Shown in pieces: positions 1 to 41,534 of a stretch of 41,534 nt of DNA. Each line of letters begins with the position of its first letter. The first letter of the stretch is position 1. The position numbers and the translations under genes were made by a program. The notes under the pieces were generated by a model. It made no database searches. It had not been told where the DNA came from and saw only the letters and a program-made list of their open reading frames with translations. The stretch comes from Acidobacteriaceae bacterium (lineage in GTDB: Bacteria; Acidobacteriota; Terriglobia; Terriglobales; Acidobacteriaceae): the NCBI GenBank assembly GCA_003140075.1, contig PLIO01000111.1, forward strand, positions 11,301 through 52,834. Direction: 5' to 3'.

Positions 1-520
1 GCCGAGAATCGTTACACGTTGAAACGGGCGGTCGTGAGGGTCCGAATGCCAGTCGCCTGACACTAACCCATGACCGCCCTAAGAGGGCCGTCCGCCTTCT
101 CAGGGGACTGCCGCGCTACAGCAGATGCCAGAGTACTGTTCTCAAACTGTTATGACTGTTCAAAGTTGCTCACTTCCTCAGATCCCTAGAGGACGTCCGA
201 CTACCGAAGAACAGCGTTAGGAATCGATGATAGGCGGCAGAGTGAAGGCAGGACCTCGTTCATTCCGCGAAGGGCAATGCATAACTATGAGCTGCTCTCG
301 AAAAAAGGCTCAACCAGGCACAGGTGGAGCCTTTACCGAACAGTGAGCACTCTTGCTCAGAAAAATGACAGTGCCATTGTTAAGATCGAACCCGGGAACA
401 AATGAAGAGTCATGACTTAGCAATGACGACCGCCGAACTTGGCAGAGTTCCGCAGCGTTATGTGACCGGCAATTGACACGAAGGAATACGCTGACTCAAC
501 CCGAGGGGCGGAGGCTCTAG
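1..520. other. Leader region without a convincing gene
   Basis: No open frame here has credible codon use or a ribosome binding site. Two foldable segments stand out. A long imperfect hairpin spans about 26-79 (GGGCGGTCGTG against CATGACCGCCC, with inner pairing GGGT/ACCC). A second hairpin at 304-334 has arms AAAGGCTC and GAGCCTTT around a 15-nt loop. The first could be the 3' structure of a gene lying outside the window. The promoter of the mannose operon should lie in the last 150 bases, but I see no convincing -35/-10 pair. Confidence 0.4.
26..79. other. Long imperfect stem-loop
   Basis: Outer arms at 26-36 and 69-79 pair over 10 of 11 positions. Inner pairing GGGT/ACCC and an inner CAG-TCGC-CTG hairpin can extend it. 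The strand is not decided. It may be a terminator of an upstream gene or a small structured RNA, and no T-run follows it. Confidence 0.3.
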
Positions 521-1558
521 ATGGCGAGTGAAACGGGCCTCCTGATGAACGCCGAGCAGACACCCGTCGCTCCGCAAGTCCTCCTCTATCCGCTGCGATT
601 CGAACCGATCTATCAGCATCGGCTGTGGGGCGGTCGGCGTTTGGCCGATCTGCTTACCGCACCGCTGCCGAGGGGCCCTGTCGGCGAAGCGTGGATACTC
701 AGCGACCGCGATGACCATGCGAACCAGGTAAGCGATGGACCGCTCAAGGGGTGGACCATCGGCCAATTGCTGGAGCAGTTTCCAGAGGAAATGCTGGGAA
801 AGCTGGCCGGGCGTTTCCGCCGATTTCCACTGTTGCTGAAGTTCCTTGACGTGCATGAAATGCTCTCGGTCCAGGTGCATCCTGGTAGAGCCAACAAGAA
901 CCTGCTACCCGCGGGAGAAACCCCGAAAACCGAGGCCTGGGTCGTGCTGGAGGCGGGACCGGAAAGCCGCATTTATGGCGGGTTGAAGCCAGGGACAACT
1001 CCAGCCAGCCTGCGCCTAGCGGTGGAGAACGGCACTGTGGTGGACCAACTCGCAGAGTTGACCCCGAAACCTGGGGACGCCGTTTTCCTTCCGGCCGGGA
1101 CGGTTCACGCTCTAGGCGGCGACGTTATGGTATTCGAGATTCAGCAAAACAGCGACGTGACATTCCGGCTGTACGATTGGGGTCATATGGACGAGAAGAC
1201 GGGTGAACTGCGACCGCTCCAGGTTGAGCAGGCGATGGCCTGCATTGATTTTGCCGAGGGTGCCGTCGGGTTTGTAGCGCCTGCGGTGGAGATGACCACG
1301 CCTGTGGAACGCGAGAAACTCTTTGATTGTGAACACTTCCGGTTATGGCGGCTCCGCGGACAATCGTCGTTTGCCGTCGGCGCCACAGGTATGCCGCGAG
1401 TGTTGGTGTGCATCGAGGGCACCGGTCAGGTCGAGCATGTCGGGACCAGCTACCCCGTTGGAAAGGGCGACGTGTTGCTCTTGCCGGCGGTGATTGGTGC
1501 GTGTACCTTTCGGCCCCGCGGCGCAGTGAACTTGTTGGAAATTGCGTTGCCGGACTGA
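521..1558 (+). CDS. manA: Class I mannose-6-phosphate isomerase
   Basis: Zinc-dependent cytosolic enzyme interconverting mannose-6-phosphate and fructose-6-phosphate. The 345-residue length and cupin-type layout fit the ManA family. The zinc-site signature is visible: Gln118 and His120 in the QVHPG motif, Glu138 in the KTEAW motif, and His196 in the GTVHALG motif. The start at 521 is preceded by GGAGG with 6 nt spacing; a second Met eight codons later is possible but has no comparable site. It is the first gene of a three-gene same-strand cluster with a phosphomannomutase-like HAD protein and a GH130 protein. Together they could carry mannose released as mannose-1-phosphate into glycolysis. 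The enzyme assignment is strong; the pathway role is inferred from context. Confidence 0.93.
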   Translation: MASETGLLMNAEQTPVAPQVLLYPLRFEPIYQHRLWGGRRLADLLTAPLPRGPVGEAWILSDRDDHANQVSDGPLKGWTIGQLLEQFPEEMLGKLAGRFRRFPLLLKFLDVHEMLSVQVHPGRANKNLLPAGETPKTEAWVVLEAGPESRIYGGLKPGTTPASLRLAVENGTVVDQLAELTPKPGDAVFLPAGTVHALGGDVMVFEIQQNSDVTFRLYDWGHMDEKTGELRPLQVEQAMACIDFAEGAVGFVAPAVEMTTPVEREKLFDCEHFRLWRLRGQSSFAVGATGMPRVLVCIEGTGQVEHVGTSYPVGKGDVLLLPAVIGACTFRPRGAVNLLEIALPD

Positions 1559-1587
1559 GATGGCAAGAACTCCGATGGGGAGTCAGA

Positions 1588-2352
1588 GTGAAAAAGCTAA
1601 TTGTGTTTGATCTGGACGGTACGCTTGCCGGAAGCAAGTCGCCGCTTGACGCCGAGATGTCAACGCTGCTCCATGATCTTCTCCTGATCGTCAAAGTGGC
1701 CGTGATTTCCGGAGGCGACTGGCCGCAGTTCGAAGAGCAACTGCTCGCCAATCTTCCTAAGGATGAACGCCTGGCGAATCTGTCTCTGCTTCCAACATGC
1801 GGAACAAAGTTTTATCGGTATGATGCGTCAGCCTGGAAACAAATCTATTCGGAAGATTTCACCACGGTGGAACGAGACAAGATTCTGAGTTCTCTCAAGA
1901 ACGCCGTCAACATCGCGAACTTCAAACCCGACAAATTATGGGGAGAACAAATCGAAGACCGGGGCAGCCAGATCACATTTTCGGCCTTAGGTCAGCAGGC
2001 CCCTTTAGAAGAAAAAAACAAATGGGATCCAGATGTCGCCAAGCGGAAGAAGATTAAGGCAATTCTCGACACGCTGATTCCAGACTTTTCTGTCCGAACC
2101 GGGGGCTCTACGTCCATTGATATCACCAAACCTGGCATCGATAAAGCCTACGGCATCAGAAAACTGCGAGATATCCTCGGTATTTCGATAAAAGAGATGA
2201 TTTATATAGGCGATGCTTTGTACGTGGGCGGCAATGATCATCCTGCCCAAGAAGCGGGAGTGGATTGCATTCCAGTTAAGGATCCCAACGAGACCAAGCG
2301 GGTCATTCAAACAATCGTCGTTTGCTTAGCGGTCAGCGATCAGGCGGCGTGA
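1588..2352 (+). CDS. HAD-IIB protein resembling eukaryotic-type phosphomannomutase
   Basis: This 254-residue protein starts with the HAD motif DLDGT (nucleophile Asp8, acid/base Asp10). An ISGGDW segment follows, then GGSTSIDI followed by a Lys, then GDALYVGGNDH. The last two blocks and the segment between them closely follow the eukaryotic phosphomannomutase (PMM1/PMM2) family, which converts mannose-1-phosphate to mannose-6-phosphate. A generic sugar-phosphate phosphatase is the alternative. The reading frame is open much further upstream into manA. I chose GTG at 1588 because GGGGAG sits 5 nt before it and the protein then begins directly with the first HAD strand. It lies 29 bases after manA and 30 bases before the GH130 gene, so co-transcription is likely. 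Confidence 0.8.
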   Translation: MKKLIVFDLDGTLAGSKSPLDAEMSTLLHDLLLIVKVAVISGGDWPQFEEQLLANLPKDERLANLSLLPTCGTKFYRYDASAWKQIYSEDFTTVERDKILSSLKNAVNIANFKPDKLWGEQIEDRGSQITFSALGQQAPLEEKNKWDPDVAKRKKIKAILDTLIPDFSVRTGGSTSIDITKPGIDKAYGIRKLRDILGISIKEMIYIGDALYVGGNDHPAQEAGVDCIPVKDPNETKRVIQTIVVCLAVSDQAA

Positions 2353-2382
2353 GGTTATGAGAAGCACCGATAAGAGGAATTG

Positions 2383-3489
2383 ATGCGCGGATTCGAGGTG
2401 CAGCGGCTGGGAATGTTGATGGAGCCGGAGCCGGGTAATCCGCAAGAGATCGAGGGTGTACTGAATCCTGCTGCCGCTCGTGGGCCGGACGGTGAACTTT
2501 ATCTCTTCCCGCGGCTGGTCGCGCGCGGCAATTACTCGCGCATCGGCATTGCGCGAGTGCGATTTAATGAAGCCGGCGATCCCGTAGGCGTCGAGCGGCT
2601 TGGCATCGCGTTAGAGCCGGAGGCCGATTATGAGCTGCGTCCCGACGGCAGCGGAGGCTGCGAAGATCCTCGGATTACGTTCGTGGAACCATTACAGCGC
2701 TACGTGATGACTTACACCGCGTTTTCGCCCCGCGGCCCGCGAATCGCCCGGGCAATCTCGCAGGACCTTTTCCACTGGCAGCGCCTGGGGCTGTCGACCT
2801 TTGCTCCGTATCATGGCATCGATTCCAGCCAAGTGGATGACAAAGACGCCTGCGTATTCCCCGTTGCCATTCCGAATCCAAGCGGCGAACCGGAACTCGC
2901 GGTCCTCCACCGGCCGCTGTTTCCCGGAACTCGTCCCGAGGAAACCGCCAGCGATGAAGCGTCCCGTGAAGTGGACCTTGATCGCGAAAGCATCTGGATT
3001 TCCTACCGCCCGCTTTCCCTCGAGTCCCGTGGGCCAGATAACATCAACCAGTTTTCTCATCACCGGCTCGCAACTCCGGTGTCCCCGTGGGAGCGCCTCA
3101 AAATCGGATGCGGCACTCCTCCAGTCCTGACCCGGCACGGTTGGCTGATCGTTTACCACGGCGTCAGTGAAATGGAGGAACCCAGCAACGGGATCCATCC
3201 GCTGTGCTACTCAGCCGGAGTGATGGTGCTTTCGAAAGAGCATCCGCAAATGATCCGGTATCGTTCAGCGGAACCCGTGCTGACCCCAGAGGTGCCGGAG
3301 GAACGCCGCGGGACGGTCGCGAATGTCGTGTTCCCGACCGGCATTGACCGGCGCGACGACCTCGGCTCACCGGAACGCTTCGACGTTTATTATGGGATGG
3401 CCGATTACCGGATTGGCGTGGCGCGCCTTGAAGTGCCGGATGTCTTGCCGCCGGGAAGAGTCGCTGACTCACCAGAAGCAAAAGTGTAA
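2383..3489 (+). CDS. GH130-family glycosidase/mannoside phosphorylase-like protein
   Basis: 368-residue five-bladed beta-propeller-type enzyme. GH130 signatures seen are CEDPRIT (Asp95), then DDKDACVFP, then GCGTPP followed by GWLIVYHG, and a C-terminal VVFPTG...YYGMAD block. Characterised GH130 members mostly phosphorolyse beta-mannosides to alpha-mannose-1-phosphate; some are hydrolases. There is no signal peptide, so it acts in the cytoplasm. ATG at 2383 is preferred over an in-frame TTG at 2380 because AGAGGA lies 4 nt upstream of the ATG. Following a phosphomannomutase-like gene and manA, it completes a plausible mannoside to fructose-6-phosphate route. The exact substrate cannot be read from sequence. 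Confidence 0.85.
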   Translation: MRGFEVQRLGMLMEPEPGNPQEIEGVLNPAAARGPDGELYLFPRLVARGNYSRIGIARVRFNEAGDPVGVERLGIALEPEADYELRPDGSGGCEDPRITFVEPLQRYVMTYTAFSPRGPRIARAISQDLFHWQRLGLSTFAPYHGIDSSQVDDKDACVFPVAIPNPSGEPELAVLHRPLFPGTRPEETASDEASREVDLDRESIWISYRPLSLESRGPDNINQFSHHRLATPVSPWERLKIGCGTPPVLTRHGWLIVYHGVSEMEEPSNGIHPLCYSAGVMVLSKEHPQMIRYRSAEPVLTPEVPEERRGTVANVVFPTGIDRRDDLGSPERFDVYYGMADYRIGVARLEVPDVLPPGRVADSPEAKV

Positions 3490-3716
3490 CGCGGCTGATT
3501 TCGGGAACTCAAAATAACGTGTCAATCGCCTCCTCCGCGTGGCTCATCGCGTCTTGAAGCCGTGCCGCGAATCTGCCCAACAAATTTTGTTGCCTCCTCG
3601 TTAAGCAAGCTGGCAAGAGCAGTTGGTCTATGGTAAGTGTTCGAGCAACGCACCTATGCGAGGAGTCCCTTCCCCTGCGGCCCCTCCCCTGCGGCCTCCC
3701 AAGGCCCCGTTTCACT

Positions 3717-6014
3717 TCAGGGGACAACCCCGGAGTGGGAGTGGACAGGTATGCCAATTTGGGAAATAAGGCGCAGGAAAGCAGGTTCTTTTCGGAGTGA
3801 ATCGAAACGAGGATCGACGTTAATCCACACTAATTGCCGGGCCCGCTGCTCGAACGCCCGCTCCAAATGAGACATCACGGAAGCGCCGTCTTCGAGTCCG
3901 GCAAAGATGATGGCTGCACTGATTGGGGACACGAATTGGCGGTTCGACATCGTCTCCAGCTCAGTCAGGATCGCGCGCGCCTCTTGGCTGCGGCTGAGAC
4001 GTGCCAGGCCATATCCAAGTTCAGCCAGGACTGCCGGGGTTCGCCCCACAATCTTGATGCCTTCGGTGAAGTGATGGAGAGCCTCTTCGCCTCGGTCCTG
4101 CTCCAGCAGCACCCGGCCAAGCGACCAATGCGCGTGGCCAAAACCCGGATTGAGTTCGAGAGTGCTTCGCAAGCTGGCAGCGGCCTCGTTCCAGAGGCGC
4201 ATTCGGTAGTAGCAGCCTCCTAACGCGGTGCTTGTAATGGCCGAGAGCGGATCGAGTTCAAGGGCCCGCAGGATCTCACTCCGCGCCTCTTCCAGTCGCC
4301 CTAGAGGTGTTAAGAAATCCAGTGCATAGTGGAAGTGGACGGCAGAGAATCCCGCTCCGGCTGCCAGCGCGTCGGCGAACGTCCGCTCTGCTTTAGCCCA
4401 ATCCCAATCGTATCCCGCTTGCACGGTGGCTAACAGGCAAATGCCCGAGACAGAGTTTTGTTCCAGATCCAGACCCGCCTCCAATGCGGACTTTACCCGG
4501 GGGATTGCCTCTGCGGTCGATTCCAAACCGTACCACTCCAACTGGGCGTGGCACTCGGCGATGGCCACGTGGGCCGCGGCGTATTCTGGATCAAGCTCAA
4601 CGGAACGCTTCAAGCACTCGAGCGCCTGCTGGTGACCCTCGCCGGTCTGCTGATTATAGAAATACCGGGAGCGAAGATAGAGCTGGTATGCTTCGGGATT
4701 TCTCACAGGCCGTTTCTGCTGCGAAACGGCGGCGGGACTCGGTCCGAGCTTGAGTCGCAGGCTTTCGAGGATCGCCTCGGTCAACTCGTCCTGCAGGGAG
4801 AACAGATCCTTCATGTCGGCGTCGAAGCGATGGGACCACAGCTGGTAGCCTTCCTGCGTCTCGCTCAACTGAGCGGTCAGGCGAAGTTTGTCTCCGGACC
4901 GGCGTAAGCTGCCATGCACAAGATGAGAGGCTCGCAGCTTCCGGCCGATTTCCCGGACGTCGAGCGTAGTTCCCTTGCATTGAAATGAGGAACTGCGTGA
5001 GACCACCCGCAGGCCCTCGATCTGCGTAAGCCCATTGATCAGCTCTTCCGCCAACCCATCGCAAATGTAGTCGTTGCCCGGATCAGGACTCACGTTGATC
5101 AGAGGCAGGACGGCAACGGTGTGGGAACTTATTGGGGCTTCCGCGGGGGAACACCGCTGCCTGTCCACGCCGGTGATCTGAGTATCCTCACGCCTCTCCA
5201 CCCGCTCCAGATCTACGATCATCTGGCTTACGTCCGCATACCGTTTCTCCGGATCTTTTTGCAAAGCTCTGGTGACGATCTGATCGAGCGCTGGAGTAGT
5301 GCCCCGCAGCAGGGTTCCAATCCCGGCCGGCTCATCGATCAGAATCGATCTTATGGCGGATTGCTCCTTTCCTCCAAAAGGAAGCGTCCCAGTCAGCATT
5401 TCGTAGAGCACCACGCCAAGACTCCAAATATCGCTGCGCGCATCGCCAACTCCCTTTTCAATCTGCTCCGGTGACATGTAGCTGAGGGTGCCAACCCATG
5501 CCATGGTCTGCGTGGCATCGGGGTCTACGGCACTTCTGGCGAGGCCAAAATCGAGCAGCTTGGTCACCGCTTGCCTCGTCAAGAAAATATTGGCACTTTT
5601 AACGTCCCGGTGAAAGATGTGCTTGGCATGTGCTTCGGCCAGGGCGAGACCGGTGTGGCGGCAAATGGAGACGGCTTGTTCCCACGGCAGCGCGCCCCTC
5701 CGTACGAGGGTGCCGACGTCCGCCCCCTGCAGGTATTCCATTGCGATGAAGAGTTGTCCTTCGGATTCGCCCACCGCGTAAATCGTGCAAATGTTCGGAT
5801 GGTTGAGACCTGCCGCCGCTTGCGCCTCCCGAAGTAGCCGGGCGCGGCTGGCTCCGTCGGAACTGGTGCCATGGGAGACGAATTTCAAGGCGACCGGGCG
5901 GCCTAACTGGAGGTCCCGAGCGCGGTATACTACGCCCATCCCTCCGCGGCCCAAGAACTCTTCCACTCGGTAGCCCGAAAAAACTCGGCCTATGCGATCC
6001 GTGTCCTCGAGCAT
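3717..6014 (-). CDS. Ser/Thr protein kinase with TolB/FlgO-like domain and TPR repeats
   Basis: About 765 residues. The kinase domain covers roughly residues 15-275: glycine loop GRGGMG at 22-27, Lys44 in VALKFV, HRDVKSAN with catalytic Asp137, DFGLAR with Asp155, and the SPEQ activation-segment end. Residues about 290-430 (AVLPLINVS...GDYICDGLAEEL...) match the TolB/FlgO-like domain often fused to such kinases and to CadC/adenylate cyclase proteins. TPR helices follow to the C terminus. No transmembrane segment is obvious, so it is probably cytosolic. The frame is open to 6446, but that part is antisense to the divergent gene. I place the start at Met 6014, five residues before the kinase fold proper; Met 6149 is an alternative. 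No strong Shine-Dalgarno decides it. Confidence 0.88.
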   Translation of the reverse strand: MLEDTDRIGRVFSGYRVEEFLGRGGMGVVYRARDLQLGRPVALKFVSHGTSSDGASRARLLREAQAAAGLNHPNICTIYAVGESEGQLFIAMEYLQGADVGTLVRRGALPWEQAVSICRHTGLALAEAHAKHIFHRDVKSANIFLTRQAVTKLLDFGLARSAVDPDATQTMAWVGTLSYMSPEQIEKGVGDARSDIWSLGVVLYEMLTGTLPFGGKEQSAIRSILIDEPAGIGTLLRGTTPALDQIVTRALQKDPEKRYADVSQMIVDLERVERREDTQITGVDRQRCSPAEAPISSHTVAVLPLINVSPDPGNDYICDGLAEELINGLTQIEGLRVVSRSSSFQCKGTTLDVREIGRKLRASHLVHGSLRRSGDKLRLTAQLSETQEGYQLWSHRFDADMKDLFSLQDELTEAILESLRLKLGPSPAAVSQQKRPVRNPEAYQLYLRSRYFYNQQTGEGHQQALECLKRSVELDPEYAAAHVAIAECHAQLEWYGLESTAEAIPRVKSALEAGLDLEQNSVSGICLLATVQAGYDWDWAKAERTFADALAAGAGFSAVHFHYALDFLTPLGRLEEARSEILRALELDPLSAITSTALGGCYYRMRLWNEAAASLRSTLELNPGFGHAHWSLGRVLLEQDRGEEALHHFTEGIKIVGRTPAVLAELGYGLARLSRSQEARAILTELETMSNRQFVSPISAAIIFAGLEDGASVMSHLERAFEQRARQLVWINVDPRFDSLRKEPAFLRLISQIGIPVHSHSGVVP

Positions 6015-6192
6015 CGTCTCATTATGCCTGAAAGCTCCCCCGAAGTCGGTTTTTTGCGGTCCGCGCGATGATCTGTTTTGGTTTGGCCCTTGCGCGCGGC
6101 ATTCCATCTCCGGCACCCAGGGCTGGGAGTTGCAACCAGAGCACCTCATGTTAGTATCTTCTGCGTTGCCCATCAATAAGTGGCAATTAACT

Positions 6193-6909
6193 ATGACCGA
6201 CTTCCCAGACGCCATGCCGCACGGCCCGATCATAGAGGTTTTCCCCGGCGTCTTTTTCGTGACCGGCACGATGCGGGCCGAGTTCTTTGGATCGATGTGG
6301 CAGTTCAGCCGCAACATGACGGTGGTCCGAGAGGACGGCGGTCTAACCATTGTCAATTCGGTGCGACTCAACGACGAAGGTCTCGCCCGGCTCGAGGCGT
6401 TGGGCAATGTGGTGAATGTGGTCCGGATCGGCGACATGCACGGCATTGACGATCCCTTCTACCTGAAGCGCTACAGCCCCACCTTCTGGGCTCTGCCGGG
6501 CATGAACATTCAAGAGGGCTTGCACGTCGACAAGCAGCTCATCGAGGGAGGAGAGATGCCCTTCCGTGGGTGCAGCCTGTTTGCCTTCAAGACCACACAG
6601 CTGCCCGAGTGCATTCTGCGACTCGACCGCGAGGGTGGGATCATGATCGCTTGCGACTCGTTGCAGAACTGGATCGAACCGGACGAATTCTTCCTTGATG
6701 AAACTGTTACTACGATGAGGGGAATGGGTTTCTTCACACGTGCAGGCCTCGGCTTGGCGTGGTTGCAGGAGAGCAAGCCCCAGGCGGAAGACTTCGTGAG
6801 GCTGAAGCAAGTGCCGTTCAGGCACGCGCTGTGTGGGCACGGAACGCCGCTAAGGGACACGGCTCAAGAGGGCTACCATGGCGCCTTCCAGCGTTTCTTC
6901 GGGGTGTGA
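6193..6909 (+). CDS. Metallo-beta-lactamase-fold-like protein lacking the zinc HxHxDH motif
   Basis: 238-residue soluble protein with the strand pattern of an MBL fold (VFPGVFFVTG, TIVNS, VVRIGDMHGIDDPFY, MIACDSLQNW, ALCGHGTPL). Where a metal-binding HxHxDH is expected, residues 82-87 read MHGIDD, so canonical zinc hydrolase chemistry is doubtful. It resembles DUF4336-type MBL relatives, at moderate confidence. Its stop is 3 bases before the start of the giant kinase/cyclase, so the two are almost surely co-transcribed and perhaps functionally coupled. The start at 6193 is uncertain, since an in-frame ATG at 6148 would add 15 residues. Neither has a strong ribosome binding site. Confidence 0.7.
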   Translation: MTDFPDAMPHGPIIEVFPGVFFVTGTMRAEFFGSMWQFSRNMTVVREDGGLTIVNSVRLNDEGLARLEALGNVVNVVRIGDMHGIDDPFYLKRYSPTFWALPGMNIQEGLHVDKQLIEGGEMPFRGCSLFAFKTTQLPECILRLDREGGIMIACDSLQNWIEPDEFFLDETVTTMRGMGFFTRAGLGLAWLQESKPQAEDFVRLKQVPFRHALCGHGTPLRDTAQEGYHGAFQRFFGV

Positions 6910-6912
6910 CGC

Positions 6913-9900
6913 ATGGCGGTAAACTGGTCCGCGAAGCTCGGGGGTGTAGACATCCCGGGATTCGAGCTGGTGGAACTGATCTACGAATCGGGCCCTCGGA
7001 TCATCATCCGCGCTGTGCGCAAGTCAGACCGCCAGCCGGTCATCCTCAAGACGCTTAGCGCGCAGTACCCCCGGACCCAGGACGTAGCGGAAATTCGGCG
7101 TGAGTTTCAAATCCTGCAGCGTCTGCAAATCGAAGGGCTGCAAATCGACGGGGTCATCCGAGTTCACTCCCTGGTGGCCAACCCCTCCGGCAGCTTGGCC
7201 ATCGCGATGGAGTTATTCGGCATCTCGTTTGCCGACCTCATGGCCCAGCGGAAGCGGGAGCCGCTTCCCCTCGATTTTTTCTTCTCGATCGCCCTCCGGC
7301 TCGTGCGCATTCTGGGCCAGTTGCACGAGCGTGACGTCGTCCATAAGGACATCGGGCCACAAAATCTGCTGTTTGATCGAGACTCCGGCGGCCTTCGCCT
7401 GATCGACTTCGGCATTTCCTCCGAGCTCTCCCGCGAGCGTCAGAGCGTTACATCGTCGGCCCGGCTGGAAGGTTCACTACCGTACATGTCGCCGGAACAG
7501 ACGGGCCGGATAAGCCGGGATTTGGACTACCGCTCCGACTACTACTCTCTGGGCGTCACCTTCTTCGAATTGCTCACCGGCAAGCTCCCCTTCTCGGCCG
7601 ACAATCCGCTCGAGTGGGTCCATCGCCACATCAGCATGGCTGCGCCCGAAGCTCGCGACGTCAATCGAGAAATTCCGGCGCCCCTCTCGCGGATCGTCTC
7701 GAAGCTGATGTCCAAGAACGCCGAAGACCGCTACCAAAGCGCGCACGGATTGATCGCCGACTTGGAGCGCTGTCGCGACGGGCTGGAGCGCAGCGGGTCA
7801 GTCGCGCCTTTCGAGTTGGGGCAGGCGGACGTTTCGCGGACGTTTCAGATCCCGCAGCAGTTGTACGGCCGCGAAAAGGACATAGCGCGGCTCGTGGAAC
7901 TGTTTGATGACGTAACCCATGGCGCCACATCGTTCTGCCTGATCTCGGGCTACGCCGGCGTCGGAAAGTCCGCCCTGGTCAACGAACTTGGAAGATCGAT
8001 CGTGCGCGGGAGAGGCTACCTCATCCAGGGCAAGTTTGACCAGTTCCGGCAGAGTTCCGCCTACGGCGCCTTCGCGCTCGCGTTCCGCGGCCTCATGGAG
8101 CAATTGCTGGGCGAGCCCAAGCATCTTTTGGACGGTTGGCGGCAGGTCCTCCAGGAGGCCCTGGGACGCAACGGGCAGCTCGTCATCGATCTGGTACCAG
8201 AGCTCGAGCTGATTGTCGGCGAGCAGTCGCCCGTTCCAGATCTGCCACCTGCGGAGGCGCAGAACCGATTCCAGATCGTCTTTCTAAACTTCATCAAGGC
8301 TTTCGCCCACGCGCGACATCCATTGGTGATCTTTATGGACGATCTGCAGTGGAGCGACTTCCCCACCCTGAATCTCATACAGCGCCTGGTGACTGCGCGC
8401 GAGATGGGCCACTTACTCGTCTTGGGCGCCTACAGGAGCAGCGCGGTCGACGCGAGCCACCCCCTCCGGGTGGTGCTGAACCAGATCCAGAAGACGCGCG
8501 AGGTTATCGAGTTCTTGTTGAAGCCTCTGGATCGGGCCGCGGTCGATCGACTCACTGCCGACACTTTGTATAGCGATCCCGAACGCACCCAACCACTCAG
8601 CGCGATCATCTACGAGAAGGCCTCGGGCAACCCGTTCTTCCTCAGGGAACTGCTCAAGAACCTGAATGAGGACGGGGCGATCTTCTTCGACCCCGAGGCG
8701 GGCCGTTGGGACTGGGATACGGCGGCAGTCCAAGGTGCCGTTGCGAGTGACAGCGTGGTTGACTTTATGGTCGCCAGCCTGCGCCGGCTGGCCATGTCCA
8801 CACAGCACGTGCTTCAGCTCGCCGCCTGTGTCGGCCACTCCTTCGACCTCAGGACCCTCTCGACCATCTATGAGCGTTCGATGGAGCAAACCGCAGCAGA
8901 CCTGCATCCGGCGCTCAAGCGCAGCCTGGTAGTCCCATTGAGCGAGAGTTACAAGTTCGTGGGTCGGGGAGCCGACGCCTCCGATGGGGTCAACCCGACC
9001 TACAAGTTCCAGCACGACAGAGTGCAGCAGGCTGCGTATGCGCTGATCGATCACGAGAGGAGGCAGGCAGTTCACCTGTCGATTGGGCGGCTCATTCAAC
9101 AACGATGCACCCATGAGGAGATCGACGAACGGCTCATCGAGATCGTTGGCCACCTGAACGCGGGGCGCGAACTGATCCACGATATTCATGAGCGTCGCGA
9201 GCTCGCGCGTTTGAATCTGGAAGCCGGGACGAAGGCCCGCAGGTCTTCGGCGTACGCCTCTGCACTCGATTTCCTGCGGGTCGGCCATGAGATGCTCGCC
9301 GATAACGCATGGCAAAGCGATTACGACCTCACGCTCTCGCTGAACCGCGAGGTTCAACAGTGCGCGTATCTGACGGGCAACCACGACGAGGCCGACTCGT
9401 GGACGGCAACCATGCTCGACCGCGCACGGACCTCGCTCACCAAGGCGGAAATCCTGTCCGCCCGCACGCGCCAGTACGCCACCATCGGAAGGATGCGCGA
9501 GTCGGTTCAGGCTGCATTTGCGGCCCTATCGCTGGTCGGGGTCGAGCTTATCGAAAACCCTGGTCCCGACACGATCACCCAGGAGATCGCGGACGTGCAG
9601 AAGAACCTGGGGGGGCGGGACATCCCCGACCTGATCGACGCGCCCGAGCTTACCGACCCCGCGGCGCGAATCGCCATTCATGTGCTGATGGAGGTCTTCC
9701 CGGCGACTTTCCTGTCGGGCAGCGGAAGTCTGTTCCCGTACCTGGTCCTAAAGTCCGTCAACCTCTCACTACGCCACGGCAACAGTTCCGAGTCGGCGTT
9801 CGCCTACGCGGCGTACGGGATGCTCCTCTGTGGTGCCCTCAGTGACCCGGCCTTGGGCTACAAGTACGGAAAGCTCGCAGTAGCTATGAACGAGCGCTTC

Positions 9901-12282
9901 GACGACATCGCTCTGAAGTCGCGGATCATCTACGTCTACACGATGTTCATCCACCACTGGAGCAACCACTGGTCGAGCATGACCCCGTGGTTTCTGAAGG
10001 GTATCGAGGCGGGGTACCAGTCCGGAGACCTTCTGTATCTGGCCTACAGCGCTCAGGACTGCATCATCTGGGATCCCAAGCTCGACCTGGAATCGGCCTC
10101 CCGCGAGCAGCGCAAGTACCTGACGATAGTCCAGGACTGCAACTATCAGGACTCGCTGGACTCGGGGACTCTATTCCTGCAGATGCAGCTCAACTTCCAG
10201 GGGTTGACCCACGGGCTCTGCTCGATGAACGACGCGTCCTTCGACGAAGAGCGCTGCGTCGAGCGAATGCAGCGGCGGCGATTTATGACCGGGATCGCCA
10301 ACTACCACATTTACAAAGCGGAGATTCACTGTTTTTACGGCGAGTACGAAAGCGCACTCGAGCACGTCCGAGCCCAGGATGAGATGGTTGCGTCCTCCAT
10401 GTCACTCCCTCAGCTGGTACGGTTCTACATCGTTGCGTTCCTTACGCGCGCCGCTCTGTGCCCGCGGGACGTGCGGGACAGGAAAGGCGCAGAACTGGAA
10501 GCGACGCTCAATCGCTTGCGCGTAGACCTTCGGCAGATGGTGCTTTGGGCCGACAACTGTCCGGAGAACTGCGCGCACTTGCGTCTCATCATGGAGGCGG
10601 AGCTCGCCCGACTGGAAGGCCGCATGCCCGAGGCCCTGGCGCTGTACGAGCAGGCGATCTCCACCGCAAGGTCTAATGAATATCGTCGGGACGAAGCGCT
10701 AGCGAATGAGCTGGCTGGCAGGTACATGCTTACCCTCGGGTTGGCGAAGGCAGCCGAGGGCTATCTCCGTGCAGCTCACTACATCTATTACCGCTGGGGG
10801 GCGCACCGGAAAGTGGAGCAGATGGAGCGGGAGTACCCGCAATTGCTGCAGGCGACGTCGCCGGCACCGGAGGGCGCCAACGCCCGCCAGACGTCGCACG
10901 CTGCAACTAGGTCTGTGGATTCATCCTCCCTGGACATGACCTCTGTCATGAGGGCCTCGCAAGCTATCTCGGGCGAGATTGTCCTGGATCAGCTGTTGCA
11001 GACCACACTCCAGATTCTGCTCGAGAATGCCGGCGGCCAGCGCGGGGTCTTCGTCGCCAGCGAGCACGATCAACTGGTGATTCGGGCGCGGGTAGAGGCG
11101 GCCCCGCACGACGATCCGGAACTGCCTCTTTCGGTGGTCAACAATGTCCTTCGTACGGGGACGGTGCTCGTGTTGAACGACGCAACCGACTCGAGCCGCT
11201 TTGCCACCGATCCCTATTTCGTCAAGCACCGTCCGAAATCTGTAATCTGCGTCCCCATCCGCCGGCAGGGCCGGTTCAATGGGGCAATCTACATGGAGAA
11301 CAGCCTGACCGCTGGAGTCTTTACGGAACGGCGCGTCGAAGTCCTCAAGCTGCTTTCGGCGCAAGCCTCGATCGCCATGGAAAATGCCCTTCTGTACGAG
11401 GATCAGGCGCGCTTGATCAAGGCCCAGGAGCGCTTCGTGCCGGCCCAGTTCCTCGAGAGTTTGGGTCGGCATGACATCGCGGACGTGGGCCCCGGCGAAT
11501 ATGTTGCCCGGGAGATGAGCGTGATGTTCGCCGACCTGCGAGACTTTACGCCCCTGGCCGAACGTATGGATCCGCGAGCCGTGATCCAGCTCCTGAACCG
11601 GTACTTCAGCCGACTGGGAGAGCCGATCACGAGTGCCGGCGGGTTTATCGACTCTTTCAACGGTGACGAAATCATGGCGCTGTTCGCTCTTCCCGCCGAT
11701 CACGCTGTGGCGGCCGGAGTTGAAATGTGGCGCGCCCTTGAGGCCTTTAACCGCGAGTCTGTCCCCAGCGGTGGGCCGGCCCTGGAAATGGGTTTGGGGG
11801 TCAATACCGGCCCCCTCGTTCTAGGGACCGTGGGGGGAAATGACCGCCTGAAGTGTGGCGTCGTGGGGGATACGGTGAACACTGCCTCCCGCGTGGAGCA
11901 GCTCACCAAATTGTATCGCGTGCCGTTCCTGATCTCAGAACACACCTACGGGAGACTCCGCAGGCCCGATATGTTCTCATTTCGCATGGTCGACCGCGTA
12001 GCCGTCAAAGGCAAACAGCAGGCGATCGCCATCTACGAGGTGCTCGACGCCGAGACTCCAGAACGTCGCTGCGCCAAGGAATCGACGCGGGAGAAGCTGA
12101 GACAGGGCATGGAGCATTATTTTGCCGGCGCTTTCGCGGATAGTGAACGGATTTTCAAGGAAGCGCTGGCCATCGATCCCGAAGACGCCGTCCTGTCGGT
12201 CCTCGCCGTGCGCTCGGAGCGCTACGCGACGGACTCCCCGCCAGTGGATTGGCAGGGCTTCGAGACGCTCGATCACAAGTAA
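6913..12282 (+). CDS. Giant kinase/AAA ATPase/helical-repeat/GAF/class III cyclase fusion
   Basis: 1789-residue multidomain signalling protein. The N-terminal kinase-like domain (about 15-275) has Lys46, HKD with Asp146 and DFG with Asp165, but the glycine loop is poor. An AAA-type NTPase follows, with Walker A GYAGVGKS (Lys352) and Walker B LVIFMDD (Asp476). Residues about 640-1310 are a TPR-like alpha solenoid, as in MalT/SpkA-type cyanobacterial sensor kinases. A GAF domain lies at about 1342-1495. A class III nucleotide cyclase lies at about 1530-1715 with metal ligands Asp1541 and Asp1585 and the VNTASR transition-state Asn/Arg pair. The purine-recognition positions are atypical (Ser1581, Gly1649), so cAMP versus cGMP cannot be assigned. 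No membrane segment is seen. It lies 3 bases after the MBL-like gene. Confidence 0.92.
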   Translation: MAVNWSAKLGGVDIPGFELVELIYESGPRIIIRAVRKSDRQPVILKTLSAQYPRTQDVAEIRREFQILQRLQIEGLQIDGVIRVHSLVANPSGSLAIAMELFGISFADLMAQRKREPLPLDFFFSIALRLVRILGQLHERDVVHKDIGPQNLLFDRDSGGLRLIDFGISSELSRERQSVTSSARLEGSLPYMSPEQTGRISRDLDYRSDYYSLGVTFFELLTGKLPFSADNPLEWVHRHISMAAPEARDVNREIPAPLSRIVSKLMSKNAEDRYQSAHGLIADLERCRDGLERSGSVAPFELGQADVSRTFQIPQQLYGREKDIARLVELFDDVTHGATSFCLISGYAGVGKSALVNELGRSIVRGRGYLIQGKFDQFRQSSAYGAFALAFRGLMEQLLGEPKHLLDGWRQVLQEALGRNGQLVIDLVPELELIVGEQSPVPDLPPAEAQNRFQIVFLNFIKAFAHARHPLVIFMDDLQWSDFPTLNLIQRLVTAREMGHLLVLGAYRSSAVDASHPLRVVLNQIQKTREVIEFLLKPLDRAAVDRLTADTLYSDPERTQPLSAIIYEKASGNPFFLRELLKNLNEDGAIFFDPEAGRWDWDTAAVQGAVASDSVVDFMVASLRRLAMSTQHVLQLAACVGHSFDLRTLSTIYERSMEQTAADLHPALKRSLVVPLSESYKFVGRGADASDGVNPTYKFQHDRVQQAAYALIDHERRQAVHLSIGRLIQQRCTHEEIDERLIEIVGHLNAGRELIHDIHERRELARLNLEAGTKARRSSAYASALDFLRVGHEMLADNAWQSDYDLTLSLNREVQQCAYLTGNHDEADSWTATMLDRARTSLTKAEILSARTRQYATIGRMRESVQAAFAALSLVGVELIENPGPDTITQEIADVQKNLGGRDIPDLIDAPELTDPAARIAIHVLMEVFPATFLSGSGSLFPYLVLKSVNLSLRHGNSSESAFAYAAYGMLLCGALSDPALGYKYGKLAVAMNERFDDIALKSRIIYVYTMFIHHWSNHWSSMTPWFLKGIEAGYQSGDLLYLAYSAQDCIIWDPKLDLESASREQRKYLTIVQDCNYQDSLDSGTLFLQMQLNFQGLTHGLCSMNDASFDEERCVERMQRRRFMTGIANYHIYKAEIHCFYGEYESALEHVRAQDEMVASSMSLPQLVRFYIVAFLTRAALCPRDVRDRKGAELEATLNRLRVDLRQMVLWADNCPENCAHLRLIMEAELARLEGRMPEALALYEQAISTARSNEYRRDEALANELAGRYMLTLGLAKAAEGYLRAAHYIYYRWGAHRKVEQMEREYPQLLQATSPAPEGANARQTSHAATRSVDSSSLDMTSVMRASQAISGEIVLDQLLQTTLQILLENAGGQRGVFVASEHDQLVIRARVEAAPHDDPELPLSVVNNVLRTGTVLVLNDATDSSRFATDPYFVKHRPKSVICVPIRRQGRFNGAIYMENSLTAGVFTERRVEVLKLLSAQASIAMENALLYEDQARLIKAQERFVPAQFLESLGRHDIADVGPGEYVAREMSVMFADLRDFTPLAERMDPRAVIQLLNRYFSRLGEPITSAGGFIDSFNGDEIMALFALPADHAVAAGVEMWRALEAFNRESVPSGGPALEMGLGVNTGPLVLGTVGGNDRLKCGVVGDTVNTASRVEQLTKLYRVPFLISEHTYGRLRRPDMFSFRMVDRVAVKGKQQAIAIYEVLDAETPERRCAKESTREKLRQGMEHYFAGAFADSERIFKEALAIDPEDAVLSVLAVRSERYATDSPPVDWQGFETLDHK

Positions 12283-12308
12283 GGCGGAACTGGACTGGTT
12301 GAATAGCG

Positions 12309-12481
12309 GGTCAGTTTGAATTTCTTCTGGCGGCGTCATCCTGAGCGGAGCCGTTTTTCAGGCGGAGCGAAGGATCTCCCGCACAGCGCATGCCTTTGGC
12401 TACGGGAGATCCCTCACCCGGCTGAACTGCGCCGGGTTTCGCGATGATGCACCCCAAAAAAAATACAAATTCAAACTGACC
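12309..12481. repeat. Structured inverted-repeat (MITE-like) element
   Basis: Perfect 15-bp inverted termini GGTCAGTTTGAATTT (12309-12323) and its complement (12467-12481) enclose about 143 bp. Inside are a GTCATCCTGAGCGGAGC motif from 12335, a perfect 10-bp hairpin GGATCTCCCG/CGGGAGATCC (12372-12381, 12403-12412) and a 7-bp hairpin ACCCGGC/GCCGGGT (12416-12422, 12431-12437). The GTCATCCTGAGC head recurs inside dnaE2 at 28700. No coding frame is present and no clear target-site duplication was seen. It lies after the giant cyclase gene and could also act in transcript termination. Confidence 0.65.
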
Positions 12482-12586
12482 TACTGCCTCTGGGTTCACT
12501 CCGGTCGCTTCCCGATCCCAGGCCATGTGCTAATCTCCCTGTGCAGAATCATACGATGATCCGCCCAACCATTGATTGGAGGAAGC

Positions 12587-13921
12587 ATGGCCGACATTGA
12601 ATACGTGCTGGGGAGCGTTGCCGCGATCAGAGAACTCTATCCGCCGGCAGAATTCGCGAATCATCAGGTAACCAATTATCGCGGAGAGCAGGTCACCCTG
12701 CGCGACTATCGCGATGTGATTCGTCACTACACCGAGAACTCGCTGGCCGCCGACCAGTTTGACGGCTTCCAAGTTCGCGTCCTGGAGGGAGACGGGGTCT
12801 ACAGCATCATACTTTCCGCCAATGACCCCCATGATCGCCTGCACAATTTCGCCGAGCGTCATATCCTTCTCTTCAGCCCCGCGGCAGGCTACAAGGCGGT
12901 TAACGGGATGCGCTTGATGAAGGAACTGGGGGTATGGAATCCGATGTCCGGCTACCCGGTGAACAAAGATCCCAGCCTCTGCCAGTGGAACCTGTTTCTT
13001 CCGCTGGGGCTGAACATCATCGGCCAGCGCGGCATCCTGCTCATGCATTACCCACCCTGGCAGGTTCTGCAGCAGGGGACGTTCCTTGAAGTAATGACTA
13101 TGCACCGATGGAACACGGTCTTGAAGGCCGCTGGCGTACCCGAAAACGAAGTCAGCTTCTACCGCACGATCGTGGACGTCAATCCCGTCGCCGCACCCGG
13201 TTCCGGCCAAAGCGAATACCCGAATGACTACATGCCCATCATGATGGCGTCGGCCTTCTTCCACGGTCCGGAAGAGCGCGACTTCATCCGCTCCATGCTG
13301 GAACTGTACGTCGCGCCGCCCGGCGGTGGAGGACAGAAGTATACTTTGCCACTCTTAATCTGCGGGTCCCCGCTCTATGATCCCCAGGCGCCGGGTTGGT
13401 TCCGAGTCACCTACAAGGATCACCTGCCGCCGGACAATTACCGGACGCCTACCCTCGATGTGCTGCAGGCCGGCGCTTTCCGCATCCGGCCCGATAGTGC
13501 GCGTGAAACGCCTTATCTCGGCGCCAACCACATGATCGCCGCCGGAGTCACCGGGCAGTGTACGAACGACGCTTCGAAGATTCCTGACATCCGGAAGTAC
13601 GAGGCGCAGGATTTGGTCGCGGCTTCGTTCCTGTACGAATACGCCCACGACCCGGATCTCGATCCTGAGGAGGCTAAGCAACGCGCGTGCCGCCGCTGGT
13701 TCGGCAACGACGACGGGAGTGGGGCGCCGAATCCGCCCAAGGCGGAGGACAAACAGATCATCTGCGCCCTCGCCCAGACCGACCTGTTCTTCGTGTCGAC
13801 ACCGCTTCCACATCCCAAGTACACCTGGGAAGAGTGCCTCAAGAGGTGCGCCGACGCCGGAAATGGCAACAGCCCTTGCGATCCACCCATCAATCCCCCG
13901 CCACGTGAGGAGGGTTCGTAA
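12587..13921 (+). CDS. Unrecognised 444-residue protein
   Basis: I do not recognise a family. The start at 12587 has a clear GGAGGAAG just upstream. The protein is soluble-looking, with no signal peptide or membrane segment. It carries several Trp/Pro-rich blocks such as YPPWQVLQQGTF and FFHGPEERDF, and a Cys-containing C-terminal part (ICALAQ, ECLKRCADAG, SPCDPP) ending in a proline-rich tail. It contains no obvious nucleotide-binding or catalytic signature. It is convergent with the phosphoesterase gene, with a triple-hairpin element between them. Regular codon use and a good ribosome binding site make it a real gene; the function is unknown. Confidence 0.8.
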   Translation: MADIEYVLGSVAAIRELYPPAEFANHQVTNYRGEQVTLRDYRDVIRHYTENSLAADQFDGFQVRVLEGDGVYSIILSANDPHDRLHNFAERHILLFSPAAGYKAVNGMRLMKELGVWNPMSGYPVNKDPSLCQWNLFLPLGLNIIGQRGILLMHYPPWQVLQQGTFLEVMTMHRWNTVLKAAGVPENEVSFYRTIVDVNPVAAPGSGQSEYPNDYMPIMMASAFFHGPEERDFIRSMLELYVAPPGGGGQKYTLPLLICGSPLYDPQAPGWFRVTYKDHLPPDNYRTPTLDVLQAGAFRIRPDSARETPYLGANHMIAAGVTGQCTNDASKIPDIRKYEAQDLVAASFLYEYAHDPDLDPEEAKQRACRRWFGNDDGSGAPNPPKAEDKQIICALAQTDLFFVSTPLPHPKYTWEECLKRCADAGNGNSPCDPPINPPPREEGS

Positions 13922-13994
13922 TTTCGTTGAAACGCTTGGTAGTGTGTACGAGAACTAAATCTTTGCCTTCGCGGTGCAATCAAGTTCTGGTTTA

Positions 13995-14073
13995 GCCGCG
14001 AAGCGGCGTGAGAGTGCAGCCCAGGGCGCAAGCCCTGGGTCGAAAGTGGGTGAGGAACAAGCCCCGAAGGGGC
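13995..14073. repeat. Three consecutive small hairpins with GAA/GCAA loops
   Basis: The hairpins are GCCGC-GAA-GCGGC (13995-14007), CCCAGGGC-GCAA-GCCCTGGG (14020-14039) and GCCCC-GAA-GGGGC (14061-14073), separated by AG-rich linkers. All are perfect stems with purine-rich tri- or tetraloops. They sit between two convergent genes, so the unit may end transcription from both sides, but it lacks T-runs. The modular design resembles an interspersed multi-hairpin repeat rather than a simple terminator. Confidence 0.6.
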
Positions 14074-14129
14074 GGAAGAGCAGCTTCCACACAAACGCCT
14101 CAGTCCCGGAAATCACCGATGAAACGGGT

Positions 14130-16508
14130 CTAGCCGAGGCGCTTCTTCAGTTCATCCAGGCGTTTGGTGAGCGCTGCCACACTCGTAGCCTCGGTTGCCA
14201 ACTGGTTCGAGAGCTTACTGATCTCCGCCGGAGCGAGCTTGCCGCGTGCCATGGAAGAGACAATTTGATGAGCCACTTGCAAGTGCAAATCTGAAACCGC
14301 GGTGCTCGGCGTTGCAGTGCCGGTCGGCGGAAAGTTCTTGTCATACGGCGGTGTGAAAGTCGGCGAATCCTGCCTTGGACTTGCCAGCGTAAGGATGCCC
14401 TCGAAGGTGGGAGCGTGGTTCGCCCGCTCGCCCATAAACCATCGCTCCCGGGGTATGCCACACCAATGGAGTAGCGTCGCCAGGAACGACGTCGCGTCAT
14501 ACTCGACGTCGGTTTCCGAGCGGAATACGGTCTGCTCGCCAATCCATGGGGAAACCACAATCGTCGGAATTCGGGGGCCCATCAGGTCGAAACGGAATCC
14601 ATCTTTCTCGTCGTTGGGCCAGGGGTTCACGGCGTAAGGGGGAGGCACGTGGTCGAAAATGCCGCCGTGCTCGTCGAACGTGACCACGAACAGAGTTTCC
14701 TCCCAGTCCGGCCCGTTCCGAAGCGCGTTGTATATCCGGTTGAGTTCCACTTCCCCCGGAACCAGGTCCGCGCCGGGGTGATACGACGTCGTTCCGCTGG
14801 GCGCAATCCAGATGGGTTCCAGGAAACTGAACGTGGGAAGATTGCCGCGCTTCGCGTCGGCATAGAACTGGTCGATAGGCTCGACGTAGTCTTTCACCTT
14901 CCCGTCCACGGTGGGAATCTGACCTTCCAGGAACAGCTCGTACGTGAAGACGTGGTCGTACCATTGCGTGGAATGGTAGATTTTCCAACTGGTGAACCCG
15001 TTGGTCCACAGCAGCTTGAAGATCGAAGGGCGATGCGGCTGCTGCGGCCAGTATAAGTATTGTGGCGGACTCATGAAGTTGTTCGGCTCCATCAGCGCCG
15101 AGCCGGTAAGGGCGCAGGCACGATTCGCGTCCGTGCTGCTGGGGACGGAGCAGAACCATTTGTCTGAGATCGCGAATTTGCGGGCGAGCCCATTAAGGAT
15201 GGGAAGTTGCTCAGGCGTGAAGGTCTGCATGACCTGCTCGCTGCTATTGTTCCAGAGGAAGCCTCCCATGTCGGGCACAGCGCGCTGCGCGTAGCCGTCA
15301 CGGTTCGCAAAGAAGAGCTGCCGCAGGACGTCCGAAAGGTCATGATACGGGTCGAAGGCGAACATTTGCAGCGGATAATCGGTGCTGAGCTTCCCCTCTT
15401 TATACTTGCTCAGGAAGACCTTCTGATCGCCGTCCAGATTGAAGTACTTTGTGTTCGCGCCGTCGTAGGGTCCTTTGGGTCCAATGACGTGTACGTTCTC
15501 TTCGCCGTTTTCGTAGAGCCAGCCCATACAGTGGTCGAATGACCTGTTCTCGAGCATGTAGTACACAACGTGTTTGATTTTCGACCGCATAAAATCGATG
15601 GTGCCAGGCACGCTCGCCTGCGCTGTGTCCAGCGGAATGTTGGGCTGGAATCCGATGAGCTTGGAACTCGACGTGAACCCGCTGGGCAGGGTGCCGGAGC
15701 GAATGGGGCCAGTGAGTGGATTCGCGCTCTTGGGATCGAAGCGCCAGAGCCGATAGCTGCGGTCGGTGGGCACCCAATCCAGGACGTAATCCCCAATTGG
15801 AACTAACTCGTGATCTTCGTCGATGTCCAACCACGCGCCACGCTGTATGGGAGGGTAGGCCAGCGGATTTTTGTCTTGCGGGTCGAAGCTCCAAAGCCGG
15901 AATTCACCCGTTGCGCGTTTGCGGTCAAGTACGTAACCGTTCAGGGGGATCAACTCGTCTCCTTTCTGCATGTCGCGAAAGGCGCCCTGGGCCGTGAAAG
16001 GAAAGTCGCCCGCCACCGGGTCCACCGTCCCCGGCGCTGTCGGCGCGGGATCAAAGTTCCATAGCGAGTACGTGCCCCGGCCAGTAGTGGGAATCCAGTT
16101 CAGCAGGAAAGTGCCCAGCGGAATAAGGATCAGCGTTCGGTCCGTTTGAAATTCCTTCCGCGCGCCCGACTGATTTCCGAAGTCGGGAACCGTGCGCCAA
16201 AATTTCCCCCAGGACCACTGGCCGTGTTGCAGTGGAGCGGCCGCAAGCGGATCTCCTGCGCTGGGGTCGAACGAGAAGAGTCGAAATTCGTAGAACGGAT
16301 TCCCCAGCGCTTCTTGGGCAGGGCCCCACTCCAGAAAGTAGCCTCCGATCCAAATGATATTCTTGTTGCGATCATAGGCCGCCCCCGCATCGAGCCGCAT
16401 CGCCGACAGGATCTCGGTTCCGTCCGGCTGGAACTTCCACACTCCGTACGCGTCGTCCTTGCAACTACGGCTGATGACGTAGCCTACCGTAGCAACCTGT
16501 TCCGTCAT
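14130..16508 (-). CDS. Phosphoesterase (phospholipase C/acid phosphatase family) with FDP-repeat N-terminal region
   Basis: 792 residues. From about 310 the protein follows the PF04185 phosphoesterase family: KHVVYYMLENRSFDH (Glu320, Asn321), later FDEHGGIFDHVPPP and GPRIPTIVVSPW, which supply metal and nucleophile positions in this alkaline-phosphatase-like fold. Residues 1-260 hold five degenerate repeats with cores at 21-28 (YGVWKFQP), 75-82, 147-154, 203-210 and 252-259 (YRLWRFDP), most of them paired with an LxW strand (LEW, LNW, LDW). These may form a propeller-like or binding module. The last 50 residues are helical and charged. No Sec or Tat signal is visible, which is unusual because many relatives are exported. 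AAAGGAAC precedes the start. The substrate (phospholipid or phosphomonoester) is unresolved. Confidence 0.85.
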   Translation of the reverse strand: MTEQVATVGYVISRSCKDDAYGVWKFQPDGTEILSAMRLDAGAAYDRNKNIIWIGGYFLEWGPAQEALGNPFYEFRLFSFDPSAGDPLAAAPLQHGQWSWGKFWRTVPDFGNQSGARKEFQTDRTLILIPLGTFLLNWIPTTGRGTYSLWNFDPAPTAPGTVDPVAGDFPFTAQGAFRDMQKGDELIPLNGYVLDRKRATGEFRLWSFDPQDKNPLAYPPIQRGAWLDIDEDHELVPIGDYVLDWVPTDRSYRLWRFDPKSANPLTGPIRSGTLPSGFTSSSKLIGFQPNIPLDTAQASVPGTIDFMRSKIKHVVYYMLENRSFDHCMGWLYENGEENVHVIGPKGPYDGANTKYFNLDGDQKVFLSKYKEGKLSTDYPLQMFAFDPYHDLSDVLRQLFFANRDGYAQRAVPDMGGFLWNNSSEQVMQTFTPEQLPILNGLARKFAISDKWFCSVPSSTDANRACALTGSALMEPNNFMSPPQYLYWPQQPHRPSIFKLLWTNGFTSWKIYHSTQWYDHVFTYELFLEGQIPTVDGKVKDYVEPIDQFYADAKRGNLPTFSFLEPIWIAPSGTTSYHPGADLVPGEVELNRIYNALRNGPDWEETLFVVTFDEHGGIFDHVPPPYAVNPWPNDEKDGFRFDLMGPRIPTIVVSPWIGEQTVFRSETDVEYDATSFLATLLHWCGIPRERWFMGERANHAPTFEGILTLASPRQDSPTFTPPYDKNFPPTGTATPSTAVSDLHLQVAHQIVSSMARGKLAPAEISKLSNQLATEATSVAALTKRLDELKKRLG

Positions 16509-16832
16509 GAGGTTCCTTTCGCGGTTTCTGACAACGGTTCCCAGCTCAAGAAACTACCGAACTGGTGCATCCATGGTCAAGGGTGCCGTTCAGTCTAGCC
16601 CATCCAGGCGAATTGCCCCTTGGACAACCGCGGGGCCCGAGGTTGACGGTTTCCGCCGGACCGATCCCTCTGGTTCGCAAATGATCCGCCCTGCTCGAAG
16701 TGAGTGCTTTGGGGCGTTCACAATCCAACTCTATTAATAATCCTTTCATATTCATCACCTACACTGCCTCCTGAACCATTCGTGAGTTACTCTGAACCAG
16801 GGGCGATCAAACCGCGATCGCCCGTGTGAGCC
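16509..16832. other. Divergent intergenic region upstream of phoU
   Basis: 324 bases between the phosphoesterase and phoU starts, expected to hold both promoters. I found no convincing -35/-10 pair and no clear direct-repeat Pho box. The only strong structure is a perfect hairpin next to the phoU start, listed separately. Confidence 0.4.
16801..16823 (+). promoter_or_regulatory. Hairpin just upstream of the phoU start
   Basis: Perfect 8-bp arms GGGCGATC (16801-16808) and GATCGCCC (16816-16823) with a 7-nt loop, ending 9 bases before the phoU ATG at 16833. The remaining leader GTGTGAGCC gives only a weak ribosome binding site. The hairpin could be an operator or an mRNA structure affecting translation. 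Confidence 0.45.
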
Positions 16833-17594
16833 ATGTCCCGTAAAGCTACTACATCCCGAACTGCGATTGAAGATCCCATCGCATCCGACACCGCCGCGAC
16901 CAAGGCCGTCCAGACTCAGGATGCTGGCAAGAAAGCCGCGAAAAAGAGTGCCGGATCGCTCGACGACCTGGCGCGCACTGCGCTCAAAGCGTTGCTCATC
17001 GCTCGCGATGCCGCTTCGAACGTGCCCGACCTGCTGACTCACTCCTCGCGCATGGCTTTCCTGGCGATCAAGGAGTGCGAGCAGGAACTCGACGTCATTG
17101 AGCGCTACATCGATGAGCGGCTGCCGGCAGCCATTACGCGAGTGAACGAAGCCCGGGCGCGCCAGTTGTTGACCAGTCTGAAGTGCACTACGGACCTGGA
17201 GCGCATCGGCGACCTCATGATGAGCGTGGCCATGCGGGTGCAGTCTCGTACGGCGAAGATGGGCGCTTCCGATGTCCGCCAGTTGGTGGAAATGTCGGCA
17301 ATCCTGCGCGAGATGCTCGATTTGGTTTATCGCGGCTTCGTCGATCTCGATCTGGAATGCGCCCGCAAAGTTTTGCAAATGGATAAAGACATTGATCGCG
17401 TCTGTCACGCAATGTTCCAGAAACATCTGACCGAACACGCGACGCAAAGCAATCCTTCGAGCTTTGATGTGCTATTAATGGCGCAGGCCCTGGAGCGCGC
17501 CGGGGACCACACCACGAATCTGGCAGAAGACCTCTACAGTCTCATCGAAGGCCGCAGCCTGCGGCACGCGCCCAAGAAGCGGGCAGCAACGTAA
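16833..17594 (+). CDS. phoU: PhoU-family phosphate signalling regulator
   Basis: 253 residues. After a roughly 40-residue Ala/Lys-rich N-terminal extension come two three-helix PhoU repeats. Metal-binding signatures are CTTDLERIGDLMM in the first and QALERAGDHTTNLAEDL in the second, with the family's typical C-terminal ending IEGRSLRH. PhoU damps phosphate uptake and PhoR/PhoB signalling by contacting the Pst transporter and the sensor kinase. No pst genes are in the window, but a PhoB-like regulator lies about 700 bases downstream on the same strand. A four-helix-bundle gene with inverted arrays sits between them, as if inserted into a former phoU-phoB unit. The extension is unusual relative to Escherichia coli PhoU. 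Confidence 0.88.
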   Translation: MSRKATTSRTAIEDPIASDTAATKAVQTQDAGKKAAKKSAGSLDDLARTALKALLIARDAASNVPDLLTHSSRMAFLAIKECEQELDVIERYIDERLPAAITRVNEARARQLLTSLKCTTDLERIGDLMMSVAMRVQSRTAKMGASDVRQLVEMSAILREMLDLVYRGFVDLDLECARKVLQMDKDIDRVCHAMFQKHLTEHATQSNPSSFDVLLMAQALERAGDHTTNLAEDLYSLIEGRSLRHAPKKRAAT

Positions 17595-17597
17595 GAA

Positions 17598-17616
17598 CCA
17601 GTTCTCAGTTCTCAGC
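17598..17616. repeat. Left inverted heptad array of the four-helix-bundle unit
   Basis: CCAGTTCTCAGTTCTCAGC starts 4 bases after the phoU stop. Its exact reverse complement can be formed from the right array at 18128-18168. The unit is AGTTCTC (the complement of GAGAACT). Confidence 0.7.
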
Positions 17617-17731
17617 TTCATGAGGCGATGCTTGCTGGGTGATGCGGATTCACGGTTTTCCGGTGGAGCCATGTTCAGATGTCACAGACCGCAAGAAGAC
17701 CTTGTTGCGAGCATCTTCATGGAGGACTCAT

Positions 17732-18094
17732 ATGGGCGAGTCATACAGGGATTTGATCGCATGGCGCAAGGCAATGGATCTGGTGACAGACATTTATCGG
17801 GTGACCCGATCTTTTCCGCGAGATGAACTCTACGGCTTGACGAATCAACTTCGAAGAGCAGCCGTCTCCGTGCCCAGCAACATCGCGGAAGGCCAAGCCC
17901 GTTTTTCGCCGAAGGAGTTCCACCACTTTCTGAGCCATGCGCGAGGCTCATTGGTCGAAATTGAGACTCAGCTCACAATCGCTCAAAACCTTGACTACCT
18001 GAGTCCAGACCTGGCCCAACCCGTGCTTGATAAAGCAGCAGAGTTGGGCAGGGTTCTCAATGGGCTCATCGCCTCCATCAAGTCTGCGGCGTGA
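17732..18094 (+). CDS. Four-helix-bundle protein (23S rRNA intervening-sequence/Avd-like)
   Basis: 120-residue all-helical protein with the family signature: LIAWRKAMDLV at the start, DELYGLTNQLRRAAVSVPSNIAEG in the middle, then a helix with SHARGSLVEIETQL. The family (TIGR02436) is known from ORFs inside 23S rRNA intervening sequences and from Avd accessory proteins of diversity-generating retroelements; its biochemical role is mostly unknown. The start at 17732 has GGAGG with 6 nt spacing. No reverse transcriptase or template/variable repeat pair is visible nearby. The gene is framed by inverted AGTTCTC/GAGAACT heptad arrays and interrupts the phoU-phoB neighbourhood, which suggests a small mobile unit (inference). 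Confidence 0.88.
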   Translation: MGESYRDLIAWRKAMDLVTDIYRVTRSFPRDELYGLTNQLRRAAVSVPSNIAEGQARFSPKEFHHFLSHARGSLVEIETQLTIAQNLDYLSPDLAQPVLDKAAELGRVLNGLIASIKSAA

Positions 18095-18127
18095 AGGCTG
18101 GCAAACGCGGGTGCTCGGTTTTGCGTT

Positions 18128-18168
18128 GCTGAGAACTGAGAACTGAGAACTGAGAACTGAGAACTGGG
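18128..18168. repeat. Right inverted heptad array of the four-helix-bundle unit
   Basis: Five copies of TGAGAAC with a 7-bp period, beginning GCTGAGAAC on the inner side and ending AACTGGG on the outer side. This mirrors the shorter left array at 17598-17616. Confidence 0.75.
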
Positions 18169-18295
18169 AACCGCTTCCGAAATTCATCATTCATTCACAC
18201 GCGAGAAACACTCTCGCAACATTCTCAAAATAGAGTCGAAGCGGTACCCAGCGCACACCAGGCTCACTCTGGGGCCAAGCCGTATTTAGGTGACG

Positions 18296-19048
18296 ATGCA
18301 CTCCCCCACTGGATATTACGAGCCGCTCGGCGATGCCGGCATCGCGGCGGTGTCACGTTCTCTTGTCTTCGTGGTCGAAGACGAAGGAGATATCGCGCGG
18401 CTGATCTCCCATAATCTGCAGGCTGCCGGTTTTGACGTGCAAAGCTTTGTGAGCGGCGGATCGGTGGTTTCCGAAGCTCTGCGGGAAATGCCCTCGCTCT
18501 TTCTTCTGGACGTGATGCTGCCCGGCGCGGACGGTTTCGACCTTTGCCGCCAGATCCGGCAGACTCCGACTCTCTCCTCCACACCCATTATTTTCCTGAC
18601 CGCCAAGACCGCCGAGGCCGACCGGGTGAAGGGGCTCGAGATGGGTGGGGACGACTACATCACCAAACCCTTCAGCCCGCGCGAGCTGGTGGCCCGGGTT
18701 CGTAGCGTGCTGCGCGGCTTGCGTAAACCGCCGGAGACGCCGGAGGTGCTTCGCCTCGGAGGTCTTGAAATCGATGCTGCTTCAATGACTGTGCAGGTGG
18801 ATGGGCGAGCGGTTCTGACCACCGTGCGAGAATTCCGTCTGCTGGAGTATCTGGCTACGCACTGCGGCCGCGTGCTCACGCGCGACCAGTTGCTGGACGC
18901 GGTATGGAAGGAAACTCCCTTTGTAACGCCGCGCTCGATTGACGTTTATGTGCGGCGGCTGCGGGAGAAAATAGAGATCGATCCTCGCCATCCAAAATAC
19001 CTGAAAACTCTGCGCGGCATCGGCTATCGCTTCGAATCCCCCAAGTAG
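18296..19048 (+). CDS. OmpR/PhoB-family response regulator
   Basis: 250 residues. The N-terminal receiver domain begins LVFVVEDEGD (acidic pocket), has the phosphoacceptor Asp in FLLDVMLPGADG, the conserved Thr in IIFLTAKT, and the Lys in DDYITKPFSPREL. The C-terminal winged helix carries VLTTVREFRLLEYLATHCGRVLTRDQLLDAVW and ends LKTLRGIGYRFE, typical of PhoB-like DNA-binding regulators. ATG at 18296 has AGGTGA just upstream; an in-frame GTG at 18290 is less likely. No partner histidine kinase is in the window. Location after phoU supports a role in phosphate response, but that is inference. A heptad-array hairpin follows the stop codon directly. Confidence 0.9.
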   Translation: MHSPTGYYEPLGDAGIAAVSRSLVFVVEDEGDIARLISHNLQAAGFDVQSFVSGGSVVSEALREMPSLFLLDVMLPGADGFDLCRQIRQTPTLSSTPIIFLTAKTAEADRVKGLEMGGDDYITKPFSPRELVARVRSVLRGLRKPPETPEVLRLGGLEIDAASMTVQVDGRAVLTTVREFRLLEYLATHCGRVLTRDQLLDAVWKETPFVTPRSIDVYVRRLREKIEIDPRHPKYLKTLRGIGYRFESPK

Positions 19049-19147
19049 AAAAGCAGTTCTCAGTTCTCAGTTCTCAGTTCGGGATGCGCGTTTCAGGTTG
19101 GGGCTTTTACTGAGACCTGGGAACCGAGAACTGAGAACTGCCCTTTT
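19049..19147. repeat. Near-empty inverted heptad-array hairpin
   Basis: The left arm at 19049-19080 contains AAAAGCAGTTCTCAGTTCTC and further copies. The right arm at about 19109-19147 ends GAGAACTGAGAACTGCCCTTTT. The arms are the same AGTTCTC/GAGAACT units that frame the four-helix-bundle gene, but only about 28 bp separate them. It begins immediately after the regulator stop codon and may double as a transcription terminator. Confidence 0.7.
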
Positions 19148-19189
19148 GATTTATCCTGTCGTCTACTCGCTTCTCAACCTGCAATCCTC

Positions 19190-22084
19190 ATGACCCGGCC
19201 TAAACCACTGTGGAAGGCGGATGACCAAAAGTCCCGCTTGTCCGAGCTTACGGCATCGTCGAACGATTCCTCCAAGGATCACTCCTTGCGGCGGGATGTG
19301 CGCTCGCTGGGTGCGTTGCTTGGGCGAGTGCTGGTGGAGCAGGTGGGCCAGGAGTTATTCGATACCGTTGAAGAGCTGCGGCGGCTGATGATTCGACATC
19401 GCGAGCGGGTTGGGCACAGCCCGGTTGTAGCGGCGCGCGGCGAGCTCATGGTTCGGGCGCAGGCGATGATCTCAGAAATGGATCTGGCCCGCGCTTATCA
19501 AGTGACCAAGGCCTTCGCCATCTACTTCGAACTCACCAACCTGGCGGAGACGAACCATCGCAAGCGCCGGCGGCGTGCCGGGCAGTTGGACCGGCAGCGC
19601 GCGCCGCTGGCGGGATCGTTCCGCGGGACGTTATTGCGCATGAAGGAAGCCGGCATCTCCGCCGACGAGGCATTCATGGCTCTTCGCCGAGTCATGGTCA
19701 CTCCGGTATTCACGGCTCACCCTACCGAAGTTGCCCGACAGACAGTCCTCCTGAAGCGGCGCCGCATCGCTGAACAACTGGAGCGGCTGGATCGACTTCC
19801 GCTTACCGTGGGCGAGGCATTGCGCTGCGAACAGATCATCCATGCGGAAATTACTTCGCTTTGGCAAACCGACGAAGTTCGCCAGACCAAGCCTACTGTG
19901 GACGACGAGATCCGCATGGGACTGCGTTACTTTCGGTTGTCGCTATTCGAGACCCTGCCGCGCATCTACGCCGAAGTGGCGGAATCGGTGCGCGACGTTT
20001 ACGGCATGGCCCTGGACGCGGAGGAGTTGCCAAACCTGTTGAGCTTTGGGTCGTGGATCGGCGGTGACCGTGACGGCAATCCTCTGGTCAAGCCGGAATG
20101 CGTGAAGGATGCGCTGGAGCTGGCGCGGACGGTGATTCTTCGCGAATACATCCGGCAGGTGGAGTTCCTGAGCGATTGCCTGAGTTCGTCGTCGCAGCAG
20201 GTCGCCGCTTCCGCGGAGATGGTTACGCGCCTGGCGCAGTACAAAGGCTCCATGCCCGCGGCCTCGATGCTCTGGGGGCCGGGCAACACGGTCGAGCACT
20301 ACCGACGGTTTCTTTCCTATGTGCTGCACCGCTTGCAGCGCAGCCGCGAAGGGTTGAACGCGCAGGATTCCTACAAGAATGCAACGGAGTTTGAATCGGA
20401 CCTGACGATGGTGCGGTCCAGCCTGATGGCGAATCGCGGGCAGCGGCTGGTGGCGGCCTTTGTCGATCCACTATTGCGCCAGCTCCGCACCTTCGGCTTT
20501 CATTTGCAGGTTCTCGACATTCGCCAGCACGCCCGCGTGCACGCGGAAGTTCTGCAGGAGATTGGCACGAACAGGATCGAGTTAAGAAAGGTCGGACTGC
20601 GCAGCGCGGAGCTGAAAAAACTAAGAAAGTCCGAACTAAGAAACACGAGCCCAGCCCTGGCTGCGGGCGCTGCTTTGCCCGATAGCGGCGAAGCGGTTTC
20701 TCCGCAGGCGCGGGAACTGATCGATACATTCCACACCATTCAGCAACTCAAGCAGAGTTATCCCGCGCGTTCCATACGGCAATACATCATTAGCGGCGCT
20801 GAGTCCGAAGACGACGTGCTCAACGTGGTCCGGCTGGCGAAAGCCGGTGGCGTGAGTCTTGCCGGTTTTGGCGACGATCCGTCTCTGAGCGGCCCAGGCC
20901 TTGGCGATCCAGGCCTGATGCCGGTGCCGCTCTTTGAGTCGATCGATTCATTGCGCGCGGCGGGTGACGTGATGCGCCGTTTGTGGATACATCCTGAGTA
21001 TCAACCTCTGCTCGACTCCTGGGGACGATGGCAGGAAGTGATGCTGGGCTATTCCGACTCCAATAAAGATGGAGGAATGCTGACCAGCACATGGGAGTTA
21101 CACAAAGCGCATCGGGAGTTGCATCGTGCCGCACAAGAATGTGGAGTGAAGCTGCGCCTCTTCCATGGCCGCGGGGGTACGGTGGGGCGCGGCGGCGGGC
21201 CCACGCATGCCGCGATCCTGGCGCAGCCGGAAGGCTGCTTCTCCGGACGCATCCGCATCACGGAACAGGGAGAGGTTCTCAACTGGAAGTACGCCGACGC
21301 CGTGCTGGCGGAATGGAATCTGGAATTGATGATCGCCGCCAGCCTGGAAGCGCTTACGCGCTCCGGTGCCCAGCCAGCAAAAGATCAGGCGCGCTGGGAA
21401 GAGGCTATGGAGGAAATGTCGGCGGAAGCATACCGGGTATATCGCCGCGATGTCGCAGAAAATGCCGATGTGCTGGACTACTTCGAGCAGGCCACGCCGG
21501 TGCATGAATTGGACGCGGCGCGCATCGGTTCGCGGCCATCGCGCCGCACCAAGGGCCGACGCCTGGAGGATTTGCGCGCCATTCCATGGGTGTTTGGGTG
21601 GATGCAGAGCCGCCATGCTGTGCCGGCCTGGTATGGAGTTGGGAAAGGACTAGAGAGCTTCGCCACGAAAGGAAGAAGCCACGAGCGGCTGCTGCGCGAA
21701 ATGTTGAAACACTTCGCGCTCTTCTCGGACTTGATCCGCAACGTCGAACTCGGCATGGCCAAAGCCGATCTCGACATTGCCCGGGTTTACTCCGGACTGG
21801 TGAAGAATGCGGCATTGCGCACGCGCGTGTTCGCTATGCTGGAGGATGAGTTTCTGCGGTCGAGGCAAATGATTCTGCGTATCTCCGGTCAGCGCGAGTT
21901 GCTGGCCGGCAACCGGGTACTGGCGCGCTCCATTCACCTCCGCAATCCCTACGTCGATCCCATGAGCTTGATCCAGGTGGAGCTTTTGCGCCGCAAGCAG
22001 CAGGGGCAGGATCTGGCGAAGCTGGAATATCCTCTCGGAGCGACGATCAACGGCATTGCCGCCGGACTGCATAACACGGGATAA
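19190..22084 (+). CDS. ppc: Phosphoenolpyruvate carboxylase
   Basis: 964 residues, full length for the bacterial type. It fixes bicarbonate onto PEP to give oxaloacetate, an anaplerotic reaction. Signatures in order: VFTAHPTE with catalytic His177, GSWIGGDRDGNP, GYSDSNKDGG, FHGRGGTVGRGGGPTHAA with the mobile active-site loop, RITEQGE, WVFGWMQSRH, and the invariant C-terminal ending AAGLHNTG. ATG at 19190 was taken as the start although no clear ribosome binding site precedes it; the gene follows a heptad-array hairpin. Around residues 465-485 there is a Lys/Arg/Leu-rich stretch (LRKVGLRSAELKKLRKSEL) not expected in the family, encoded by repetitive DNA. The active-site motifs are intact. Confidence 0.96.
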   Translation: MTRPKPLWKADDQKSRLSELTASSNDSSKDHSLRRDVRSLGALLGRVLVEQVGQELFDTVEELRRLMIRHRERVGHSPVVAARGELMVRAQAMISEMDLARAYQVTKAFAIYFELTNLAETNHRKRRRRAGQLDRQRAPLAGSFRGTLLRMKEAGISADEAFMALRRVMVTPVFTAHPTEVARQTVLLKRRRIAEQLERLDRLPLTVGEALRCEQIIHAEITSLWQTDEVRQTKPTVDDEIRMGLRYFRLSLFETLPRIYAEVAESVRDVYGMALDAEELPNLLSFGSWIGGDRDGNPLVKPECVKDALELARTVILREYIRQVEFLSDCLSSSSQQVAASAEMVTRLAQYKGSMPAASMLWGPGNTVEHYRRFLSYVLHRLQRSREGLNAQDSYKNATEFESDLTMVRSSLMANRGQRLVAAFVDPLLRQLRTFGFHLQVLDIRQHARVHAEVLQEIGTNRIELRKVGLRSAELKKLRKSELRNTSPALAAGAALPDSGEAVSPQARELIDTFHTIQQLKQSYPARSIRQYIISGAESEDDVLNVVRLAKAGGVSLAGFGDDPSLSGPGLGDPGLMPVPLFESIDSLRAAGDVMRRLWIHPEYQPLLDSWGRWQEVMLGYSDSNKDGGMLTSTWELHKAHRELHRAAQECGVKLRLFHGRGGTVGRGGGPTHAAILAQPEGCFSGRIRITEQGEVLNWKYADAVLAEWNLELMIAASLEALTRSGAQPAKDQARWEEAMEEMSAEAYRVYRRDVAENADVLDYFEQATPVHELDAARIGSRPSRRTKGRRLEDLRAIPWVFGWMQSRHAVPAWYGVGKGLESFATKGRSHERLLREMLKHFALFSDLIRNVELGMAKADLDIARVYSGLVKNAALRTRVFAMLEDEFLRSRQMILRISGQRELLAGNRVLARSIHLRNPYVDPMSLIQVELLRRKQQGQDLAKLEYPLGATINGIAAGLHNTG

Positions 22085-22261
22085 AACTCTCTGCTAACCA
22101 TCCCGCTGACGGCCCGTCTGTAGTATGTTGTTCTGCGGGAAGAAGGCCGAGGTGTGTCGCTTGGCTCCCCGTGTGTGGAACGCGCGCGTGCTTACGTGTG
22201 TACATGCAATCAGCCATTGCCATTCTCACTGCCATCCCGTCCACTCCCAGAAAGAGGCACC

Positions 22262-24387
22262 ATGTCTATTTCCCGCGTCTTCCTGTATCTGTTCCTGACC
22301 TTGCCGCTTGCCCTGCTCGGGCAGACTCCAACTCTCAACTCCGCCGTCGCGACTGCCGCAGCCGATGAAAAGAAAGATGCTCCCAAGCTTGAGCACTTCG
22401 ACCCAACCTTGATCGACAAAGCGCTCAACCCTTGCGACGACTTCTATAAGTACGCCTGCAACAAGTGGCTTGCGGCGAATCCGATTCCGCCCGACCAAGT
22501 CTATTGGAGCACCGGAAGCGGCCTGGAATTGTGGAACGACACCGCGCTGCGCGAAACTCTCGAAGCGAACAGCAAGGACGATCCCAAGCGAACTCCCGTG
22601 CAGCAGAAGATCGGCGATTATTGGGCCGCCTGCATGGACGAGAGCGGCATCGAGGCGGCGGGCCTGAAGCCGCTGCAGCCGGAACTCGGCCGCATTGCCG
22701 CCCTCAAATCCAAGACGGAGATCACGCTCGAAATCGCCCATCTTCATCACATGTTTCATGGCGCCTGGGAGCAGTCGGACAATCAGACGAACTCTCCATT
22801 TTTTGGCTTCACGGGACAGCAGGATTATGACGATGCTTCCAAGGTGGTGGCGCAAATCGATCAGGGCGGTCTAAGCCTGCCCAATCGCGACTATTACATC
22901 AACACCGACGAGAAGTCGGTAGAAACTCTCAAGAAATTCCGCACGCATCTGCAGAAGATGTTTGTGCTGGTGGGAGAAACGGAAGCGCAGGCCAGCGCCG
23001 ACGCGGGCACCGTGATTGAACTGGAAACCGCCATGGCCAAGGCGCAAATGGATAACGTCAAGCGCCGCGACCCGAAAAACGTGAACAACAAGATGAGCCT
23101 GGCGCAGATCCGGGAACTGACGCCTTCCATCGAGTGGGATGTTTATCTGAAAGCGGTAAACGCCCCGGCCAGCGACCACTACATTGTCACCGCACCAGAT
23201 TTTTTCCGTGCTGAGGACAAACTGCTGGCGGAGCATCCGCTTGAGCATTGGAAGACCTACATGCGCTGGGAAGTGATTGGCCATGCTGCGCCGTATCTAA
23301 CCAAAGCGATGGTCGACGAAAATTTTGACTTCTTTGCGCACACGCTGGCAGGCCAGGAACAGAACCTGCCGCGCTGGCGGCGCTGCACCAACGCAGCCGA
23401 CCGCGATCTCGGTGAAGCTCTGGGCCAGGCTTATGTGGACCGTGCTTTTCCGCCGGAGAGCCGGGCGCGCACCATTGAAATGGTGCATGCCATCGAGCGC
23501 GCTATGCATGATGACATTGAAAGCGCGACCTGGATGACGCCCGCCACCAAGGAACAGGCCATCGTGAAGCTGAAAGGAATCGAAGACAAAATCGGCTATC
23601 CGTCGCACTGGCGCGATTATTCCAGCGTGAAGATCACGCGCGAAAGCTATCTCATCAACGAAGAGCACGCTTCTTCGTTCGAATTTGAGCGCTGGGTTGC
23701 TAAGATCGGCAAGCCCGTAGACCGCGGTGAGTGGACCATGACGCCGCCGACCATCAACGCGTACTACGATCCACAATTGAATACGATCAACTTTCCGGCC
23801 GGCATTCTGCAGCCACCTTTCTTCGAGAAGACCATGGATGATTCCGTAAACTATGGCGCAATCGGCATGGTGATCGGCCACGAACTCACGCACGGCTTCG
23901 ACGACCAGGGCCGCCAAGTTCGACGCTCGACGGCAACCTGCGCGACTGGTGGACCGCGGAAGATGGCAAGCAGTACGACGAACGCGGCAAATGTATCTCC
24001 GACGAATACACGCAGGAGGTTCCCGATGCCGGTCCCGGAGTCAAGCAAAACGGCCTGCTAACCCAGGGCGAGGACACAGCGGACAATGGCGGCATCCACC
24101 TCGCGCTCTTTGCGCTTGAAGCCGAACTCAAGAAGCAGGGCAAATCGCTCGACGACAAAGGTCCCGATGGCTGGACCTACCGTCAGCGCTTCTTCCTCTC
24201 GAACGCCTATTCGTGGTGTGCAAACATCCGGCCAGAAGTGGCGCGGCTGGCGGTCACCACCGATCCGCACTCGTTGCCGATTTTCCGCATCGATAATGTG
24301 GTTTCGAACATGTCCGAGTTTGCCCAGGCCTTCGGCTGCAAAGCTGGTCAGAAGATGGTTCGGGCGAACGCTTGCCGAGTGTGGTGA
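22262..24387 (+). pseudogene. Secreted M13-family metallopeptidase, frameshifted
   Basis: Neprilysin-like zinc endopeptidase (M13, PepO type). The start at 22262 follows AAAGAGG and gives a Sec signal (VFLYLFLTLPLALLG). The CNKWLAANPIP region and VIGHELTHGFDDQG (zinc His540 and catalytic Glu) are in one frame. After DDQGR, near 23910-23928, the frame is lost; that frame stops at 24061 with a non-homologous tail. The correct continuation (DGNLRDWW..., third zinc ligand Glu in GEDTADNGG, family C terminus ANACRVW) runs in another frame to TGA at 24385-24387. Two single-base insertions about 12 bases apart explain this. It is either a real disruption or a sequencing/assembly error; the rest shows no decay. 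Confidence 0.88.
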
Positions 24388-24432
24388 GCGGATCGATTGT
24401 GTTTTGCAGAGACATAGTCTGCAAATGAAATG

Positions 24433-24452
24433 GGCCAGCTTGCGGGCTGGCC
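24433..24452. terminator. Hairpin between convergent genes
   Basis: GGCCAGC (24433-24439) pairs perfectly with GCTGGCC (24446-24452) around a 6-nt loop. It is followed on the plus strand by a pyrimidine-rich stretch but not a clean T-run. It lies between the convergent M13 peptidase and DUF2911 genes, consistent with a bidirectional terminator. Confidence 0.5.
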
Positions 24453-24489
24453 TATCTCTCCTTATGCGACCGTTCGAAACGGGGTTTGG

Positions 24490-25569
24490 CTAGCGATTGA
24501 TGTCGTCCTTCGATTGCAGGCGCTTGATGTAATTCTGCAAGTTGGATTTGTTGGCATCATCCGGCACGCCCGCGAGAGCCGATTGAATCTCTTTGACGGC
24601 ATTGTCGAAATCTCCCTGTCCGCTGTATACGCGGGCCAGACCCACATGCGTCGTCCAATAGTCAGGGAACCTCTTCGCATTTGAGCGATAAACGGCGAAC
24701 GCCTCGTCCTGCTTCTTGTCTCGCTGCAACTGACGGCCATAGAAATAAAGCTGCAGCGCGCTGCCCTTCTCCAACGCCTTGTTGCGGAACTCCGTGGCGG
24801 CATCCTTGCGGCCCAGGGTCTCCAGAATGCGCGACTTGTTGAGCAGATTGTCGAAGCGTTCTTCCGCCTGAATCGATTGATCTTCGTCTTTCAAAGCCTC
24901 GTCCAGATCAATCTTGTTGGCGAGGAGATAGCCGGCGGCATCGTCCCATCCTTCCCAGTAGTATTGATTGAGCCCGCGGATTTGCCGGTGAAGGCTGGCG
25001 GTGACGATGTCGTTGACGTTGACCGCAACTTTGAAAGGCACCGCGACCTTATCCCAGCGCAGCGTAACCACGGTGGAATCGGGCTTGAGATCGTCGAAAT
25101 CGTAGGCCAGCGCATCGTGCAATTCAGCCGTCTGCGGCTTCACCGTAACCCGCAGCGCGTCCTCATCCTGCTTGTAGCTGAAGCTTCCCCAGGCGGTGGA
25201 GGTCTTCGAAAAAATCACGGTCCACTGATTCTCGCCGGGAATCATGTGCAGGCCGTAGGTTCCTTTATCGAGCGCCTGGCCTTCGATTGTGACCGGATCA
25301 CTAAACGTAATCGTGGTGTTTTCGTTGGCTCCCGCGCGCCAGACTTGTCCGTAAGGCACAACCTTGCCCCAGATCTGGCGGCCATTGGCCAGCGGCCGGT
25401 GATAGTTGATGGTGATATCGGTGATGCCGATGCGCTGCGTGATCCGCGCATGCTGGCTCTGCCGGGGCAGATCGAGCATCAGGGTTTCTCCGGTGGCGGT
25501 TTGAGCGTGACAAAGGCTCGCCATCGACAAAACTCCGGATAACAAAACAAGCAGACGAAATCTGTGCAT
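24490..25569 (-). CDS. Exported DUF2911 protein with C-terminal TPR-like repeats
   Basis: 359 residues. A Sec signal at the N terminus ends near SLCHAQ. Residues about 30-190 match DUF2911: ITDITINYHRPLANGRQIWGKVVPYGQVWRAGANENTTITFS, with later KGTYGLHMIPG. The C-terminal third has helical pairs typical of TPR (LETLGRKDAATEFRNKAL, VGLARVYSGQGDFDNAVKEI). The function of DUF2911 is unknown; such proteins are common in Acidobacteriota and Bacteroidota and are likely periplasmic or surface exposed. GAGGAG lies upstream of the start. It is divergent from imuA, with about 280 bases between the two starts. Confidence 0.88.
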   Translation of the reverse strand: MHRFRLLVLLSGVLSMASLCHAQTATGETLMLDLPRQSQHARITQRIGITDITINYHRPLANGRQIWGKVVPYGQVWRAGANENTTITFSDPVTIEGQALDKGTYGLHMIPGENQWTVIFSKTSTAWGSFSYKQDEDALRVTVKPQTAELHDALAYDFDDLKPDSTVVTLRWDKVAVPFKVAVNVNDIVTASLHRQIRGLNQYYWEGWDDAAGYLLANKIDLDEALKDEDQSIQAEERFDNLLNKSRILETLGRKDAATEFRNKALEKGSALQLYFYGRQLQRDKKQDEAFAVYRSNAKRFPDYWTTHVGLARVYSGQGDFDNAVKEIQSALAGVPDDANKSNLQNYIKRLQSKDDINR

Positions 25570-25746
25570 GGAATACTCCTCGTTGTGGTGGGACTCGAAC
25601 AGCCGTTCAGTCGCAACCCCTGGGACAAAATTTTGAATGGAGCACCCGCGCCTGACCGCTGTGCTGTTTGGCTTAGACGGGCAGCGGATGTCAAGGTAAG
25701 CAATTGGATGGACCGGGACCGGACGAAACTCCTCTCAGATTTCAGC

Positions 25747-25775
25747 TTGACAATCTTTGCCGCCGGGTGCAGAAT
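25747..25775 (+). promoter_or_regulatory. Candidate sigma70-type promoter of the imu operon
   Basis: A consensus TTGACA (25747-25752) and CAGAAT (25770-25775) are separated by exactly 17 bases. The predicted start of transcription near 25782 leaves a leader of about 70 nt. No palindromic LexA box was recognised around it. Confidence 0.55.
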
Positions 25776-25806
25776 TCTTAAAGGCGAACAAAAAGCGAAT
25801 ATGCCT

Positions 25807-25825
25807 CCGGGGCTTCCTGCCCCGG
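25807..25825 (+). other. Hairpin in the imuA leader
   Basis: CCGGGGC-TTCCT-GCCCCGG is a perfect 7-bp stem with a 5-nt loop, lying between the candidate promoter and the imuA ribosome binding site. A similar stem with an ATCCT loop occurs in the 38938-38984 repeat. Confidence 0.5.
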
Positions 25826-25852
25826 CGTTCCCTGAAATTTTCCGAGGAATCT

Positions 25853-26737
25853 ATGTCTTCCGCAGTGTTTTCCACTTCGGCGGCCCAGGGCCGCCCTTTT
25901 GTCTTTGATAATGAAGCTGTTGCCGAAGTCTGCCCGCAACCATCCGGGACGGAATTTGCCGAAGGGCGCCCGCCGCAGCGAGTGGTCTCCGCAAGTTTTC
26001 CTGGGACCTTCAAAGATTCGAGGCTGGCCGGCGTCACCCCGGCTTCACGATTAGAGCTGCGTCCTGCTCCAGAAATGGTCTCCAGCGGCATCGCCGCGAT
26101 GGATGCGCTTACCGGAGGCCTGCCACGCGGTTGCCTGACTGAAATTTGCGGTCCGGCCTCATCTGGCCGCACCACCTTGCTGCTGGCTGCACTGGCCGCT
26201 GCCACCCGCCGCGGAGAATTCTGCGCAGTCGTGGACGCTAGCGATGCTCTCGATCCGCAGTCTGCCGCCGCCGCGGGGGTCGAATTGGACCGGTTGCTGT
26301 GGGTGCGCTGCTGGGAAAATTCGCATAAGGCCGAGCACAACCTGGAACAACTTCTGCGGGTTGCGGATCTGCTGCTCGAAAGCGGAGGCTTCGGACTGAT
26401 CGCCCTCGATCTCGGCGATCTTCCGCCGCAGACAGCGCGCCGCATCCCGCTGACCACGTGGTTTCGTTTCCGCCGCGCCGTGGAGCATACGCTCACCGTG
26501 CTGCTGGCAGTCGAGCGGCAGTCCATCGCCGGAAGCTGCTCCTCTTTATTAATAAAGCTGACATCGCCGGGAAATCGAGTAAACGAGCCCATGGGTTCTC
26601 AACTTCCAGCGCCCACCCATGCGCACTTGTTGACTGGTCTGGAACTCACAGCGGAATTGGTGCGATCCCGGCTGGATCGCAAACCGGTTCATTCCGCCGA
26701 AATCAAATTCGCCAGCAAAACCGCGTGGGCGGGATGA
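25853..26737 (+). CDS. imuA: ImuA-type RecA-like mutasome protein
   Basis: 294 residues. A RecA-like core starts near residue 75 (SSGIAAMDALTGGLPRGCLTEI). A P-loop-like GPASSGRTT follows at 100-108, in which the usual Walker Lys is Arg106. The strand FGLIALDLGDLP is at the Walker B position. ImuA is the accessory subunit of the damage-inducible translesion synthesis complex with ImuB and DnaE2. The frame is open upstream, but ATG at 25853 has GAGGAA 4 nt before it. It is the first gene of a three-gene operon. The gap to imuB is filled by a repeat hairpin. The Lys to Arg change suggests weak or no ATP hydrolysis, which is inference. Confidence 0.85.
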   Translation: MSSAVFSTSAAQGRPFVFDNEAVAEVCPQPSGTEFAEGRPPQRVVSASFPGTFKDSRLAGVTPASRLELRPAPEMVSSGIAAMDALTGGLPRGCLTEICGPASSGRTTLLLAALAAATRRGEFCAVVDASDALDPQSAAAAGVELDRLLWVRCWENSHKAEHNLEQLLRVADLLLESGGFGLIALDLGDLPPQTARRIPLTTWFRFRRAVEHTLTVLLAVERQSIAGSCSSLLIKLTSPGNRVNEPMGSQLPAPTHAHLLTGLELTAELVRSRLDRKPVHSAEIKFASKTAWAG

Positions 26738-26738
26738 A

Positions 26739-26812
26739 AAAACAGTAGCTAGTTGCCAGTACCCAGTTGCCAGAAAAGACCTAACTGGGTACTGACAACT
26801 GGGTACTGTTTT
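26739..26812. repeat. Inverted heptad array filling the imuA-imuB gap
   Basis: The left arm 26739-26773 and the right arm 26783-26812 (AACTGGGTACTG units) pair around a 9-nt spacer. AAAACAGTA at the left edge matches TACTGTTTT at the right. The right arm ends one base before the imuB ATG, so imuB has no ordinary Shine-Dalgarno. Confidence 0.7.
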
Positions 26813-28402
26813 ATGTTTGCCTGCGTCTTCGTGCCGAATTTTCCCCTGGCCGCGGTGTTTCGCGCCGAGCCGGAGTTGCGCGCGCGGGCTGTGGCTGTTT
26901 TTGAAGGCAAGCCTCCGCTGGAAAAAGTTTTTGCCGTGAATCACAACGCAGGCCGCGTGGGCATCACGCCAGGCATGACGAAGGCCCAGGCGGAACTTTG
27001 TCCCGAAGTGACCCTGCGTCCGCGCTCTCTGTTGCAGGAATCCGCGGCGCACGCCGCTCTGCTGGATGGCGCGCAATCGTTTTCGCCCTGCGTCGAAGAT
27101 GCCGCAGCCGACACGGTGATTCTCGATCTGGAAGGCATGGAATCTCTATTCGGCACGCTGCCCGAAATTGCTCATAACCTCTTCGACCGCGCCGCAGAGC
27201 TTGGACTTGATGCGAACGTGGCCGTTGCTTCGAATCCCGATGCTGCCATGCTTGCCGCCCGCGGTTTTTTGGGTGTGACTGTGATTCCAGTTGGGAAAGA
27301 AAGCGATTCTCTGGGATCTCTTCCGGTGGAAGTTTTGTTAGCCGAGCGGTGGGAAAGTAAAGAGAGTGCAGGGAAGAAGAAAGAAGAGGAGCAGAATGAA
27401 TCAATCCGTTTATTAGCAACTCTCGATCGTTGGGGCGTGCGTAATCTGCGCGCTCTGGCCGCGTTGCCGGAAATCGCGCTGAGCGAGCGCCTGGGGCAGG
27501 AAGGTCTGCGCTTGCGGCAACTGGCGCGGGGCGCGGCTTCTCGCACGCTGGTTCCGGTGGAAGCGCCGGCGGTGTTTGAAGAAGCCGTCGAGTTGGAATA
27601 TCCCATCGTGCTGCTGGAACCGCTGGCTTTTCTGCTGAATCGTTTGCTCGATCTGATCTGTGCCCGGTTGGCTTCGCGTGCTCTGAGCACGCAGGAATTG
27701 CGGCTTACGCTGGAACTCGAAAGCTTCTCGTCCCACAATCGGCAATCAGAAATCAACCATCGACCATTTCATCGCATTCTTCGTCTTCCGCTTCCCATGC
27801 TCGATGCCAAACTTTTTCTCAAGCTGCTGCAACTGGACTTGAACGCGCACCCGCCGGGCGCGCCCATCATGAAGATTCATCTCACCGCGGAACCGGCGCG
27901 GCCGCGATCGGCCCAGGGCGGCCTGTTTCAGCCTCCATCGCCGGAGCCGGAAAAGCTGGAGCTTACCCTGGCGCGCATTGCCGGCCTGGTTGGCGAATCC
28001 CGCGTGGGTGCGCTGGAATTGCTGGACACGCACCGTGCCGAAGGTTTCCGCATGCGACGCTTCGTGCCCGGAGCCACTCCGGAAACGAGCCGGCAAAAAG
28101 CTCCGGCAGAAGAAAAAGCCGCTGTTGCCGCTCTGCGTATGTTCCGTCCGCCGCTGCGTGCGACCGTAACTTTGGAAAATGGAGAACTGGTGCGCGTAGT
28201 CTGCACAAAGAAAAAAGAAGTGCAGGGTAGCGTGCTCTGGAAGGCCGGTCCATGGCGCAGTTCGGGCGACTGGTGGGAGCGCGAAGCCTGGGCGCGCGAC
28301 GAGTGGGACATCGCCTTGCAAGCCGTCGACACGGTCGCTCTCTACCGGCTCGTGCACGATCTGCTCGGCGGAGGTTGGTTCGTGGAGGGCACGTATGACT
28401 AA
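26813..28402 (+). CDS. imuB: ImuB, inactive Y-family polymerase-like mutasome subunit
   Basis: 529 residues. The N terminus FACVFVPNFPLAAVFRAEP replaces the DMDxFFASVE metal motif of active Y-family polymerases. VILDLEGMESLFG and VASNPDAAMLAARG follow the ImuB palm and fingers pattern. In characterised systems ImuB is a non-catalytic hub binding the beta clamp, DnaE2 and ImuA. I take ATG 26813 as start because residues before it would be encoded by the repeat hairpin. Two atypical interior stretches stand out: a Lys/Glu-rich segment near residues 182-202, and residues about 309-320 encoded by five 7-bp units (27736-27770). Confidence 0.88.
   Translation: MFACVFVPNFPLAAVFRAEPELRARAVAVFEGKPPLEKVFAVNHNAGRVGITPGMTKAQAELCPEVTLRPRSLLQESAAHAALLDGAQSFSPCVEDAAADTVILDLEGMESLFGTLPEIAHNLFDRAAELGLDANVAVASNPDAAMLAARGFLGVTVIPVGKESDSLGSLPVEVLLAERWESKESAGKKKEEEQNESIRLLATLDRWGVRNLRALAALPEIALSERLGQEGLRLRQLARGAASRTLVPVEAPAVFEEAVELEYPIVLLEPLAFLLNRLLDLICARLASRALSTQELRLTLELESFSSHNRQSEINHRPFHRILRLPLPMLDAKLFLKLLQLDLNAHPPGAPIMKIHLTAEPARPRSAQGGLFQPPSPEPEKLELTLARIAGLVGESRVGALELLDTHRAEGFRMRRFVPGATPETSRQKAPAEEKAAVAALRMFRPPLRATVTLENGELVRVVCTKKKEVQGSVLWKAGPWRSSGDWWEREAWARDEWDIALQAVDTVALYRLVHDLLGGGWFVEGTYD
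27736..27770. repeat. Heptad array inside imuB
   Basis: Five degenerate 7-bp units (CAATCGG, CAATCAG, AAATCAA, CCATCGA, CCATTTC) encode a Ser/His/Asn/Arg-rich stretch of ImuB. The unit differs from the ACTGAGA type, but the period is the same. Confidence 0.45.
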
Positions 28403-28404
28403 GA

Positions 28405-28482
28405 ATTGAGTCATTGAGTGATTGAGTCATTGAGCGATTGGGTTGCAAATGGCCCGATCACTCAATCACTCAATGACTCAAT
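28405..28482. repeat. Inverted 8-bp-period array at the imuB-dnaE2 junction
   Basis: The left arm consists of ATTGAGTC-like units at 28405-28444. The right arm at 28455-28482 is built of the complement (GACTCAAT). The short spacer is GCAAATGGCC-like. The right arm includes the first two bases of the dnaE2 ATG at 28481. Confidence 0.75.
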
Positions 28483-31400
28483 GTATATCGAGCTTCACGC
28501 CCGCTCCGCGTTCAGCTTCCTCGAAGGCGCTTCCTTGCCTGAGGAGTTGATGTCAGCCTGTGCCCGGCTCGACATGCCGGCCATGGCATTGCTCGATACC
28601 GACGGAGTTTACGGTGCGCCGCGCTTTCATCTGGCAGCGAAGAAACTCAGGATCAAAGCGCACATCGGCGCCGAAGTAACATGCCAATCTTTTAGACCTG
28701 TCATCCTGAGCGGAGCAAATGCTTCACGAAGTGAAGCACTTGCGGAGTCGAAGGATCTCTATGCCCGGCACGCTATTCATGGCATCGATATGCCTCGCTC
28801 TGCTCGGAATGACAAACACTTCCGTCTTCCCCTTCTCGTTTCTTCCCGTGCGGGTTATCAAAACCTCTGCCGCCTGATCACCCAAATGAAGTTGCGCGCG
28901 AAAAAAGGCGAGGGTGCAGTTCAGAAAGAAGAGCTGGAAGAGCAGGCCCACGGCCTCATTTGCCTGACCGGGGGCGCGGACGGCCCGCTGGCGACCGCCT
29001 TACGGCATGGCGGCGTCGAGGCAGCGCACAAGCAAGTCGAACAACTGGTCGGGATATTTGGTCGCGGCAATGTCTACGTCGAATTGCAGCGTCATTTTCA
29101 TCGTGACGAAGAAGCTCGCAACCGCGCCGCTATTGCAATTGCCCGTTCGCTCAATCTTCCTCTGCTCGCGACCAATGGCGTCTGCTACGCCACTGCGAAA
29201 GACCGGGAACTCTGCGATGCCTTCACCGCCATTCGCCATCACCGCACGCTATCGACCGCCGGTCGGCTGCTTGCGCACAACTCCGAGCGCGACTTGAAAT
29301 CGCCGCAAGAGATGCAGCAACTTTTCGCGGACCTGCCTGAGGCGCTCGCCAATACGCTCGAACTTTCATCGCGCCTCGAATTCACGCTCAACGATCTCGG
29401 ATATGAGTTCCCCCGCTATCCCGTCCCCGAAGGCGGGACTATGAATTCATTTCTGCATGACCGCGCGTGGGAAGGTTTTCGCCAGCGCTACGGCCGGGCC
29501 GCACTCGAAATGCAAACCCGTGCCCGTCGCCAGATTGAGCGCGAACTAGCCCTGATCGAAAAACTTAAGCTCGCCGGATATTTCTTAATCGTCTGGGATC
29601 TGATCCGCTTCTGCCGCGAGCAAAATATTCTGGTGCAGGGGCGCGGATCCGCCGCCAACAGCGCCGTCTGTTATTCGCTGGGCATCACGGCCGTCGATCC
29701 CGTCAGCATGGAACTTCTCTTCGAGCGCTTTCTATCGGAGGAGCGCGGCGAGTGGCCCGACATCGATCTCGACCTGCCCAGCGGCGACGAGCGCGAAAAA
29801 GTTATCCAGTATGTTTACCGCCGCTATGGCGAGCGCGGCGCGGCCATGACGGCGAATGTCATCACCTACCGCAACCGCATGGCGGCGCGCGAAATGGGCA
29901 AGGCTCTAGGATTCGATCCGGAAACGCTCAGCAAAATTTCCGCCGCCGTCGCCACCTGGGAATTTCGCGACGAAAACGACGCACTCGACCGCCGCTTCCG
30001 CGATGCTGGACTCGACCTCAAGCATCCGCGCCTGCGTAAATATTACGAGTTGTGTCTTGCCGTGCAGGATATGCCGCGCCATCTCGGCCAGCACTCCGGC
30101 GGTATGGTGATTTGCCAGGGGCAACTCGATTCGGTCGTGCCTCTCGAACCCGCGTCCATGCCCGGCCGCGTGGTGGTGCAGTGGGATAAAGAAGATTGCG
30201 CCGACATGGGCATCATCAAAGTCGACCTGCTCGGCCTGGGCATGATGGCCGTGCTCAAAGATTCCATCGAACTCATTCGCGATCACTACCACGAAGAAGT
30301 CGACCTGGCGCATCTTCCGCAGGATGATCCCGTAGTTTATTCCGCGCTGCAGCAGGCCGACACCGTGGGCATGTTTCAGGTGGAAAGCCGCGCGCAAATG
30401 TCATGCCTGCCCCGCCTGCGGCCGAAAAAGTTTTATGACATCGTGGTGCAGGTCGCCATCATCCGGCCGGGGCCGATCGTCGGCCAGATGGTAAATCCTT
30501 TTCTGCAGCGGCGCCAGGGACGCGAAGAGGTCACGTATCCGCATCCTTTGCTCGAGCCGGTGCTCAAACGCACGCTGGGCGTGCCGCTTTTTCAGGAACA
30601 ATTGCTCCGTCTCGCCATGATCGCGGCCAACTTCACAGGCGGCGAAGCGGAAGACCTGCGCCGCGCCATGGGTTTTAAGCGGTCGCAGGCGCGCATGAAA
30701 GAAATCGAAGCCAAGCTGCGCGCCGGCATGACGAAGAATGGAATCTCTCCCAAAGCGCAGGAAGAAATTATTCTTTCCATCACATCTTTCGCGCTTTACG
30801 GATTTCCCGAATCGCACGCCGCCAGCTTCGCGCTCATCGCATATGCCAGCGCGTATTTGAAATGCCGCTATCTCGCTGCGTTCACCGCCGCCCTGCTCAA
30901 CAACCAGCCTATGGGGTTTTATTCTCCAGCAACGATCACGAAAGATGCGCAGCGCCATGGATTAAAAATGCTGCCGGTGGATGCGACGAAATCAGATTGG
31001 CTCTGCACTTTGGAAACAGTGGCCAGTGACCAGTGGTCAGTGGCCGGTGAATACACAGCCGCAGAGTGGCAAAAGAATATGGCTCTACGCCTGGGCTTGC
31101 GTTACGTTCGTGGCTTACGCGAAGAAGGCGCTCAAGCGCTGGCGCGCGAGCGCAGGCTTGCTCCGTTCACTTCTATTCACGATCTCACTCGGCGCGTTCC
31201 GGAACTGCGCAAGGACGAACTTACTACGCTGGCGGAGATCGGAGCGCTGAATTTCGTATCTAGTACCGAGTCCCCGGCACCAGGATTCCTCCGCCCCTCG
31301 CATTCGCCCGGGGGTCGGAATGACAAGGTTTTAACTGGCCACTGGCAACTGGGTACTGGCAACTGCTTTTCGAAGCTTCACCGCCGCGACGCTCTCTGGC

Positions 31401-31897
31401 AGGTGGAACGCGCGGTGCGCGGCTCCGGGCCTCTGCTGGAAAAATTGCCCGAGCCCGATTTGCCTTCTCCGCTCCGGCCTATGAACCACGAAGAGCGACT
31501 GGTCGCCGATTTCCGCGGCACTGGGCTCACTGTGGGACCGCATCCCATGGCTTATCGCCGCGACTGGCTGAATGCCATGGGCATTCGCCGGGCCAGCGAA
31601 CTCCGCAACCTTCCCAGTGGCAAGCGCCTGCGCATTGGAGGCTGCGTCATTACTCGCCAGCGTCCGGGGACCGCCAAAGGTTTTGTGTTTGTCAGCCTGG
31701 AAGATGAAACCGGAGTGGCCAATGCGATCATCGCTCCCGACCTGTTTCACCGCAACCGCCTGCTGCTGACCTCAGAGCGGTTTCTGGCCATCGAAGGCAT
31801 TCTGCAGAATCAGGACAATGTGATCTCAGTGAAAGCGGAACGCGTGCTGCCGCTGTTCGTCACGAAAGCGGAAACCACTTCGCACGATTTTCACTGA
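28481..31897 (+). CDS. dnaE2: Error-prone DNA polymerase III alpha subunit DnaE2
   Basis: 1138 residues, longer than the usual 1020-1080. PHP domain at the N terminus (ELHARSAFSFLEGAS). Polymerase core with GRGSAANSAVCY and the catalytic PDIDLD (Asp427, Asp429, Asp431). C-terminal OB fold (LRIGGCVITRQRPGTAKGF). It is the catalytic member of the ImuA-ImuB-DnaE2 translesion mutasome. Extra length comes from in-frame repeat-derived inserts at residues 74-111, about 846-855 and about 927-963, all outside the catalytic aspartates. The start at 28481 is where homology begins; an in-frame GTG at 28418 would translate the junction repeat. No ribosome binding site precedes either. Confidence 0.93.
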   Translation: MYIELHARSAFSFLEGASLPEELMSACARLDMPAMALLDTDGVYGAPRFHLAAKKLRIKAHIGAEVTCQSFRPVILSGANASRSEALAESKDLYARHAIHGIDMPRSARNDKHFRLPLLVSSRAGYQNLCRLITQMKLRAKKGEGAVQKEELEEQAHGLICLTGGADGPLATALRHGGVEAAHKQVEQLVGIFGRGNVYVELQRHFHRDEEARNRAAIAIARSLNLPLLATNGVCYATAKDRELCDAFTAIRHHRTLSTAGRLLAHNSERDLKSPQEMQQLFADLPEALANTLELSSRLEFTLNDLGYEFPRYPVPEGGTMNSFLHDRAWEGFRQRYGRAALEMQTRARRQIERELALIEKLKLAGYFLIVWDLIRFCREQNILVQGRGSAANSAVCYSLGITAVDPVSMELLFERFLSEERGEWPDIDLDLPSGDEREKVIQYVYRRYGERGAAMTANVITYRNRMAAREMGKALGFDPETLSKISAAVATWEFRDENDALDRRFRDAGLDLKHPRLRKYYELCLAVQDMPRHLGQHSGGMVICQGQLDSVVPLEPASMPGRVVVQWDKEDCADMGIIKVDLLGLGMMAVLKDSIELIRDHYHEEVDLAHLPQDDPVVYSALQQADTVGMFQVESRAQMSCLPRLRPKKFYDIVVQVAIIRPGPIVGQMVNPFLQRRQGREEVTYPHPLLEPVLKRTLGVPLFQEQLLRLAMIAANFTGGEAEDLRRAMGFKRSQARMKEIEAKLRAGMTKNGISPKAQEEIILSITSFALYGFPESHAASFALIAYASAYLKCRYLAAFTAALLNNQPMGFYSPATITKDAQRHGLKMLPVDATKSDWLCTLETVASDQWSVAGEYTAAEWQKNMALRLGLRYVRGLREEGAQALARERRLAPFTSIHDLTRRVPELRKDELTTLAEIGALNFVSSTESPAPGFLRPSHSPGGRNDKVLTGHWQLGTGNCFSKLHRRDALWQVERAVRGSGPLLEKLPEPDLPSPLRPMNHEERLVADFRGTGLTVGPHPMAYRRDWLNAMGIRRASELRNLPSGKRLRIGGCVITRQRPGTAKGFVFVSLEDETGVANAIIAPDLFHRNRLLLTSERFLAIEGILQNQDNVISVKAERVLPLFVTKAETTSHDFH
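28700..28813. repeat. GTCAT-type interspersed repeat inserted in frame in dnaE2
   Basis: 114 bp (38 codons) with imperfect inverted ends GTCATCCTGAGC and GCTCGGAATGAC. It encodes residues 74-111, between GAEVTC and RLPLLVSSRAGY of the PHP domain. The same head occurs at 12335, and a likely tail recurs at 31315-31323. Confidence 0.75.
31017..31044. repeat. Heptad array inside dnaE2
   Basis: Four 7-bp units CAGTGGC, CAGTGAC, CAGTGGT, CAGTGGC encode about ten residues near position 846 (TVASDQWSVA), in the segment after LLPVDATKSDW. Confidence 0.65.
31259..31368. repeat. Composite repeat insert near the 3' part of dnaE2
   Basis: A GTCAT-family-like segment ending CGGAATGAC (31315-31323) is followed by five heptads ACTGGCC, ACTGGCA, ACTGGGT, ACTGGCA, ACTGCTT (31334-31368). 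Together they encode an in-frame, Gly/Ser/Pro-rich stretch of about 37 residues before HRRDALWQVERA. Confidence 0.6.
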
Positions 31898-31942
31898 AAG
31901 ACAAAAGCTAATGATGACCCGGCGGGGAACCGTGCGAGATTC

Positions 31943-32518
31943 CTACTCTTCCGGTCTGCCATTCTCCGGCGGCGCGAATGGCAGCCTGCCGGCTTCGCGC
32001 ATGATGTCGCGTTCTTCCGGTGAGAACATGCCTTTGAAGCGCCTGGAATCGATGATCTGCTCCCGCTCCCCCGGCGGCAGAGCGCGCAAGTCGCGGATAG
32101 CGGTGGTTACCATGCGCCGGCGGTCCTGCGGAAGCTGCTGCATCCGGCCGAACAACTCTCGCGCCTGTTGCTTCTGGCCCGGCGTGAGATGTTCCCAGGT
32201 TTCCATCCGGTTCAGCACACGTTCCTGTTGCGCCGGCGGAAGGCTCAAGAAATGTTCCAACCGCTGACGTAACATCTGCTGCCGCTCCGGAGGCAAACGG
32301 CGAAAGCCAGGATCGTTCTGCAAAGCACGCTCGCGCTCGGCGGGCGAAAGGCCCTGATAGCTCCGCAGCCAGTCGCCGGAATGCCCGTGGCCAGGCTGCT
32401 GACGGTTCTGAATCCGCTGTGGAGCGAGTTGGAAATCGTTACGCTGCGCCAGGCCAGGCGAGAGAAACATCGGCACGGCCGCCACCGACAGCACGACCGT
32501 CGCCATCCATTCCCTCAT
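31943..32518 (-). CDS. Exported DUF3106 protein
   Basis: 191 residues. After a signal sequence (ATVVLSVAAVPMFLSPGLAQ) the protein is made of short Arg/Gln/Glu-rich helices with repeated LSPAERERAL, LPPERQQMLRQRL, LPPAQQERVLNRM, LTPGQKQQARELF and LPPGEREQI units, the DUF3106 pattern. The role is unknown; a periplasmic helical, CpxP/Spy-like character is a guess. The start at 32518 follows GGAGGGAAGGG and is preferred over a Met six codons upstream. It is the third gene of a sigma/anti-sigma operon, 80 bases after the anti-sigma gene, so it may be part of an envelope-stress response. Confidence 0.85.
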   Translation of the reverse strand: MREWMATVVLSVAAVPMFLSPGLAQRNDFQLAPQRIQNRQQPGHGHSGDWLRSYQGLSPAERERALQNDPGFRRLPPERQQMLRQRLEHFLSLPPAQQERVLNRMETWEHLTPGQKQQARELFGRMQQLPQDRRRMVTTAIRDLRALPPGEREQIIDSRRFKGMFSPEERDIMREAGRLPFAPPENGRPEE

Positions 32519-32598
32519 CCCTTCCCTCCGCTGCATTGTCCCCGCCCCCGAGGCTCATCCTTAATGCTGTTTCCGCCGCTTTCAACTTCGACTCGCTC

Positions 32599-33093
32599 TT
32601 ACGGATTCGCCACAACATCGTGCTGCACCTGCAGATCATCCAGCAAATCGAAGTCGGAATACAGATCGTGATTCTTTTCCAGAGCCTGCAAATCGCCCAC
32701 CGCTGTGCCCGGCTCCGTTGCGGCATCGTTGACCACCGCTACCACATCACCCTCAGATTGGTAGATCCCGTGGCCCTGAGTGAAGAACAACCCCACTCCA
32801 ATTCCCAGAAGCACCGTAAGCGCCGAAGCCAGCACCGGCCGCCGAAACCACGTCAGCCACCCGGCCTGCGGCTTGGCCATTTCTTCCCGCAGACGAGCCT
32901 GCAGACGTACATCAAAATACGGCGACGGCTCCGGCGCTCGCCACTCATCCAGCAATGCCATGGTTTGCCGAAACTCTTCCATCTTGGCAGTGCACGTTCC
33001 ACACCCCGCCAGATGCACACCGATCTCCGGCGTCATCCCCATCGCACCGGACGCCAGGTCCGGCATCACTTCCCGAATCTCCTCGCACTTCAT
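32599..33093 (-). CDS. Putative zinc-finger anti-sigma factor
   Basis: 164 residues. The N-terminal cytoplasmic zf-HC2 motif has Cys3, His27, Cys31 and Cys34 (CEEIREVMPDL...HLAGCGTC), the ZAS-type anti-sigma signature. One membrane helix follows at about 86-105 (VLASALTVLLGIGVGLFF), then an acidic exported tail with no recognised domain. It would hold the ECF sigma factor encoded just upstream (gap of 57 bases) inactive at the membrane. GGGGAG lies 8 nt before the start. Confidence 0.85.
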   Translation of the reverse strand: MKCEEIREVMPDLASGAMGMTPEIGVHLAGCGTCTAKMEEFRQTMALLDEWRAPEPSPYFDVRLQARLREEMAKPQAGWLTWFRRPVLASALTVLLGIGVGLFFTQGHGIYQSEGDVVAVVNDAATEPGTAVGDLQALEKNHDLYSDFDLLDDLQVQHDVVANP

Positions 33094-33150
33094 AACCTGC
33101 TCCCCTTAATAATTTCTTTTCGCCACTGTCGCCAAACCAAAGAACGCTTT

Positions 33151-33933
33151 CTAGACAAATTCTTTCAACTGTTCCCGCAATGTTTCATACGCCCGGAATA
33201 ATAACGATTTGGTCGCCGATTCGCTCAACTTCAACACATCGGCGATTTGCTTGTAATCCATCTGCTGATACTTATGCATCAGGACCGCCAGCTTCTGCCG
33301 CTCGGGCAGAGCCTCCACCTTGCCCCGGATCGCCAGCATCCGCTCCCGCCGCACCAAAGCCTCTTCGGCGGTGATTTTACCGTCGGCCAGGTCCATCGTG
33401 GTACCGGTTTCCTCGTCCGGTTCGTCCAGACTGACCGTTACCTCCGGGCGCTCGTGTCGCGTGTCGCGCGCGTGATTCACTGCCAGGTTGGTCGCAATGC
33501 GATACAACCAGGTGGTGAACTTGGCGCTGGCCTCGTAAGTCTGGCGCGAGCGATACACCCGCAGAAAGACTTCCTGCGCCAGATCCTCAGCCGCCGTTGT
33601 GTTGCGCGCCATCCGGTACATAAAGCTGACCAGCGGCCTGCGATATTTCTGCACCAGGTAATCGAAAGCTGACTGATCCCCGGCCTTCACGCGCAGCATT
33701 ACCTCGGCGTCGCTGTAGCTTTCGGCGCCGGCCACCGCGGGTTGTAAACTGCTCGCCGGATGCGGTCCCATCGCAGCCATCAGAACGCCCCGGTCCATGG
33801 CGGCAGTGCTCACACTAGATCGAACCCGGGTGGGAGGGGAAAGTTGCTCTCTTTCCGGTTCGGCCGAAAGTCCAGAAGTCCCCGCAGATGAGGGGGATAC
33901 GGCGGCTCGAAGTGGCGTGGTTTCGTCCGGCAT
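33151..33933 (-). CDS. ECF (RpoE-like) RNA polymerase sigma factor
   Basis: 260 residues. Region 2 (about 85-155: FDYLVQKYRRPLVSF, AEDLAQEVFLRVYR, FTTWLYRIATNLAVNHARD) and region 4 (about 205-255: LPERQKLAVLMHKYQQMDYKQIADVL, SATKSLLFRAYETLREQL) are typical. The first 75 residues form a Ser/Pro/Ala-rich extension not normal for ECF factors, so the true start could be an internal Met (33798 is a candidate). No strong ribosome binding site decides it. It is followed by its likely anti-sigma and a DUF3106 gene on the same strand. Confidence 0.92.
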   Translation of the reverse strand: MPDETTPLRAAVSPSSAGTSGLSAEPEREQLSPPTRVRSSVSTAAMDRGVLMAAMGPHPASSLQPAVAGAESYSDAEVMLRVKAGDQSAFDYLVQKYRRPLVSFMYRMARNTTAAEDLAQEVFLRVYRSRQTYEASAKFTTWLYRIATNLAVNHARDTRHERPEVTVSLDEPDEETGTTMDLADGKITAEEALVRRERMLAIRGKVEALPERQKLAVLMHKYQQMDYKQIADVLKLSESATKSLLFRAYETLREQLKEFV

Positions 33934-34069
33934 GAAGTTACTTTGGGCACGGCACTCCGGCGGACCCGCCGCCCCCCTGCCCCTGCCGACGATAGGCTAC
34001 CACGCCCGGTTACGTAGTCCAAATCCGGTTCCAAAGACTCGGAAAAGTACTCGTCCTGCCCAGATCCCC

Positions 34070-34471
34070 TCACTTCCTGCTCGTCCGGAGAATCGCGAAC
34101 TGGCGGGCGTCATTGTAGCCCTCTCCAATGGCTACCGAACGCAGGAACCATCTTGCCGCACGATCATGATGCCACCGGTGAAGCGCCAGCCACATCCCCC
34201 CGGTCGCCCCAAGTCCGAGCAGACTCCCTCCAATCTGCCCAGGGACGCCAGCGTGAACGAACGGCCTGGCCAGCGGATCGGTTTCGTCGTAATGCCGCTG
34301 ATAAAGAACCCTGGTCGTGATGCCGTCGGCCACAACCTCTGCGCCTATGACCGCAAACGCTGTGTACGTCTGCTTCGATACCATTGCCTTCGATACGGGC
34401 GCCTCCGGCAACTCTTGTGCACGCCCAGCCGCTGTGAACACCAGCAGCATGACTAGAACCCGCCCGCCCAT
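34070..34471 (-). CDS. Small membrane protein of unknown function
   Basis: 133 residues. An N-terminal signal-like helix (VLVMLLVFTAAGRAQ), then hydrophobic segments around AFAVIGAEVVADG and GGSLLGLGATGGMWLAL. No family was recognised. A good GGGGAGAGG precedes the start at 34471 and lies in the loop and 3' arm of a hairpin (34475-34498). It lies upstream of, and on the same strand as, the sigma operon, with 136 bases between. Confidence 0.7.
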   Translation of the reverse strand: MGGRVLVMLLVFTAAGRAQELPEAPVSKAMVSKQTYTAFAVIGAEVVADGITTRVLYQRHYDETDPLARPFVHAGVPGQIGGSLLGLGATGGMWLALHRWHHDRAARWFLRSVAIGEGYNDARQFAILRTSRK

Positions 34472-34474
34472 TCT

Positions 34475-34498
34475 GACGACCTCTCCCCATCGGTCGTC
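34475..34498 (-). promoter_or_regulatory. Hairpin enclosing the ribosome binding site of the small membrane protein gene
   Basis: On the minus strand GACGACC and GGTCGTC form a 7-bp stem whose loop carries GATGGGGAGA, including most of the Shine-Dalgarno. The stem ends 3 bases before the ATG at 34471, so it could modulate translation. Confidence 0.45.
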
Positions 34499-34743
34499 AT
34501 CGGTCGGGCGCGGTCAGCCGTTAGCGAATGGAGCCGGGACTCCAAATCTTTGGTGTTTTCATGCCTTGTTGATCGTCTCAGTTCTCTGCGCACCGGCGAA
34601 TACGTTTAAGAAGCGGGGTCACTGGAGGCGGCATTCGTCCGCATCAGCGCGCTCTAATGTGGGGAGGGAGTCTAGGCGGCGATTACGTTCGCCAATTAGT
34701 ACATCCCGCCGATTGAGCCCAAATGAGGGAGAGCGAGCTTATG

Positions 34744-34749
34744 TATAAT
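34744..34749 (+). promoter_or_regulatory. -10 element upstream of tRNA-Val
   Basis: A perfect TATAAT lies 22 bases before the mature tRNA 5' end. The only TTGA-like upstream candidate (34713-34718) is too far away for a standard -35, so only the -10 is claimed. Confidence 0.5.
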
Positions 34750-34771
34750 GATGAACTTACCGCATCAAAGT

Positions 34772-34846
34772 GGGCGCTTAACTCAGCGGTAGAGTGCCAT
34801 CTTCACACGGTGGAAGTCATAGGTTCGAATCCTATAGCGCCCACCA
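34772..34846 (+). tRNA. tRNA-Val (anticodon CAC)
   Basis: A full cloverleaf is present. The acceptor GGGCGCT (34772-34778) pairs with AGCGCCC (34836-34842). The D stem is ACTC/GAGT and the anticodon stem CCATC/GGTGG with loop TTCACAC (anticodon CAC, codon GTG). The T arm is ATAGG-TTCGAAT-CCTAT. The 3' CCA is encoded at 34844-34846. No integrase or second attachment-like copy lies beside it. Confidence 0.95.
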
Positions 34847-34950
34847 TTAAGTCACAGCCTATGACGATCTTCTCTTGGCTGCCCCGTCTTGGTTGGGGCC
34901 GAAGTTGTCACCACATGCTCGTTCCCTAAACTTCTGCGAGGAGACGCAAT

Positions 34951-35463
34951 ATGATTCTCGGCATGACGACCGCGACCTACACTCTCGTGCACGTAGTGAT
35001 CAGCCTGATCGGGATCGTCTCGGGGCTGGTTGTAATGTATGGGTTACTCGCCGGCAAGCGGCTGGACGGCTGGACTGGGCTGTTTCTGGCTACCACTGTG
35101 GCTACCAGCGTCAGTGGGTTTGGCTTTCCAGTTGATCATCTTCTGCCTTCGCACATCGTGGGAATCATCTCCCTGGTGGCGCTGGCGGTTGCGATTCTGG
35201 GACGTTACGCATTTCACAGGGCCGGCGCCTGGGGCCGGACCTATGTGATCTCCGCTGCCATCGCTCTCTACCTGAACGTCTTCGTCCTGGTCGCGCAGTC
35301 GTTCCAGAAGGTGCCGGCGCTGAAGGCGCTGGCTCCGACGCAGAGAGAGCCGCCTTTCCTGATCGCGCAACTTGTGGTGATGGCGCTCTTCGTCGTGCTT
35401 ACCATCTTCGCCGCGAAGAGGTTTCGCGAGGAGCCGGCCAGCCCACGCGCACGCGCTGCCTAA
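34951..35463 (+). CDS. Four-helix integral membrane protein of unknown function
   Basis: 170 residues with four hydrophobic helices: LVHVVISLIGIVSGLVVMYGLL, GLFLATTVATSVSGFGF, IVGIISLVALAVAILGRYAF, and VISAAIALYLNVFVLVAQSF. A fifth hydrophobic stretch (FLIAQLVVMALFVVLTIFAA) near the C terminus could make five. No cofactor ligands are obvious. GAGGAG lies 7 nt before the start. It follows tRNA-Val by about 100 bases and is convergent with the PQQ-type dehydrogenase. No family was assigned. Confidence 0.85.
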   Translation: MILGMTTATYTLVHVVISLIGIVSGLVVMYGLLAGKRLDGWTGLFLATTVATSVSGFGFPVDHLLPSHIVGIISLVALAVAILGRYAFHRAGAWGRTYVISAAIALYLNVFVLVAQSFQKVPALKALAPTQREPPFLIAQLVVMALFVVLTIFAAKRFREEPASPRARAA

Positions 35464-35512
35464 GCAGGGTTGCTTTCCAATCGTCCGGTTTCGGACGAGC
35501 GAGTCAGCCTCA

Positions 35513-37174
35513 TCACTTTCCGGTGTGGCTGACTCTCCAGACCGAGTTCGATCCGTCGTCGCTCACCAGCAGCGAACCGTCCGGAGCTACGGTGACGCCC
35601 ACGGGACGCCCCCAAACGTTGCCATCGGGCAGCACGAAGCCGGTGAGGAAGTCTTCATACTCGCCGCTGGCGTGGCCGCTCTGGTGCAACGGCACACGGA
35701 TCACTTCGTAGCCCACGCGCACCGCCTTGTTCCAGGAGCCGTGTTCGGAGGCGAAAATGTCTCCCTTGAACTCGGCCGGGAATTGCTGGCCCTCATAGAA
35801 AGTGAATTCCAGCGACGCATTGTGCGGCTGCAGCAGCACATCCGGCACGATCGCCTTATCCCTCAACTCCGGATGTTTGCCTTGATGCCGCGGGTCCTGA
35901 TGCGCTCCGATGTACCACCACGGCCAGCCGTAGAATCCGCCTTCCTCGACGTGCGTGATGTAATCCGGCACCAGATTGTCGCCCAGCGCATCGCGCTCAT
36001 TCACCGAGCACCACAACTCCCCGGTCTGCGGACTCACTTCGATTCCGCCGCCTGCATTGCGAATGCCGTAGGCATACACGCTCAGCTTGCAGTTTGCGGG
36101 ATCACAGACCAGAATATCGGCGCGATCTTTTTCCCGGGGATGGGTGTCGGGGTCATCCACGTTCGAGCCCGATCCTACCGCGACAAACATTTTCTTGCCG
36201 TCCTCGGAGAAGGCCAACGCCCGTGTCCAGTGCCCGCTTCCAGACGGCAGGTCGGCGATGTGTTCCGGAGCGGCACTCGCCTTCAAGTCCCCGTTGTGAT
36301 AAGGAAAGCGAACCACCTCGTTGGTATTGCCCACATACAACCACCGCGGATCGGGACCAGGAGGATAAAAAGCCAAGCCATACGGCTGTTTCAGACCGCT
36401 CGCGAAAATGGCCGACTGCTCGGGCTTCCCGTCGCTGGTCAGCCCGCGAAAAACTCGAATGCGTCCCGGATCACTCTCCGTAAGGAAAATGTCGCCGTTC
36501 GGGGCGGTGCGCAGAGTGCGGGGATTGTCGAGTCCCGCGGCATACAACTCAACTTTGAATCCGGCTGGCGCCACCGGCCACGCGTTTTCCGGCCGCGCCA
36601 CCAGGTCCGGACCGTTGTCCGCCGATTGCGTCGCATAGGGTTGCGGCAAATCCTTTACGGTGATCTTGTGGACCGTTCCTGGCTTCTCGTAGCGGAAATC
36701 GGTGAACGGCGGCGTCGGAGGTGGCGCTTTGAACTTCGAGGTGCGCATGTCGGCTGGCGCGGGCGTGCTTGCCTCCTGCGCAGGATTCGCGGCTCCCATC
36801 GACTTGACGTAGGTCACGAGCTGCCAGCGTTGCTTCGCCGGCAGGGTTGCCCAGGAGGGCATCCCGTTGTCCTTGTCACCCCGCGTGATGAACCAGAACA
36901 CTTCACCTGGCTTCACGGAATCGAGTTTGCCATTCACCAGCGACGGCACGTTGCCCGTGCCCTTGCCCACCCTGCCATGGCATGACAGGCAGTTGCGTGC
37001 ATACAGCCGCTTTCCCGCTTGCACGGCCGCATCCTGGCCTTCGTAGGGATTCTTGGTCGCCTGGGCCGAAGCCGGCGCGTTGTGGAACTTCGTATCGACA
37101 TCGGCAGCGAGCAGCAGGGCTGCCGGCAAGAGAATCGCCGCCGCAGTGAGGTATGAATTGGCAAACGTGCGCAT
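35513..37174 (-). CDS. Exported cytochrome c/PQQ-dependent (sorbosone-type) dehydrogenase fusion
   Basis: 553 residues. Sec signal (AAAILLPAALLLA), then a c-type cytochrome domain with CLSCH (Cys62, Cys65, His66) and a likely axial Met105 in GMPSW. A proline-rich linker precedes a six-bladed propeller of the soluble glucose/sorbosone dehydrogenase type (GFKVELYAAGLDNPRTLRTAPNGDIFLTES, ASGLKQPYGLAFYP, GFYGWPWWYIG, VTVAPDGSLLVSDDGSNSVWRV). It probably oxidises a sugar or alcohol in the periplasm and passes electrons to the fused heme. It lies about 106 bases after the formate dehydrogenase gamma gene on the same strand, so it may share the transcript. The substrate is unknown. Confidence 0.9.
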   Translation of the reverse strand: MRTFANSYLTAAAILLPAALLLAADVDTKFHNAPASAQATKNPYEGQDAAVQAGKRLYARNCLSCHGRVGKGTGNVPSLVNGKLDSVKPGEVFWFITRGDKDNGMPSWATLPAKQRWQLVTYVKSMGAANPAQEASTPAPADMRTSKFKAPPPTPPFTDFRYEKPGTVHKITVKDLPQPYATQSADNGPDLVARPENAWPVAPAGFKVELYAAGLDNPRTLRTAPNGDIFLTESDPGRIRVFRGLTSDGKPEQSAIFASGLKQPYGLAFYPPGPDPRWLYVGNTNEVVRFPYHNGDLKASAAPEHIADLPSGSGHWTRALAFSEDGKKMFVAVGSGSNVDDPDTHPREKDRADILVCDPANCKLSVYAYGIRNAGGGIEVSPQTGELWCSVNERDALGDNLVPDYITHVEEGGFYGWPWWYIGAHQDPRHQGKHPELRDKAIVPDVLLQPHNASLEFTFYEGQQFPAEFKGDIFASEHGSWNKAVRVGYEVIRVPLHQSGHASGEYEDFLTGFVLPDGNVWGRPVGVTVAPDGSLLVSDDGSNSVWRVSHTGK

Positions 37175-37280
37175 GAATCCTCTCAGAGATTATTTGCATT
37201 TCCGGAATCTTACCTGAGACTTTGGATGCACAAGGAACGCGTGCGGATTGCGCAAAGTGAAACTGCTCTGGGTTCAGCTT

Positions 37281-38033
37281 CTAGTTCGGTCCCCGCGGGG
37301 CGTTCTGCCGCTGGCGTGCCTTCTCGTAGTCCTCCCGCGGATCGCGTCCGGTCACCTTCTTGTACCACGCAGGATGGAATGTCCACGCCCACGCTTCGCT
37401 GACCACGCCGCGGGTCATGGAATGAAAAGTTCCGGGCTCGCCAATCGTGCTCAGATAAATGTGGATGAAGATTCCGCCCAGCATGATGATGGCAGAAATA
37501 TCGTGCAGCACATAACTGATGGCCACGGCGAGGGCGCCGAACGTGCGCGCGCCCATCCAAAGAACAATTCCGGTGATCAGGTAGACTGTGCAGCCAACGA
37601 CGATCTCCCAGAACATCGCTTTCTGGCCGGCGTTGAAGAACCCTGTATCGGGCGGTTCAAGCGTCTCCTCGCCGCTGACAACTCTTCTTATATTGCGTAT
37701 CCATTTCGTATCGCCCGGGCCCCACAGCATGGGCGCAAGCCAGTTCAGCATCTGCAGAAAAAAGAAAAAAACGAACGCCACTCCGAAATAGGGATGCAGA
37801 ATTCGGCTCAGCGGTCCGCCGCCAAAGATGGGTGCGAACCAGCGGAACAGCCACGGTAAATAAATTCCGAAGCCGGTGAACAACGCGAGAAAGAAAAACA
37901 GCGCAACCGCCCAATGCAGCACGCGCGTGTATACAGGATGCCGCAGCAACTCACCGCGATGGACCTCAGTACGTCCTATGGAATCGAAAGTGCGCCGCGC
38001 CTTTTCGTCGAAGCGGTCAATCGCCGTTCCCAT
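37281..38033 (-). CDS. fdnI: Formate dehydrogenase gamma subunit, cytochrome b556 type
   Basis: 250 residues and about four membrane helices: RVLHWAVALFFFLALFTGF, HPYFGVAFVFFFFLQML, MFWEIVVGCTVYLITGIVLWMG, ISYVLHDISAIIMLGGIFIHIYL. Conserved His residues can ligate two b hemes. It carries electrons from the beta subunit to quinone. The frame is open upstream, but ATG at 38033 has GGAGG before it inside the beta gene and overlaps that gene by 17 bases, which suggests translational coupling. The C-terminal tail is charged. Confidence 0.9.
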   Translation of the reverse strand: MGTAIDRFDEKARRTFDSIGRTEVHRGELLRHPVYTRVLHWAVALFFFLALFTGFGIYLPWLFRWFAPIFGGGPLSRILHPYFGVAFVFFFFLQMLNWLAPMLWGPGDTKWIRNIRRVVSGEETLEPPDTGFFNAGQKAMFWEIVVGCTVYLITGIVLWMGARTFGALAVAISYVLHDISAIIMLGGIFIHIYLSTIGEPGTFHSMTRGVVSEAWAWTFHPAWYKKVTGRDPREDYEKARQRQNAPRGPN

Positions 38034-38922
38034 GCTCGGCCTCCTTTTCCGGCGGCTCCGGCTGCGGCCGCCGCGGCCCCACCGCGACGTAGTGCAGCAG
38101 CACTCCCACGGCTCCAAACAACGCAAAGGTCCCGAGAACCGGCTTGAACAACCACTTCCAGATCGTATAGCTCCATGGAATGGTGGGATTCTTCGGCAGC
38201 CCGCCGTAGCGTTCTGGATCGGTAGCGTCATGCAGAACGTAAATCACGTGCGTGCCGCCGATCGATTGCGGATCGTAAACGCCGGCATTCTCCATGCCAA
38301 AATTTTCCTTCAGTTGTCTCGCCCGCTCGTTGGCGATGAACTTCATGTCATCCTTGCTGCCGAACTTCAAACATCCCGTGGGGCAGGCCTTGATGCAGGC
38401 CGGCTCCAGCCCTTCGCCGACGCGGTCCGAGCACAGCGTGCATTTGTAGACCTTCTTTGTTCCCGGGTTGAATCGCGGAATATTGAAGGGGCAGCCGGAG
38501 ACGCAGAATTCGCAGCCGATGCAGTTCTCCTGGTTGAAGTCCACGATGCCGTTGGTGTACTTCACGATCGCGCCATCGGCGGGACATGCCGCCAGGCATC
38601 CCGGATCGGCGCAGTGCATGCACTGATCTTTTCTCATCAGCCATTGGATCGTTCCGTCTTCGCGCTGGTGCTCGTTGAACTTGATCAGATTCCAGAAGTT
38701 CCAGCGCGTCTCCGGCATCGTCTGGTAGGTGTTGTCAAAAGTGGTCACGCCGAAAGGCATGTCATTCCACTCGACGCACGCCACTTCGCAAGCCTTGCAG
38801 CCGATGCAAGTGGTGGTATCGACCAGCTTGCAAACTTCGTAGTCGCGCTGCATTCCGAGGCCCGGAGACGGCCCCGAATGGCCCGAGATTTTCTCGGTTT
38901 GTAACGCCTTGCGGTCGATCAT
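38017..38922 (-). CDS. fdnH: Formate dehydrogenase beta (4Fe-4S) subunit
   Basis: 301 residues with four cysteine clusters: CIGCKACEVAC, CMHCADPGCLAACP, CIGCEFCVSGCPF and CTLCSDRV...CIKACP. These provide four [4Fe-4S] centres that wire the molybdenum subunit to the membrane cytochrome. A single membrane helix lies near the C terminus (FALFGAVGVLLHYVAV), as in FdnH/FdoH. It is separated from the alpha gene by about 65 bases that hold a palindromic repeat, and it overlaps the gamma gene. Confidence 0.93.
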   Translation of the reverse strand: MIDRKALQTEKISGHSGPSPGLGMQRDYEVCKLVDTTTCIGCKACEVACVEWNDMPFGVTTFDNTYQTMPETRWNFWNLIKFNEHQREDGTIQWLMRKDQCMHCADPGCLAACPADGAIVKYTNGIVDFNQENCIGCEFCVSGCPFNIPRFNPGTKKVYKCTLCSDRVGEGLEPACIKACPTGCLKFGSKDDMKFIANERARQLKENFGMENAGVYDPQSIGGTHVIYVLHDATDPERYGGLPKNPTIPWSYTIWKWLFKPVLGTFALFGAVGVLLHYVAVGPRRPQPEPPEKEAEHGNGD

Positions 38923-38937
38923 AGTCGCTCACTTCTG

Positions 38938-38984
38938 GTAGCGCCGGCATCCTGCCGGCTAAGCCGCCGAGACGGCGGCGCTAC
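38938..38984. repeat. Palindromic repeat in the alpha-beta gap of the formate dehydrogenase operon
   Basis: Outer arms GTAGCGCC (38938-38945) and GGCGCTAC (38977-38984) enclose two inner stems: GCCGGC-ATCCT-GCCGGC and GCCGCC-GAGAC-GGCGGC. This gives a cruciform-like three-way fold. It may stabilise or attenuate the operon mRNA. Confidence 0.6.
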
Positions 38985-38987
38985 GTT

Positions 38988-41534
38988 CTAAACTTTTTCG
39001 ATCTTCACCAAAAACCCTTTGAATTCGGGTGTAAACGCATTCGGATCGATCACCGTCGGCGTCAATTGGTTCGCCAACGTTTTCGCGGTCCTGTCTTCAT
39101 CTTCGGAGATTCCACGGAATCCCCAGTGGATGGGAATGCCGATCTGGAATGTTTCCTTGCCGTCGATCTTCATTGGCCGGATGCGCTTCGTAACCATCGC
39201 TTTCGCAATGTAATGCGCGCGCGCACTGGTGACTCTCACTTTTTCGCCGCCGCGGATGCCCATGCGGTCGGCCAGTTGCGCCGGCACTTCTACAAACGGC
39301 TCCGGCACAAGCTGCACGTTCATGGGATTATTTTTCGTCCAGTAGTGATAATGCTCGGTCAGCCGGTAAGTGGTACAAACCACGTTGTAACCCTGATCCA
39401 CCGTGCCGTACTTATCCATATCGGTTTTGTACTTCTTCACCACTGGATTGTTCGACTGCCCGGGATGCAGCGGATTCGCAATCGGGCTCTCGATAGGCTC
39501 GTAGTATTCGGGGAACGGTCCATCGGCCATCGCGCCCAGCGGCACAAACAACCGCCCGATGCCCTCGGGATTCATGATGAACGGCCCCATGTGATCTTTG
39601 GGAGCGGAGTCCGGTTTGAAGTCCGGAACGTCGCTTCCTGCCCAGCTTTGCTTACCTTCGTCCCACCAAACCAGCCGCCGCTGCGGATCCCACGGCTTGC
39701 CGTTTCCATCGCACGAAGCGCGGTTGTATAGGACGCGGCGGTTCATCGGCCATGACCATCCCCAGTTTGGATAGATACCCAGGCCTGATGGATCATCCGT
39801 TCCCCGCCGTTGCATCAGCGCTCCCGCCTCGGTCCACGATCCGCAATAGATCCAATTGCCCGAAGATGTGGTCCCGTCGTCCTTCAGCCATGCAAAGCCG
39901 GGAAGCTGCTGCCCCGCTTTAATGGTTACATTCGTCTTGGGGTCGGTGATGTCGACGAGCGCCTTGCCGTTAAGCTCCTTCGCTACTTCCGCGAGAGACG
40001 GGTTGTAGGGATTCGTGTACGCGAACGTCGCATTCAGCACCGGATCCGGGAACTTGCCGCCTTCCTTCTGATATAGATCGCGAACTTTTAAGAAGATGGT
40101 CGCCAGAATTTCCTGATCCAGCCGGGCCTCACCCGGCGGAGGCACGGCCACGTTCTTCCATTGCAGCCAGCGCGCCGAATTCACGAACGTTCCATCCTTC
40201 TCGGCGAAGCCCGCGCCCGGCAGCCGGTACACGGTGGTATTGATCTTCTTCTGGTCGTCGGCCGTGATGCCCGGTGCACGCCAGAATTCGCTGGTTTCGT
40301 CGGGATAGATTTCGCAGACCACCAGCCAGTCCGCTTTCTTCAGCGCATCGATATTCTTGTTCGAGTCCGGTCCAATCATCACTCCGTTCATGCCGAAGGC
40401 GAAGATGCCTTTGATCTTGCCTTCGTACATGTCATTCCAGATATTCACCCAGGAATAGTTGCGGTCGATTTTCGGCAGATAATTGAAAGCCCAGTCGTTA
40501 TCCTTGGTCGCTGCCGCACCGTATATCGCCTTCAGGAGCGAGACCGTAAACTTTGGCGTGTTCGAGTAGTAGTTGAACGAGTCCCAGGGCTCCGGTTTCG
40601 AGACGGTCGGCGTGACGCGCTTCAGGTAAGTCGCTAGGTCAACATCATTGGGGTTGGGCATTTTCAAATAGCCGGGCAGGATGTCGAAGATTCCGGCCAT
40701 GTCGGTTGCGCCCTGAATATTCGAGTGCCCGCGCAGCGCGTTCACGCCGCCACCGGCACGCCCCACGTTGCCCATCAGCAATTGCAGCATGGCCGCGGTG
40801 CGAATAATTTGCGTACCGAAGCTGTGCTGCGTCCAGCCCACCGCATAAATAATAGTGGCGACTTTTTTCATGTCGCCATCTTTGCGGACGGAAGTGAACA
40901 GGTCGGCGGCCTTGAGAAATTCGGCCTGCGGAATTCCCGTGATGCGCTCCACCATCTCCGGCGTGTAGCGCTCGTACTGCTTTTTCATCAACTGAAATAC
41001 GCAGCGCGGATGCTGCAAGGAAAGATCGAACGCAATGTTCGGCGGCAGCGTCGGCGGGGGAGGGGGCGTTCCGGGAGCCAAGGGCTTGGCAGCGGTCGCA
41101 GGATGAGAAACAGGCGTGGGCACGACAGGCTTGCCCGCTAAATCTCCGCCTTCTTCATAGTTCCATGTAGATTTGTCGTAAGTCTTTTTCTCCGCATCGA
41201 AGCCGGAGTACAGCCCATCCTCGGGCAACTTGAATCCGTCTTTAATAATGAACGCTGCGTTAGTGTAGTTGACCAGGTAGTCGTGCGCGATGCGGTTGTT
41301 CTGGATGGCGTAGTTAATCACGCCGCCTAGAAAGGCAATATCGCTCCCGGCGCGAATCTGCACGTACATATCCGCATTCGCCGCCGTCCGCGTGAGCCGC
41401 GGGTCTACCACGATGGTTTTGGCGTTGCGGTGAATCTTGGCTTCAATCGCCCACTTAAAGCCGCAAGGATGGTTCTCCGCCGGATTCCCACCCATGATCA
41501 ACATCATGTCGGTGTTCTTGATGTCGATCCAGCC
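38988..41534 (-). CDS. fdnG: Formate dehydrogenase alpha (molybdopterin) subunit, 5' part missing
   Basis: 849 codons are present; the N terminus lies beyond the window edge. The frame continues unbroken to 41534 with GWIDIKNTD before LIMGGNPAENHP, so the internal Met at 41507 is not the start. Molybdopterin oxidoreductase features include VVDPRLTRTAANADMYVQIRAGSD, GWTQHSFGTQIIRTAAMLQLLMGNVGRAGGGVNALRGHSN, and a C-terminal dinucleotide-binding domain (ERMGIRGGEKVRV-like segment). The Cys/Sec molybdenum ligand, the N-terminal 4Fe-4S site and any Tat signal are outside, so selenocysteine use cannot be judged. A Pro-rich insert lies at about 41060-41130. It is the first visible gene of the operon with beta and gamma subunits. 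Confidence 0.92.
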   Translation of the reverse strand, partial: GWIDIKNTDMMLIMGGNPAENHPCGFKWAIEAKIHRNAKTIVVDPRLTRTAANADMYVQIRAGSDIAFLGGVINYAIQNNRIAHDYLVNYTNAAFIIKDGFKLPEDGLYSGFDAEKKTYDKSTWNYEEGGDLAGKPVVPTPVSHPATAAKPLAPGTPPPPPTLPPNIAFDLSLQHPRCVFQLMKKQYERYTPEMVERITGIPQAEFLKAADLFTSVRKDGDMKKVATIIYAVGWTQHSFGTQIIRTAAMLQLLMGNVGRAGGGVNALRGHSNIQGATDMAGIFDILPGYLKMPNPNDVDLATYLKRVTPTVSKPEPWDSFNYYSNTPKFTVSLLKAIYGAAATKDNDWAFNYLPKIDRNYSWVNIWNDMYEGKIKGIFAFGMNGVMIGPDSNKNIDALKKADWLVVCEIYPDETSEFWRAPGITADDQKKINTTVYRLPGAGFAEKDGTFVNSARWLQWKNVAVPPPGEARLDQEILATIFLKVRDLYQKEGGKFPDPVLNATFAYTNPYNPSLAEVAKELNGKALVDITDPKTNVTIKAGQQLPGFAWLKDDGTTSSGNWIYCGSWTEAGALMQRRGTDDPSGLGIYPNWGWSWPMNRRVLYNRASCDGNGKPWDPQRRLVWWDEGKQSWAGSDVPDFKPDSAPKDHMGPFIMNPEGIGRLFVPLGAMADGPFPEYYEPIESPIANPLHPGQSNNPVVKKYKTDMDKYGTVDQGYNVVCTTYRLTEHYHYWTKNNPMNVQLVPEPFVEVPAQLADRMGIRGGEKVRVTSARAHYIAKAMVTKRIRPMKIDGKETFQIGIPIHWGFRGISEDEDRTAKTLANQLTPTVIDPNAFTPEFKGFLVKIEKV

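Follow-up and report, generated by a model that had tools for sequence, protein, structure and literature searches.

In a 41,534-nucleotide stretch of Acidobacteriaceae DNA (here called the window, meaning that stretch at its full length) a short gene of the S23 family lies between inverted arrays of a seven-nucleotide repeat, and the question raised by this locus is whether gene and arrays together form a mobile element and what part the encoded protein might play in it. A sequence-only reading had proposed such a unit, with nearby gene-less arrays as the MITE-like derivatives of an autonomous element, and its description of the locus proves accurate. Inverted arrays with matching units (17599-17615 and 18129-18171) enclose only the S23/Avd-like gene, profile matches and coordinates place the unit between phoU and a PhoB-like gene, a near-empty copy of the arrays is present close by, and no transposase is encoded within the element.

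The S23 element and the array-only elements of the window

The left terminal array (17599-17615, forward strand) consists of 2.4 copies of the unit CAGTTCT (CAGTTCTCAGTTCTCAG) and lies 4 nt past the stop codon of phoU (16833-17594, forward strand). It is followed by an internal leader that extends from the array to the S23 start codon (17616-17731, forward strand), with GGAGG just 5' of the ATG at 17732, and then by the S23 gene itself (17732-18094, forward strand), which encodes a 120-residue protein. The right terminal array (18129-18171, reverse strand) contains 6.1 copies of the CAGTTCT unit in inverted orientation, namely five exact copies of GAGAACT, the number given in the sequence-only reading, and then one variant unit; the PhoB-like response regulator gene (18290-19048, forward strand) is the right neighbour. 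Both neighbours are host genes identified by profile matches, that of the left neighbour to PhoU being above the Pfam cut-off and below the NCBIfam equivalog cut-off. AGTTCTC/GAGAACT occurs 20 times in the window versus 4.19 +/- 2.07 times in 100 dinucleotide-preserving shuffles, none of which reached 20, and a terminal stem is predicted from the paired arrays.

Profile searches place the protein in the S23 four-helix-bundle family (the 23S rRNA-intervening sequence protein family), with 132.1 bits against PF05635 (cut-off 33.8) and 126.7 bits against TIGR02436 (cut-off 24). It is related to Xanthomonas XCC0516, of known structure (2gsc; 94 bits, E 6e-26), and its matches to the Avd and bAvd profiles are weak (32.1 and 30.9 bits, both below the cut-offs). 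S23 is the sole gene between the arrays by ORF list and profile search, with no transposase inside the element; in particular, the flanked gene is not a Y1 transposase, the type of gene expected between REP/RAYT repeats. There is no reverse transcriptase among the neighbouring genes scanned, as would be expected of a diversity-generating retroelement, and the location between phoU and the PhoB-like gene is not that of an intervening sequence (IVS) inserted in an rRNA gene.

The near-empty copy, which had been put near 19049-19147, lies between the PhoB-like gene and ppc and begins 5 nt past the stop codon of the regulator. It is an array-only, MITE-like element with a left arm (19054-19080, forward strand) and a right arm (19109-19140, reverse strand) separated by a 28-nt loop, and the whole of 19054-19140 is predicted to form a single long hairpin (-48.3 kcal/mol, z -5.7). 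CAGTTCT ends are common to the S23 element and to paired gene-less copies, the relationship seen between autonomous elements and MITEs. Three further paired arrays with other units are present in the window, at 26743-26811, 28405-28484 and 31012-31365. That at 26743-26811 (no strand assigned) has CAGTTGC/CAGTACC units and is just 5' of an imuB-like (IMS) gene, and that at 28405-28484 (likewise without strand) has an 8-nt unit (ATTGAGTC) and is at the junction of the imuB-like and dnaE2-like genes; units like ATTGAGTC also flank a second, lower-scoring S23 subfamily (L272 and L277). The third comprises inverted heptad arrays (31012-31046 and 31333-31365) about 290 nt apart within a DNA polymerase III alpha-like ORF (28418-31897), and as the array at 31012-31046 is inside the HHH_6 match of this ORF, it seems to be translated.

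Matching arrays at S23 genes in other genomes

Flanks of S23 genes were compared by a motif-free test, in which the upstream flank is aligned with the reverse complement of the downstream flank and the best local alignment is scored. The source genome has ten PF05635 matches corresponding to nine loci (one gene is split). Every one of the nine is flanked by short tandem arrays in inverted orientation whose units match between the two sides, with scores of 17 to 26.5. The units differ between loci and include CAGTTCT, AGTACCC, GTCGTTG, GTTTCAAG, CAGCACT, AGCTTTT/GGCTCTT and CAGAAGT, together with one ATCGGG-type and one ATTG-type unit. The expectation that AGTTCTC arrays accompany S23 genes fails as worded: the fixed motif belongs to one element type only, and what recurs is a pair of inverted arrays with differing units. 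We reject a fixed CAGTTCT motif, as the other S23 loci of the source genome carry other units. At L006/L010 (G000:C112) the S23 gene is split over two frames and the paired arrays are retained.

A related set of 41 genomes yielded 114 PF05635 rows, 108 of them above the cut-off and representing 107 loci, of which 103 are testable (76 with 350-nt flanks and 27 with 450-nt flanks; L084, L258, L264 and L281 have too little flank). Scores of at least 14 were obtained at 89 of the 103 (67/76 and 22/27, the 27 including many broken genes), and 67 of the 76 exceed the 95th percentile of cross-locus flank pairs, with a median of 20 for matched versus 9 for mismatched flanks. A distant set comprises 85 loci, namely the best 80 of 580 retrieved with a protein-only query and five from 24 plasmid records, with 81 testable against mismatched flanks and 80 in the longer-flank controls. 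Judging by their titles, the best 80 of 580 span over 15 groups of phylum rank as well as a single group of archaea, the Methanophagales, and with the five plasmid loci added, 67 of 81 are above the 95th and 55 of 81 above the 99th percentile of mismatched pairs.

Arrays occur at S23 genes more often than by chance, as had been anticipated, whether the comparison is with neighbouring ORFs or with random windows of the same loci. Scores of at least 16 were reached by 60 of 76 related and 53 of 80 distant S23 loci, but by only 2 of 193 and 9 of 316 neighbouring ORFs (Fisher p 3e-42 and 5e-36, respectively) and by 0 of 380 and 6 of 400 random windows, the distant values in each case being for the best 80 of 580 and the plasmid loci. 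One of the two related-set exceptions is the PhoB-like gene of the window, which is flanked by two CAGTTCT elements. The best lag is 7 in 61 of 67 related and 50 of 64 distant scored loci, and 8 in 5 of 67 and 11 of 64 (distant loci again from the best 80 of 580 plus plasmids); about one fifth of S23 loci, such as L058, L067, L069 and L107, are without a clear array pair. We judge an autonomous copy to be roughly 0.5-0.7 kb long, with S23 between inverted tandem arrays of a unit that is mostly 7 nt and sometimes 8 nt, and regard these as a widespread family of very small elements, each with its own unit, identical at both ends.

Several loci have additional features. S23 lies between very long imperfect arrays (>100 nt) at L161 (a Planctomycetota MAG) and L166 (a Neomarinimicrobiota MAG), and on a plasmid of Anabaena sp. 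90 (L192) an array-flanked S23 gene is positioned between cas6 and cas4 in a type I-D CRISPR locus; S23 genes adjoining cas4 and cas6 have been remarked upon previously (PMC3936711). Of the 85 distant loci (best 80 of 580 plus plasmids) 20 were searched with Rfam and none has an rRNA match, and an rRNA-gene location for S23 elements is rejected on this count. A CRP-like palindrome, TGTGA-N6-TCACA, is present 62-98 nt upstream of the S23 match at L005, L007, L009, L049, L050, L052, L091 and L094, corresponding to 8 of 77 related loci and 0 of 196 control windows; with 0 of 81 distant loci (best 80 of 580 plus plasmids) having it, it is rejected as a general S23 feature.

The unit is also related to the protein. 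At non-homologous sites S23 identity predicts unit similarity (r 0.18 over 1643 pairs, a value reached in 0 of 2000 permutations), and S23 pairs at least 70% identical (n=7) have a mean of 6.3 of 7 unit matches, versus about 3.6 for those less than 60% identical. The 61 related heptads share a simple grammar, R-G-N-N-N-Y-N, with G in 60, a pyrimidine four positions later in 61 and a purine right before the G in 59; their information content is 4.9 bits versus a letter-shuffled maximum of 3.4. The effect is weaker in 50 distant heptads (4.2 bits versus 3.8 shuffled; best 80 of 580 plus plasmids). The strand of the unit relative to the S23 gene is fixed and non-random. Variant units also tend to come in the same order in the left and right arrays, and in permute-and-realign comparisons this effect is modest (p 6e-6, n=51; p 0.002, n=47).

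Dispersed copies, sites and alleles

Array-only copies are far more numerous than S23 genes and abound in genomes with the cognate S23, a tendency with exceptions; the hits counted are overlapping 14- or 16-mers rather than elements, and the p-values ignore phylogeny. There are 48, 43, 176 and 40 hits to the CAGTTCT 14-mer in four carriers, whereas the 21 remaining genomes of the genus have a median of 4 (p 0.002, ignoring phylogeny), an exception being G014, with 77 hits and no detected cognate S23. For AGTGCTG the carrier genome accounts for 58 hits, one further genome has 3 and 39 have none. The pattern for GGCTTCC is mixed: the carrier G004 has the most hits (17), the carrier G015, with an imperfect unit, has none, and three genomes lacking a GGCTTCC-type S23 have 11-12. 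Reversed-pattern controls gave 0 or 1 throughout.

GGGAATC heptamers have been described as dispersed in Xanthomonas, many of them as convergent pairs and with their source unexplained (PMC4692102). According to the same account they are mostly transcribed and near stop codons, 90% of those examined are between the same ORFs in two species, and they are generally not found with mobile elements (PMC4692102). Our prediction, set beforehand, that GGGAATC would flank XCC0516-like genes was borne out at the X. vasicola locus. In a sample of 35 Xanthomonas genomes (36 S23 rows, 30 loci tested), all 30 tested loci have paired arrays of the GGGAATC, GGGATTC or GGGACC type. Thirty of the genomes have an S23 match above 100 bits (G079, with an in-frame stop in S23, is counted among these carriers), and their median number of GGGAATC hits is 96.5, versus 12, 15, 41, 0 and 25 in five genomes with a degraded, split or missing S23 (p 0.0004, ignoring phylogeny); G095 has zero arrays and no S23, and the values of 41 and 25 are from G091 and G100, with no detected cognate S23. 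The GGGATTC share is 0.35 in 11 genomes with a GGGATTC-type S23 versus 0.16 in 15 with a GGGAATC-type S23 (p 0.0008, ignoring phylogeny), a comparison covering 26 of the 35 genomes, with types assigned from alignments and GGGACC-type and S23-less genomes left out. S23 is tied here to this unexplained heptamer repeat, and the link is made in the present work.

Four genomes have a CAGTTCT-type S23 element: in G000 and G015 it lies between phoU and phoB, in G002 and G011 at other sites. The proteins are 75-80% identical, the flanks in G002 and G011 have no homology to the phoU site, and the G002 and G011 loci share homology on one flank. These differing sites would fit either movement or an old duplication followed by loss.

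Empty-site alleles in relatives, for which the sequence-only reading had asked, do exist, with array-only and array-free alleles at phoU-phoB and array-free alleles at phoB-ppc, in species too far apart for a base-by-base alignment of the junctions. Classed by eye in 22 genomes of the genus, the phoU-phoB interval contains S23 in 2 and gene-less paired arrays, with several different units, in 7; another 4 retain short or one-sided relics, 4 are array-free, and in 5 the locus contains no PhoB. The phoB-ppc interval is array-free in 8 of the 8 relatives in which the two genes were found adjacent; in G012, G017 and G004 (L204, L205 and L208) a dispersed palindromic repeat (TGTCATCC-GAGCG ... GGATCCTTCGACTC) fills this gap. 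Many S23 elements are old, sharing a site in several species, with the units at both ends drifting together, and because vertical descent has kept many loci in place, movement would be slow. Six of ten source-genome elements (contig-end elements and those beyond 30 fetched loci being left out) are within 16 nt of the 3' end of a gene. At L092 and L105, compared with L093, similar S23 genes share a site and the upstream and downstream flanks have exchanged places around the gene, as inversion of the element between its arrays would leave them.

Interpretation and comparison with known systems

We propose, with a probability of roughly 0.7, that the S23 elements are a REP-like mobile family, in which S23 is the cognate and probably non-enzymatic mobility factor and the array-only copies are non-autonomous derivatives; the binding, the catalyst and the transposition are steps that we infer. 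We know of no catalytic activity of S23. Pentameric S23 would bind the heptad arrays of its own element, in the form of a DNA cruciform, a single-strand hairpin or a paired-array RNA stem, and would bring the two element ends together, in a hairpin or a synapse, after which the element may be copied or inserted by host replication or repair enzymes, frequently right behind the 3' end of a gene. Gene-less paired arrays such as 19054-19140 would be mobilised in trans. XCC0516 is reported to be a pentamer (PMC4990558), and a pentamer would suit the binding of repeated units. The earlier proposal of an autonomous element with MITE-like derivatives fits insofar as the unit tracks both the protein and the dispersed array-only copies; it does not fit in respect of the transposase, which is absent. 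A broader formulation, to which we give somewhat less than even odds, is that these constitute a new class of mobile element without a nuclease, transposase or reverse transcriptase of its own, in which pentameric S23 would read a private heptad code (core R-G-N-N-N-Y-N in these Acidobacteriota) and the host would copy the hairpin to new intergenic sites, many heptamer repeats and the S23-bearing rRNA IVS perhaps being its products or branches.

The main rival, which we consider unlikely, is that S23 acts as a regulator by sequence-specific binding to RNA or DNA, the dispersed arrays being its binding sites (for example 3'-UTR stems for termination or mRNA stability) and those at its own gene autoregulatory, with spread by slippage or conversion rather than by S23. 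Such a role would account for the unit going with the protein, for the strong predicted RNA hairpins and for the closeness to gene 3' ends in six of the ten source-genome elements, and the mostly transcribed Xanthomonas repeats near stop codons (PMC4692102) agree with it. It does not easily explain why nearly every S23 gene has matching ends and yet almost all elements differ in their unit, nor the array-free sites in relatives, and S23 elements are also found on plasmids and in archaea, as selfish elements are. Considerably less probable is that the arrays are the true mobile or repeat elements and owe their movement to an enzyme unrelated to S23, for instance a reverse transcriptase or a transposase of the Y1 (RAYT) type, and that S23 is an often-captured passenger. 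Array-only copies do greatly outnumber S23 genes, and the S23-related protein Avd acts together with a reverse transcriptase (PMC10053308), but a passenger is not expected to predict the unit. Moreover, among 30 S23-carrying genomes searched (mostly isolates, drafts included, from the genomes of the best 80 of 580) there is no match to RVT_1 in 14 and none to Y1_Tnp in 8, with neither matched in G041, G050 and G055. Because carriers without RVT_1 or Y1_Tnp exist, neither enzyme is supported as an obligate partner of S23, as far as draft genomes tell. Tandem heptads are common in bacteria (PMC4692102, PMC4679880), and the arrays could in principle be chance or slippage products of low-complexity intergenic DNA whose pairing is meaningless; this is refuted by the controls, as mismatched flanks, random windows and neighbouring ORFs almost never score so high and the reversed pattern gives 0 or 1.

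A role for S23 in mobility, the reading we prefer, would join two observations that have stood apart: S23 structures have been solved (2gsc and 2rld) and the family named, with a role lacking, and heptamer repeats have been described, in Xanthomonas and in other bacteria, without a source. Joining them provides the first concrete and testable hypothesis for both, namely that each S23 protein is expected to bind the heptad that flanks its gene and to be what makes arrays of this unit spread. We found no paper linking S23 genes genome-wide to heptad arrays in the open-licence literature, which is not proof of absence. If true, mobile elements without a recognisable recombinase of their own would form a class distributed across many phyla of bacteria and one or more groups of archaea, and a recognition code might be deduced from its many natural pairs of protein and repeat.

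In REP/RAYT (TnpA-REP) systems a gene is flanked by inverted dispersed short repeats, and there are many gene-less copies near gene ends. The S23 elements are similar in having inverted dispersed repeats around a gene and many gene-less copies, and differ in both components, a four-helix S23 protein taking the place of the Y1 transposase and tandem heptad arrays that of the REP sequences. Avd of the diversity-generating retroelements is of a related fold family, as reflected in the weak Avd and bAvd matches; unlike in Avd systems, there is no reverse transcriptase among the scanned neighbours, and RVT_1 is absent from 14 of the 30 S23 genomes. Heptameric repeats are also present in Nostoc, and TAACTGA repeats in Beggiatoaceae, and these and the Xanthomonas repeats resemble the arrays described here in being dispersed tandem heptads; those of Xanthomonas commonly form convergent inverted pairs and lie close to stop codons (PMC4692102, PMC4679880). 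The published Xanthomonas account differs from ours in mentioning neither XCC0516 nor S23 in the text available to us (PMC4692102).

The 23S rRNA IVS with an S23p ORF, such as that of Coxiella, share the protein family, the short element and the inverted ends. In the Coxiella IVS, tandem GACAGAT heptamers, whose number varies between strains, lie ahead of the S23p ORF, and RNase III cleaves the stem (PMC4990558); that the S23p ORF serves mobility is an older idea, from 1993 (cited in PMC4990558). Known IVS are in rRNA genes, whereas the window element is between phoU and a regulator gene, and genome-wide array-only copies and per-element units are not described for IVS in the available text of PMC4990558. 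If the IVS elements are counted as a known kind, the S23-heptad elements would form a new branch of it, and a much larger one.
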